Below, one piece after another: positions 1 to 50,756 of a stretch of 50,756 bases of DNA (its first letter is position 1; every line of letters begins with the position of its first letter). Where the stretch lies: positions 1-50,756 of the forward strand of contig CALPMC020000009.1 of NCBI GenBank assembly GCA_943324565.2. The letters are read 5' to 3'. A program made the position numbers and the translations under genes. Source of the stretch: Chitinophaga pinensis (GTDB taxonomy: Bacteria; Bacteroidota; Bacteroidia; Flavobacteriales_D; Crocinitomicaceae). The notes under the pieces were generated by a model that saw nothing but the letters and a program-made list of their open reading frames with translations, had not been told where the DNA came from and ran no database searches.

Positions 1-59
1 AAATGTAATCGACAGCTTTTTTCGTCAGGAAAGTCAGCTAAAAAGGTTATAATTTTCAT
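1..59 (-). CDS. Transposase N-terminal fragment, IS1595-like (partial)
   Basis: Only 19 codons lie inside the window. Starting from ATG at 59 and reading left, the protein begins MKIITFLADFPDEKSCRLHF. The pattern of a short hydrophobic start, then F-P-D-E-x-S-C, resembles the beginning of IS1595-family transposases, where it precedes a zinc-ribbon with CxxC pairs. The zinc ribbon and the DDE-type catalytic core would lie beyond the left edge. The family call is recognition from this short motif only. No functional statement can be made about whether the element is intact. Confidence 0.5.
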   Translation of the reverse strand, partial: MKIITFLADFPDEKSCRLH

Positions 60-145
60 ATTCAGTGATTTATTGACAAATATATACTCGACTTGACGTA
101 ATCTATTTACGTTCTTAGTATTTACTGGTACGATTGCGGACACTC
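1..145 (-). mobile_element. Right end of an IS1595-like insertion sequence, cut by the window edge
   Basis: The first 59 bases, read leftward, encode a transposase-like N terminus, followed by about 85 bp of non-coding sequence. Around 125-145 the minus strand reads GTGTCCGCAATCGTACCAGT, which has the look of an insertion-sequence terminus. The opposite end is outside the window, so no terminal inverted repeat or target duplication can be confirmed and the outer boundary is approximate. The element lies directly against a decayed OsmC gene, which suggests a degenerating stretch of chromosome. Confidence 0.4.
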
Positions 146-239
146 AAATTAATTTATAGATTTTTAGTAAATCCAAAGAATTATAAGCGGAGAAAATGTT
201 AAATAATCTTATTTTGGAAATTGAAATTTTAACAAAAAG

Positions 240-486
240 ATGGAAACAGTTAAATAAATGCAATTACCAAATGAGAGAAATACAAAACCATTATTTCAAG
301 TTAAGCAAACCAATTCGTTGTTGATAAACGACTTAGAGGAGATGGAACTGATTTAGGTATTTCACTAGTTGAATTACTTGCAGACGCTTTAGCTTCATGT
401 ACTTTTTATCCCTAGTAAATGCTTGTCATATACACAAAACGCTAAGTGGAATAATTGCTATGGAAACAAAATTGATTTAACTTTTT
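240..486 (+). pseudogene. Decayed OsmC/Ohr-family peroxiredoxin-like gene
   Basis: Three reading frames together spell an OsmC-type protein, but stops and frameshifts break it. ATG at 240 opens METVK in one frame. From 254 a second frame reads INAITK, stop (272), EKYKTIISS, stop (302), then ANQFVVDKRL, GDGTDLGIS and LVELLADALASCT up to about 403. A third frame near 445-486 gives KWNN...KIDLTF. The segment with ELLADALASCT is the conserved region around the first active-site cysteine of OsmC proteins, which reduce organic hydroperoxides or act in stress defence. At least two nonsense codons and two frameshifts are needed to restore the frame, so this is a dead copy. It sits between the insertion-sequence end and lgt. 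Confidence 0.78.
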
Positions 487-594
487 AGTTATCTCAATTG
501 ACATTTGTAAAGTTCATTAAGTAATTTTATTTTTTTTAGCAAGGTTTAAAAAATCTTAAATTCAGTCAAAATAAGCTTTTCAAAAAAAACCTTT

Positions 595-602
595 TATCTT
601 TG
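595..602 (+). promoter_or_regulatory. Candidate -7 box TATCTTTG for lgt
   Basis: The octamer TATCTTTG matches the Bacteroidota consensus TAnnTTTG and ends 22 nt before the GTG start of lgt. No clear TTG element lies 17-23 nt upstream, so only the -7 box supports this promoter. Confidence 0.42.
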
Positions 603-624
603 ATAGAATTTCAATTTAAAACAC

Positions 625-1488
625 GTGAATTTAGCAATTAATTGGTCCGTTGATTCTGAAATAATCGATGGCTTTCGTACACCAAATCTTTACGGACTTC
701 TTTTCGTTTCTGGTTTAGTTATAGGTTATTTTGTAGTTAAAAGAATGTTCAAAAGAGAGAATATTTCCAATGAAATTTTAGATAAATTAGTAATGTATGT
801 AGTACTTGCAACGATTATTGGTGCTCGATTAGGACATGTATTATTTTACGGACCTTACTACGATACAGTTGTAAACGGACAAATTATTGAACGAGGTTAT
901 TTTTCTCATCCTGAAGATATCGTTAAGGTATGGGAAGGTGGATTAGCTAGTCATGGAGCAGCTATTGCTATTCTAATTTCGCTTTATTTATTTTCGAGAA
1001 ATGTTGCTAAAAAACCGTTTTTATGGATCTTAGATCGTATTTCTGCACCAATAGCAATTGGAGGAACTTTCATCCGTCTTGGAAATTTAGTAAATCACGA
1101 AATGGTGGGAGATATAACAACCGTTCCTTGGGGATTTCGTTTTAGAAATCATGATTTTAACTTATGGAATGGAACATGGAATTCAATTCCTGTAAGACAT
1201 CCAGCACAATTATATGAGGCAATTTGTTATTTTATTTCTTTCTTGATTTTACTTTTTCTTTATTGGAAAAAAGATCTTTGGCAAAAACCTGGATTTATAT
1301 TCGGATGGTTTTTAATTTTCATTTTTGGCTTTAGATTCATTATTGAATTTGTGAAATTAGGACAAACAGCTCGGGATTCTGTATATGTTATAAATACAGG
1401 TCAGATGTTAAGTATTCCTTTTGTTTTAGTAGGTATTTACTTGATTTTTAGAGCTAATCAACTTAAAACATTTGTAAGTGAAAAGTAG
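625..1488 (+). CDS. lgt: Prolipoprotein diacylglyceryl transferase
   Basis: Lgt transfers diacylglycerol from phosphatidylglycerol to the lipobox cysteine of prolipoproteins, the first step of lipoprotein maturation, in the inner membrane. The 287-residue product has about seven hydrophobic segments, the YGLLFVSG start typical of the family, the GARLGHVLFY motif with the essential His region, the signature-like stretch FIRLGNLVNHEMVGD and the HPAQLYE motif. The start is GTG at 625, preceded by a TATCTTTG box. The Arg and Asn positions of the usual GRxGNFxNxE signature are largely kept, but with R-L-G-N-L-V-N-H-E in place of the commoner R-I-G-N-F-I-N-G-E. The 3' end overlaps the next lipoprotein gene by 11 nt, so the enzyme and one likely substrate appear to be translated together. 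Confidence 0.95.
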   Translation: MNLAINWSVDSEIIDGFRTPNLYGLLFVSGLVIGYFVVKRMFKRENISNEILDKLVMYVVLATIIGARLGHVLFYGPYYDTVVNGQIIERGYFSHPEDIVKVWEGGLASHGAAIAILISLYLFSRNVAKKPFLWILDRISAPIAIGGTFIRLGNLVNHEMVGDITTVPWGFRFRNHDFNLWNGTWNSIPVRHPAQLYEAICYFISFLILLFLYWKKDLWQKPGFIFGWFLIFIFGFRFIIEFVKLGQTARDSVYVINTGQMLSIPFVLVGIYLIFRANQLKTFVSEK

Positions 1489-2299
1489 AATTTTAACCCT
1501 TTCGATCATTGCTTTTGCTATTTTTTCATGCGAAACTGAAACTCCTAAAAAAGAAAAAGAAAAGCCAACGAAAGGCGATGTTCAAGAAACTGAATATAAA
1601 CCATTTATTATCACAGGAGTTGAGCGAATAAAAATTGGTATTGGTGAAGAAAAAGAGGAATCGAGTATTGCTTACGCTTATTATAAATTGTCAAAAGAAA
1701 GTTTTAGATACGAAGAGGAAATCAATGATTATTTAGCAAAATCCATTACAACAGAAATGGAAGAGCAAAATAAACCAAAAGGTAAAATTGAACTTTCTCC
1801 AGCACATTTTAAAACAATTTTAAAAAAATTTAAGACAGAATTTGACAATTATGAAGAAAGTTTTCCTTGGAGTTATTACGACTCAACCTTTATTGATGAA
1901 TCTTTTGAGAAGTTTGTACAAGTTAAAACCACCAATTATATGTTCACAGGTGGGGCTCACGGAAGTTCTTACTTGGCAAACGTATTGTTTAGCAAGGAAA
2001 CAGGAGAAATCCTTAAACTCAAGGATTTCGTTTCAGATAAATCTAAATTAACCAAAATTGCAGATAAGTATTTTAGAAAAGTTGTTGAAATTGGTTCAAC
2101 TGATGATTTAGAAGAAGCAGGTTTTTGGTTCACTAATGGATTTGAGCTTAATGAAAATTTCTACTTTGAAGGAAATAATATGGTATTCGTTTACAATCAA
2201 TATGAAATAGGACCTTACTCAATGGGAATAATAAGTGTTGAAATTCCTTTTAGAGAAATTAATTCTATTTTAAAAATGGATTTAAACCGAACAAAATAA
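1478..2299 (+). CDS. Lipoprotein with DUF4163/DUF3298 (RsiV-like) fold
   Basis: The 273-residue product starts with GTG inside the end of lgt. It has a short signal peptide ending in a lipobox, AFAIFSC, so it should be lipidated by Lgt, the product of the overlapping gene. The mature part contains a Lys/Glu-rich linker, then a DUF4163-like segment and a C-terminal DUF3298-like part with F-T-G-G-A-H-G, followed by EIGPYSMG and ISVEIPF. This C-terminal pattern is shared with the periplasmic domain of Bacillus RsiV, which binds lysozyme. Whether this protein binds lysozyme or only shares the fold is not known. Periplasmic or surface location is inferred from the lipobox. Confidence 0.8.
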   Translation: MKSRILTLSIIAFAIFSCETETPKKEKEKPTKGDVQETEYKPFIITGVERIKIGIGEEKEESSIAYAYYKLSKESFRYEEEINDYLAKSITTEMEEQNKPKGKIELSPAHFKTILKKFKTEFDNYEESFPWSYYDSTFIDESFEKFVQVKTTNYMFTGGAHGSSYLANVLFSKETGEILKLKDFVSDKSKLTKIADKYFRKVVEIGSTDDLEEAGFWFTNGFELNENFYFEGNNMVFVYNQYEIGPYSMGIISVEIPFREINSILKMDLNRTK

Positions 2300-2322
2300 A
2301 AGACTCAGTCTCAACGTGACGT

Positions 2323-2356
2323 TTGGTTAAATATTTTAAATTGATTGTTATATTTG
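2323..2356 (+). promoter_or_regulatory. Promoter of the pdhA-pdhC operon
   Basis: TTG at 2323-2325 and TATATTTG at 2349-2356 are separated by 23 nt, within the Flavobacterium consensus TTG-N17-23-TAnnTTTG. The -7 box ends 23 nt before the pdhA ATG. Confidence 0.6.
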
Positions 2357-2379
2357 TCAACTGAAAAAGAAAAAGAGCT

Positions 2380-3429
2380 ATGGCAGAAAAAAAAGCTTCT
2401 ACAAGCAAAAAAATGAGTAAAACAACGACATCTAATCCAACGAAATTTCCAAAAGAAGTTTATATAAAATGGTACAAAGACATGTTACTGATTCGAAAGT
2501 TTGAGGAAAAAACAGGTCAATTATACATTCAACAAAAATTTGGTGGATTTTGTCATTTATACATAGGACAAGAAGCAATCGTTGCAGGAACAGCGAGCGC
2601 TTGTCGACCTACTGATAAACACATGACTGCTTATCGTGATCACGCACATCCAATTGCTTTGGGTACTGACCCTCGCGTTTTAATGGCTGAATTATTTGGT
2701 CGTTCAACGGGATGTTCGAAAGGAAAAGGTGGTTCTATGCATTTCTTCGATAAGGAGAAAAATTTTATGGGTGGACACGGAATTGTGGGTGCTCAAATAG
2801 CAATGGGAGCTGGTGTAGCATTCGCAGAAAAATACATGGGAACAGAAAATATTGCTGTTGTTTCAATGGGTGATGGCGCTGTTCGTCAGGGTGCTCTTCA
2901 TGAAACCTTCAACATGGCTATGATATGGAAATTACCAGTTGTTTTTATCATAGAAAACAATAATTATGCGATGGGAACTTCTGTTGAGCGCACAACAAAT
3001 GTTACCGACCTTTCTAAAATTGGTTTGTCGTACGAAATGCCTTCAAAAATCGTAAATGGAATGCGTCCTGAAGATGTGCATGATGCAATTTTTGAAGCTG
3101 CAGAAAGAGGTAGAAGAGGGGATGGACCAACTTTATTGGATATTCGTACTTACCGTTACAAAGGTCACTCGATGTCAGATCCACAAAAATATAGAACTAA
3201 AGAAGAAGTGAGTGATTGGATGGAACAAGATCCGATTGAGCATTGTTTACAAGTGATTAAAGAAAATAAATGGTTATCTGAAAAAGAAATCGAAGACATT
3301 AGTACTTGGGTTAAAAAAGAAGTGGATGAATCTGTCGAATTTGCAGAAAATTCTCCTTATCCCGAAGCACATGAACTTTACGAAGACGTTTATGTTCAAA
3401 CAGATTATCCTTATATTAAAGAATACTAA
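2380..3429 (+). CDS. pdhA: Pyruvate dehydrogenase E1 component, alpha subunit
   Basis: This subunit, with E1 beta, decarboxylates pyruvate using thiamine diphosphate and passes the acetyl group to the E2 lipoyl domain. The 349-residue protein has the TPP-binding motif that starts at GDG (164-166) and ends at the ENNNYAMG stretch, and the phosphorylation-loop region YRYKGHSMSDP. The first 20 residues are a Lys/Ser/Thr-rich extension that precedes the conserved region. The E2 gene follows after 12 nt. No E1 beta gene lies between them or nearby, so pdhB must be elsewhere, as seen in many Bacteroidota. Confidence 0.96.
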   Translation: MAEKKASTSKKMSKTTTSNPTKFPKEVYIKWYKDMLLIRKFEEKTGQLYIQQKFGGFCHLYIGQEAIVAGTASACRPTDKHMTAYRDHAHPIALGTDPRVLMAELFGRSTGCSKGKGGSMHFFDKEKNFMGGHGIVGAQIAMGAGVAFAEKYMGTENIAVVSMGDGAVRQGALHETFNMAMIWKLPVVFIIENNNYAMGTSVERTTNVTDLSKIGLSYEMPSKIVNGMRPEDVHDAIFEAAERGRRGDGPTLLDIRTYRYKGHSMSDPQKYRTKEEVSDWMEQDPIEHCLQVIKENKWLSEKEIEDISTWVKKEVDESVEFAENSPYPEAHELYEDVYVQTDYPYIKEY

Positions 3430-3441
3430 AAAGAAAAAAAT

Positions 3442-4716
3442 ATGGCTGAAGTAGTTTACATGCCGAAATTGAGCGACACAATGGTTGAAGGGGTTGTCGC
3501 TTCTTGGAATAAAAAAGTTGGAGACACTGTAAAAGAAGGTGAAATTCTTGCTGAAATCGAAACAGATAAAGCAACCATGGAATTTGAATCATTTTTTGAT
3601 GGGGTATTATTACACATTGGTGTTGAAACGGGAAAATCAGCTCCTGTAAATTCGATTCTAGCAATTATAGGTCAAGCAGGTGAAGATATTTCTGCATTAC
3701 TTGTTGATGTACCGCTTGCTGCTCCAGTTGTTGCAACTCCAGTTGCGGATGCTCCAAAAGCTGCTAATGTTCCAAACCCAAATCCAGCGCCAATAGCTGA
3801 AAATCCTATTCTACAAGTTGAAGCACCTAAAGCTACCCCTTTAGCAAATAACACAAATGGACGTGTTTTTGCATCTCCATTAGCGAAGAAAATTGCTGAA
3901 GAAAAAGGAATTGATATTAATGCAGTTGGTGGAACAGGAGAAGGTGGACGAATCGTAAAACGTGATGTAGATCATTACACGCCTTACACACCAGCTGACA
4001 AAGCGCCTCTTTCAAATTATGCAGTTACAGGAGTTGAATCATATATTGATGAGCCTATAAGTCAAATGCGTAAAACAATTGCAAGAAGATTGGCTGAAAG
4101 TAAGTTTACAGCTCCACATTTCTATTTGACTTTAGACATCAATATGGAAAGTGCTATGAACGCACGCAAAGCTTTAAATGCGATGGAAGGTGTGAAAGTT
4201 TCTTTCAACGACATGGTGATTAAAGCGGTTGCGCATTCGTTGAAACAAAATCCAAATGTAAATAGCTCTTGGATGGGCGATTTTATTAGAAGAAATCAAC
4301 ATGTAAATATTGGAGTAGCGGTTGCTGTAGAAGATGGTTTATTAGTTCCAGTTGTGCGTTTTGCTGATACTAAAGGTTTACTTCAAATTTCAGCTGAGGT
4401 TAGAGAATACGCTAAAAAAGCAAAAGATAAAAAATTACAACCAAGCGATTGGGAAGGAAATACATTTACGATTTCTAATTTAGGAATGTTTGGAATTGAA
4501 TCTTTCACAGCAATTGTAAACCCACCTGATAGTTGCATTTTGGCAATAGGCGGAATAAAGGAAGTTCCTGTTGTGAAAAACGGTCAAGTTGTTCCTGGAA
4601 ACGTAATGAAAGTAACACTTTCTTGCGACCATAGAGTAGTTGATGGGGCAACTGGTGCAGCGTTTTTGCAATCGTTTAAACAATTTATGGAAAACCCTGT
4701 ATCTATGTTATTGTAA
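3442..4716 (+). CDS. pdhC: Dihydrolipoamide acetyltransferase, E2 of pyruvate dehydrogenase
   Basis: E2 forms the core of the pyruvate dehydrogenase complex and transfers acetyl groups to coenzyme A. The 424-residue protein has one N-terminal lipoyl domain with the attachment Lys43 in the D-K-A-T-M-E motif. An Ala/Pro-rich flexible linker follows (about 85-140), then a peripheral subunit-binding domain (about 141-176, from VFASPLAKKIA to GRIVKRDV). The C-terminal catalytic domain carries the S-C-D-H-R-V-V-D-G motif, with His397 and Asp401 as the expected catalytic pair. Only one lipoyl domain is present. It follows pdhA at 12 nt spacing and ends at a good terminator, so the two genes form a complete short operon. 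Confidence 0.96.
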   Translation: MAEVVYMPKLSDTMVEGVVASWNKKVGDTVKEGEILAEIETDKATMEFESFFDGVLLHIGVETGKSAPVNSILAIIGQAGEDISALLVDVPLAAPVVATPVADAPKAANVPNPNPAPIAENPILQVEAPKATPLANNTNGRVFASPLAKKIAEEKGIDINAVGGTGEGGRIVKRDVDHYTPYTPADKAPLSNYAVTGVESYIDEPISQMRKTIARRLAESKFTAPHFYLTLDINMESAMNARKALNAMEGVKVSFNDMVIKAVAHSLKQNPNVNSSWMGDFIRRNQHVNIGVAVAVEDGLLVPVVRFADTKGLLQISAEVREYAKKAKDKKLQPSDWEGNTFTISNLGMFGIESFTAIVNPPDSCILAIGGIKEVPVVKNGQVVPGNVMKVTLSCDHRVVDGATGAAFLQSFKQFMENPVSMLL

Positions 4717-4740
4717 TAAATATAAATTTAATTAAGGATA

Positions 4741-4770
4741 AAAGACTTGTAGTGATGCAGGTCTTTTTTC
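4741..4770 (+). terminator. Intrinsic terminator of the pdhA-pdhC operon
   Basis: AAAGACTTG (4741-4749) pairs with CAGGTCTTT (4758-4766) with one G-U pair and an 8-nt loop, followed by a run of T. It lies 24 nt after the pdhC stop. Confidence 0.75.
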
Positions 4771-5021
4771 TTTTGATTAAATTGAATTAATTTCATTACA
4801 GTACTAATTATTTACAAGAATGTAATTTTTTCGTATCGAATAGACATTCATTTGTGAACTTATTCAGTCTCAATTGATTTTTCTTAATGAAACTTTATAA
4901 ACACTAACTATTTTTTGCCTTTCATTATCATCTGTAATTGGGTGAAATCTTGGTTAAAAATTAATTTATAAAATCCACTAAATAGGAGGGAAGTAACTAT
5001 TTTCAGCATAAATAAAGAATT
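4771..5021. other. AT-rich spacer between convergent transcription units
   Basis: I see no open frame with coding character, no tRNA and no strong hairpin here. The stretch separates the pdh terminator from the sppA terminator. Confidence 0.6.
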
Positions 5022-5053
5022 AAAAAAGGCTCACAATCTGAATCATGAGCCTT
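5022..5053 (-). terminator. Intrinsic terminator of the M1 peptidase-sppA unit
   Basis: An 8-bp stem (AAGGCTCA with TGAGCCTT) around a 12-nt loop is followed, reading leftward, by six T. It lies 25 nt past the sppA stop. Confidence 0.8.
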
Positions 5054-5078
5054 AAAAATAAGTATAATTTTAGTCGGT

Positions 5079-6905
5079 TTAATCAATCTTAACCTCAAAC
5101 GGCATTCTCATTTGAATTCCGCTCATAGCTTCGATTTTTTTCAATTGTTTATAATATTCTACTAATTCTGAAGGCATTGAATTTGCTTTGATTTTTGTGT
5201 CAGCTTCTACATCATCACCTGTTTCACTTTCAATCATTTCAAAGATTTCAGACAATTTATCTTCTTTAATTAATGGATAATACAAGACTTTAGCATCTTT
5301 GATTTTTGCCAAATTCGCTGCATAAGAAATTGCATCCGTCAAACCTCCTAATTGATCCACTAAACCAATGCGAAGTGCGTCTCTACCAGTCCAAACACGG
5401 CCACGTGCTACGAAATTCACTTCTTCTTTGGTCATTTTTCTACCCTTAGAAACACGTGTTAAGAACATATCATAAATCTGATCTACTTCCATTTGTGTTG
5501 CTTCTAATTCCTCTTTTGTCAACTTGCGATTAGTGGAAAGTACCGAATGTTTATTGGTGCTAATTCTGTCAAAGCTAATTCCTAGCTTATTTTCAAACAT
5601 TTTTCCAGTGTAAGGAATCATTCCAAAAACGCCGATAGAACCTGTAATTGTTGTTGGTTCTGCAAAAATTTTATGCGCTGGAGCTGCAATGTAATAACCA
5701 CCTGAGGCAGCAACGTCACCCATAGAAACGATTACTTTTTTCACTTTGTTAGTTAATTCAACTTCTCTCCAAATTTCTTCACTTGCCAAAGCACTTCCTC
5801 CAGGACTATTAATTCTGAAAACAACGGTTTTGATATGTTTCGCATTTCTAACTTTTTTGAACAACTTACAAATTCCTTCCGAAGTAAGTCCTTCACCTGA
5901 GGTAGAAACATCACCCTCTGCTAAAATTACAGCGATTGCTGGTTTTTCCGCTTTTAATAAAACTTGGTCTTGGTAGAATAATTTTTTAGCGTATTTCTCA
6001 AAATTTTGAAGTTTCAAATCTTCTTCATTTTCAACCCCAACTTTTTTCATTAAATAAGTAATCATTTCGTCGCGGTATTTCAAACCATCTAATAATTTGA
6101 ATTTAATCCCATCATCAGCACGTTTGATTTTTAATGAATCAGCAAGGTCGTTCAATAATTCAGGATTGATTTTACGGTCCGCAGCGATATCATTTCGCAT
6201 ATCTTCCCACATTGAAGTAATGTATCTTTCCATTTGAACGCGACTTGAATCACTTATGTCAGTTCTGAAAAACGGTTCAACAGCACTTTTAAAATCGTTG
6301 TTTGAACCACGAATGATTTCAACTTCGATATCTAATTTATCCAATAAGCCTTTGAAAAACATCAATTCACCACCTAAACCTGTAATTTGAAAAGTCGAAG
6401 TTGGAAAGGCGTACGATTCTTTCGCTGCCGAACTGATGTAATATTCTTTTTGAGAAATGTATTCACCAGAATTATAGGCAACTACGAATTTTCCACTTTT
6501 CTCGAAGTCGTTTATTGCATTTCTGATTTCGCGAGCAGTTGCCATTCCGCAAGAAACATCACCAATATCAATGAAAATCCCTTTGATTTTATCGTCTTTT
6601 TTTGCTTCGCTAATTCCATAAAGAATGTCTGGAAGTCCCATTGATTCGTTCACATTGAAAGAACTTGGGTCAAATTCAGATTTTCCTTTGTTTAAAATTT
6701 CTCCATCTAATTGCATATGAAGAATTGTTTTGTCTTCAATTGATAATGGCTTTGGACCAAAATCACTGAATGAACCAATAACTCCTCCAAGAATTAGGAA
6801 GAAGAATATCATTCCTACAATTCCTGCAATGAATACAGCTAAAAAGCTTGGCCAAAATATTTTCCCGAAGGTAATTTTAGGTTCCGTTGGTTTGTTTTCT
6901 GACAT
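5079..6905 (-). CDS. sppA: Signal peptide peptidase SppA, 67K long form
   Basis: SppA is a membrane-anchored serine protease that clears cleaved signal peptides in the envelope. The 608-residue length and internal duplication match the E. coli long type. One transmembrane segment lies at about residues 18-46. The N-terminal half carries the general-base lysine, Lys185, in FFKGLLDKL. The C-terminal half carries the nucleophile Ser401 in VAASGGYYIAAPA, and the NSPGGSALASEE loop precedes it. Both members of the Ser/Lys dyad are therefore present, as expected for an active enzyme. The gene starts 10 nt after the M1 peptidase stop and shares its transcript. Confidence 0.95.
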   Translation of the reverse strand: MSENKPTEPKITFGKIFWPSFLAVFIAGIVGMIFFFLILGGVIGSFSDFGPKPLSIEDKTILHMQLDGEILNKGKSEFDPSSFNVNESMGLPDILYGISEAKKDDKIKGIFIDIGDVSCGMATAREIRNAINDFEKSGKFVVAYNSGEYISQKEYYISSAAKESYAFPTSTFQITGLGGELMFFKGLLDKLDIEVEIIRGSNNDFKSAVEPFFRTDISDSSRVQMERYITSMWEDMRNDIAADRKINPELLNDLADSLKIKRADDGIKFKLLDGLKYRDEMITYLMKKVGVENEEDLKLQNFEKYAKKLFYQDQVLLKAEKPAIAVILAEGDVSTSGEGLTSEGICKLFKKVRNAKHIKTVVFRINSPGGSALASEEIWREVELTNKVKKVIVSMGDVAASGGYYIAAPAHKIFAEPTTITGSIGVFGMIPYTGKMFENKLGISFDRISTNKHSVLSTNRKLTKEELEATQMEVDQIYDMFLTRVSKGRKMTKEEVNFVARGRVWTGRDALRIGLVDQLGGLTDAISYAANLAKIKDAKVLYYPLIKEDKLSEIFEMIESETGDDVEADTKIKANSMPSELVEYYKQLKKIEAMSGIQMRMPFEVKID

Positions 6906-6915
6906 AATCGTGGTT

Positions 6916-9915
6916 TTAATTTAATAAGTTGTTAAGGTTTAGTCCTTTATTTACAAGGTTTAATTTTAAAGTGAATCTAATTTTTTGACCGTAATCAGTG
7001 AACAAATCACCAAAGTAACTCGATTGGTAAAGCGGGAAGAATACGCCAAGAGTGTTTGATAATTTCACTCCAAGACCAAGATTCACAACTGTTTGTGTTG
7101 TACCGAATAAGTCTTCAAATGCGCCAAAATCAGCAAAAGCTCCGAAGATTCCTGGTTTAAGTGGTAATTGCATATAAACATTTGCCGCTGACATCCAAGT
7201 TGTTGAACTTCCAATCGCCATATTGATATTGTTTGAATGGAAGTTTCCGAAGTTATCCATGCGATTTTGACTCCAAAGTCCAGTTGCTTCAAATCGACCG
7301 AAATTGTATTCTTCAATAAACAAATCTTGATTACCTCTTGCACCAAAAATAGAAAGTTCAAAGCTTGGATTGCCAATAAAGCTTTGTGTTTCATACACTA
7401 CATTTGCTGCTCCAAAAACTCGCAATTCAACCCAACGTTCCATTTTGTTTTTAAGGTATTTATACTTGTAAGTTGCTGCTGCTGAAAGTCGTCCAAGTCG
7501 GTCAAATTTTTGATTTCCTAGAACATAGTCACCTCTTAAAGTCATATTAAATCTATGGTCAGGTAAATCAACGTTGTAGTTGTAGCGAACAAAAGCACCA
7601 CCTTGTGCGACATCAACACCCATTCCACCACTTTTAAAGTTCTTTGACATTCCTTGAATAAGAATATCGTGAGATGTTGCTTTAGCTTTTCCTCTATTTC
7701 CTAGTTTTGCATACCAATATGGAGTAATTATTTGGAAGTTTCCATTATTTGGCATTCCAAATGTTTTTGCTGAAGCACCGAATTTTGAGATTTTCAAGCC
7801 TTTTTTAGGAAGAAATGTGTAACTCAATTCAGCAATTCCTGCAACTTTTGTTCTTCCAAAAGCAAACTGTGGTGCTACTAAAAATTGAAAAGGTTTAAAT
7901 GGAATTCCCATATTATGAACCGCTGCACCTAACATAAAACCATCGTATTTATTACCTCCAATTGTTGGTGTCCAGAATAAATTGGTTTTTGACGCTTCGT
8001 TATCTCCAATTAAAAATTCTAATTTCAGTGGTTCAATTCTATTGATTAGTGATTTTTTTGTCCAAGAATTATTAGTTCTAACTATTTCAGGAATATGTCT
8101 TGAATCATCAATCGTAATTCGTGTATAATCTGTTGATTTTAAAACAACTTCGCCTTTTTTAGTTGGCTCTAACCATACAGTTTCCACGAGGGTTGTATCC
8201 TTGAAAGCATTCACTTCAATCGGGCCGTTTACTTGTCCAACGTTTTTAACTTTAACTGTGGTTGTATTGTTTGATTTATTTGTTTTTACACTTTTCAATT
8301 TATAGTCAATGTGGTTGGTAGTATTAATCAAATCGTCGAACAACCAAGATAAATCCTTACCAGAAGATGCTTCCATTGATTTACGCATATCCTCAGGTTG
8401 TGGATGTTTGAATTTCCACTCTTCGTAATAGGTACGCACTACTTGATTGAATTTTTCTTCTCCCAAATAGTCCATTAGGTAAAAGAAAACCAAACCAGTT
8501 TTTTGATACATAATCATTCCATAGTTGATAGGAGTGAAGTCTACTGAATGCGTTTCAATAGGTTGATCAATTCCCAACATCGCAATTGCACGGTAAGAAA
8601 CATCGCCCATATCATGGTGATCTAAATCGTCAAAGTGGAACTTTCCATTGGCAACCATATCTGAAAGTCGCGTGTTATTAGGATATTTGGTTTGAATGTA
8701 GCGCATTTCGTTCAAGGTATTCATTCCTTCATCCATCCAGCCGTGTACGCGTTCGTTTGTTCCTAAAATTCCGTAAAACCAGTTGTGACCAACCTCGTGT
8801 ACAATAACAACTTCTAATTCTTCTTTCGAACTAGCATTTCCAATTACAGTTACGTTTGGATATTCCATTCCGCCACCTGCACTAATTGTTCCATCGACTG
8901 CTGTAACTTGGTTGTAAGGATAATCTCCATTCCAAAGGGAATAATAATAAGTTCCATCATTAATGTATTCAATTGCGTGTTGCCAGTTAATCGTGTTATG
9001 AGGAACAAACATTGCCCAAGAAGTAACTTTTCTTTTTGACTTTGGCAATTCCACTTCGCCTTTCAAAACTGCAAATCGTTTGTCGGCAAACCACGCAAAA
9101 TCGTGAACTTTTGATTGGGTGTATCGAATCGTTTTCCATTCACTTGACGATTCTGGAAATGCAGTTTTTCCACCACGTCCTTGTTTTGTCATTAAGAAAT
9201 CAGCAATTTTCCCTTCGGTTGATTTAGCCAAATTGTTTAAAAACTCAACTTCAGATTGCGTTTGTAAATCACCAGTTGCACCAACTACGTAGTTTTTAGG
9301 TAAGGTAATTGAAACGTCAAATGAACCAAACTCAGAATAAAATTCTCCTTGATTCAAATAAGGAATAGCGTTCCAACCATTTTTGTCGTAAACTGCAGGT
9401 TTTGGATACCATTGTGTAATTTGGTAAGATTCATCAATGTGACCTAGACGAGAAATTTCACCAGAAGGAATTTTAACTTTAAACGGTGTTGAAATACGAA
9501 CACGTTCTCCACTTTTTAGAGGTGTGTTTAAGGTTATGACACAAATATCAATGTGCGTTGGGTCGTATTCCCAGTTTAATTTTTGACCATTTGATTTAAA
9601 ATCTAAAGAGTCGATTCCTCCTTTATCTTCTTCTTTTCCGAAACGAAGTTGTTTTTCTCCGTCTTTGTACTTCTGTTTTGCAAGAGCCGTATTTCCATTG
9701 CGATAAGCATTTGGCCAAAGGTGAACGTAGATTTTATCTAAGGTATTTGGTGAATTGTTGACATATTCAAATTCTTCAAAAGCAGATAAAGTATGGTTTT
9801 TATCGTTCAATTTTACTTGAATCGTGTAATTCACTTCTTGTTGCCAATAGGTTTGTCCGAACAACTGGGTTGAACAAAACAAGGCAAAAAATAGATAGAT
9901 TGTATTTTTCTTCAT
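6916..9915 (-). CDS. M1-family metallopeptidase with C-terminal barrel-like region
   Basis: The 999-residue protein begins with a signal peptide (about 1-20, ending L-F-G-Q). The peptidase part has an M1 GxMEN-type exopeptidase motif (GGMEYPN) and the zinc site HEVGH (His373, Glu374, His377) followed 19 residues later by Glu396 in GWMDEGMN, exactly the M1 spacing. The catalytic part is complete, so aminopeptidase activity is likely. After about residue 620 the sequence changes to alternating aromatic and hydrophobic strands with many Gly and Asn, like an outer-membrane beta-barrel or surface-antigen region, ending in the lysine-containing K-L-N-L-V-N tail. The C terminus is not a canonical T9SS domain. 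It is inferred to be an outer-membrane or surface peptidase. It is cotranscribed with sppA, another envelope protease. Confidence 0.88.
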   Translation of the reverse strand: MKKNTIYLFFALFCSTQLFGQTYWQQEVNYTIQVKLNDKNHTLSAFEEFEYVNNSPNTLDKIYVHLWPNAYRNGNTALAKQKYKDGEKQLRFGKEEDKGGIDSLDFKSNGQKLNWEYDPTHIDICVITLNTPLKSGERVRISTPFKVKIPSGEISRLGHIDESYQITQWYPKPAVYDKNGWNAIPYLNQGEFYSEFGSFDVSITLPKNYVVGATGDLQTQSEVEFLNNLAKSTEGKIADFLMTKQGRGGKTAFPESSSEWKTIRYTQSKVHDFAWFADKRFAVLKGEVELPKSKRKVTSWAMFVPHNTINWQHAIEYINDGTYYYSLWNGDYPYNQVTAVDGTISAGGGMEYPNVTVIGNASSKEELEVVIVHEVGHNWFYGILGTNERVHGWMDEGMNTLNEMRYIQTKYPNNTRLSDMVANGKFHFDDLDHHDMGDVSYRAIAMLGIDQPIETHSVDFTPINYGMIMYQKTGLVFFYLMDYLGEEKFNQVVRTYYEEWKFKHPQPEDMRKSMEASSGKDLSWLFDDLINTTNHIDYKLKSVKTNKSNNTTTVKVKNVGQVNGPIEVNAFKDTTLVETVWLEPTKKGEVVLKSTDYTRITIDDSRHIPEIVRTNNSWTKKSLINRIEPLKLEFLIGDNEASKTNLFWTPTIGGNKYDGFMLGAAVHNMGIPFKPFQFLVAPQFAFGRTKVAGIAELSYTFLPKKGLKISKFGASAKTFGMPNNGNFQIITPYWYAKLGNRGKAKATSHDILIQGMSKNFKSGGMGVDVAQGGAFVRYNYNVDLPDHRFNMTLRGDYVLGNQKFDRLGRLSAAATYKYKYLKNKMERWVELRVFGAANVVYETQSFIGNPSFELSIFGARGNQDLFIEEYNFGRFEATGLWSQNRMDNFGNFHSNNINMAIGSSTTWMSAANVYMQLPLKPGIFGAFADFGAFEDLFGTTQTVVNLGLGVKLSNTLGVFFPLYQSSYFGDLFTDYGQKIRFTLKLNLVNKGLNLNNLLN

Positions 9916-9929
9916 AATAACTATTTTAA

Positions 9930-9962
9930 CAAATGTAATTTGTAAAAGTGTCTGATTGACAA
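9930..9962 (-). promoter_or_regulatory. Promoter of the M1 peptidase-sppA operon
   Basis: On the minus strand, TTG (9962-9960) and TACATTTG (9937-9930) are 22 nt apart, matching TTG-N17-23-TAnnTTTG. The -7 box ends 14 nt before the ATG. Confidence 0.62.
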
Positions 9963-10023
9963 TTATGTGATAGAAACAAATCTCATCGACATTAACGACA
10001 CTAATAAAGGATAAATGGAAAAC

Positions 10024-10060
10024 AAAAAAGCTGTTGATTCTGATTGAACCAACAGCTTTT
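10024..10060 (-). terminator. Intrinsic terminator of the MopE-repeat T9SS gene
   Basis: An 11-bp stem AAAAGCTGTTG with CAACAGCTTTT is followed leftward by a T-run. It lies 17 nt beyond the stop codon of the gene at 10077-13442. Confidence 0.82.
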
Positions 10061-10076
10061 GAATTAGGGTATTTAA

Positions 10077-13000
10077 TTATCTAATCACCATTCGCTCGAT
10101 TGCGATTGAATTTTCAGATTGAATTTTTACGAAATAAATTCCTGGAGTTAAAGAAGATAAGTTTACTTCAAAAGTAGCACCTGTAAATATTGAACTTTGA
10201 ATTTCTTTTCCGTTAACATCTTGAATAGTTACGGTAGCGTTTGAAACAATAGTATTCATTTCAATTACAAATGTTCCATTGTTTGGGTTAGGTACAATTT
10301 TGAAAGTAGTTAATGTTAAATCTTCAACACTTAAATATCCATCAACACCATCACAGTTTTCATCAATTGAGTTGTTTAAAATTTCAGTTGCTCCTGGGTA
10401 AATTTGATTGTTGTTATCGTTACAATCTCCGTCTACCAATGAAAAACCTGCACCTGGATTTTCACAATAGATTTGACCATTTCCTGTTCCAAAACCATCA
10501 TCATCAGTATCAGTAAAATAGGCAACAAATGTCAAACCATCATCAATTCCACCTGCGCAATTGTTATCAATTCCGTCACAAATTTCAGGTGAATCAGGAT
10601 TGATTTGGTCGTCCGTATCATTACAATCTCCAGCAATTGTCACAAATCCAGCACCTGGATTAGTACATAAACTTTGTCCTGCACCCGTTCCAAAACCGTC
10701 TAAATCTGCATCTGTATAGTACGTAACGAATGTTAATCCATTATCAATTCCACCAACGCAGTCGTTATCAACTCCGTCACAAATTTCAGTTGCACCTGGA
10801 AATATCGCATTGTTTGAATCGTCGCAGTCAGTACTGTTAGTTACATAACCAGCACCTGGGTTTGTACAAAATAATGCTCCAGTAGTAAAATCACCATAAG
10901 TGTCGTTGTCAGCATCAACATAATACATAATTGAACCTGTAATTTGATTGTCGATATCGTTACAATCAGTGCTATCTAAAACATATCCAGTTGGTTGTGT
11001 ACAAGAAACGATTGAATTGGAAGCATCACCAAATGTATCTAAATCAGCATCTAAAAACCACACTGTATTTGGATTGATTAATGAATCAGCATCATTACAA
11101 TCTGTACTATTTAACACAAAGCCAACAGGAATCGAGCAAGATAATGAGTCAACATTTAAATCACCAAAACCATCATTGTCTGAATCAGCATAATAAGTTT
11201 GAGTTGGTAAAGCGATTGCGTTTCCGAAAAGAGACACGTTATCAAATCTAAAAGTAGCACCAGTTGTTCCAATTCCAGCTAAATAGAATCTGAAAGTTAC
11301 GTTTGAAACAGCGTCAAATGCAGCTCCAAGAGTTACTGTATCATCTAAATTTTGATTGTTATTATTTCCTGAAATTCCAGTTCCTAAATCGGTAGCGTAA
11401 TTATCTAAACTTGAACGAACATACCAAGTTGGCGTTCCGCCTGTTGCACTACATCTATGGTTGAATGCAATTCTATCCAAATCTAAACTTTGACATTCAT
11501 TTGCAGTGATTGAAAACTCAGCGTATTCCGTTAAATCGATAGTTGTTGTTGTGTTCCAATCGTTGTTATTGTAAACATTTCCAGCAGCTTGACAAGCTAC
11601 ACCTGTTGATGAAAAAGTTCCAAATGTTGCTGTATTTGGCTGAGTTGTTACTGAAGTAGCAGTCACCGGACAAGCTGAAGGTTGTGTGAATTCATAAATT
11701 CCTAATTGTAATGGAACTAATAGAGCATCAGCACCTGAACAATCTTCATCAATATTGTTTGCAGGAATATCGGTTGCACTTGGATTGATTTGGTTGTTCG
11801 CATCATTACAATCTAAGCTGTTAACTGAATAACCTGCTGGTACTGAACAATTTGTTGTCGTGAAATTTAAATCTCCGAAACCATCATTGTCAGCATCTAA
11901 ATAATAAGTAAATGTTGGAAGGTTTTCGTCGATGTTTAAATCACAGTTATTATCAACTCCGTCACAAACTTCAGTTGCATTTGGATTGATTAGGTTGTTA
12001 TTGTCATTACAATCACCAGAAACTAAAGAATAGCCAGCACCTGGATTTGTAACTGATTGAATAGAAACAGAGCTTCCGAATCCATCATTGTCTAAATCTT
12101 CGTAATAAGTTGTCAACGTGAAACCTTCATCTATTACTAAGTCACAATTATTATCAAAGCCATCAAAAACTTCAGTAGCATTTGGATTGATTTGATTGTT
12201 TGCATCGTCACAATCTGTACTATTAGCTACGTAACCAACTGGTTGACCACAGTTTTGAGTTGTCATACTTAAATTTCCGAATCCATCATTATCTGAATCT
12301 AAATACCAAGTTGTAACTGAATTAACATTTGGATTCGCATCATCACAGTCCGTTGAATTAACAACATATCCAGTCGGTTGGCCACAACTTGAAATTGAAA
12401 CAGCTATATTTCCAAACCCATCCTGATCAAAGTCTTGATAATACGATGATAGAGCATTTACAATTGCATTATTATCGTCACAGTCAGTTGCATTTAAAAC
12501 AAAACCCGGTGGCGAAATACATCCTGTAAAAGTTGTATTTAGATTTCCATAAGTATCACCATCAAGGTCAGCATACCATGTGGTATTTGGATTTATCAAT
12601 GCGTTTGCATCGTCACAATCTGAATCATTGGTAACATATCCTGTTGGAGCAACACACGATTGAATCACTGAACTAGGATTCCCGAATAAGTCTCCATCAC
12701 TATCTAGAAAATAGTTAATTGGGGAAGTACAAACAGTCCAGTTCAAAGAGACGTTATCTATAGCTAATCCATGATCCGTACCTGTATGATCTATATCCAA
12801 CCATCTTAACATAATAAATGAGCCATTAGGAAGCGTAAGGCTTGGAATAGCTATATTACTTAATGTACTTTGATTTGCTGTGTTATTTCCATCTAAAGGG
12901 CCAGATGTAGCCGTATTTATTGGACTTGTTGCATTTAAAACAGATACAGCTGTCCATCCTGTATTTGACCCTGGAGTTAAACTTGAAATTGTAGTTGAAG

Positions 13001-13442
13001 AAACTTTATACCAAAATGTAATCGTATTTGGATTTGTATTACCCCCATTTCTCCATTGCTCCAATGTGTAAGAAACATTAAGCGAATTTATTGTAAATCC
13101 TGAGGTATTTTGAAGTAAAACACCATGAGCAAAATTACCACCTGAAGTCAAATTCGCTGACCCAATAGTTCCTAATGCACGTTCTGTGGATCCTGCTGAA
13201 CCAAAACTATACAACCCACCAGAAACAGAACTACCAGTACTTGAAGCGTATGTGGTACTAGTTGAAGTACGTTGAGAAAATATACTTGAAATCGTGTTAT
13301 TGTCAAGCCAATTATTCACAGAACCTGTATTCAAAAGTGCGTCAAAATTTTGGGAATAAGATCCAGAGGCACTCATAGTAACTTGACTAAAACCAGTCAA
13401 ACAAACAATCATTAAAATTAGAAGTAGTGCTATTTTTTTCAT
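10077..13442 (-). CDS. Secreted T9SS type A protein with 11 MopE-like metal-binding repeats
   Basis: The 1121-residue protein has a signal peptide (about 1-20) and an N-terminal region (about 25-235) of the kind seen before nuclease or lamin-tail domains in Bacteroidota, starting S-Q-N-F-D-A-L. Eleven repeats follow, each with Y-x-D-x-D-x-D-G-F-G, a Cys or Asn-Pro turn, then DCxDxxxxINPxAxE, and in several copies I-C-D-G-x-D-N-N-C. Six repeats lie at about 240-565 and five at about 744-1037. Between them is a beta-sandwich-like domain. The repeats match the putative metal-binding family named after the copper-binding MopE. Their dense Asp ladders also resemble calcium-binding repeats. Residues about 1040-1121 form a type A T9SS sorting domain (VPNPNNGTF, then GxYFVKI). 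Predicted to be exported and cell-surface attached. The bound metal is unknown. Confidence 0.9.
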   Translation of the reverse strand: MKKIALLLILMIVCLTGFSQVTMSASGSYSQNFDALLNTGSVNNWLDNNTISSIFSQRTSTSTTYASSTGSSVSGGLYSFGSAGSTERALGTIGSANLTSGGNFAHGVLLQNTSGFTINSLNVSYTLEQWRNGGNTNPNTITFWYKVSSTTISSLTPGSNTGWTAVSVLNATSPINTATSGPLDGNNTANQSTLSNIAIPSLTLPNGSFIMLRWLDIDHTGTDHGLAIDNVSLNWTVCTSPINYFLDSDGDLFGNPSSVIQSCVAPTGYVTNDSDCDDANALINPNTTWYADLDGDTYGNLNTTFTGCISPPGFVLNATDCDDNNAIVNALSSYYQDFDQDGFGNIAVSISSCGQPTGYVVNSTDCDDANPNVNSVTTWYLDSDNDGFGNLSMTTQNCGQPVGYVANSTDCDDANNQINPNATEVFDGFDNNCDLVIDEGFTLTTYYEDLDNDGFGSSVSIQSVTNPGAGYSLVSGDCNDNNNLINPNATEVCDGVDNNCDLNIDENLPTFTYYLDADNDGFGDLNFTTTNCSVPAGYSVNSLDCNDANNQINPSATDIPANNIDEDCSGADALLVPLQLGIYEFTQPSACPVTATSVTTQPNTATFGTFSSTGVACQAAGNVYNNNDWNTTTTIDLTEYAEFSITANECQSLDLDRIAFNHRCSATGGTPTWYVRSSLDNYATDLGTGISGNNNNQNLDDTVTLGAAFDAVSNVTFRFYLAGIGTTGATFRFDNVSLFGNAIALPTQTYYADSDNDGFGDLNVDSLSCSIPVGFVLNSTDCNDADSLINPNTVWFLDADLDTFGDASNSIVSCTQPTGYVLDSTDCNDIDNQITGSIMYYVDADNDTYGDFTTGALFCTNPGAGYVTNSTDCDDSNNAIFPGATEICDGVDNDCVGGIDNGLTFVTYYTDADLDGFGTGAGQSLCTNPGAGFVTIAGDCNDTDDQINPDSPEICDGIDNNCAGGIDDGLTFVAYFTDTDDDGFGTGNGQIYCENPGAGFSLVDGDCNDNNNQIYPGATEILNNSIDENCDGVDGYLSVEDLTLTTFKIVPNPNNGTFVIEMNTIVSNATVTIQDVNGKEIQSSIFTGATFEVNLSSLTPGIYFVKIQSENSIAIERMVIR

Positions 13443-13463
13443 CTTTTATTTTTATTTTTTTTG

Positions 13464-13471
13464 CAAAGGTA
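13464..13471 (-). promoter_or_regulatory. Candidate -7 box TACCTTTG for the MopE-repeat gene
   Basis: The minus strand reads TACCTTTG, matching TAnnTTTG, 21 nt before the ATG. The nearest upstream TTG is 26 nt away, outside the usual spacing. Confidence 0.42.
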
Positions 13472-13504
13472 AGTAATCAAGGTTAAAAGAATGTTTCCAA
13501 AATC

Positions 13505-13531
13505 AAAAAAGGCGACCAATGGCCGCCTTTG
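13505..13531 (-). terminator. Intrinsic terminator of pnp
   Basis: AAAGGCG pairs with CGCCTTT around a 9-nt loop and is followed leftward by a T-run. It lies about 25 nt after the pnp stop. Confidence 0.78.
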
Positions 13532-13554
13532 TGTATAACTTTAATCGTTGTTAA

Positions 13555-15699
13555 TTACGCTTGTGGAGTTTCTTCCTTACGCTCAGGTCTTGGTAATAAG
13601 ACTTTGCGAGAAAGTTTCCATTTTTTAGTTTTTGGATCTTTACCAACTACTTTGAAATCTAGAACATCACCTTCTTTACATACATCTTCCATTTTAGCAA
13701 CTTTTTCCCAGCTAAATTCAGAAATATGAATCAAACCGTCAGTTCCAGGAAGAATTTCAACGAAACATCCGAATTCTTTAACAGATTTAACTTTTCCTGT
13801 GTAAGTTGCACCTTCGTCAACTGTTGGTGGGAAAGCGATTTGACGTACTCTACGAATTGCTTCGTTCATATCGTCACCGTTGTTAGAAAGGATTTGAACA
13901 CGACCTTCACCAGTTGCCAATTCTTCAATTGTAATGGTTGTGTGTGTTTCTTTTTGCATTCCTTGAATGATTTTCCCTCCAGGTCCGATGATTGCACCAA
14001 TCATTTCGTTAGGAACGTTAAATGCTTCAATTCTTGGTGTTTGTGGTTTCAACGTTTTTCTAGGTTCAGCTAAAGTATCAGTGATTTTACCTAAAATGTG
14101 TAAACGTCCTGCTCTTGCTTGCTCTAAAGCTTGTGTTAAAACTTCGTATGGTAAACCATCTACTTTAATGTCCATTTGACAAGCAGTGATTCCTTTTGCA
14201 GTTCCTGTAACTTTAAAGTCCATATCTCCTAAATGATCTTCATCACCTAAGATGTCTGAAAGAATTGCAAATTTACCTTCGTCAGCAACTAATCCCATCG
14301 CAATACCAGAAACTGGTGCTTTGATTTGGATTCCTCCGTCCATTAATGCTAATGTTCCAGCACAAACAGTTGCCATAGAAGACGAACCATTTGATTCTAA
14401 AATATCAGAAACGATACGAATCGCGTAGGGATTATCATCTGGAAGTACATTTTTCAATGCTCTCAATGCCAAGTTTCCGTGACCAATCTCTCTTCTTGAA
14501 GTACCACGTAATGGTTTTGCTTCTCCAGTAGAGAAAGGAGGGAAGTTGTAGTGTAATAAAAATTTCTCTGTTCCTTCAAAAGTAGCACCGTCGATTAATT
14601 GCTCGTCCATTTTACCACCTAAAGTAAGTGTTGTCAATGATTGCGTTTCACCTCTAGTAAACACAGCAGAACCGTGAACCATTGGTAAATAATCAACTTC
14701 AGCCCAAATTGGACGAATCTCGTCGAAGTTACGTCCGTCAAGACGTTTGCGTTCGTTCAACATTACCCAACGAACTGCTTTTTTCTTCACTTGAGAGAAA
14801 TAGGGAGAAATGAATTTTCCAACTTCAGCTAATTCTTCATCCGTAAATGCAGCTTTAACTTCCGCTTTGATTTCTTCAAATAATTCAGTTCTTTTTGCTT
14901 TGTTAGCCAAGCCCATGCGTGCAACTTCTTTACATTTTTCCATTGCTAATTCGTACACTTTCGCTTTCACTTCTTCGTTATGCGATTCGTGGCTATATTC
15001 TCTTTTTGGATTAGCAGTTGCAATTTCAGCAGCTAAATCTAATTGGAATTGACATTGTTCTTTGATGGCAACGTGAGCAATTTTGAAAACTTCCACTAAT
15101 TCAGCTTCAGAAATTTCTTGCATTTCACCTTCCAACATATTGATGTCTTTTGCCGTTCCTGCGATAACGATATCAATGTCAGAAAGCGCCATTTGAGCCA
15201 TTGTTGGGTTGATGATGTATTCACCGTCAACACGACCAACACGTACTTCCGACATTGGACCATTGAATGGAATGTCAGAAACTGCAATCGCTGCAGAAGC
15301 TGCAAAACCACATAATGCATCTGGATTGTTCACACCGTCGTAAGACAATAATTGAATCATTAATTGTACTTCAGCATGGTAATCGTCTGGAAATAATGGA
15401 CGTAAAGCACGGTCCACTAAACGCATTACTAAAATTTCTGTCTCAGAAGGGCGCGCTTCTCTACGGAAGAATCCACCTGGGAAACGACCAACTGCTGAGT
15501 ATTTCTCACGATAATCTACCGTTAATGGTAAAAAATCTACGCCATCTTTAGCGTCTTGTGCAGCAACAACTGTTGCCAATAACATGGTGTCGCCCATGCG
15601 AACCACAACGGAACCATCCGCTTGTTTAGCCAATTTGCCTGTCTCAACAGAGATTTCTTTCCCTCCTGTGATAATTGACTTTCTTGTACCTATATTCAT
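13555..15699 (-). CDS. pnp: Polynucleotide phosphorylase
   Basis: PNPase degrades RNA 3' to 5' by phosphorolysis and can add tails. The 714-residue protein has two RNase PH-like domains. The first carries F-F-R-R-E and the second carries [10 protein letters not shown] and the catalytic acidic stretch [18 protein letters not shown] domain follows with the GxxG loop IIGPGGKII, then an S1 domain ([14 protein letters not shown], then [10 protein letters not shown]). Length and order are canonical. The ATG at 15699 gives the usual start with the G-G-K-x-x-x-x-E-T-G pattern. It lies downstream of rpsO, the same gene order as in E. coli, where PNPase autoregulates through the rpsO-pnp intergenic region. 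Confidence 0.97.
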
Positions 15700-15739
15700 A
15701 CTTTGTTTATTTACTTGTTTACTTCGAAGTGCGATTTAA

Positions 15740-15830
15740 TTCCCCCTTCGCCGCGGCGAAGAAGGGGGATTATGGGGGATGAGTATTATTATTTTCGTCA
15801 CCCCTCTTAGTCTCCCCTCAAGGGGAGAAA
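15740..15830. repeat. GC-rich double palindrome between rpsO and pnp
   Basis: Two strong palindromes stand out in AT-rich DNA. CCCCCTTCGCCGC (from 15742) pairs with GCGGCGAAGAAGGGGG, leaving a 3-nt bulge, and TCTCCCCT at 15811 pairs with AGGGGAGA across a 2-nt loop. The intervening text also carries GGGGGAT and CCCCTCTTAG. The base composition differs sharply from the flanks, and paired C-run and G-run elements like this are typical of dispersed intergenic repeats in Bacteroidota. It sits between the rpsO terminator and the pnp start. It may be a mobile repeat, a transcript-processing site, or both. Confidence 0.6.
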
Positions 15831-15955
15831 CCAAATCATTTCTTCGTTTTTATTTTTTAACCAATCTACTTTTAGACTGAAATAGTAATTGTTTTTATTA
15901 TAGTTACTATGAAAATTATTTCTAATTTCCTCTAACTCCAATCAGGCAAACTCTC

Positions 15956-15990
15956 AAAAAAAAAGGACACCCGACCATAGCCGAACGTCC
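15956..15990 (-). terminator. Terminator of rpsO, stem rich in G-U pairs
   Basis: In the minus-strand transcript, GGACGTTCGGC pairs with GTCGGGTGTCC over 11 bp, four of them G-U, around a TATG loop. Nine T follow immediately. The G-U pairs would be mismatches in the other strand, so the hairpin is specific for leftward transcription. Confidence 0.75.
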
Positions 15991-16022
15991 CCACTCTTTA
16001 AAAATTTTGCGATTGTTAAGAA

Positions 16023-16292
16023 TTAACGACGTAGGCCTAACTCTTTAATCAACGCACGGTATTTTTCAATATCTTTTGATTTTAAATAATCTAAAAGGCT
16101 ACGACGTTTACCAACTAGCAATTGAAGTGCTCTTTGTGTACCATAATCTTTACGATTTTTTTTCAAATGCTCTGTTAAATGGCTAATTCTGAATGTGAAC
16201 AAAGCAACTTGTCCTTCAGTTGAACCTGTGTTTGTTTCTGAACCTCCGTGTTGAGCGAAGATTTCTTTCTTTTTAGATGAATCTAAATACAT
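16023..16292 (-). CDS. rpsO: 30S ribosomal protein S15
   Basis: S15 binds 16S rRNA early in assembly of the small subunit platform. The 89-residue length is exactly that of the family. Conserved stretches visible are the early T-G-S-T-E-G-Q-V-A region, the HLKKNRKDY loop containing the RNA-contacting basic residues, and LVGKRRSLLDYLK. The gene has a good promoter upstream with a short hairpin in the leader, and a strong terminator downstream before pnp. Confidence 0.98.
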   Translation of the reverse strand: MYLDSSKKKEIFAQHGGSETNTGSTEGQVALFTFRISHLTEHLKKNRKDYGTQRALQLLVGKRRSLLDYLKSKDIEKYRALIKELGLRR

Positions 16293-16325
16293 GCTAATAT
16301 TCTTAAAATGATTATTATGTAGTAT

Positions 16326-16338
16326 CCGAACCTTTCGG
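16326..16338 (-). promoter_or_regulatory. Hairpin in the rpsO 5' leader
   Basis: CCGAA and TTCGG flank a 3-nt loop, about 34 nt upstream of the ATG and just downstream of the -7 box. S15 represses its own mRNA through leader structures in several phyla, so this could be a small autoregulatory element. That is inference from position only. Confidence 0.35.
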
Positions 16339-16349
16339 AATTACGGGTG

Positions 16350-16379
16350 CAAAGATAGTTATAGTTTTTTAGAAAACAA
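16350..16379 (-). promoter_or_regulatory. Promoter of rpsO
   Basis: Minus strand TTG (16379-16377), 19-nt spacer and TATCTTTG (16357-16350) match the Bacteroidota consensus in both elements. Confidence 0.72.
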
Positions 16380-16644
16380 CTGTGAGAAAATTTTATTCTG
16401 AGTTACTTGGATAAATATTACTTTTTTCTCTTAATATGATCATTTGCGTTAGGAATAATTAATACCTATTTTGGTTAAGTGTTGTAATTACTTGTAATTT
16501 AGATTAAGTTTATTCTTAAATTGTGATTTACAACTGTTCAATTTTGTAAATAGTTCGATCAGCATATTTTCTATTTCTACCCTTTTCTTCTTTTGAATTT
16601 GTTTAAGTTATTGTGAATCGGACTCCTATCGGATATCCAATGTG
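16380..16644. other. AT-rich spacer between rpsO and the aldehyde dehydrogenase gene
   Basis: No coding frame, tRNA or convincing terminator is visible. A short direct repeat of TCGGA occurs near 16618-16633. Confidence 0.55.
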
Positions 16645-18021
16645 TTAAATAATTTTCTTTATCCAATTAAAGTACTTAAACGGTACGTATTTAAATGGCA
16701 AATCAATTAAAGTTGAGGAGCTTACAAAAGCTTTTTCATTACTGAATGCTAAAAAACTTCTATGACCATGATATCCGCCCATTCCGCTGTTTCCAACTCC
16801 TCCAAATGGCAAATGGTGATTAGCAATGTGCATCAAACCATCATTGATACAAGCGCCACCCGAACTTGTTTTTAATAAAACTTCATTTGCTGTATTAGCA
16901 TTAGAATAAATGTATATGGCTAAAGGTTTTTCATTTTTATTGACAAAATCAATGCTTTCTTGAATGCTTTTAAAGGTCAAAACGGGTAGGAGTGGACCAA
17001 AAATTTCTTCTTGCATGATTGGATATTCTGCTTTTACATCATCAATAATGGTTGGTGAAATAAATTTGTCATTTTCGTCAATTTTCCCTCCAAAACGAAT
17101 CGTGCCATGCTGCATTATTTTCTTTAATCTTTCAAGGGCTTTATGATTAACGATTCTCGGGTAGAACTCACTTTTTTGGCAATCTTCTCCAAACATTTTC
17201 ACTAATTCAGCTTCAATCTTTGTCAATAATTTATCTTTTACAGATTCATGTACTAACAAATAATCTGGAGCAATACACGTTTGTCCTGCATTGATTGTTT
17301 TAGACCAAGCAATTCTTTTTGCTGCCACATCAATGTTTGCAGTTTCATCAACGATGCACGGACTTTTGCCTCCAAGTTCTAAAATTACTGGTGTTAAATA
17401 TTCGGCAGCAGCTCGCATTACTACCTTTCCTAAGGTTGGGCTTCCAGTAAAAAAGATGATGTCAAAACGTTGTTTTAGAAGCATTTCATTCTCCTCTTTT
17501 CCACCTTGAACAATAGCAACATAATTTTCATCAAATGTTTCTATGATGATTTTATCCATTAATGCTGCAATTGCAGGTGTGTATGGCGAAGGTTTAAGAA
17601 TAGTTGTACAACCTGCAGAAATTGCTCCAACTAATGGATTAAAAAGCAATTGAAAAGGATAATTCCAAGGAGCAATGATTAATGCTACACCAAGTGGTTC
17701 ATATTGAATTCTACTTTTGGAAGGTAACAAATGTATGGGAGTATGTACTTTTTTTAATTGTGACCATTCTCTAATGTTAGCAAGATGATAATCAATTTCT
17801 TGATTAACTATACTTATCTCTGTCAAATAAGCCTCTTGCTCAGATTTTCTTAAATCAGCATAAAGTGCTTTAGTGATATCTGATTGGTATTTTCGGATTA
17901 CTTCCTTTAACTTCTTTAATTGCGAAATTCTAAAGTCAATGTTTTTCGTTGCATGGCTAGCAAAAAAGAGCCTTTGTTTTTCTAAAATTGAATTCAATCG
18001 ATTTTCAGTAAGATTTTCCAC
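16645..18021 (-). CDS. NAD(P)-dependent aldehyde dehydrogenase, ALDH3-like
   Basis: The enzyme oxidises aldehydes to carboxylic acids. The 458-residue length without an N-terminal extension and the sequence style fit the ALDH3 or fatty-aldehyde group. The catalytic Cys249 lies in NAGQTCIAPDY and the general-base Glu215 in VILELGGKSPC. IAPWNYPF and FTGSPTLGK form the cofactor-binding region, and a C-terminal hydrophobic-basic tail (FKYFNWIKK) could contact membrane. The start is GTG at 18021, since no in-frame ATG precedes the conserved region. The substrate cannot be told from sequence, but long-chain or lipid-derived aldehydes are plausible. It stands alone, divergent from the sigma factor gene. 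Confidence 0.9.
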   Translation of the reverse strand: MENLTENRLNSILEKQRLFFASHATKNIDFRISQLKKLKEVIRKYQSDITKALYADLRKSEQEAYLTEISIVNQEIDYHLANIREWSQLKKVHTPIHLLPSKSRIQYEPLGVALIIAPWNYPFQLLFNPLVGAISAGCTTILKPSPYTPAIAALMDKIIIETFDENYVAIVQGGKEENEMLLKQRFDIIFFTGSPTLGKVVMRAAAEYLTPVILELGGKSPCIVDETANIDVAAKRIAWSKTINAGQTCIAPDYLLVHESVKDKLLTKIEAELVKMFGEDCQKSEFYPRIVNHKALERLKKIMQHGTIRFGGKIDENDKFISPTIIDDVKAEYPIMQEEIFGPLLPVLTFKSIQESIDFVNKNEKPLAIYIYSNANTANEVLLKTSSGGACINDGLMHIANHHLPFGGVGNSGMGGYHGHRSFLAFSNEKAFVSSSTLIDLPFKYVPFKYFNWIKKII

Positions 18022-18146
18022 ATTTATTATTTTGCTACTAATTTAATTTAAAATCGTTGAAAAAGCAGAATGAATCAAAAAATCAAAGCTTCAAATTATA
18101 TTTTTTTGTATTCATTCGTAAAATTCTCAATTTCAAATTGTCAAGA

Positions 18147-18161
18147 ATATTCGATGAATAT
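18147..18161. promoter_or_regulatory. Palindrome between divergent aldehyde dehydrogenase and rpoD genes
   Basis: ATATTC and GAATAT flank GAT, a perfect 6-3-6 inverted repeat within the divergent intergenic region. It could bind a regulator. AT-rich palindromes also arise by chance, and nothing else here supports a function. Confidence 0.25.
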
Positions 18162-18288
18162 CTACAAATAATCATTCTTAGGCTATGAATGAACATTTGA
18201 CAACAAGGATATTCGTTTTTTTACGTCTTTATTGTAATTAAACAGTTGTAGAACGTTTTAATGTTAAATTACTTAAATTCTGTTTGTT

Positions 18289-19158
18289 ATGAGACAATTA
18301 AAGATTGCAAAACAAGTTACTAATCGCGAAACGGCTTCTTTGGATAAGTATCTCCAAGAGATTGGTAGAGTTGATTTGATTAGTGCAGATGAAGAAGTGG
18401 AGTTAGCTCGAAGAATCAAAAATGGCGATCGAGTGGCATTAGAGAGATTGACAAAAGCGAACTTACGATTTGTTGTTTCTGTTTCTAAACAATATCAAAA
18501 TCAAGGTTTAGCTTTACCAGATTTAATCAATGAAGGAAATTTGGGTTTAATAAAAGCTGCTGAGCGATTTGATGAAACTCGAGGATTTAAGTTCATTTCT
18601 TACGCCGTTTGGTGGATACGTCAGTCAATCCTTCAAGCTTTAGCAGAGCAAGCAAGAATCGTTCGTTTACCTTTGAATAAAATTGGAAATATCAACCGAA
18701 TCAATAAAGCATTTTCTGAATTAGAACAAAAATTTGAACGTCCACCTTCTGCTGACGAATTGGCTGAATTTTTAGATTGTTCAATAGAAGAAGTAAAACA
18801 ATCACTTTCGCAAACAGGAAGACACGTTTCGATGGATGCACCTTTAATTGATGGTGATGAATCTTCTTCAAGTATGTATGATGTGTTGACAACTGATTCA
18901 TTACCCAATCCAGATTCTGGTTTAGTTTTAGAATCGTTGAGACGTGATATTCGTACTTCTTTAAGAACTTTGACAAGTAGAGAAAGTGAAGTGGTTTCAA
19001 TGTTTTATGGACTTGAAGGAAAAATGCCAATGTCGCTTGAAGAAATTGGTTCCAAGTTCGACTTAACGCGCGAGAGAGTTCGACAAATTAAAGAAAAAGC
19101 AATTCGTAGATTGAAACATACCTCTAAAAATAGAAACTTAAAAACGTATTTAGGATAA
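18289..19158 (+). CDS. rpoD: Primary sigma factor RpoD/SigA, short Bacteroidota form
   Basis: This is the main sigma-70 factor that directs RNA polymerase to promoters. The 289-residue protein lacks the long region 1.1 and non-conserved domain of E. coli RpoD, which is normal in this phylum. Region 1.2 ([10 protein letters not shown]), region 2 ([39 protein letters not shown]), region 3 and region 4 ([11 protein letters not shown], then [19 protein letters not shown]) are all intact. Bacteroidota primary sigma factors recognise the TAnnTTTG / TTG promoters seen in this window. It is transcribed alone and followed by an unusual long hairpin and then a terminator. Confidence 0.96.
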
Positions 19159-19159
19159 G

Positions 19160-19212
19160 TCAAAGTTGGTTGGCATTACCACCACCAAAACCACAGTGCT
19201 GACCGACTTTGA
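19160..19212 (+). ncRNA. Long hairpin in the rpoD 3' UTR
   Basis: Starting right after the rpoD stop, 19160-19177 pairs with 19195-19212 over 18 bp without mismatch if four G-U pairs are counted. The 17-nt loop ACCACCACCAAAACCAC is unstructured and exposed. The same 17 bases occur at 21128-21144 on the plus strand, inside dnaJ, which is read from the minus strand, so the loop is fully complementary to dnaJ mRNA. A separate terminator follows, so this hairpin is not needed for termination. Whether a stable 3'-UTR RNA is made is unknown. Confidence 0.5.
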
Positions 19213-19222
19213 ATTGATTGAG

Positions 19223-19256
19223 AAGCTAGGAGATATTAATTTCCTAGCTTTTTTTT
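19223..19256 (+). terminator. Intrinsic terminator of rpoD
   Basis: AAGCTAGGA pairs perfectly with TCCTAGCTT around a 10-nt loop and is followed by six T. Confidence 0.85.
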
Positions 19257-19363
19257 GTTTACTATTCAATTAAGCGAATACTCATGGCTAATTGCTAAAA
19301 TCATTAAGTAATAATAAACGATTGCTTTGTTAGTTTATATGTTATGGATAAAAACATAGTTAT

Positions 19364-20260
19364 TTAGTTTTTTGTAAAGCCTAAACTCCCCCATTTATAC
19401 TTGCGTTTAAACAAGAAAAAAAGCAAGAGTAAAATCACTAAAATTCCAACAATTGTATCCCAACCAACTTGAGGCGGAGTGTTGTCTATGAAAAGTGCGT
19501 CCGTTTGAAAAACTTGCCAATTTGTTGTAATCATCAATGCAGCAAACAAATTATTGGCAGCATGATAACCGATTGAAAGTTCCATTCCGTTGTCAAAATA
19601 AGAAATCAGTCCAAGGAAAATGCCTACAGAAATATAATATACAATGATATGATAGCCAATTACTTGAATTTCTGGATTCCCGATATGAACCATTCCGAAC
19701 ATAATTCCAGACACTAAAATCGCAACTAAGTTATTTTTCGTCCGCAACTTAAGTCCTTGCATAATATAACCTCTGAAAAGTAATTCCTCACATGTAGTTT
19801 GAATTGGAATCAAAAGCACTGCGATAAAAAACAATGGAAGAAATTTGTTTAAATCGAACTGCCAAACAATATTGGGATTGAAATAAACTTGAATTCCTAA
19901 TAAAAAGGATTGTAAAAGAACTATAACTCCAAAACTGAAAACGATTCGTTTGAAATCTATTTTTTCTCGTCCTGTGATTAGTTGAAGGAATTTTCGACCA
20001 TGAATTTTTGTGGTAATGAAAAACAAAGCGATGAAAACCAATATAAAAGGAATCATTACAAGTGCAAGAAAACGATTTTTTCCAACTAAATGTATGATTT
20101 CACTTTCTGTTTCAGGAATTGTTTCGGAATGGAAATTTACACTAATGTCTATAAACAAAAAGGTGCTACCAATAATATATGCGAACACTATTAAGGTAAC
20201 ACCAAATATATAACGAACAGCGTCGTTCTTTCCTTCTATTGCTCCATCAATGAATTTCAT
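19364..20260 (-). CDS. CPBP-family intramembrane metalloprotease
   Basis: The 298-residue membrane protein has about eight hydrophobic segments and the hallmarks of the CPBP (CAAX protease and bacteriocin-processing, Abi) family: motif 1 E-E-L-L-F-R-G-Y, then FGMVHIGNPE and a late HAANN. These supply the glutamates and histidines of an intramembrane active site. Substrates of bacterial members are mostly unknown. Its ATG follows the dnaJ stop codon with no gap, so it is the third gene of a grpE-dnaJ transcript, which hints at a role in envelope or protein-folding stress. Confidence 0.88.
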   Translation of the reverse strand: MKFIDGAIEGKNDAVRYIFGVTLIVFAYIIGSTFLFIDISVNFHSETIPETESEIIHLVGKNRFLALVMIPFILVFIALFFITTKIHGRKFLQLITGREKIDFKRIVFSFGVIVLLQSFLLGIQVYFNPNIVWQFDLNKFLPLFFIAVLLIPIQTTCEELLFRGYIMQGLKLRTKNNLVAILVSGIMFGMVHIGNPEIQVIGYHIIVYYISVGIFLGLISYFDNGMELSIGYHAANNLFAALMITTNWQVFQTDALFIDNTPPQVGWDTIVGILVILLLLFFLFKRKYKWGSLGFTKN

Positions 20261-21379
20261 TTAGGAAAACATGTCTCTCATGCGTTTGAAAAAACCTTTT
20301 CCTCTTTCTTCTGCGCTTGGACTAAAATTCTCGCTTGCTTTTAATTTTTCGAATAACTCACGTTCTTCTTTTGAAATAGTTGAAGGTGTAAAAACGTTTA
20401 TATGTACAAATTGATCACCTGTTCCATAACCTTGAACACTTGGTAAACCTTTTCCTTTTAATCGTAAAACTTTTCCGCTTTGTGTTCCTGCATCGATTTT
20501 TATTTTCACTTTACCACTGATAGTTGGAACTTCAATACTTTCACCAAGAACAACATCTGCGAAATTAACAACAGCATCAAAGTGTAAATTTTCACCATCT
20601 CGTCTTAATTCCGAATGTTCAGTTTCTTCAATCACAACAATTAAGTCACCAGCAACACCATTGAACGGACCTGCATTTCCACGGCCTTGAACGCTCAATT
20701 GCATTCCTTCTTCAACTCCAGCAGGAATTTCTATTTCGATAACTTCTTCTTTGCGTTTTAAACCTTGTGCATCTGCATCAGAAGGTTTTTTATCAATCAT
20801 TTTTCCAGCACCTTGACAAACGTGACAAGTTGTTTGTGTTTGCATAGCACCTAAAAATGTTTGTGCTACTCGAGTTAAACGACCAGAACCGTTACACGTT
20901 GTACACGTTTTATACGTTACACCTTCAGCATTTACAAGCTTGTTGACTTTTATTTTTTTCTTTACACCAGAAGCAATTTCTTCTAATGTAAGTTTCATTT
21001 TTACGCGTAAGTTAGTCCCGCGAACCATTCTAGATCCACCACGACTTCCACCAAAGCTTCCGCCACCACCAAAGGCACTTCCAAAAACATCACCGAATTG
21101 GGAGAAAATATCATCCATATTCATTCCACCACCACCAAAACCACTTGCACCTCCAACTCCAGCGTGTCCAAAACGATCGTATTGTGATTTTTTATCAGCA
21201 TTACTCAGTACTTCATACGCTTCAGCGGCTTCTTTGAATTTTTCTTCAGCTTCTGCATCACCAGGATTTTTGTCAGGGTGATATTTTATAGCCATTTTTC
21301 GGTAAGCTTTTTTAATTTCAGCTTCGTCCGCATTTTTAGCTACACCTAGTACTTCGTAATAATCTCTTTTTTTACTCAT
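20261..21379 (-). CDS. dnaJ: Chaperone DnaJ with reduced zinc-finger region
   Basis: DnaJ delivers substrates to DnaK and stimulates its ATPase. The 372-residue protein has a J domain with His34-Pro35-Asp36, a Gly/Phe-rich linker (about 73-120), a cysteine region and two C-terminal substrate-binding domains. The cysteine region has only two CxxCxGxG motifs (Cys159/162 and Cys185/188) instead of the four in E. coli DnaJ. Between and after them the sequence runs through without the missing pairs, so probably one zinc is bound instead of two. It lies 18 nt after grpE and directly before the CPBP protease gene. Confidence 0.95.
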
Positions 21380-21397
21380 AAAGTGCTTTCTATTATT

Positions 21398-21955
21398 TTA
21401 TTGACCTACTACTACTTTCGCGTAACGGATCACTTTTTCACCTAAAATATATCCTTTTTCAACATCATCGATTACTTTTCCTTTTTGGTCTTCATCGGTA
21501 ACGGGAACGTTTGCAATTGCTTCATGTAATTCACTATCAAATGGTTGACCTTTTGCTTCCATTTGTTTTACACCTTTACTTTCAATTGTACTTTTGAATT
21601 TGTTGAAAATTAAGTTGAATCCTTCTTTTACACTATCAATTTCAGTTGATGTAGCGTTGTTGGCAATTGCGCGATCAAAATCATCCATAATCGGCAACAA
21701 ATCTTTTAATAAACCTGCATTTGCAGTGGCGATTAAATCTAAACGCTCTTTATTTGATCTTCTTCTGAAGTTTTCAAATTCGGCATACAATCTTAAAAAA
21801 CGATCGTTTAATTCGTTGTACTTATCTTCAATCGTAGGCTCTTTTTTATCTTCAGATTCAGCATTGTCTACCGTAGTCTCTACGGTTGATTCCTCTTGAT
21901 TTTCAATTGCCTCATTTACGTTTTCCTCGTTTTGTATATCTTTTTCTTCTGACAT
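21398..21955 (-). CDS. grpE: Nucleotide exchange factor GrpE
   Basis: GrpE releases ADP from DnaK. From the ATG at 21955 the product is 185 residues, with an acidic N-terminal tail (MSEEKDIQNEENVNE), a long coiled coil, FENFRRRSNKER, LLPIMDDFDRAI and the C-terminal beta domain ending EKVIRYAKVVVGQ. The frame is open further upstream to 22129, but that part reads as a non-conserved hydrophobic and basic stretch and overlaps the likely promoter, so the internal ATG is preferred. It is the first gene of grpE-dnaJ-CPBP. dnaK is not in this window. Confidence 0.94.
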   Translation of the reverse strand: MSEEKDIQNEENVNEAIENQEESTVETTVDNAESEDKKEPTIEDKYNELNDRFLRLYAEFENFRRRSNKERLDLIATANAGLLKDLLPIMDDFDRAIANNATSTEIDSVKEGFNLIFNKFKSTIESKGVKQMEAKGQPFDSELHEAIANVPVTDEDQKGKVIDDVEKGYILGEKVIRYAKVVVGQ

Positions 21956-21980
21956 AATTTCAAATTTGATTTTTGCTAGA

Positions 21981-22019
21981 CAAAGATTCTGCCATTGTTG
22001 AAATGTTGACAAGCTGTCA
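21981..22019 (-). promoter_or_regulatory. Promoter region of grpE with a TGACA-N3-TGTCA palindrome
   Basis: On the minus strand AATCTTTG (21988-21981) is one base off TAnnTTTG. A TTG at 22012-22010 lies 21 nt upstream and is embedded in the inverted repeat TGACA-AGC-TGTCA (22007-22019). A palindrome over the -33 element of a chaperone operon suggests a repressor site. No CIRCE element is present. The regulator is unknown. Confidence 0.5.
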
Positions 22020-22159
22020 GAAAATCGAATGATTCGGTGTAAAAGTGGCAGTTGAGAAAGCAATTCATTGACATTTTTAATAGTTTGATTGAAACTTATT
22101 TTAATTTTGAAAAAACTAAGAGCCAACATTTCTTTTTTTACTTTTCTATTTTATAATCT

Positions 22160-22537
22160 ATGAAATCAATTTTAGTTTTAGTACTTGTTTTTGCTTTTAA
22201 TTTGTTTTCGAAAGCTGATCAATTAGCTTACATCACCAAAGAACAAGCTGACAAAGCAGTTAAATTTCTTCAAGATCAAGATGAATTAATTCTTTGGTGT
22301 GCTTGCTGTGACAACGATAAAAAACAGAAAATTACGGTGAATCAAGTGTATTCAGAATTCGTCAATTATCAACACTATTTTCAAGTAATTCTTGAAGGAA
22401 AGGACGAAAATGGAAAGAAAGTGCGCATTGAATTAGACCTTGCTTATGTACATTTCAAAAAAGGTAAAAAAGCGCAATGTGTTGGAAAAGTCTTGAAATT
22501 CGATTGCGATCCTTGCACGAAAGCTTTTAAGTGGTGA
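22160..22537 (+). CDS. Small secreted protein with paired cysteines, unknown function
   Basis: The 125-residue protein has a clear signal peptide (about 1-19) and no membrane segment after it. The mature part carries cysteines in W-C-A-C-C, a single Cys about 20 residues before the end, and a final C-D-P-C motif, so disulfides or metal binding are possible. I do not recognise a named family. It is divergent from grpE and convergent with the beta-helix lipoprotein gene, 9 nt away. Periplasmic location is inferred. The reading frame has coding character and no lipobox. Confidence 0.75.
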   Translation: MKSILVLVLVFAFNLFSKADQLAYITKEQADKAVKFLQDQDELILWCACCDNDKKQKITVNQVYSEFVNYQHYFQVILEGKDENGKKVRIELDLAYVHFKKGKKAQCVGKVLKFDCDPCTKAFKW

Positions 22538-22546
22538 GTATTACCT

Positions 22547-23926
22547 TCAATTCACCTCAATAGCTCCAATATCTGGTGGATTATTTCTTGGATTACCGAA
22601 AATATCAGTAATAACAGAGCTTACAATTCCGTTTTCGTTTAGAATAGAATTAGTTTCAAAGCTGAAATCAAACTCTTGAATGTCAATGAAATTGGGATTG
22701 TTGTTCCACAAAATATTCTGATAAAAGGCATCTGTTTGAATTTCCTTCGATTTTATAAGGCAATTTTGGAAGTTAAAATTTAAGGTTACTCCAGCCAAAA
22801 TCAAAGTATCCATTGCCAATTCAGTTTCTAAATTCCCTGTTAAAATACAATTGGTCATCGTTCCTTCGTTGATAGAACCGACAGTTGTTACATTCGTAAC
22901 TCCATTTTCATAATAATTACTTATTCCAACCGCTGGCGAAGTTGAACTTCCATAACCCAATAAATTGCAGTGATTAAAATTAAAATCGCCTCCTTCAAGG
23001 ACGAGTAGAGCGTGCGTTCCTGATTTCGAAATGATACAATTTTCAGCTTTTACTTTTGCTCCCGAGTAAATAAAAACACCATATCGCGCTTGATTTTGAA
23101 TAATTGAATTCGTCAAGGTGAGCGTGTATCCCATGTTATCAGCATCTTCAGAGAACAGGTGAATTCCTGCAGTTCCATTTTTTATAATGGCATAATCAAT
23201 TGTGCTAGGTTTCGCTTCTTGAAAGTAAATGCCGTAGTACTGTCCAGCAACATCATCATAATCAGCTTCTAATCGATCACCTTGAAAAACAACTTCATTC
23301 CCGAGTGTTCCTTGAATGTTTAAAGTAGATTTATATACATAAAAAAGGGCATTTTTGTGCATGTGAACTTGGGTTCCAGCTGGAATCGTTAAGGTTTTCG
23401 CAGAATCAACAGCAGCGTAGCCATAAACAACGTGCGGTTTATCATTGGGCCAAATTCCTTCGTTCAAATCTTTGTAGTGAAAATAGGCATCCTGTCCCCA
23501 AACGGCAAGTTTTACATATTGATCTACACCATTTGTTCGAAAACGAATGGAATCTTCCACTATCATTGGTAGATTTTGCGCATTTACATTTAAGGTAACC
23601 TCCACAAATACAAAAAGTGAATCTTTTCCTTCCAAATCAATATCAGTTATTTTTGTTCCTTTTATGCCATCCACATTCATTCTAAAAGGAGAACTTTCAC
23701 CGCCAACGAGTTCAATTTCTTCAATATTTACCGTTCGATTTTCGTTGTTGTAGATTTTAAATTGATTTGTAGTAGAGCCAATTGTGGTAAAAACGGTATC
23801 AAATACAACCGTATCAACAGAAAAAGAAAGGTTCTTTTTGGATAAAAATTGTTTCTTGCCACAGTTTGTAAATGTTAATAGTAACAAAGAGGCCAGGAGG
23901 GAAGTGATGAAAAATCGATTTATCAT
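22547..23926 (-). CDS. Lipoprotein with right-handed beta-helix
   Basis: From ATG at 23926 the protein has 459 residues. An upstream in-frame ATG six codons earlier would add MCVDLN before a signal peptide that already looks complete, so it is not chosen. The signal sequence ends in TFTNC, a plausible Bacteroidota lipobox, followed by GKK. The body has repeated short strands with Asn turns (LTNSIIQNQARYGVFIYSGAKVK is typical in style), and the last residues NPPDIGAIEVN resemble the P-D-I-G-A-x-E ending of parallel beta-helix surface proteins. Such proteins often bind or cleave polysaccharides, but no catalytic signature is visible. No operon partner is evident. Confidence 0.75.
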   Translation of the reverse strand: MINRFFITSLLASLLLLTFTNCGKKQFLSKKNLSFSVDTVVFDTVFTTIGSTTNQFKIYNNENRTVNIEEIELVGGESSPFRMNVDGIKGTKITDIDLEGKDSLFVFVEVTLNVNAQNLPMIVEDSIRFRTNGVDQYVKLAVWGQDAYFHYKDLNEGIWPNDKPHVVYGYAAVDSAKTLTIPAGTQVHMHKNALFYVYKSTLNIQGTLGNEVVFQGDRLEADYDDVAGQYYGIYFQEAKPSTIDYAIIKNGTAGIHLFSEDADNMGYTLTLTNSIIQNQARYGVFIYSGAKVKAENCIISKSGTHALLVLEGGDFNFNHCNLLGYGSSTSPAVGISNYYENGVTNVTTVGSINEGTMTNCILTGNLETELAMDTLILAGVTLNFNFQNCLIKSKEIQTDAFYQNILWNNNPNFIDIQEFDFSFETNSILNENGIVSSVITDIFGNPRNNPPDIGAIEVN

Positions 23927-24054
23927 ATTTAAGTCAACGCACAAAGCTAAATTTTATTGATGATTTGAACTAACTTTACTTAAATTTCATAAAAAAGATA
24001 TTTATTTTGAACCAAAAACAAACACAAGTGTAAACGATACAAAATAAGGAAAAA

Positions 24055-25311
24055 ATGAAACTTAATTTACTTATTCTGATACTTTGTTCAGCTTGGTCGT
24101 GTGCAAGTCAGATTCCAGAAACAAATTCGAATACTAAGATTGTTCCCAATACAAATTTAAATTCCACAAATAATGGTTCAAGTTTTAATGCAGTGACCAA
24201 CTCAAATTCAACTGAATCTTTGAATATACAAATGATGGATTCTGCTGTTCTTCAGTCAGATAAATCATTAGAAAGAAAGGAGAAATTTATTAGTGATAAA
24301 AAAGTAAAAACAACTTCAAGCGTTGGAAAAGTTCAACCATCGTCAATTAATCAAAAAGTGTCGAATCAAAAAATGCTGATTTCAACTGAGTTTACCAAGA
24401 CAAAAATACAATCAAGCACGCAGAAAACACAGCGAACGCCAACCCCGGAAATGCAACAAGCATTAGATGAAAAAGTAGATGATTTGAATGAAATCGCACC
24501 CAATTCATTTGAGTATCATTTATTTAATTATTCGTCTGGAAATTATGATGTGAACAGAGAAGAATCACTGAATATTATTTACAATCAACAGCCAGGAAAT
24601 ATCGAAGTTCTTAAATTAACTTCTGCAAATGCAATTGTTAAAGGTGACACATTGAATGCTAAAAAATATTTGAATCAATTAGAATTTAAAAACGTAATTC
24701 AGCAAGAAACTATTAATTACACAGCTGACGTACTCAAGTCCGCAGAAGGAAATTCGACATTAATTACTCACGGATTTAACGACAGTTATGGTGCTTACCA
24801 AAATCAATTGAACAAAAATCAACAAACAGATATTGATGTTATTTCTCTCGATTTTATGCAAAGTCAGTCTTATCGCGATGTTTTAACGACCAAAGGGTAT
24901 GATGTTCCTGTTCAAAAAGAAGTGAATGTGAATTATTTAAAATCATTTTGTGAATTGAATGCTGATAAAAACATTGCAATCTCAATGACTTTACCAAAAG
25001 AGTATTTACTTCCCTTGCAATCAAAATTATACACTTGTGGTTTGATTTTTGAATACAGAGAAAGCCTAAATGTTCCTGGAAGTGCAAGACTAGAAGATTT
25101 GTGGTATAACCAGTTGAATAAAAAGGTGTTAAATGTTCATCAAACGAGTTTAAGTAATGCTTATGCAGGTAATTATTTGCCGATGTTACTTTATTTGAAA
25201 AGTCACTATGAACAACAAAATGATCTAGGGAATAAGAAGAAAATAGAAATGGAAATTCAAAAAGTGAGCAATAAATCTGGAAAATCAAGTAGCTTGAAAA
25301 AGAAATATTAA
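24055..25311 (+). CDS. Lipoprotein of unknown function, first gene of an ECF sigma operon
   Basis: The 418-residue protein has a signal peptide ending in A-W-S-C, a likely lipobox. A long Ser/Thr/Asn/Gln-rich low-complexity stretch follows (about 20-140), then a more structured part with alpha-helical character (EYHLFNYSSGNYD onward) and a Lys/Ser-rich end. I do not recognise a family. The helical repeats after about residue 145 could be TPR-like. The stop codon overlaps the ATG of the sigma factor gene (TAATG), so the two are translationally coupled. This linkage suggests a role in sensing or output of that regulator. Confidence 0.72.
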   Translation: MKLNLLILILCSAWSCASQIPETNSNTKIVPNTNLNSTNNGSSFNAVTNSNSTESLNIQMMDSAVLQSDKSLERKEKFISDKKVKTTSSVGKVQPSSINQKVSNQKMLISTEFTKTKIQSSTQKTQRTPTPEMQQALDEKVDDLNEIAPNSFEYHLFNYSSGNYDVNREESLNIIYNQQPGNIEVLKLTSANAIVKGDTLNAKKYLNQLEFKNVIQQETINYTADVLKSAEGNSTLITHGFNDSYGAYQNQLNKNQQTDIDVISLDFMQSQSYRDVLTTKGYDVPVQKEVNVNYLKSFCELNADKNIAISMTLPKEYLLPLQSKLYTCGLIFEYRESLNVPGSARLEDLWYNQLNKKVLNVHQTSLSNAYAGNYLPMLLYLKSHYEQQNDLGNKKKIEMEIQKVSNKSGKSSSLKKKY

Positions 25312-25898
25312 TGCAATTATTTAAACCGAAATATAATTTCTTAACGGATGAAGAGTTGATGAAAGCCTTGTCAAAAGGTGATCATCGTGCTTTTGATGAA
25401 TTATATAAACGGTTTTATGCGCAACTTTTGGGCTATTTTAAAAATATGCTTTGGGGAGACCGAGAAAAAGCGGAGGATATGGTCCACGATATTTTTGCGA
25501 AGATTATTAAAAATCCAGATTATTTTGATACCAATCGTTCCTTTCGAACTTGGCTTTTTTCAGTGGCTAGCAATATGTGTAAAAACGAATATAAAAAACA
25601 AGCAGTGCGAAAAAACACTTCGACAGGAGTTGAGGATTATCGCTCCATTTCTTCCAGTACAAATGTGTTAGCTGAAGTTCAAGATATTCAGTTTCAACAA
25701 GCATTTGAAGAAAATCTCGCAAAAATGGATGAAAAACACAGAGAAGTTTTTGCATTGAGACATTTGGAAGGACTTTCGATGAAAGAAATTGCAGAAGTAA
25801 TGGAAATCAATGAAGGAACTGTGAAATCACGTTTGTTTTACGCCACGAAGTTTTTGGCAGAGAAATTAAAAGTTTATAATCCAGTTTTAAATTATTAG
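25311..25898 (+). CDS. ECF-type RNA polymerase sigma factor
   Basis: The 195-residue product has region 2 (AFDELYKRFYAQLLGYF, then AEDMVHDIFAKI and FRTWLFSVASNMCKNEYK) and region 4 (EVFALRHLEGLSMKEIAEVM, then EGTVKSRLFYA). The linker between is short, so it is a standard extracytoplasmic-function sigma factor. It starts in the stop codon of the lipoprotein gene and is followed after 3 nt by a gene for a single-span membrane protein, a likely anti-sigma factor. Target promoters cannot be read from this window. Confidence 0.93.
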   Translation: MQLFKPKYNFLTDEELMKALSKGDHRAFDELYKRFYAQLLGYFKNMLWGDREKAEDMVHDIFAKIIKNPDYFDTNRSFRTWLFSVASNMCKNEYKKQAVRKNTSTGVEDYRSISSSTNVLAEVQDIQFQQAFEENLAKMDEKHREVFALRHLEGLSMKEIAEVMEINEGTVKSRLFYATKFLAEKLKVYNPVLNY

Positions 25899-25901
25899 AA
25901 A

Positions 25902-26624
25902 ATGGAAGAATATCAAATAGAAATCATTCGCAATAAGTCTTTTCACGAGCTAACACAAGTTCAACGAGAAGAAATGAAAGATTGGTTTACGACAGAAGAA
26001 GATTTTTTGGATTTACAGCATTTATTAGTTGGCGTTCAATCGTATAAACAAGCAAGTGAGAAAGAACAATCTACACGCAAGAACGAACTAGATGAATTGT
26101 TTATTCAAGTTCATAGCAATAAACCTTCATTTGATTGGAAGAATTTCTTTTTTCCTGCATTTCGTCCATTTGTTTTACAACCAGGGTTTCAACTAGCATT
26201 TGGTTTACTTTTCTTATTTGGAATAGGTTATTTCGTAAACTCTAATTTTCAAACTGCAACACCAACCTTACAAGCTAAAAATCAGAAAGTAGAAAAAGAG
26301 AAAATTGAGACTCAAAAAACAGTCAAAAAAGAGGCAAACACCAATTTTGAAATCAAGGAGGAAATACAAAAATTATCAGAAGAACCAGTTTCGATTGCTT
26401 CGACAAATACGCTAGAGTCAGCTTCTGTTGAAGAAGATAGAACGCAAACTGGAAAAGAAGATTTATTGTGGGATTCCTATTCTGCACCGGCAGTAGCAGA
26501 GGAAAAAGTACTTATGGAGGCTTCAACGATTTTTTACACAAAAGATTCTGAAAAACAATTCAATTCTTATCAACCAGTTAGTGCTCAGCCAGAAATTTTA
26601 GAATTGTTGTTTACGACTTATTAG
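25902..26624 (+). CDS. Single-span membrane protein, candidate anti-sigma factor
   Basis: The 240-residue protein has an acidic, helical N-terminal cytoplasmic part (about 1-75), a transmembrane segment around residues 95-116 (QLAFGLLFLFGIGYFV) and a Lys/Glu-rich extracytoplasmic part. This topology and its place 3 nt after the ECF sigma gene fit a membrane anti-sigma factor. The N-terminal part shows no clear zinc anti-sigma HxxxCxxC motif, so the assignment rests on topology and neighbourhood. It ends 1 nt before the convergent methyltransferase gene. Confidence 0.7.
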   Translation: MEEYQIEIIRNKSFHELTQVQREEMKDWFTTEEDFLDLQHLLVGVQSYKQASEKEQSTRKNELDELFIQVHSNKPSFDWKNFFFPAFRPFVLQPGFQLAFGLLFLFGIGYFVNSNFQTATPTLQAKNQKVEKEKIETQKTVKKEANTNFEIKEEIQKLSEEPVSIASTNTLESASVEEDRTQTGKEDLLWDSYSAPAVAEEKVLMEASTIFYTKDSEKQFNSYQPVSAQPEILELLFTTY

Positions 26625-26625
26625 A

Positions 26626-27393
26626 CTACTTTCCACGAAGTATAAAGTGTTCTTTCACTTGTTGTTTTCTTGGAATCAAAATCCCCATTCTAAATAAATC
26701 AATTGAAACATTGTATTTTTCAGAATTTCGTAAAATATTCCACGCTTCAAACATGTCATTACTCCAACGAATGTCATCGAGGATAAAAATAGTATCGTTG
26801 TGAGAATGGTTTTCTAGTTTTTGCATATAATCAATTGTAGCCTTTCCATCGTGATGTCCGTCTACAAAGATTAAATCATATTTTTCAGTTGAAATTTGAT
26901 TTAAAAAATCACTAAAAGTGGATTCAATAAAATTGATAGTTGAAACTTTATCCTTTAGAAAATCTTTAGTGAAATTTAAGGTTTCAGGGCAAGCTTCAAT
27001 AGTTGTGATAAGACTTGCTGGATTTCCTAAATGAAAATGTAAAGTTCCAATTCCAAGTGAAGTTCCAAATTCTAAAATTTGTTTAGGTTGAAAATAATTA
27101 CTTAGTTGATATAGAATTTTTCCGTAATGTCCTTTGCTCGAACTTATTTTGAAAATTTGTTGAATTGAACGTTTGTTTCCAAGTTTATGAGAACCAGCAC
27201 CAAAGTCTTTAATTGTAATCGTTTTTTTTTCCTTTTCTAAACATCTAAATGTTTGATTAAGAAGCGTTAAATTTGAAGCTGAAAAATTTATTTTGAATAC
27301 TTTATCAACTAAATCATATACAAAAGGTGAATGAATTCCATGTCTTCCCTTTGCGTTCCATTTATATTTTATATATTCGAAAACTATATTCAC
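26626..27393 (-). CDS. Class I SAM-dependent methyltransferase, O-methyltransferase-like
   Basis: The 255-residue protein has the SAM-binding motif I I-L-E-F-G-T-S-L-G-I-G (mid protein) and a motif like DLIFVDGHHDG, typical of the class with O-methyltransferase-like Rossmann folds. An N-terminal part of about 85 residues, WNAKGRHGIHSPFVYD onward, precedes it and is common in Bacteroidota homologues. No substrate can be assigned. It is divergent from the DUF4301 gene with a 33-nt gap. Confidence 0.85.
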   Translation of the reverse strand: MNIVFEYIKYKWNAKGRHGIHSPFVYDLVDKVFKINFSASNLTLLNQTFRCLEKEKKTITIKDFGAGSHKLGNKRSIQQIFKISSSKGHYGKILYQLSNYFQPKQILEFGTSLGIGTLHFHLGNPASLITTIEACPETLNFTKDFLKDKVSTINFIESTFSDFLNQISTEKYDLIFVDGHHDGKATIDYMQKLENHSHNDTIFILDDIRWSNDMFEAWNILRNSEKYNVSIDLFRMGILIPRKQQVKEHFILRGK

Positions 27394-27426
27394 GGCACAA
27401 AGAAACGCTTTTAGATTAAATTATTT

Positions 27427-28830
27427 ATGACTCCTAATACTATTGAGCAACAAATTATTTCTCAAAGAGAGAAGGTTAGCCAACCAAATCCAAAGTTAAA
27501 TTTAATTTCACCTTGTAAAATAGGTAATGGAATCCTTAAATTATCAGAGAATGAGTGGAATTATTATAATACTTCTTTTAAAGGATTAAATTGTAAAATA
27601 GGAATTTTTGTACCGGCATCAGGTTCTGGTTCACGAATGTTTGAATTTTTATTTGATTTTTTAAGTAATCCAACAAATGAGAATAGAAGTTTAGTTGAAC
27701 GGTTTTTAAACCGTATTCAAAAGTTTGCTTTTTTCAGACATTTGCCTAAAGAACTGCAATTAAAACTAATAAATTTTGAAATTTCTTTGGAAGAATTCGC
27801 TACTTTTTTACTTCAAAAAGAGGGAATGGGTTTTGGTGAATTACCCAAAGGATTAATTCCTTTTCATCTTCAAGAACCTTTTGTGTTAAATCCGATTCAA
27901 GAACATATCGTTCAAGCGAATTTACTGGGGGTTAATCATCTACATTTTCATTTTACTATTCAACGAAAGTTTGAAGACTTATTCAAAAGGTCGATAACTC
28001 AAATTGAAGGTTTAACAGGTGCTAATTTTAATGTTACATATTCTGAACAAAATCAAGAAACTGATTCTTATGTTTTTGATTTAGAAGGAAATTTAATAAA
28101 AAATGAGGAGGATCAACCTTTAAAAAGACCTGCAGGTCATGGTGCATTATTACATAATTTACAAGATGTTGAAGGAGAATTGATCTTTGTTAAAAATATT
28201 GATAACGTTCAGCATTATTCAAAATCCGAACCTTCAATTAAAGTATGGAGTTCAATAGGTGCCTTACTTTTAGAATTCAAATCCGAACTTTCAAAGTTAA
28301 ACGCTAACCCAGACTTTGAAAAGTTAAATGAAATAAATGAAAAGTATCAAGTTTTTTCACAATCCGAGATAGAATCAGTAAAGGGAATAGTAGAATTACA
28401 AGAACTTATAAATAGACCAATTCGTATTTGCGGAATGGTGAGAAATGAAGGTCAGCCAGGTGGGGGGCCATTTCACGTGGAAGAAAATAATATTGTTAGA
28501 AAACAAATTGTTGAAAAAGCCCAAATTTCAAACAATCCTGAACAATATAAACAGATGGTTCAAAGTACGCATTTTAACCCTGTGATGATGGTTTTAAGTA
28601 CAACAAATTTGAATGGTGACAAATTAGACTTAACTGAATTTTGTGATGATTCAAAGTATTTTGTAGTTTCAAAAAAGCAAAAAGGAAAAGAAGTTCGTTT
28701 TATTGAATTACCAGGATTGTGGAATGGTTCAATGGCTTATTGGAATACTATATTCATCGAAGTTCCAAATGAAACATTTAGCCCTGTTAAAACAGTTTTG
28801 GATTTATTGAATGAATCTCACTTAGCTTAG
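27427..28830 (+). CDS. DUF4301 family protein
   Basis: The 467-residue protein matches the DUF4301 pattern: a start-proximal QQIISQREK region, I-F-V-P-A-S-G-S-G-S-R-M-F, and later GHGALLHNL, VKNIDNVQ and RICGMVRNEGQPGGGPF. The ASGSGSRM loop resembles a nucleotide-binding loop of sugar nucleotidyltransferases, and VKNIDNV may supply a metal-binding acidic residue. Function is not known. A nucleotidyltransferase-like activity is inference from the loop. It has no signal peptide, so it should be cytosolic. Confidence 0.85.
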   Translation: MTPNTIEQQIISQREKVSQPNPKLNLISPCKIGNGILKLSENEWNYYNTSFKGLNCKIGIFVPASGSGSRMFEFLFDFLSNPTNENRSLVERFLNRIQKFAFFRHLPKELQLKLINFEISLEEFATFLLQKEGMGFGELPKGLIPFHLQEPFVLNPIQEHIVQANLLGVNHLHFHFTIQRKFEDLFKRSITQIEGLTGANFNVTYSEQNQETDSYVFDLEGNLIKNEEDQPLKRPAGHGALLHNLQDVEGELIFVKNIDNVQHYSKSEPSIKVWSSIGALLLEFKSELSKLNANPDFEKLNEINEKYQVFSQSEIESVKGIVELQELINRPIRICGMVRNEGQPGGGPFHVEENNIVRKQIVEKAQISNNPEQYKQMVQSTHFNPVMMVLSTTNLNGDKLDLTEFCDDSKYFVVSKKQKGKEVRFIELPGLWNGSMAYWNTIFIEVPNETFSPVKTVLDLLNESHLA

Positions 28831-28906
28831 GTCAGTTTTTAAATCTTCAAAAGGATTAAATTTTGATCCATTTTCTTAAGTTAGCTTTTTAAACAAACAT
28901 TCTTAC

Positions 28907-28914
28907 TAAATTTG
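28907..28914 (+). promoter_or_regulatory. Candidate -7 box TAAATTTG for the Nfu gene
   Basis: TAAATTTG matches TAnnTTTG and ends 15 nt before the ATG at 28930. A possible earlier TTG start at 28912 would lie inside this box, which argues for the ATG. No good -33 TTG is seen at the usual distance. Confidence 0.45.
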
Positions 28915-28929
28915 GAATTAAAAATAAAA

Positions 28930-29526
28930 ATGAACGTTCCAGTTACTGTTTATACAGAAATGACACCTAATCCGACAACGATGAAATTCGTTGCAAATAA
29001 ATACCTACTTATTTCGGGTGATTCCGTTGAATTTGCTTCAAGAAAGGATGCAAAAGGTTTTTCTCCACTAGCAGAATCATTGTTTGACTTTCCATTTGTT
29101 AAAAATGTTTTCATCGCCGCAAATTTTATCACAATTACAAAAACAGACAATGTTCCATGGGATTTCATAACAATGGAATTAAGAGAGTTTATTAAAGAAT
29201 GGATAGCAGCAGGAAAAGATGTTCTAATTCAAATGCCACAACCAAAAGTTGCAGAAACTGAATTAGCTGGTGAAAAAATTGAATTCAATGCTAGCGATTT
29301 TGATGACCCAATAAGAGCTTTATTGGATCAATATGTTCGACCTGCAGTAGAAAATGATGGTGGGGCCATTGATTTTCTTGGTTTTGAAGACGGTAAAGTA
29401 ACTGTTCAATTAAAAGGTTCTTGTGCAGGCTGTCCCTCTTCAACTGCTACTTTAAAAGGTGGAATCGAAAATTTATTGAAAAATCACTTGCCAGAAGTGA
29501 AAGAAGTCGTTGCAATTAATGGGTAA
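28930..29526 (+). CDS. nfuA: Nfu-type iron-sulfur cluster scaffold (NifU C-terminal domain)
   Basis: Nfu proteins carry and deliver Fe-S clusters. From ATG at 28930 the protein has 198 residues: an Nfu_N domain at the start (TEMTPNPTTMKFVAN) and a C-terminal NifU-like domain with the CxxC cluster site C165-A-G-C168-P-S. The catalytic-style run D-F-L-G-F-E-D-G-K-V precedes it. An upstream TTG would only add six non-conserved residues inside a -7 promoter box. It lies between the DUF4301 gene and recQ on the same strand but has its own likely promoter. Confidence 0.93.
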   Translation: MNVPVTVYTEMTPNPTTMKFVANKYLLISGDSVEFASRKDAKGFSPLAESLFDFPFVKNVFIAANFITITKTDNVPWDFITMELREFIKEWIAAGKDVLIQMPQPKVAETELAGEKIEFNASDFDDPIRALLDQYVRPAVENDGGAIDFLGFEDGKVTVQLKGSCAGCPSSTATLKGGIENLLKNHLPEVKEVVAING

Positions 29527-29637
29527 AAGGCAATCTAAAGAAATTAGTTATAGCATTTTATTATCTTTTTTCTTTTGTACTCTCTTTTTTATTACTAAAT
29601 TTAACAGAACAACATTACTAATTTTTGTTTTTCTGAT

Positions 29638-31851
29638 ATGGAAGAAGTTATCGTGAATAATACAATAAATAAAGCTCAAGTTGATTTGAAATCAGCTTTA
29701 AGGAAATATTTCGGTTTTGAAGTATTTAAAGGATTGCAAGAAAGCATAATTCAAAACTTACTTGAAGGTAGAAATTCATTTGTTATCATGCCAACCGGCG
29801 GTGGTAAATCAATGTGTTATCAACTTCCATCATTAATAATGGATGGAACAGCAATTATTGTTTCTCCTTTAATTGCCTTAATGAAAAATCAAGTTGATGC
29901 TATTCGTAATGTAAGTGAAAATGATAATATTGCACATTTTTTGAATTCATCCTTAACAAAAACTGAAATAACGCAAGTTCGTAAAGATATACAGGAAGGA
30001 AAGACCAAAATGCTTTATGTAGCACCAGAATCACTGACAAAGCAAGAAAATATAGATTTCTTAACATCGGTTGAAATTTCATTCTTTGCTATAGATGAGG
30101 CTCATTGTATTTCCGAATGGGGGCATGATTTCCGTCCTGAATATCGCAGATTAAGAGACATTTTTGAGAAAATATCAAACGTTCCTGTAATCGCATTAAC
30201 TGCAACTGCGACTCCAAAAGTTCAATACGATATTCAAAAGAATTTAAATATGTTAGATGCTGACGTTTTTAAATCTTCTTTTAATCGTGATAATTTATAT
30301 TATGAAATTCGTCCAAAGCGCGAAGTTGAAAAACAAATCATTAAATACATTCGAAATCATCAAGGTGAAAGTGGTATTATTTACTGTTTAAGCCGTAAAA
30401 AAGTGGAGGAAATATCTGAATTATTACAAATTAATGGAATTAATGCATTGCCTTATCACGCTGGTTTAGATGCAGCTACACGTGGAAAACATCAAGATAT
30501 GTTCCTTATGGAAGAGGCAGATGTAATTGTTGCTACTATTGCTTTTGGAATGGGGATAGATAAGCCTGATGTTCGATATGTTATTCATCATGATATTCCA
30601 AAATCACTTGAAAGTTATTACCAAGAAACTGGACGTGCTGGAAGAGATGGAGGAATGGGTGAGTGTGTTGCTTTTTATAGTTATAAAGACATAGAAAAAT
30701 TAGAAAAATTCTTGCAAGGTAAACCAATTACTGAACAAGAAATCGGCAGACAATTATTAAATGAGATAGTTTCTTATGCTGAAACCTCCGTATGTAGAAG
30801 AAAATTCATTCTACATTATTTTGGGGAAGTTTTTGAGGAGAAAAAATGCAACGAACAATGTGATAATTGCCGAAATCCAAGAGAAAGAACTGAGGGTCAG
30901 GAATATATTTCAATGCTTTTAGATGCTGTGAAATTGCTTGATGAAACACAAAAAGCAAAACATTATTGCGCATTTTTATCTGGTCATGTTACCTCAGATA
31001 TCAAAGCTTATAAACACGATAAACTACCTACCTTCGGAATCGGACAACAAAAAGATGAACATTTTTGGAATGCTGTTATTCGTCAAGCAACTGTTGGTGG
31101 TTTATTGTTTAAAGATGTTGAAACTTTTGGTACTTTAAAGTTGTCTGAAAACGGAAAGATATTCATTAAAAAACCAGAATCATTTATGTTGATAAAACAA
31201 CACGATTTTTCTAATACGGATGATGATGAATCAATCATACAAGGAGGAAAAGGTGGTGCTTTTGATGAAACTCTATATAACTTATTAGTTGATTTAAGAA
31301 AATCGATTTCCAAGCAAAATAGCATTCCTCCATTCGTGATTTTCCAGGAACCATCATTAAAAGATATGTGTTTTCAATATCCAATCACCTTAGATGAATT
31401 AACAAATATTCAAGGTGTCGGTAATGGAAAAGCTCAACGCTATGGCGAACCATTTGTAGCATTAATTGCTAACTATGTTGAGGATAATGATATCGAACGA
31501 CCACAAGATTTAGTTGTAAAATCTTTGGTTAATAAATCGGTTTTAAAAGTTCAATTAATTCAAAATATCGATAGAAAATTACCATTAGAAGATATTGCAA
31601 AATCTCAAGGAAAAACGTTTGAAAATGTTCTAGATGAAATTGAATCAATTGTTAATTCCGGAACTCGCGTAAACATAAACTATTATATAAACACATTGCT
31701 CGATTCAGATAATCAGGAAGAGATTTTTGATTACTTTTCTAGTGCCGATTCAGATGATTTGATAACTGCCTATCACGAATTTGATGGTTTATATACTGAA
31801 GAAGAATTAAGACTAATGCGAATTAAGTTTATGAGTGAAGTCGCAAATTGA
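29638..31851 (+). CDS. recQ: ATP-dependent DNA helicase RecQ
   Basis: RecQ unwinds DNA 3' to 5' during recombination and repair. The 737-residue protein has Walker A T-G-G-G-K57-S, the DEAH box 153-156 followed by CISEWGHDFRPEY, and GRAGRDG of motif VI. A zinc site with CRRKFILHYF, KKCNEQCDNC follows, then a winged-helix part and an HRDC domain near residues 555-625 (PSLKDMC, then IQGVGNGKAQRYG). About 100 further residues form an acidic C-terminal tail. Length is typical of Bacteroidota RecQ. It is the last gene before an 840-bp gap. Confidence 0.96.
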   Translation: MEEVIVNNTINKAQVDLKSALRKYFGFEVFKGLQESIIQNLLEGRNSFVIMPTGGGKSMCYQLPSLIMDGTAIIVSPLIALMKNQVDAIRNVSENDNIAHFLNSSLTKTEITQVRKDIQEGKTKMLYVAPESLTKQENIDFLTSVEISFFAIDEAHCISEWGHDFRPEYRRLRDIFEKISNVPVIALTATATPKVQYDIQKNLNMLDADVFKSSFNRDNLYYEIRPKREVEKQIIKYIRNHQGESGIIYCLSRKKVEEISELLQINGINALPYHAGLDAATRGKHQDMFLMEEADVIVATIAFGMGIDKPDVRYVIHHDIPKSLESYYQETGRAGRDGGMGECVAFYSYKDIEKLEKFLQGKPITEQEIGRQLLNEIVSYAETSVCRRKFILHYFGEVFEEKKCNEQCDNCRNPRERTEGQEYISMLLDAVKLLDETQKAKHYCAFLSGHVTSDIKAYKHDKLPTFGIGQQKDEHFWNAVIRQATVGGLLFKDVETFGTLKLSENGKIFIKKPESFMLIKQHDFSNTDDDESIIQGGKGGAFDETLYNLLVDLRKSISKQNSIPPFVIFQEPSLKDMCFQYPITLDELTNIQGVGNGKAQRYGEPFVALIANYVEDNDIERPQDLVVKSLVNKSVLKVQLIQNIDRKLPLEDIAKSQGKTFENVLDEIESIVNSGTRVNINYYINTLLDSDNQEEIFDYFSSADSDDLITAYHEFDGLYTEEELRLMRIKFMSEVAN

Positions 31852-31925
31852 TGTTTTTTAACTTTATTTAAATTAATATTTATTTCGTGCCTTTTTTCAA
31901 TGAATCTACACTAATTTATCTTTAG

Positions 31926-32490
31926 TTAAGAGCCGTAACCAACCGCTTCGTTTTCTTTGAAAAGCATTCGTAATAAAATTGTTTCGGACAGTTTCCAGGT
32001 TCATACGTAATTGACAGAAGTTTCTTCATTTAAGAAACACTTTGTCAAATCGAAAGTAGTGCCTCCTCAAACTTCAAAAAAAAGTCATAGAAATTGTTAG
32101 CTATTTTTTCAGCCAATTTGATTATGAAATGATCTTTCTGAAAATTCGTTGCAAAGAGAGATTGCTGTAAATCGAGTAAAATTGTATCTGTATAGAAAAT
32201 CTTCATTTAATTCTTTATTAAGTCAACGATTTTTTCGCGACCTAATTTATTTGTTAAATCTTTACTTCCTTTTGGAAAAGATTAGTTTAAATTAAAAGTT
32301 GGAAAGTGAGGTTTTCTGAACAATTTATTTATTTCAAAGAAATTAATATCAGGATGTTCGGTTACTTTTAAGACCGCTTAATACTATAATACTTTTGTGC
32401 CACGGTCTTTATCGAACAAAAAATCAACTGTTTCTGCATTACTGTAATTGACGTTTTTCAATTTGAAAAGCTCATTTGCTCAACTTATTC
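31926..32490 (-). pseudogene. Decayed protein-coding gene, unidentified
   Basis: On the minus strand, two frames alternate with protein-like stretches: NYSNAETVDFLFDKDRGTK, KVTEHPDINFFEI, FRKPHFPTFNLN, GSKDLTNKLGREKIVDLI, then FIIKLAEKIANNF, and a second frame giving NEETSVNYV, stop, TWKLSETILLRMLF and KENEAVGYGS followed by the stop at 31926. At least five stops or frame changes break it. I could not name the ancestral family. The last codons, G-Y-G-S-stop, look like the V-G-C-G-S-stop end of the intact small protein at 34883. That may be chance. Confidence 0.5.
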
Positions 32491-32494
32491 AAAC

Positions 32495-32530
32495 AAAAAA
32501 TCATTCAAAGAAATTATCTCTGAATGATTT
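32495..32530 (-). terminator. Hairpin with T-run, terminator-like, leftward
   Basis: AATCATTCA and TGAATGATT form a 9-bp AT-rich stem around a 14-nt loop, followed leftward by T. It lies between the DUF2795 gene and the decayed gene and might be a second terminator for the former. Confidence 0.45.
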
Positions 32531-32611
32531 AATAAATGTTGCTATAAAAAAGAAAAAAGTTACCTTTTAGTTTGAAAAATAAAACGCCATGAATTCTTGC
32601 AGTTATAAAAA

Positions 32612-32641
32612 CAAAAAAAAGGTGTTGGTTTAACCTCTTTT
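32612..32641 (-). terminator. Terminator of the DUF2795 gene
   Basis: In the minus-strand transcript AAAAGAGGT pairs with ACCTTTTTT, including one G-U pair, around a 9-nt loop, and the T-run continues. It lies about 50 nt beyond the stop. Confidence 0.5.
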
Positions 32642-32691
32642 CAAATTGAATTTAATTCTTCTTTTATGAAGTTAACTGTCAAAAAAAGAGT

Positions 32692-32913
32692 TTAATATTC
32701 GTCTTCGTTGAAGAGGAAATCCTCTCTTGACGGATAATCAGGCCAAATTTCTTCAATGCTTTCATACATGTCTCCTTCGTCTTCCAAATCTTGTAAGTTT
32801 TCAACAACTTCTAATGGTGCTCCAGTTCTGATTGCGAAATCGATTAATTCCTCTTTTGTTGCTGGCCAAGGTGCGTCCTCTAAATACGATGCTAATTCTA
32901 ATGTCCAATACAT
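32692..32913 (-). CDS. DUF2795 domain protein
   Basis: The 73-residue acidic protein begins MYWTLELASYLEDAPWPATKEELIDFA and fits DUF2795, a small domain of unknown function found in many Bacteroidota. It is cytosolic by sequence, with a strongly negative C-terminal half (Asp/Glu-rich). It has its own well-matched promoter and a terminator, so it is an independent, probably well-expressed gene. No partner is apparent. The promoter and the length argue that it is real although short. Confidence 0.9.
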   Translation of the reverse strand: MYWTLELASYLEDAPWPATKEELIDFAIRTGAPLEVVENLQDLEDEGDMYESIEEIWPDYPSREDFLFNEDEY

Positions 32914-32944
32914 ATTTTATAATTTAATCTGTTCTATTTTTCGG

Positions 32945-32974
32945 CAAAAGTATTCTTTATTTGATATAATACAA
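32945..32974 (-). promoter_or_regulatory. Promoter of the DUF2795 gene
   Basis: Minus strand TTG (32974-32972), 19-nt spacer and TACTTTTG (32952-32945) match the consensus in both elements. Confidence 0.65.
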
Positions 32975-33058
32975 ATAAAAATCAATTACTTAACAAAAGT
33001 TTTATCAACAGTTTGCAAATTTACTACTTAAAGTTAGTCTAAATGATTGATTTTAAAG

Positions 33059-33610
33059 TTAATCCATTCTTGGATGCCAAGCTTGTTCCACTGCTCCTAA
33101 ATCGTTGGAGATTTTACGGCCTAAAACAAACATGTAGTCACTCAATCGATTCATATAGGATAAAACCAAAGGAGCAACAAACTCTTTTTCATTTAATTCC
33201 ACAATAATTCGCTCTGCTCTGCGACAAACACAGCGCGAAACGTGACAAAAGGAAACAGCTTGATGCCCACCTGGAAGAACGAAAAAGCGCATATCGGGCA
33301 ATTGCTGGTCCATTTCATCCATCCAATTTTCGAGAACTTCAATATCACCTTCTTTCAAATCCGGAATTTTCATATTCGATTTTTCAGGGTCAGAAGCCAA
33401 ACTTGAACCAATTGTAAACAGTCGATCTTGAATTTCAATGAGTTGTGTTTTGTATTTTGCATCAATTTCTTGATCGCGAACTAAGCCTAAAAATGAATTT
33501 AATTCATCAACTGTTCCATACGCATCAATTCGAATAGTATTTTTAGGAACACGTGTTCCACCAATTAATCCAGTTTTACCTGAATCACCTTTTTTAGTAT
33601 ATATTTTCAT
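33059..33610 (-). CDS. ATP:cob(I)alamin adenosyltransferase, PduO type
   Basis: The enzyme transfers the adenosyl group of ATP to cob(I)alamin, making adenosylcobalamin. The 183-residue protein starts with the PduO P-loop-like motif T-K-K-G-D-S-G-K-T-G-L, then AYGTVDELNS, and carries the CRRAER motif of the helical core. The gene starts directly after the ispH stop codon with no gap, so the two are likely cotranscribed. The link between isoprenoid synthesis and cobalamin is not obvious. No cobalamin riboswitch is seen upstream. Confidence 0.93.
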   Translation of the reverse strand: MKIYTKKGDSGKTGLIGGTRVPKNTIRIDAYGTVDELNSFLGLVRDQEIDAKYKTQLIEIQDRLFTIGSSLASDPEKSNMKIPDLKEGDIEVLENWMDEMDQQLPDMRFFVLPGGHQAVSFCHVSRCVCRRAERIIVELNEKEFVAPLVLSYMNRLSDYMFVLGRKISNDLGAVEQAWHPRMD

Positions 33611-34828
33611 TTATATTTGATTTAATAATTCAGCAGAATCAAGTGAAGGATCGATTATAGAAATAATTTTATGAAGCACTCCATCAACTAATGCGTCAGG
33701 ACAAGATGCTCCAGATGAAATAATGATTCTAACATTTTCTTTTTCTGGAATAAAACTAGTTTGACCTATAATTTTACTTGAATGAATATCAAAGGAATTA
33801 ATTGTTGATTTTGAAAGAATTTCTCCTTGGTTCTTAATATAAAAAGTTGGAAATTTTTCTTCCAATAGCTCAACTAAGTGACTGGTGTTAGAACTATTAT
33901 ATCCACCAACAACAACGGCTAAATCTGCCTCAGTCTCTAATAATCCATAAGTTGCCGATTGATTGTCATTTGTGGCATAACACAATGTATCTCTAGTATC
34001 AGCGATATGTGATTTTATGTTTACTTCACCATACTTTTGAAGCATAATATTACGCATGTAGTCAGCGATTTCTTGTGTTTCAGTAGCAAGCATCGTTGTT
34101 TGGTTCACCACACCAATTTTTGATAAATGAAGTGTGGGATCGAATTCTGGACTCATTTTTCCTTCAAAAAAAGTTAGGAAATCTTTTGTTGATTTGGAAC
34201 CCAAAATAACTTCTCCAAGGAATTTTGCTTCTTTTAAATCCTTAATAACTAATGCAGCAGAATTGCTAGAGCTATGTGAAAAAGTTGCTCTTGTTTCCTC
34301 ATGTTTTGCTTTTCCATGAATGATAATCGTATGTTTGGTTTCCCCTAGTTTTTCTGATCGGTTCCAAACTTTTTCTACAAATGGACAAGTAGTATTGTAG
34401 GAATCTATATTTACACCAATTTCACGTAGTCTTTTTTCGATTTCAAGGGTTGTTCCAAAAGCGGGAATTATTACAATATCTTCAGTAGTTAAAGTTTCAA
34501 AAGGAATTAACTGGTTTCCTTCTGTATCTTGTAAAAACTGAAGTCCATAGGATTGTAAATCTATGTTAACATCTGGATTGTGAATCATTTGACTCAATAA
34601 AAAGATGCGTTTTTCGGGATTTTCTTGTATTGCTCTGTAGCTTTTTTCAATAGCATTTTCTACACCGTAGCAGAAACCAAAGTGGCGTGGAATCAAAAAA
34701 GTAACCTTACCAAAAGAAATTTCAGTTGGAGTGAAGTCTTTTTTGCGCGGATCTTCTAATCTACGTTTCGTTTTAACCTTACTAATTATAGGTGATCGAT
34801 AAAATTCAGGAACTTCGAATTGCTTCAT
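33611..34828 (-). CDS. ispH: 4-hydroxy-3-methylbut-2-enyl diphosphate reductase
   Basis: IspH makes isopentenyl and dimethylallyl diphosphate, the last step of the MEP pathway, using a 4Fe-4S cluster. The 405-residue protein is longer than E. coli IspH, as in other Bacteroidota, because of an N-terminal extension of about 40 residues. Cluster cysteines are Cys53 in GFCYGVENAI, Cys148 in TTCPFVEKVW and Cys283 in TLCYATNDNQ. His83 lies in MIHNP. It lies 54 nt downstream of a small 57-residue gene and directly upstream of the adenosyltransferase gene. Confidence 0.95.
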   Translation of the reverse strand: MKQFEVPEFYRSPIISKVKTKRRLEDPRKKDFTPTEISFGKVTFLIPRHFGFCYGVENAIEKSYRAIQENPEKRIFLLSQMIHNPDVNIDLQSYGLQFLQDTEGNQLIPFETLTTEDIVIIPAFGTTLEIEKRLREIGVNIDSYNTTCPFVEKVWNRSEKLGETKHTIIIHGKAKHEETRATFSHSSSNSAALVIKDLKEAKFLGEVILGSKSTKDFLTFFEGKMSPEFDPTLHLSKIGVVNQTTMLATETQEIADYMRNIMLQKYGEVNIKSHIADTRDTLCYATNDNQSATYGLLETEADLAVVVGGYNSSNTSHLVELLEEKFPTFYIKNQGEILSKSTINSFDIHSSKIIGQTSFIPEKENVRIIISSGASCPDALVDGVLHKIISIIDPSLDSAELLNQI

Positions 34829-34882
34829 TATTTTATTTTAAACAACGCAAAAATGCACTGCTTGTTCGGAAAAAATTAAAAT

Positions 34883-35056
34883 TTAAGAGCCACAACCAAC
34901 ACAATCAATGTATGTGTCCATCGGTTTAACTCCGTTTAATTTCATTTCAAGGTTGTGAATTTGGTCTTTTAAGTCCATATCCGCAAATAAATCACCGGTT
35001 AATTGTGCTTTTAACTCATTGATTTCTTCTTGAAGTGTTTGTGATTCTGTAGTCAT
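34883..35056 (-). CDS. Small 57-residue protein ending CVGCGS
   Basis: ATG at 35056 opens a 57-residue frame: MTTESQTLQEEINELKAQL, then LFADMDLKDQIHNLEMK and a C-terminal DCVGCGS directly before the stop. The body is a short helix, probably a coiled coil, and the tail has two cysteines three residues apart. I recall similar small Bacteroidota proteins with this ending but no assigned function. A role as a thiol or metal-binding adaptor is only a guess. It is 54 nt upstream of ispH on the same strand, so cotranscription with the Fe-S enzyme is likely. Confidence 0.72.
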   Translation of the reverse strand: MTTESQTLQEEINELKAQLTGDLFADMDLKDQIHNLEMKLNGVKPMDTYIDCVGCGS

Positions 35057-35293
35057 ACCTTAAAGTTTTGTTCAAAATTCCGTTTTTTTTTAATGTGCTT
35101 TAAAAAACAACAAATAAGTTTTCAAATGAGTTTTCAACCAATTAGTATAATTGCCAAATTTCCCCAATTTATTTCAAGAAAAATTCTCAATTTTAATTAA
35201 TTTTTGAGTTCTAAGTTTTTGAAATCACTGTATTTAGCGAATTAGAATAGATAATTAATCATTTATTTACAATTAAGTTGACAAATAAATAGA

Positions 35294-35323
35294 TTGTATA
35301 ATAAAGTTAAAATCTTATATTCG
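35294..35323 (+). promoter_or_regulatory. Promoter of ilvE
   Basis: TTG (35294-35296), 19-nt spacer and TATATTCG (35316-35323), one base from TAnnTTTG. It ends 19 nt before the ilvE ATG. Confidence 0.55.
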
Positions 35324-35342
35324 CAAGACAAAAAACTATTAA

Positions 35343-36413
35343 ATGTCAACATCAACGATAAATTTTTCTATACAAAAAACAAATAAATCTAAAATAAATC
35401 AAGTCGATTGGGAAAACTTACCGTTTGGTAAAGTCTTTTCAGATCACCTATTTTTGATGGAATACCGCGATGGTCAATGGCAAGAAGGAACAATAATTCC
35501 ATTTGCGCCCATTCCTATGCATCCGGCAATGTCGGCCATTCATTACGGTCAGTCAATTTTTGAAGGTTTGAAAGCTTATAAAAATAAAGCAGGTGAAATC
35601 ACCATTTTTAGACCAAATATGAACGCTAAACGTTTCAAAGAATCGGCTGAAAGAATGTGCATGCCTCCAGTACCTGAAGAAATTTTTGTGGAAGCAGTTC
35701 GTAAATTAGTAGAAGTTGATGCCAATTGGGTAACAGATAAAGAAGGTTGTTCACTTTATATTCGACCTTACATGTTTGCAACTGATGAGTATGTTGGAAT
35801 CAAACCGTCTGACACCTACAAGTTCATGATAATCACTTCTCCTGTTGGAGCCTATTATTCTGAACCTGTTCGGATTAAAATTGAAGAACATTATACACGC
35901 GCTGCGGCAGGTGGAGTTGGAAGAGCAAAAGCAGCAGGAAATTATGGTGCTTCTCTTTATCCAGCAAAACAATGTCAAATTCAAGGTTTTCACCAACTTT
36001 TATGGACAGACGCAAAAGAGCATAAATTCATTGAAGAATCTGGCACTATGAATATAATGTTTCAAATAGGAGGCAAACTAATTACTCCAAGTGAGGATTC
36101 TGATACTATTTTAAGAGGAATTACAAAACGTTCGCTTATAGAATTAGCTGAAAGTTGGGGTATAGAAGTAGAAGAGCGCAAAGTTACTGTTGAAGAAATT
36201 GTTAATGCCGCTCGAAATGGTTCTTTAGAAGATGCTTTTGGCGTTGGAACAGCTGCAACAATTGCACAAGTTGCTGTTATAGGTTATCGAGACGAGCGCC
36301 TAGAAATGCCCGCAATTGAGACAAGAACTTTATCTAACAAAATTAAAGCACACATGGACGCTTTGAAAATGGGTGAGATAGAAGATACTTTCGGTTGGAA
36401 TTTTAAAGTTTAA
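35343..36413 (+). CDS. ilvE: Branched-chain amino acid aminotransferase
   Basis: This PLP enzyme interconverts Leu, Ile and Val with their 2-oxo acids. The 356-residue protein belongs to the longer class that resembles eukaryotic BCAT: HYGQSIFEGLKAY at the start, RPYMFATDEYVG, the PLP Lys196 in RAKAAGNYGASL, then EESGTMNIMF and a VGTAATIAQV loop. It has its own promoter. A small hairpin (36417-36434) precedes the next gene, so it is probably a single-gene unit. Confidence 0.96.
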   Translation: MSTSTINFSIQKTNKSKINQVDWENLPFGKVFSDHLFLMEYRDGQWQEGTIIPFAPIPMHPAMSAIHYGQSIFEGLKAYKNKAGEITIFRPNMNAKRFKESAERMCMPPVPEEIFVEAVRKLVEVDANWVTDKEGCSLYIRPYMFATDEYVGIKPSDTYKFMIITSPVGAYYSEPVRIKIEEHYTRAAAGGVGRAKAAGNYGASLYPAKQCQIQGFHQLLWTDAKEHKFIEESGTMNIMFQIGGKLITPSEDSDTILRGITKRSLIELAESWGIEVEERKVTVEEIVNAARNGSLEDAFGVGTAATIAQVAVIGYRDERLEMPAIETRTLSNKIKAHMDALKMGEIEDTFGWNFKV

Positions 36414-36416
36414 TAG

Positions 36417-36434
36417 AAATCCTTTATGGATTTT
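36417..36434 (+). terminator. Weak terminator-like hairpin after ilvE
   Basis: AAATCC and GGATTT flank a 5-nt loop with four T after. The stem is short, so this may only attenuate. Confidence 0.3.
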
Positions 36435-36451
36435 ACAAATAATAGCATCTA

Positions 36452-37852
36452 ATGAATATGATGCGCCAATTAATTTTACTTTTTGTAACAATTGTCCTCA
36501 GCTCCATCAGCTGGGGACAAGTTGTTTATATCCAGTTCGTCGACACTAAATCAGGCGAAAGTATCCATAATGTCAACGTTTTAGCTAACGTTTTTGATGC
36601 CAATGCGAAAGTAAAGGATTCAATAATTTACTTATTATCTTCAGGTAAAGGAGTGGTAAGTTTTAAGTTAGAAAATGTTGCAGTAGGAACGATTATAAAT
36701 CTCAATTGCTCACATCCAATTTATGAAGGATATACCAAAACATTAAAAACGAAATCGCTTACTGACACATTAAAAGTAACTCTTTTCTTACAAGCAACTA
36801 AATCTTTTCAGCTGAAAGAAGTTGTAGTAAAAGCACCTGGAATTCCAGATACCGTTTTTCGTTCAGAGCGTCTAAGTGTTGCAGATTTTGAAGTCCAGAA
36901 AAATGGTGATATTTTATTGCTTACCTATCCGAAACAATTGAGTAAAGGCAGTGAACTAGTGCTATACGATGGTCAACAAATTATTACAAGTTTTCAAGTA
37001 AATGATCAAGCAGAATCGTTAACAAGGGACTATCGAGGAAATACACATATTGTTTGCAAGGATAATGTTTTTGGGGTCTTCATAAAAGAAGATGAAATTC
37101 AGCTGGGAATGTTACCAAAACCTTATTTCATCAAGTATGTGGCACCAATTGTTGATACAATTCAAACCAAACTTTTTCTTTCCAATTTTAATAAAGATTA
37201 TCCTGCCTTTGAATATTACACTTTTGACCAAATGGATTCAACTTATCGTGTTATTTTAAAAATCGAAGATGAGTTGATGATGGAATTATATCGTGCGGAA
37301 TACAAATGGATGGACATCCGAACAAAAATGTGGGCGAAAAACAAAGAGTTAGAAACAGGTGTTGATGCTGAAATTTGGGTTGGAGCGAATTTTTTCACGC
37401 AATCTATTTACTACAAAGAAGTTTACGCACCGATGTTTCAACACAATGATTCCGTTTACGTTTTTAATTATCCGAAAGATCGTTTAGAAGTTTATAATAA
37501 ATTCGGTGAATGCAAGGATTCAATTGCGATTTATCATCATTACAACGCAAAACAAACAGGTTGGCAAACTCAATTGATTCAAGATAAAATAACAGGTGCA
37601 GTTTATGCAATTTTTGAAAAAACAGGTACAACTTACCTTGGTTTAATAGATTTAAAAACAGGAACAATTAAAGAAAAAGTAAAACTAGGATTTCGTTATG
37701 TAGATAAAATTAGAGTGCATAACAATTTAGCTTATTACGTTTACCGACCATTTGAATCCATCCAAAAGAAATTTCTTTACAAGGAAAATTTACCATATTC
37801 TTTTAGATCAAACAAAACCACAGGTGAAACTAAAATTACTTTAAAAGATTAA
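36452..37852 (+). CDS. Secreted protein with carboxypeptidase-regulatory-like N domain, unknown function
   Basis: The 466-residue protein has a signal peptide ending ISWGQ. Residues about 25-115 look like a carboxypeptidase D regulatory-like beta sandwich, ending LKEVVVKAP as in plug-preceding domains of Bacteroidota outer-membrane proteins. The rest, with repeated strands and aromatic residues (HIVCKDNVFGVF, DSVYVFNYPKDRL), suggests a six-bladed propeller, but I do not recognise a named family. No barrel and no T9SS tail are seen. Location beyond the inner membrane is inferred. It follows ilvE on the same strand. Confidence 0.75.
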   Translation: MNMMRQLILLFVTIVLSSISWGQVVYIQFVDTKSGESIHNVNVLANVFDANAKVKDSIIYLLSSGKGVVSFKLENVAVGTIINLNCSHPIYEGYTKTLKTKSLTDTLKVTLFLQATKSFQLKEVVVKAPGIPDTVFRSERLSVADFEVQKNGDILLLTYPKQLSKGSELVLYDGQQIITSFQVNDQAESLTRDYRGNTHIVCKDNVFGVFIKEDEIQLGMLPKPYFIKYVAPIVDTIQTKLFLSNFNKDYPAFEYYTFDQMDSTYRVILKIEDELMMELYRAEYKWMDIRTKMWAKNKELETGVDAEIWVGANFFTQSIYYKEVYAPMFQHNDSVYVFNYPKDRLEVYNKFGECKDSIAIYHHYNAKQTGWQTQLIQDKITGAVYAIFEKTGTTYLGLIDLKTGTIKEKVKLGFRYVDKIRVHNNLAYYVYRPFESIQKKFLYKENLPYSFRSNKTTGETKITLKD

Positions 37853-37921
37853 TTGCAATCTGCAATATACTTTGATCTTTCAATTTTACATTTTACATTT
37901 TCAATTCTCACTTCTCACTTC
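37853..37921 (+). repeat. Cluster of short tandem repeats
   Basis: Three different short repeats lie in a row: TGCAAT-C-TGCAAT, TTTTACA-TTTTACA and CTCACTT-CTCACTT. Such slippage-prone blocks can vary in length between strains. They sit in the 94-bp gap before the ABC transporter gene and could affect its expression. Confidence 0.5.
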
Positions 37922-37946
37922 GTTCAATTTTTCATAGCTTTACAGA

Positions 37947-38873
37947 ATGTTAGCAATCACGGATGTTTCAAAGTCATTTAATCGAAAATTGGCTTTAGAT
38001 GCTGTTTCACTTCATGTTCAGAAAGGTGAAATTTATGGTTTATTAGGACCTAATGGAGCGGGAAAGACAACGCTTATTCGAATCATTAACCAAATTATTG
38101 AAGCTAACAAAGGAACTTTACGCTTTGATGGTAAATTGATGAGCAATGAGCATTTGCGTTTAATTGGTTACTTGCCAGAGGAACGGGGTTTATATAAATC
38201 CATGGGCGTTCTTGAACAGTTAGTTTTTTTGGCACAATTACGCGGAATGTCAAAAGAAAACGCTGTAAAAAGTGCTAATTTTTGGCTAGAGAAATTTGAC
38301 ATCAAAGATTGGTCAAAAAAGCGAATTGAAGAACTGTCAAAAGGAATGGCACAAAAAGTTCAATTCATCGCAGCGCTTGTTCACGAGCCTGATTTATTGA
38401 TACTTGACGAACCATTAAGTGGTTTCGATCCATTGAATGTAGAATTGATTTTGAATGAATTGAAATCTTTGAAATCACAAGGAAAGACAATCATTCTATC
38501 AACACACAATATGCGAAGTGTAGAAGAAATTTGCGACCGAGCAGCATTAATTCATCATTCAAAGAAATTAGCTGAAGACAGTGTTTGGAATTTAAGAGCC
38601 GCTCAAAAAAGTGGTGAGTTTTCGATTCGCTTCAGTGGAAATATGATTGCTTTTGCTAACGCACTTTGGACTGATTTTGAATTGATTGATAAAAAAGAAT
38701 TGGGCGATAATCGTTTTCTAGCAGTTGTAAAAATGCGAGGAAATAACCAAATTAATGACTTATTAAATGCCTTGATGGGACAAATAAAAATTGAAGCAGT
38801 CGAAGAAAGAATTCCAACAATGCAAGAAGTTTTTATGAATTTAATTAGTGGAAAGGAGGTCGAAAATGCGTAA
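37947..38873 (+). CDS. ABC transporter ATP-binding protein, NatA-like
   Basis: The 308-residue ATPase powers the permease encoded by the next gene. It has Walker A GPNGAGKTT (34-42), the signature L-S-K-G-M-A-Q-K instead of the usual LSGGQ, and Walker B LLILDEPLSGFDP. A C-terminal region of about 100 residues after the ATPase core is typical of the NatA or drug-exporter branch. The stop codon lies 8 nt into the permease gene. The signature with Lys and Met in place of the Gly-Gln is common in this branch. Confidence 0.9.
   Translation: MLAITDVSKSFNRKLALDAVSLHVQKGEIYGLLGPNGAGKTTLIRIINQIIEANKGTLRFDGKLMSNEHLRLIGYLPEERGLYKSMGVLEQLVFLAQLRGMSKENAVKSANFWLEKFDIKDWSKKRIEELSKGMAQKVQFIAALVHEPDLLILDEPLSGFDPLNVELILNELKSLKSQGKTIILSTHNMRSVEEICDRAALIHHSKKLAEDSVWNLRAAQKSGEFSIRFSGNMIAFANALWTDFELIDKKELGDNRFLAVVKMRGNNQINDLLNALMGQIKIEAVEERIPTMQEVFMNLISGKEVENA
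38854..38859 (+). promoter_or_regulatory. Strong Shine-Dalgarno AGGAGG before the ABC permease
   Basis: AAAGGAGGT surrounds this hexamer 6 nt before the ATG at 38866. Most genes in this window lack such a site, so it decides the start and stands out. It lies inside the end of the ATPase gene. Confidence 0.7.
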
Positions 38874-40197
38874 TAGTTGGCTAATTGCGATTCGTGAATT
38901 AAAGGAACGTTTTTCGAATGGCACTTTCTTGTGGATGATGGTTCTTGGACCTTTGTGCTTTTTACTTTTTCTGTTCTTTTTATTTAAATCTGGAGATGAA
39001 GGAAAGAAATCACTGACGGTTTTAATTGCCGATCCGGCTGGTTTAATGGATAATAAAATTGTTTCTTCGGAAGGAAAAAATGTGAATTACTATTTTATTG
39101 GTGATTACCTTGAAATTGAAGAGTTTAGAGATGGAAAAGCCTATCAAAACTTCGATGCTTTGATTGAAGTGAATGAGAAAGTCTTGATGAATAAGAAATC
39201 CTTTGTTTTTTACCGAGAAAATCCTTCAGCGGATGTTAAAATGCAACTAAAATTTCAGTTAGAAAGAAGGGTAGAGGAGGTGATGATTGAAAACTTTACG
39301 AATCTTTCGGTGGATCAATTTCGTCAGATTAAACAGCCTTTAAATGTCGATTTTCGCAATGTTTACGACCCGAAAAATGAAGCTTCCGAGCTCGAAGGTT
39401 ATGTAGGTTTGGTCTTTGGATTTCTAATTGTGCTTTTTGTTTTACTTTTTGGAATGACGATTCTAAGAAGTACAACCAAAGAAAAAAGTAATCGGATTGT
39501 CGAAGTGATTTTGGCTTCTGTGAAACCGTATCAATTGATGTTGGGGAAAATTACAGGAATTGGTCTCGCAGCTTTGATTCAGATTTTTGTGTGGACTTTT
39601 TTCATAGCTATTGGTTTAATTGTTTTCCGTCAATACATTTTCCCAGATATGTTTGATCCTTCTAATTGGGAAGGAATTCAAGTTAGTGCTGAAGTTCAAC
39701 AACAGTTAATGGAAACCAATTCAGCAGAGCGTTACAATCAGTTTGTGGATTTAATTTACGAACGTATCAACTTTGGTTTTATGTTCGCTCATTTCTTGTT
39801 CTTTTTTATCGCTGCTTACTACTTTTACGGTGCATTTTTCAGTACAATTGGCTCCATTGCTGGAACGGAAAGCGATGGTCAACAGTTTGTATTACCAATT
39901 GTAATTATTCTAGGATTGTCAGTTTATTTGGGCTTTTTAGCAGTGGTGGTGCCCGATGCGACAATTGTAAAATATGCGAGTTTAATTCCTTTTACTGCGC
40001 CAGTTGTGATGATGGTTAAATTAGCGCAAGGTTTACCGATTGGAAGTTATTATTTAGTGATTCTCTCGTTATTGATTTTGGTCGTTTCTACAATTGTTTT
40101 GCTTTGGTTAGCAGGAAAGATTTATAAAAATGGAATTTTACAATTCGGACATCGTGCCAAACTAAAGAATATTATTCAAGGCTTAAAATCGAAATAA
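38866..40197 (+). CDS. ABC transporter permease, NatB-like
   Basis: From ATG at 38866 the protein has 443 residues. An earlier in-frame GTG at 38848 would add MERRSK, but the Shine-Dalgarno points to the ATG. There is one N-terminal membrane segment (MVLGPLCFLLFLFFLF), a large extracytoplasmic part of about 120 residues, and five or six C-terminal segments starting YVGLVFGFLIVLFVLLFG. A conserved cytoplasmic loop with STTKEKSNRIVEVILAS is typical of the NatB branch. It should export Na+, a drug or a peptide. The substrate is unknown. It overlaps the ATPase gene by 8 nt and is followed directly by the Ppx/GppA gene. Confidence 0.9.
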   Translation: MRNSWLIAIRELKERFSNGTFLWMMVLGPLCFLLFLFFLFKSGDEGKKSLTVLIADPAGLMDNKIVSSEGKNVNYYFIGDYLEIEEFRDGKAYQNFDALIEVNEKVLMNKKSFVFYRENPSADVKMQLKFQLERRVEEVMIENFTNLSVDQFRQIKQPLNVDFRNVYDPKNEASELEGYVGLVFGFLIVLFVLLFGMTILRSTTKEKSNRIVEVILASVKPYQLMLGKITGIGLAALIQIFVWTFFIAIGLIVFRQYIFPDMFDPSNWEGIQVSAEVQQQLMETNSAERYNQFVDLIYERINFGFMFAHFLFFFIAAYYFYGAFFSTIGSIAGTESDGQQFVLPIVIILGLSVYLGFLAVVVPDATIVKYASLIPFTAPVVMMVKLAQGLPIGSYYLVILSLLILVVSTIVLLWLAGKIYKNGILQFGHRAKLKNIIQGLKSK

Positions 40198-41091
40198 ATG
40201 CGAAAAGCAGTCATTGATTTAGGAACTAACACCTTTAACTTGGCTATAGCCGATGTGGAAAATAATTCAATTCAATTGTTACACGCTGAGAAAGAAGGTG
40301 TTGCAATTGGAATGGGTGGAATCAATGATAAAGTGCTTTCTGAGGATGCGATTCAACGAGCGATTGCTTGTCTAGAACGATTCAAAAATCGCTGTAATGA
40401 TTTTCAAGTTGCTAAAATTGAGGCTATTGGAACTTCCGCAATTCGAGATGCTAGCAATAAGCAAACGTTTTTAAAATCCGTCAAAGATGCAACAGGAATT
40501 GAAATTGATGTTATAAATGGAATCCAAGAAGCGAATTTGATTTACCAAGGAATTGCTTACACTTACAATTTTGAATCGCCAAGTTTAATAATGGACATTG
40601 GTGGAGGAAGCACCGAATTTATTGCTGCTAATGCCAGTGGAATCAAGGATTTAATTTCGTTAAATATTGGAGTTTCGCGAATTTTTCAGCTGTTTTCATT
40701 TTCCAATCCAATGACATCGGAGGATATTTTAAACGTGGAAAATTACTTGGAGGCACACGAACACGACTTTTTTAATCGCATCAATTGTCAAACCTTAGTT
40801 GGTGCTTCGGGTAGCTTTGAAACCTTCTATGAATTGGTTCATCAAACGGCTTATCCCAAAGGGTATGATACACAAGAGCTTGATTTTAAAGAATTTGAAT
40901 CAATTTTAGATTGGATAATATCAACTTCTCAAGAAGAAAGGGATTTGAACGATTTCATCATACCAATTCGCAAAAAAATGGCTCCAATTGCTGCTATTAA
41001 GACGCGTTGGGTGATCAAAAGAATGAAAGCTAATCGCATCGTAATTTCACCTTGTTCGCTGAAAGAAGGAGTTTTGCTACGAATGGATTAA
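40198..41091 (+). CDS. Ppx/GppA family phosphatase
   Basis: The 297-residue protein has the acetate kinase/Hsp70/actin-type fold motifs DLGTNTFNLAI at the start and MDIGGGSTEF in the middle, defining exopolyphosphatase or guanosine-pentaphosphatase. It lacks the C-terminal HD domain of E. coli Ppx, which is normal for short bacterial forms. It may cleave polyphosphate or pppGpp. The start codon directly follows the permease stop (TAAATG), so it is in the same operon as the ABC exporter. Confidence 0.93.
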   Translation: MRKAVIDLGTNTFNLAIADVENNSIQLLHAEKEGVAIGMGGINDKVLSEDAIQRAIACLERFKNRCNDFQVAKIEAIGTSAIRDASNKQTFLKSVKDATGIEIDVINGIQEANLIYQGIAYTYNFESPSLIMDIGGGSTEFIAANASGIKDLISLNIGVSRIFQLFSFSNPMTSEDILNVENYLEAHEHDFFNRINCQTLVGASGSFETFYELVHQTAYPKGYDTQELDFKEFESILDWIISTSQEERDLNDFIIPIRKKMAPIAAIKTRWVIKRMKANRIVISPCSLKEGVLLRMD

Positions 41092-41284
41092 AGAAATAAT
41101 TACCGTAAGCTTTATTTAAAAAAGGTTTTTACATCAATTGAATGTTGAAATTTATTATGTGTTCTTCAATTTGAAGATACTAATCAACGCTGTAAGTTTC
41201 AATTATAATTCAAATTAATCTTGCTATTTTACCGCTCTATTTTTTGGTGGTCGACAAAGTTTTACCTTTTCAAATTGTAATCAT

Positions 41285-41292
41285 TACCTTTG
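41285..41292 (+). promoter_or_regulatory. Candidate -7 box TACCTTTG before the DEAD-box gene
   Basis: TACCTTTG matches TAnnTTTG 46 nt before the ATG. No TTG sits at 17-23 nt upstream. Confidence 0.38.
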
Positions 41293-41338
41293 TAGAAATG
41301 ATAACAGTCAATCATTTTAGATTTGATAGTGAAATTCC

Positions 41339-42568
41339 ATGAAATTTAAAGATTACAACCTTTCCCAATCTATTGTTAAACAGTTAGATATAATGGGATT
41401 TAACCGTCCGACGGATATCCAATTTAGAGCAATAAAACATATTTTAGATGGGGAAGATGTAATGGCTGTAGCACAAACTGGTACAGGTAAAACTGCTGCT
41501 TTCGTAATTCCAATGCTTAACAGATTATTGGTGAAACCTCGAGGTAAATATTCTGGAATTCGTGCATTGATTTTGGTTCCAACACGTGAATTGTGTAAAC
41601 AAATCTCTCAAGTGGTAGAAGAAATTGGTGCTCAAACGCATTTGAGAGTTTTAGGTTTGTATGGAGGTGTTGAGCAAGATAAACAAATCAAATCATTGAA
41701 AGATGGTTTAGATGTTTTGGTTGCCACTCCAGGACGAATGTTTGACCTTATTTCTCAGGGATTTGTGGATATTACGCAACTTGAAATGTTTATTCTTGAT
41801 GAAGCAGATTTGATGCTAGATTTAGGCTTTAATAAAGATATTCAAGATGTCATTCGCAAGATTCCAAAGCAAAGACAAACCTTGTTTTTTACTGCGACGA
41901 TTTCAAAAAAAATCAAATCCTTAGCTTACGACGTAGTGCGCGATGCTATTCGTATTCAAATTTCACCCCAAAATCCTGTTTCTAAGAATGTTGATCATGC
42001 AGTTTGTTTGGTAGAAATGGATGACAAACGTTTCTTCTTGGAAAATTTATTAAAAGAATATCCTGAATACAAATTCATCGTTTTTGTGCGCACGAAAGTA
42101 AGAGCTGAACGTGTGGTTGCAGCTATGGAACGAGTAGATATTAAGTCAGAAGCTTTGCACGGAGGTATTGAACAACAGGAACGTTTCGCAATTTTAGACC
42201 GATTTAGAAGTGCTGAAAATAAAGTTTTAATTACAACAGATGTTGCATGTCGTGGAATTGATATTCCAAATATGGATTATGTTGTAAATTATGACTTACC
42301 TGAAAACCCAGAAAATTATGTTCACCGTTGTGGTCGAACAGGTCGTGGAAATAATAAAGGGCAAGCGATGTCTTTTTGTAGTAAAGAAGAAGTTCCTTTT
42401 TTGGAGGCAATCGAAGTTTATACAAGTGAAGAAGTTGAACGCTACACCATTTCAGAAAGTGAGTATCAAGCAATTCTTACTGATTCAGATGTTGATTTGT
42501 TCAAAAATGGCGATTATGATTGGCAAAAGTTACTTTCAAAAAATGAAAATCCGGAGGGGTGGGATTAA
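41339..42568 (+). CDS. DEAD-box RNA helicase
   Basis: The 409-residue protein has the core motifs of an RNA helicase: Q-motif, AQTGTGK51T, PTRELC, TPGRM, DEAD (154-157), the motif III FTAT instead of SAT, and HRCGRTGR. There is only a short C-terminal tail, so it is a minimal form such as RhlE or a cold-shock type helicase. Its role in mRNA decay or ribosome assembly is not distinguishable. It is flanked by gaps on both sides and is likely its own unit. Confidence 0.95.
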   Translation: MKFKDYNLSQSIVKQLDIMGFNRPTDIQFRAIKHILDGEDVMAVAQTGTGKTAAFVIPMLNRLLVKPRGKYSGIRALILVPTRELCKQISQVVEEIGAQTHLRVLGLYGGVEQDKQIKSLKDGLDVLVATPGRMFDLISQGFVDITQLEMFILDEADLMLDLGFNKDIQDVIRKIPKQRQTLFFTATISKKIKSLAYDVVRDAIRIQISPQNPVSKNVDHAVCLVEMDDKRFFLENLLKEYPEYKFIVFVRTKVRAERVVAAMERVDIKSEALHGGIEQQERFAILDRFRSAENKVLITTDVACRGIDIPNMDYVVNYDLPENPENYVHRCGRTGRGNNKGQAMSFCSKEEVPFLEAIEVYTSEEVERYTISESEYQAILTDSDVDLFKNGDYDWQKLLSKNENPEGWD

Positions 42569-42633
42569 GTTTGAGCTTTTAAAAATTGCAATAGAATTAA
42601 TGCAAATACATTAACAATTAATTAAAGAAACAT

Positions 42634-42667
42634 TTGATTTCTAATCTGTATCAAAAACGTACCTTTG
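42634..42667 (+). promoter_or_regulatory. Promoter of the T9SS type B gene
   Basis: TTG (42634-42636), 23-nt spacer and TACCTTTG (42660-42667). A TTG start at 42665 would lie inside the -7 box, so the ATG at 42698 is preferred. Confidence 0.52.
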
Positions 42668-42697
42668 AATCGAATTAAAGAAATCCTTTTCGGAAAC

Positions 42698-45661
42698 ATG
42701 AAGTTTGTAGTTTTTGTAATATTTATTTCTGTTTCTCAGTTCTATTTTTCCCAAATACGCTATTACGCCCAAGGTTTTGAAAATGCAACCACCACTTGTC
42801 CTGAAAATTGGACTTTTTCAGGTGGGAATCGCAACACACAACATGCTCAAACGGGAACTTATTCTGCACGTGTTGGTAGAGCAGGGGAGAGTAATACCTT
42901 GATTTTAGATCCTATAAATGTTTCGCTTCTATCTAATCCAACTTTACGTTTAAACCATTCTATTTTGGGTGGAAATGGTCCCGGAATTGATGTGCGAGAA
43001 GGTGTTATTTTTATGGTTTCATTGGATGGTGGAGCATATACATCAGTTTCAAAATTGGCAGGAAGTAATGATCACAGTTACTCTTGGACTCAAACTGGAG
43101 GTGTTGGTGTAATTTCATGTGCAGCACCAAATGATTTAACCTATCAAACACCAAACACATTAACATTTTCTATTCCAGCTGGAACAACGACCGTGTCGGT
43201 AAAAATTATTTCAATAAATATTCAAAATGGAGCAAATGCTGCGGCAAAGTGTGCAAATTTTGTGGCGATGATGACCGATCCAAATCCAATAGCTTCTAAT
43301 TTTGACCGTAATGATGAAGGAATTTATATCGATGATGTTGAAGTCTGGGCGGATGGTCCTAGTGTTCAAGCTCCAATAACAGTTTGTGAAAATGATCCTT
43401 TCTCCGTTGGAATCAACAACACAAACGCTGGAATGACTTTCGCTTGGTTGGGTCCAAATGGATTTTCTTCCACAAGCCAAAGTCCAGAAGTTTCATTAGC
43501 AGCGACAACAGCAATGGCAGGAACTTATTCGAATGTTGTAACTTTTGGTTCTTGTCCCGTTGTGACTTTAAATCAACTAATTACTGTTAATCCTGCTCCG
43601 GATTTAGTAGTTTCAGGTTCAATTGTTTTTTGCGCAGGAACAACAACAACTCTTACAGCTTCAGGAGGAACAAATTATCAATGGTCGAATGGTTTAGGCT
43701 CAAATTCTTCTGTAACTATTAACACAACGGGATCTTACACGGTAACAGCTTCAGGAAGCGGGACTTGCACCAGTCAAGCAACAATAACAGTTGATGAAAT
43801 TACAAGTCTAACTAATACTACAACAGTAAGTGAATGTGATACTTATACTTGGTCGGTAAATAATCAAACGTATACTCAAAGTGGGAATTATACATTCGTA
43901 AATGGCTGTATTACAGAAAATTTAGCATTAACAATAACAACAAGCACTCAAAATTCAACAACTGCAAGCGCTTGTGATTCTTATTTATGGGCTCAAAATG
44001 GAACAACCTACACAGCTTCTGGAGTTTACACAAACGTAGTTGGATGTAACACTGAAATATTAAATCTAACAATAACACCAAGTTCTACAAATACGACAGT
44101 TGTAAACGTTTGTAATTCCTATACTTGGACTCTAAATGGACAAACTTACACAGCTTCAGGAACTTATACTTTTCTTAATGGATGTGTGACAGAAGAATTA
44201 GATTTAACGATTCAAACATCTCCAATTTTAACATTTAATAATCCAACAGTTTGTCAAGGACAAGCAGCAACTTTAACAGTTTCAAGTAGTCAACCTGTAA
44301 CAACTTATTTATGGAGCGGTGGACAAACAACCAATAGCATCAGCGTTTCGCCAACTATCACAACAGCTTACAATGTAGTTGGTTCTAATGAGTTTGGCTG
44401 TTCGAGTATAGGAATTGGAATGGTAAACATTACGCCAAGTCCCGTTTTGATTTATCAAGATACAAGTGTTTGTTTGGGACAATCGGTATCAATTTCAGTT
44501 TCACCGATGACTGCTGGCGGAACCTATTTATGGAACACAGGAGAAACAACTGCTTCGATTCAAATTACTCCAACACAAAATACAGCTTACACGGTTCAAT
44601 ATACTTTAAATGCTTGTCAATCTTCGGTTGCAACAATTAATGTGAGTATTGCTCCAACATTTGTTTTAAGTGCTAACAACGCAACTATTTGCCAAGGAAA
44701 TATAGCAACAATCAATGCATCAAGTTCTTTACCTGGAGGAGTTTTTACATGGGGAAATGGTTCTACTACGTCAAGTGTTCAGTTTTCTCCACAAGCTGAT
44801 ACAACTGTTTCATTTACTTATGCTTTAAATGGTTGTACAAATAGCTCTTCGGCAACAATCACTGTTTTAGAATTACCGGAATTATCGTTCAACGCTTCGC
44901 AAACAGAAGGATGTGCACCATTAAACATTTCTTTTACAACGCCATTTTTAGAATCAAGTCTTTGTTCTTGGAAAATCGACGGTCAAGAAGTTAGTACCAT
45001 TTGTGGTGATTTGAATTACTCCTTTAACAATCCAAATTGCTACGATATTTCTTTAACTATTTTAGGAACGAATGGCTGTTCAAACACAGTAAGTTACACG
45101 GATTTAGTTTGTGTTTATGAAAATCCAGTAGCGAATTTTTACTACAATGAATTAGCTAATTACCAAACTTCAGCGAACATTGGATTTACCAACTCAAGTG
45201 AAAACGCGTTGCAAAACTGGTGGGATTTTGGCGATGGAGGAACAGCTTCCAATGATAACCAACCAATTCATACTTATTACTTCGAAAGTTCAGCTTCATA
45301 TACAGTTGAATTGATTGTAGAAAGTGAGTTTGGTTGTAAAGATTCAGTACAAAAAGAGGTGAGTTTTAAAGAAGAATTAAATGTGTATGTTCCAAATACA
45401 TTTACTCCTGATGGCAGTGGTATAAACGAAATTTGGTCGCCTATTTTTTCCACTTTTGTTAACGAAATTAACTATCAATGTATTGTTTTCAATGGTTTCG
45501 GAGAACAAGTTTTTTACACCAACGATTATCATCAAGGTTGGGATGGAACTTATGAGGGAGAAAAATCTCAAGATGGAACTTATACGTATTGCATTCAATA
45601 CAGCGGTTTAGATAACACAAAAACCACCACTTTAATAGGCCATATTAATTTGTTGAGATAG
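42698..45661 (+). CDS. Large secreted adhesin-like protein with T9SS type B sorting domain
   Basis: From ATG at 42698 the protein has 987 residues, with a signal peptide (MKFVVFVIFISVSQFYFSQ). A jelly-roll-like N domain comes first. Three tandem repeats of about 46 residues (about 379-505) then each hold a Cys near the start and a Cys in N-G-C or V-G-C near the end. Several Ig-like or PKD-like domains follow, and the last 93 residues (from LNVYVPNTFTPDG) form a gliding-motility C-terminal type B sorting signal. Many Ser/Thr/Asn suggest a surface-exposed, possibly glycosylated protein. No enzyme motif is visible. A role in adhesion is inferred. Confidence 0.9.
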   Translation: MKFVVFVIFISVSQFYFSQIRYYAQGFENATTTCPENWTFSGGNRNTQHAQTGTYSARVGRAGESNTLILDPINVSLLSNPTLRLNHSILGGNGPGIDVREGVIFMVSLDGGAYTSVSKLAGSNDHSYSWTQTGGVGVISCAAPNDLTYQTPNTLTFSIPAGTTTVSVKIISINIQNGANAAAKCANFVAMMTDPNPIASNFDRNDEGIYIDDVEVWADGPSVQAPITVCENDPFSVGINNTNAGMTFAWLGPNGFSSTSQSPEVSLAATTAMAGTYSNVVTFGSCPVVTLNQLITVNPAPDLVVSGSIVFCAGTTTTLTASGGTNYQWSNGLGSNSSVTINTTGSYTVTASGSGTCTSQATITVDEITSLTNTTTVSECDTYTWSVNNQTYTQSGNYTFVNGCITENLALTITTSTQNSTTASACDSYLWAQNGTTYTASGVYTNVVGCNTEILNLTITPSSTNTTVVNVCNSYTWTLNGQTYTASGTYTFLNGCVTEELDLTIQTSPILTFNNPTVCQGQAATLTVSSSQPVTTYLWSGGQTTNSISVSPTITTAYNVVGSNEFGCSSIGIGMVNITPSPVLIYQDTSVCLGQSVSISVSPMTAGGTYLWNTGETTASIQITPTQNTAYTVQYTLNACQSSVATINVSIAPTFVLSANNATICQGNIATINASSSLPGGVFTWGNGSTTSSVQFSPQADTTVSFTYALNGCTNSSSATITVLELPELSFNASQTEGCAPLNISFTTPFLESSLCSWKIDGQEVSTICGDLNYSFNNPNCYDISLTILGTNGCSNTVSYTDLVCVYENPVANFYYNELANYQTSANIGFTNSSENALQNWWDFGDGGTASNDNQPIHTYYFESSASYTVELIVESEFGCKDSVQKEVSFKEELNVYVPNTFTPDGSGINEIWSPIFSTFVNEINYQCIVFNGFGEQVFYTNDYHQGWDGTYEGEKSQDGTYTYCIQYSGLDNTKTTTLIGHINLLR

Positions 45662-45742
45662 GAGTCTGTTTTTTTTAGATTTGTTCAAAACGTCCATTCA
45701 TTTTTTATACCTTGATTTTTTCTCACAAAAAAAACTTCTAAA

Positions 45743-46612
45743 TTAACTTGCAATATACAGCATCAAAATCGCCAATAACGAAGCAACAATTCCAAGTCCT
45801 TTTGTGAGGTTTAGTTTTTCCTTGAAGATTAAAAAACCAGTAAGTGCTGCTATACAAACAATAGAAACATTAATAATAGCAATAACTGTTGAATCTGTCC
45901 AACCAGTTTCCTCATAGGATTTTATAAGTAGGTATATTGAGAAGTAATTCGGAATTCCAAGTGCAATTCCACCCAAAACATTTTTAAAACCAAAGCGAGC
46001 TTTCTTTTGTTGCAATTGAAATAAGAAAACAACTAAACCAATAATACCTGCCATTCCAAAACCGAAAGCTGAAAACAGGGAAGGGGTAAGCACTTTTAGT
46101 TCGTTGTTTTGTACATAATTCAATACTAAATCTAAAATTCCACTACCAAAAAACAACACTAAAAGCATCCAAAGCGATTGACCTTGTTTTATACCTGAAC
46201 CATTTTTTTGCCAGGAAACTAAGACAACTCCTGCAAAAGCAAATGATATTCCACCAACTTTAAGTAATGAAACCGACTCATTATAAATAAAAATCATTCC
46301 TAATACACTTGCAGCCATACTCATTTTTACTGCTACAGAAGTTATTGCAACTCCATTCCGTTGTGAACTTAGACCCATTAAAATAAACAATGAAATAAAA
46401 AGAATTGCAGCTACAATTGCATAATAGAACCAAGTAATATTATTTAAAGCAGAAGGGTTCCATTCATTTCCATAGAGTAAAATACCGCATAAAAATGCCG
46501 TAAAATAATTGAAAACAATAGCTTGAAATACATCAATTTTATAACGTTCAAAAAGTTTGAAAATCACAAAAATGCAACTTGAGCAAAGTATAGCGAAGAT
46601 TAATGAAATCAT
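45743..46612 (-). CDS. EamA/DMT-family transporter
   Basis: The 289-residue membrane protein has ten hydrophobic segments in two halves with a repeated pattern, as in the EamA family of drug/metabolite transporters. Examples are FAGVVLVSW and LIFKEKLNLTKGLGIVA near the ends of the halves. The start overlaps the ribD stop by 4 nt (ATGA), so it is translationally coupled to ribD. Transport of riboflavin or an intermediate is a possibility suggested only by the context. Confidence 0.85.
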   Translation of the reverse strand: MISLIFAILCSSCIFVIFKLFERYKIDVFQAIVFNYFTAFLCGILLYGNEWNPSALNNITWFYYAIVAAILFISLFILMGLSSQRNGVAITSVAVKMSMAASVLGMIFIYNESVSLLKVGGISFAFAGVVLVSWQKNGSGIKQGQSLWMLLVLFFGSGILDLVLNYVQNNELKVLTPSLFSAFGFGMAGIIGLVVFLFQLQQKKARFGFKNVLGGIALGIPNYFSIYLLIKSYEETGWTDSTVIAIINVSIVCIAALTGFLIFKEKLNLTKGLGIVASLLAILMLYIAS

Positions 46613-47640
46613 CTTCGGGAATAATAATAAACCATGTCTTCACCAAAGGGATGTGAAGCAATTGGCACTCTGTTAATAATTGGAGCTTTCATTCCTTCTT
46701 CAAATCGTTTGTTACCAACAATTACGTGCGCTTCATCCCATACATTATCGATGATAAAATATTGTAAAGTGCGACTTCCTCCTTCAATAAAAACAGAAAT
46801 GATATCTCTTTTATACAATTCGTCTAGAATATTTTTAGTGCTGGTTTCCTTTATTTTCACCCATTCTACATTCTCTTTTTTCTCGTTTCTGATGCGATTG
46901 AAAACAATTGTTGGAGCTTCGGGTGAGTAAATATTTACGTCACCACTAATTTGTAATTGGCTATCAATAACAATTCGAACTGGATTTTTCCCTTTATATT
47001 CACGAACCGTCAAAGATGGATTATCGTTGATAATGGTATTGCGACCTACCAAAATACTTTGTTCCTCCCCGCGCCATTTGTGAACTAATACCTTTGTTTC
47101 TGGTTGCGAAATCCAATTAACACCTTTTTCATCATCTTTGCGAATTTTATCTAAATAACCATCTAAGGTTTGTGTCCACTTCAAAATAACGTATGGTCGC
47201 TGTTTCTCATGAAATGTAAAAAAGCGTTTATTCAATTCACGACTTTCTTTATCCAAAACGCCCTCTATCACTTCAATTCCAGCTTTTTTCAATCGTTCAA
47301 TTCCTTTTCCAGCAACAGCAGGATTGGTATCTCGACATGCTATAACTACCGTTTTAACATTCGATTGCACTAATAAATCTGCGCAAGGAGGAGTTTTTCC
47401 AAAATGTGAACATGGTTCTAAAGAAACATAAACAGTTGCACCAATAAGTTCGCTTTTATCTTTTACTGATTGTATGGCAACGACTTCTGCGTGTGCTTCG
47501 CCAAAAGATTTGTGATAGCCTTCCCCAATAATTAAGTTATTTGCAACAATTACGCAACCAACCATAGGATTCGGAGCAGTCAAACCTGCACCGAGTTGAG
47601 CAAGTTCGAGGCATCGTTGCATATAAAGTGAATGATTCAT
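46609..47640 (-). CDS. ribD: Riboflavin biosynthesis deaminase/reductase RibD
   Basis: RibD catalyses the second and third steps of riboflavin synthesis. The 343-residue protein has the zinc deaminase site: His50-A-E52 and P-C77-S-H-F-G-K-T-P-P-C86. A reductase domain starts around residue 145 (PYVILKWTQTLDG) and contains EGGSRTLQ. Both activities are fused as usual. An imperfect promoter (TTG, 17-nt spacer, TACTTTTA) precedes the ATG. No FMN riboswitch is visible in the 256-bp gap upstream. It is coupled to an EamA transporter gene. Confidence 0.95.
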   Translation of the reverse strand: MNHSLYMQRCLELAQLGAGLTAPNPMVGCVIVANNLIIGEGYHKSFGEAHAEVVAIQSVKDKSELIGATVYVSLEPCSHFGKTPPCADLLVQSNVKTVVIACRDTNPAVAGKGIERLKKAGIEVIEGVLDKESRELNKRFFTFHEKQRPYVILKWTQTLDGYLDKIRKDDEKGVNWISQPETKVLVHKWRGEEQSILVGRNTIINDNPSLTVREYKGKNPVRIVIDSQLQISGDVNIYSPEAPTIVFNRIRNEKKENVEWVKIKETSTKNILDELYKRDIISVFIEGGSRTLQYFIIDNVWDEAHVIVGNKRFEEGMKAPIINRVPIASHPFGEDMVYYYSRR

Positions 47641-47896
47641 GGTCTAAAAGTAATTATAAGGAATTTCACCAACAAGTTTAGTAAATTTCTTCCAAATGAA
47701 ATTGGTGTTTTTGTTACTGGTTTGTGTAATATAAATCTATTTTTATAACGTATCCTCAATTAAATACTATGTGAATGGGTATTGTTTTAATAAAAATGGT
47801 TCACTAAATACAATTGTCTAATTGTACACATTGGATTTAATCATACTTTTTTAATCGAAATGTATAAATATGCATATCAAAATTTTCAATCTCACA

Positions 47897-50248
47897 TTAA
47901 AGCCTTCTATATCTCAACTGAATCAAAAAAGTACTCAAAAGAACCACAGAAATCGAACTTGTTGGCATTAAAATCGCAGCTACAAAAGGAGTGAGCGTTC
48001 CTGAAATTGCAAAACTTAAGCCGATGATATTGTAGAAAATAGAGAAAGCTAAACAGAATTTCAGAACAAACTTTGAATAAGCAACGGCTTTCAAGTATTC
48101 GGGTAATTTACTCAATTGTTTTGCATCTAAAATCGCATCCGATGAAGGTGTAAATCGGAACATATCTTCTGAAATGGCGATTCCAACTTGTGCAATTCCG
48201 ATGGCTCCCGTGTCGTTTAATCCATCTCCAATCATCAGCACTTTTTTGCCTTGATTGTTTAATTTTTCTATGAAATCAAATTTATCTTGTGGTTTCTGAT
48301 GAAAAAATAAATTTTCCGCCTTAAAACCAAATGCAATCAATCGTTCTTTATCGTTTTCAGTGTCGCCAGAAAGTACGTGAATGGAATAGTTATTTAGTTT
48401 TTGAAGTAATGCTGGTAGTTGTTCTCTGAATTTTGACGTAAACTCAAATTGTTGCAGTAAAGAACCATTTTTCGTGAGGTAAACCACTGAATTCGTACCT
48501 TCAATTTGTTGATTGGTGAATTTAGCATTTCCTAGTCGATAGGTTTGATTTTGAAAGGTTGCCTCAATTCCTTCTCCTTTAATTTCTTGAAAATCTGCTA
48601 ATTGAATCGTTGTTTGAAATCCCATCGCCTTGTGCAAAGCTATTGAAAGCGGATGTGTCGAGTTTTTAGTCATTTCAAATAGTACAGCGCTATCTTCTTT
48701 TTCAATCGAAGGTAAATGTTCACTGATTGCATATTGATTGGGATCGGTCAAGGTTCCTGTTTTATCAAAAACGATATCCGTAATATTTCCAAGCGCTTCA
48801 ACAACAGTTGTGTTTTTTAAGAAAAATCCTGTTTTACCAAAAACCCGCATAATATTTCCCAAAGTGAATGGTGCTGACAAAGCCAATGCACACGGACAAG
48901 CCACAATTAAAATAGAAACAACAACTTTGGTAATTAAGGCAGCATCTACAAAAAACCAATAACCAGCAGCGATTGTGGTGATGATAAATTGAATTATCAA
49001 GAAATAATTGGCGATTTTATCTTGGTAACGAATGAGTTTGTTTTCTTTTTGTTTGTTAAGTGTATCGTTCCAAAGTTGCGTTAAATGACTGCGGTTTGTG
49101 GTGGCTTTAACTCGCAAACGGATTCTGCTTCCAATCAATTTTCCACCGGCGTAAATTTCCATTCCTTTGGTTAATTCAACAGGAGTAGATTCACCAGTTA
49201 CGAAGCTGTAATCAATTGAACATTTATCACTCAAAAGCAAGGCATCACACGGAATTATTTCTTCGTTTCTAACTAAAATTTCATCGTTGACTTCCAATTT
49301 TTCAATGGCGATAATTTCCTCAATATCATTCTTCAATCGAATTGTTGCCACCGGAAAATAAGCTGTGTAATCTCGGTCAAAAGAAAGCGAACGATACGAT
49401 AAGCTTTGAAACCATTTTCCGATTAAAAGAAAGAAAATAAAACCTGCGAAACTGTCCATATATCCAGGACCTTGTTCAGTGAAAATCGCAAACGAACTTT
49501 GAAGGTAAAGAGCTACAATTCCAATCGAAATAGGCACATCTAAGTTTAAGTATTTACTTCTTAAAGCTTTGTAGGCCGTGATAAAATAATCATTGGCAGA
49601 AAAAAGTAAAACGGGCAAGGAAACAATGAAAGTTAAGTATGCTGTGAAATTTCGGAAGGTAACATTGTCATTTTCGATTCCTAAATATTCGGGTGCACTC
49701 CAAAGCATAATACTACCAAAAGCAAAACCAGCGATTCCTATTTTCAACAAAAATTTCTTGTCGATTGTTTCTTCTTTTTCCTTTTTCTGTTCGAAGTTTG
49801 GAGGATAACCAATGTGGTCAAGGAAAACGGCTAATTCAGAGAATTTTAGTTGAGTTGGGTCGAAAACAATAACCGCTTCTTTTTTCGCAAAATGAACTTG
49901 AACATTGATAAATCCTGGGTTTATTTTGTGAGCATTTTCTAGTAAATAAATACAAGAGGAGCAATGAATACTTGGCAAAGAAAGAGAAATTCGCACCATT
50001 TTATCGTTCTCAAATTGAATATAGCGTTTACGAATTTCGGGAATATCTAAAAAGTTGTATTTATCACTTCGGAAGGACGTTGGTTTAAGTCCAGGGTTTT
50101 GTTCGTAGGTATAATAATCGCCTAAATTGTTGGTGCTTAGAAGGGAATATACATTTTTACATCCAACACAACAAAATTCGTGTTCGTCTTGGAGAATAGG
50201 TTTCCCAACGATGGTATCGCCACAGTGATAACAGTTTTCGGTACTCAT
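47897..50248 (-). CDS. ccoI: Copper-translocating P-type ATPase CcoI/FixI type
   Basis: This pump supplies copper for assembly of cbb3-type cytochrome oxidase. The 783-residue protein has an N-terminal cysteine-rich part (Cys6/9 and Cys26/27/30), a heavy-metal domain with C96-S-S-C99, the transport site C451-P-C453, TGES (351-354), the phosphorylated Asp495 in DKTGTLT, and the GDGLND hinge. This N-terminal cysteine-rich module is typical of the CcoI/FixI group. The start overlaps the hemN stop (ATGA). No ccoS, ccoN or ccoO follows, so this is the end of the cluster on this side. Confidence 0.95.
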   Translation of the reverse strand: MSTENCYHCGDTIVGKPILQDEHEFCCVGCKNVYSLLSTNNLGDYYTYEQNPGLKPTSFRSDKYNFLDIPEIRKRYIQFENDKMVRISLSLPSIHCSSCIYLLENAHKINPGFINVQVHFAKKEAVIVFDPTQLKFSELAVFLDHIGYPPNFEQKKEKEETIDKKFLLKIGIAGFAFGSIMLWSAPEYLGIENDNVTFRNFTAYLTFIVSLPVLLFSANDYFITAYKALRSKYLNLDVPISIGIVALYLQSSFAIFTEQGPGYMDSFAGFIFFLLIGKWFQSLSYRSLSFDRDYTAYFPVATIRLKNDIEEIIAIEKLEVNDEILVRNEEIIPCDALLLSDKCSIDYSFVTGESTPVELTKGMEIYAGGKLIGSRIRLRVKATTNRSHLTQLWNDTLNKQKENKLIRYQDKIANYFLIIQFIITTIAAGYWFFVDAALITKVVVSILIVACPCALALSAPFTLGNIMRVFGKTGFFLKNTTVVEALGNITDIVFDKTGTLTDPNQYAISEHLPSIEKEDSAVLFEMTKNSTHPLSIALHKAMGFQTTIQLADFQEIKGEGIEATFQNQTYRLGNAKFTNQQIEGTNSVVYLTKNGSLLQQFEFTSKFREQLPALLQKLNNYSIHVLSGDTENDKERLIAFGFKAENLFFHQKPQDKFDFIEKLNNQGKKVLMIGDGLNDTGAIGIAQVGIAISEDMFRFTPSSDAILDAKQLSKLPEYLKAVAYSKFVLKFCLAFSIFYNIIGLSFAISGTLTPFVAAILMPTSSISVVLLSTFLIQLRYRRL

Positions 50249-50756
50249 ATCGTTTTGGAAAAAAGTTGTTGACCAATCACATTTGTAGCGAGGTCCTGAT
50301 CAAAAGCCATACACGCATTACGAACATACGGTAAACCTTTTGGTAGAATTTGAACGGTTCCATTTTCAACGGTCACTAATTCATCTTCAATCATAGGTTG
50401 TAAGCGTTTGATGATTTCTGATTTAATACTTTCAGCTAATTGATTTTCGCTTAGTTGCGTTTCAAAATGACACATCAAATCCAATATATGTTTGCGAATT
50501 ACTAATTCTGTTTCATTCAATAGATGTCCGCGAAAAACGGGTATAATTCCTTTATTTACTTGTTCTTGATAAGATTCTACCGTTTTGTCATTTTGAGCAA
50601 AACCAATCCAGCAATCTGAAATAGAAGACATTCCCAAACCTATCATCCAATTTGTTGATTTAGTGGTATATCCCATAAAGTTTCGGTGCAATTTTCGTGC
50701 GTTGAAAGCTAAAGTGAGTGAATCGTTTGGTAAAGCGAAATGATCCATTCCTATTG
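50245..50756 (-). CDS. hemN: Oxygen-independent coproporphyrinogen III oxidase, C-terminal part (partial)
   Basis: The 170 codons inside the window are the C-terminal end of a HemN-type protein. It starts mid-gene with GMDHFALPNDSL, then HRNFMGYTT, GLGMSSISDCW and a helical C-terminal domain. The radical-SAM part with the CxxxCxxC cluster site is beyond the right edge. HemN makes protoporphyrinogen without oxygen, and cbb3 oxidase operons often include it. It overlaps ccoI by 4 nt, so the two are translated together. Confidence 0.93.
   Translation of the reverse strand, partial: IGMDHFALPNDSLTLAFNARKLHRNFMGYTTKSTNWMIGLGMSSISDCWIGFAQNDKTVESYQEQVNKGIIPVFRGHLLNETELVIRKHILDLMCHFETQLSENQLAESIKSEIIKRLQPMIEDELVTVENGTVQILPKGLPYVRNACMAFDQDLATNVIGQQLFSKTI

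Follow-up and report, generated by a model that had tools for sequence, protein, structure and literature searches.

A 57-residue protein of Bacteroidota and of viral contigs, probably a redox tail detached from class I ribonucleotide reductase

The stretch of DNA analysed here (the window) is 50,756 nt long and carries a short open reading frame 54 nt upstream of ispH (gap 34829-34882). The frame codes for 57 residues and ends with CVGCGS, which raises the question of whether it is a gene at all and, if so, which partner the terminal pair of cysteines serves. A preliminary description had noted a complete small frame with a coiled-coil-like body, and had guessed at a metal site, an Fe-S precursor linked to IspH, or a thiol switch. 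The frame indeed runs from an ATG through 57 codons to a TAA (35056..34883), and its distance from ispH, which starts at 34828 on the same strand, is as described; that both are on the minus strand had been left unsaid. The features to which we refer are the following.

34883..35056, minus strand: small protein of 57 aa, the proposed stand-alone ribonucleotide reductase (RNR) redox tail (ATG 35056-35054, TAA 34885-34883)
35006..35050, minus strand: predicted helix 1 of a hairpin, residues 3-17 (AlphaFold2, block pLDDT 74 for residues 1-10 and 93 for 11-20)
34934..34990, minus strand: predicted helix 2, residues 23-41 (AlphaFold2, block pLDDT 92 and 89)
34886..34933, minus strand: predicted disordered C-terminal arm, residues 42-57 (GVKPMDTYIDCVGCGS; AlphaFold2, block pLDDT 59 and 50)
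34886..34903, minus strand: putative redox motif C52-V-G-C55-G-S57-COOH (C52 codon 34903-34901, C55 codon 34894-34892)
33611..34828, minus strand: ispH/lytB (PRK13371-type match), a neighbour only, the link not being conserved

The gene is present as a single copy in the genome of the window, and the plus-strand reading of 34883-35056 is broken by stops. Compared with its closest relative (locus L031), it shows 8 synonymous and 5 non-synonymous differences (pN/pS 0.15). The ratio is 0.15-0.34 against all 19 relatives, most pairs being near synonymous saturation, and has a median of 0.26 and a maximum of 0.67 across 189 pairs. The substitution pattern indicates that the frame is real and under purifying selection. 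Selection and homologues with a conserved tail, both of which the preliminary description had named as support for its proposal, were thus found, the latter in genomes of the window's family and at 19 named loci. A chance reading frame, which the shortness of the gene and the lack of a credible match of the window protein to Pfam and NCBIfam might have suggested, is already refuted by these ratios and by the conservation, and we give it practically no weight.

An AlphaFold2 model built on 82 sequences predicts a two-helix hairpin followed by a disordered arm; the body is thus helical, as had been supposed from its coiled-coil-like sequence, while the C-terminus is not. A similar hairpin and arm are predicted for a type-2 member, and Foldseek returned no PDB fold match at E <= 0.001. 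Reading of the relatives revealed two subtypes with one common anatomy. Type 1 follows the pattern ...LTGD[LM]FxDM[DE]xKDxIHNLEMKxxGVKPxDSxx[DE]C[VI]GCGS and type 2 the pattern ...LTGNLFEDGExQQxIYELKKQLNPEIExxPExDDxDDxCLxCGS. The residues D26, M27, D31, I33, H34, N35, L36, and M38 of helix 2 are invariant in 19 type-1 rows, and L19, G21, D26, I33, C52, and C55 are invariant over 82 diverse rows comprising both types. The window protein is acidic (11 D+E vs. 4 K+R). In all of 179 rows (160 viral and 19 named host sequences), the C-x-x-C is followed by exactly two residues before the C-terminus, and these are GS in 173, GA in 3, SG in 2, and SS in 1.

A scan of 20 non-viral members against family libraries gave no credible match (best E-values 0.0012 for Pfam, 0.0089 for NCBIfam, and 0.0069 or weaker for PHROGs). 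By these searches, the protein belongs to an overlooked, uncatalogued family of proteins of about 57 residues. Matches to designed PPR repeat proteins among the PDB sequences (best 6een_D, E 2.9e-6) arose through a repeated ten-residue stretch, no stretch passing alone, and we take them to be an artefact of repeats; the other PDB sequence searches gave weak matches only. The idea that the protein might be the Bacteroidota ribosomal protein bL38 led nowhere.

Relatives at about 60% identity or more occur in 48 of 150 genomes of the window's family (the window's own counted), and more distant ones (roughly 31-46% identity) in other genomes of that family. With a joint profile of both types, the gene was detected in 100 of the 245 genomes from the order, in 34 of 78 from another family of the class (f8), and in eight of 392 drawn across the phylum, one of the eight being a weak match in a long frame. 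The carriers at the 19 named genome loci are titled Crocinitomicaceae, Flavobacteriales, Salibacter, and similar, with a few doubtful names. A cultured relative, Salibacter halophilus (L048), is among the organisms with the gene. Chitinophaga pinensis and Polynucleobacter meluiroseus are the titles of MAGs in which window-like genes were seen, and these names are doubtful for the contigs concerned (L031, L033, L035).

If the protein were a metal or Fe-S helper for IspH, a conserved linkage to ispH would be expected of such an operon partner. The two genes are adjacent, on the same strand and 54 nt apart in the window, and they are adjacent in close relatives. However, ispH lies beside the gene at only five of the 19 named loci and, with the window's own counted, three of 30 genome loci of three kb, two genomes being in both sets; at the other 14 and 27 loci, some with short flanks, no ispH adjoins. 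The adjacency is confined to close relatives, and thus the IspH idea does not carry. Viral contigs also carry the small protein, and we consider a role in helping IspH very improbable. The guess of a metal site or Fe-S precursor is likewise not supported, ispH being a neighbour in close relatives only and viral homologues numbering in the hundreds; the guess of a thiol switch came closer, as a redox-active dithiol is the most likely nature of the CxxC. The host neighbourhoods of the gene showed no conserved partner. In the window, ispH is followed by a gene for a PduO-type cobalamin adenosyltransferase (33059-34828 for the two), and a DUF2795 gene is located nearby (32692-32913).

A different partner is indicated by the end of the protein itself. 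The terminal C-x-x-C-G-S with its acidic lead (DDDECLSCGS in type 2) resembles the redox tail of the large subunit of class I RNR (NrdA), in which a C-x-x-C is likewise found at the flexible extreme end. The genome of the window codes for one PF02867 protein, an NrdA encoded on contig C27 (the small-protein gene is on contig C9), which ends with ...ACSLDDPDGCEMCSG. The solved chain closest to this NrdA is 3hnc_A (792 residues), presumably human RRM1, which reads ...CSLENRDECLMCG before its last residue. The motif is thus shared with both NrdA and 3hnc_A, but the NrdA of the window's genome keeps a tail of its own (GCEMCSG). The plain proposal that a missing NrdA tail is the reason for the small protein's existence therefore fails for this genome; the form that survived is a tail acting in trans, which is sometimes the only tail.

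The distribution of the gene points to the same enzyme. Matches to a profile of the last 110 residues of NrdA were obtained in 227 of the 245 genomes of the order and 73 of the 78 f8 genomes. Among these 300 genomes with an NrdA C-terminus, 134 carry the small protein, compared to none of the 23 without one (p 2.8e-6, kinship ignored). Within genus g7, the corresponding figures are three of four and none of six. The sequence evidence thus indicates RNR, and not IspH, as the partner.

The ends of NrdA were surveyed in two steps. In the first, the end of the best NrdA was read in 30 further genomes, of which 18 have the gene and 12 lack it, and two ends had no cysteine at all, namely those of G052 (gene present) and G013 (gene absent). 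For G132, whose NrdA continues beyond its contig, the profile located the end elsewhere. In the second step, based on the 110-residue profile, we read 40 C-terminal regions (39 genomes), 36 of them selected for low coverage or score, including a second match in G147, and four as ordinary examples; for most of the 300 genomes, the presence of a tail rests on HMM coverage to the end. Many low scorers merely had a long linker and an ordinary tail. NrdA proteins without a tail were found in ten genomes: G052, G550, G038, and G147 (one genus of f1), G601, G602, and G603 (f65), G673 (f8), G576, and G013. No lost tail was visible in any of the three frames within about 330-400 nt past their stop codons. 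In G147, the profile match ran past the stop codon, and the sequence beyond holds no CxxC; a second, distant NrdA-like protein beside this tail-less NrdA (L357) ends with SGCLACEG and thus has its own CxxC.

Eight of the ten (those of f1, f65, and f8) retain Cys217, Cys443, Cys428, Asn426, Glu430, and Tyr736/737 in the numbering of the window genome's NrdA; we take Cys217 and Cys443 to be the redox pair and Cys428 the radical cysteine of class I RNR. All eight genomes, from three families, carry the small protein, which was confirmed by reading the sequence for G052, G038, and G673 and by a full-length profile match for the rest. In G052, the one among the eight in which a second class I/II RNR was sought with the whole-family model, the tail-less NrdA is the sole PF02867 match at E <= 1e-20.

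The small protein was not detected in G576 and G013, in whose NrdA-like proteins (L395, 1617-3959, and L394, 16695-19016, both on the minus strand) Gly or Ser stands in place of Cys217 and the tyrosine pair is not intact. That of G013 has also lost Cys428, and a second RNR-like protein, whose end is Cys-rich, is encoded in this genome; at a completeness of about 90%, G576 may be missing another NrdA. Judged by their residues, both proteins are degenerate and do not look functional, and they possibly have another role. Every catalytically intact tail-less NrdA that we saw is thus accompanied by the small protein.

Intact tail-less NrdAs occur in eight of the 134 genomes with the small protein, compared to none of the 166 without it (Fisher 0.0014, kinship ignored); when the two degenerate proteins are included, the counts are eight of 134 and two of 166 (Fisher 0.024, kinship ignored). 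The 166 include G626, in which the contig stops before the end of NrdA. The tail losses with an intact active site fall into three families and represent perhaps three or four independent events. Because the gene is nearly universal in genera g19 (21 of 23 genomes) and g210 (3 of 3), its overlap with tail loss there is partly expected. In the remaining 126 carriers among the 134, to which the genome of the window belongs, NrdA was counted (mostly from HMM coverage) as still tailed, so that in most cases the gene is no replacement for a tail.

Two f8 genomes connect the small protein and the enzyme from the opposite side. In G718 and G730, an intact NrdA ends with ...ASDFECVGCGS and ...NSDFECVGCGS, respectively, and not with CSLDNPDxCEMC.., while a separate small-protein gene was not detected at E <= 0.001. 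G718 is 89% complete, so that such a gene might have been missed there; G730 is 98% complete. The last ten residues of 99 type-1 small proteins agree with this NrdA end at nine positions in 7 cases, eight in 4, seven in 51, six in 32, and five in 5, compared to two to four positions for four ordinary NrdA tails. Ends of this kind are thus found both on the enzyme and, as in the window, on the product of a separate gene.

Viral copies are numerous. A type-1 profile found 324 viral relatives and a mixed profile at least 219, and the best 80 of each were kept; a tblastn search of cultured phage records found nothing at E <= 1. The cellular hosts of the family are Bacteroidota, and thus the viruses that carry it probably infect Bacteroidota. 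Within eight frames of the gene, ThyX is encoded at 28 of the 80 type-2 viral loci (L201-L280), MazG at 39, and a sigma-70 region 2 protein at 37. ThyX and MazG are each absent from the 80 type-1 loci, where virion and packaging genes are often around: a portal-like protein at 19 (a match below the Pfam cut-off), an M15 peptidase at 19, and a terminase-like protein, assigned by eye, at 29. These neighbourhoods give a hint, and no partner. That phages bring their own tail-less NrdA found no support. PF02867 (class I/II large subunit) was found in none of 42 carrier records, some of which may be fragments (two plasmid records and 40 of the 160 viral loci, for the most part on the longer contigs), and of six viral NrdA loci, the five for which a C-terminus was located have CxxC ends of their own.

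Since some bacteria have lost the tail of NrdA but kept the small protein, the latter probably provides this tail as an individual component. Our preferred reading, which we consider likely, is that of a C-terminal redox tail that has become detached from class I RNR and acts in trans. The helical hairpin would dock on the NrdA dimer, and the flexible arm would bring the CxxC dithiol into the active site, where it would reduce the disulfide left by each turnover; the dithiol would then regain its electrons from thioredoxin or glutaredoxin. In a few lineages, NrdA without its own tail would depend on the small protein, although other reductants could serve such enzymes, while in most hosts, including that of the window, it would add to the tail that NrdA already has. 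Viruses would use it on the enzyme of the host, as suggested by the 42 records in which no RNR was found, and would thereby raise the dNTP supply during infection. As to whether the protein is a mobile third component of class I RNR, with phages of Bacteroidota carrying a stand-alone tail instead of a whole RNR and the NrdA of some hosts having lost its own, we see the chances as evenly balanced.

Alternatively, the protein might be a regulator or inhibitor of RNR, its hairpin binding NrdA and its end, as a mimic, filling the groove of NrdA's own tail. Yeast Sml1 reportedly competes in this way with the C-terminus of Rnr1; the Sml1 family, which we take to be small RNR inhibitors thought to act at the NrdA C-terminus, lacks this CxxC end. 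The shared tail motif and the co-occurrence with NrdA fit a regulator as well, and the tailed NrdA kept by most hosts is a possible target of a competing mimic. A regulator, however, leaves unexplained the invariance of both cysteines and the eight intact tail-less NrdAs, which were found only together with the small protein, and phages would presumably gain little by inhibiting dNTP synthesis. We regard this alternative as unlikely.

Equally unlikely, in our view, is an independent thiol-redox or zinc protein with another target, in which case the RNR-like end would be convergent and the tail losses coincidental. A C-x-x-C flanked by small residues is widespread as a redox and metal motif, the gene modules around the viral copies are varied, and independent tail losses are few. 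This is opposed by the exact spacing of two residues to the C-terminus, by the co-occurrence with NrdA, and by the FECVGCGS end on the NrdA of G718 and G730.

A detached tail has counterparts among known systems, none of which it matches fully. The CX2C tail of NrdA, RRM1, and Rnr1 shares with the small protein the flexible arm, the C-x-x-C, and the two small residues at the C-terminus, but is part of the NrdA polypeptide, whereas the small protein is a separate polypeptide of 57 aa with its own predicted helical hairpin. Thioredoxin, glutaredoxin, and NrdH are CxxC reductants acting on RNR, as proposed here for the small protein, which differs from them in that neither model has a thioredoxin fold and its CxxC is at the extreme C-terminus.

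The closest likeness is to the split class II RNR of Pseudomonas aeruginosa (NrdJa and NrdJb), in which, according to PMC4520616, NrdJb is the thiol-disulfide exchange chain. As portrayed there, NrdJb is a separately encoded thiol-exchange chain for a catalytic chain without that function, a dependence that would also apply to the tail-less NrdAs here. NrdJb, however, serves class II, whereas these NrdAs align throughout the catalytic marks with the NrdA of the window's genome, to which the class I chain 3hnc_A is nearest. Compared to NrdJb, the small protein is not beside nrdA where both were located, occurs mostly in genomes with a tailed NrdA, is common in viral contigs, and consists of 57 aa with a predicted hairpin and disordered arm and no credible Pfam domain. 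It resembles NrdJb in kind but is not a member, since partner class, domains, and gene linkage differ. According to PMC5704485, a class II subunit can act with its C-terminus on the active site of a different subunit, and TCEP works through the C-terminal cysteines while DTT can reach the active site; in PMC6382339, the CX2C motif is described as indispensable for regeneration.

The dithiol at the C-terminus of NrdA is regarded as integral to class I RNR, and among CC-licensed papers we found no description of a stand-alone tail. Should the tail be separable and transferable, the turnover of RNR would be open to regulation, exchange, and hijacking independently of the enzyme. For phages, this would be a very cheap route to higher dNTP synthesis, and an overlooked family of about 57 residues in uncultivated viruses would gain a testable function. 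The natural tail-less NrdAs would then be material for studying tail reduction in trans.

The two plasmid records that carry the small protein are filed under unrelated bacteria, Escherichia fergusonii (L119, NZ_CP040811.1) and Lysinibacillus pakistanensis (L120, CP045836.1). Their compared stretches are 99.8% identical over 12,170 aligned bases, and one of the records is annotated with a terminase. Both thus apparently represent one phage genome, perhaps of a Bacteroidota host, that was filed as a plasmid.
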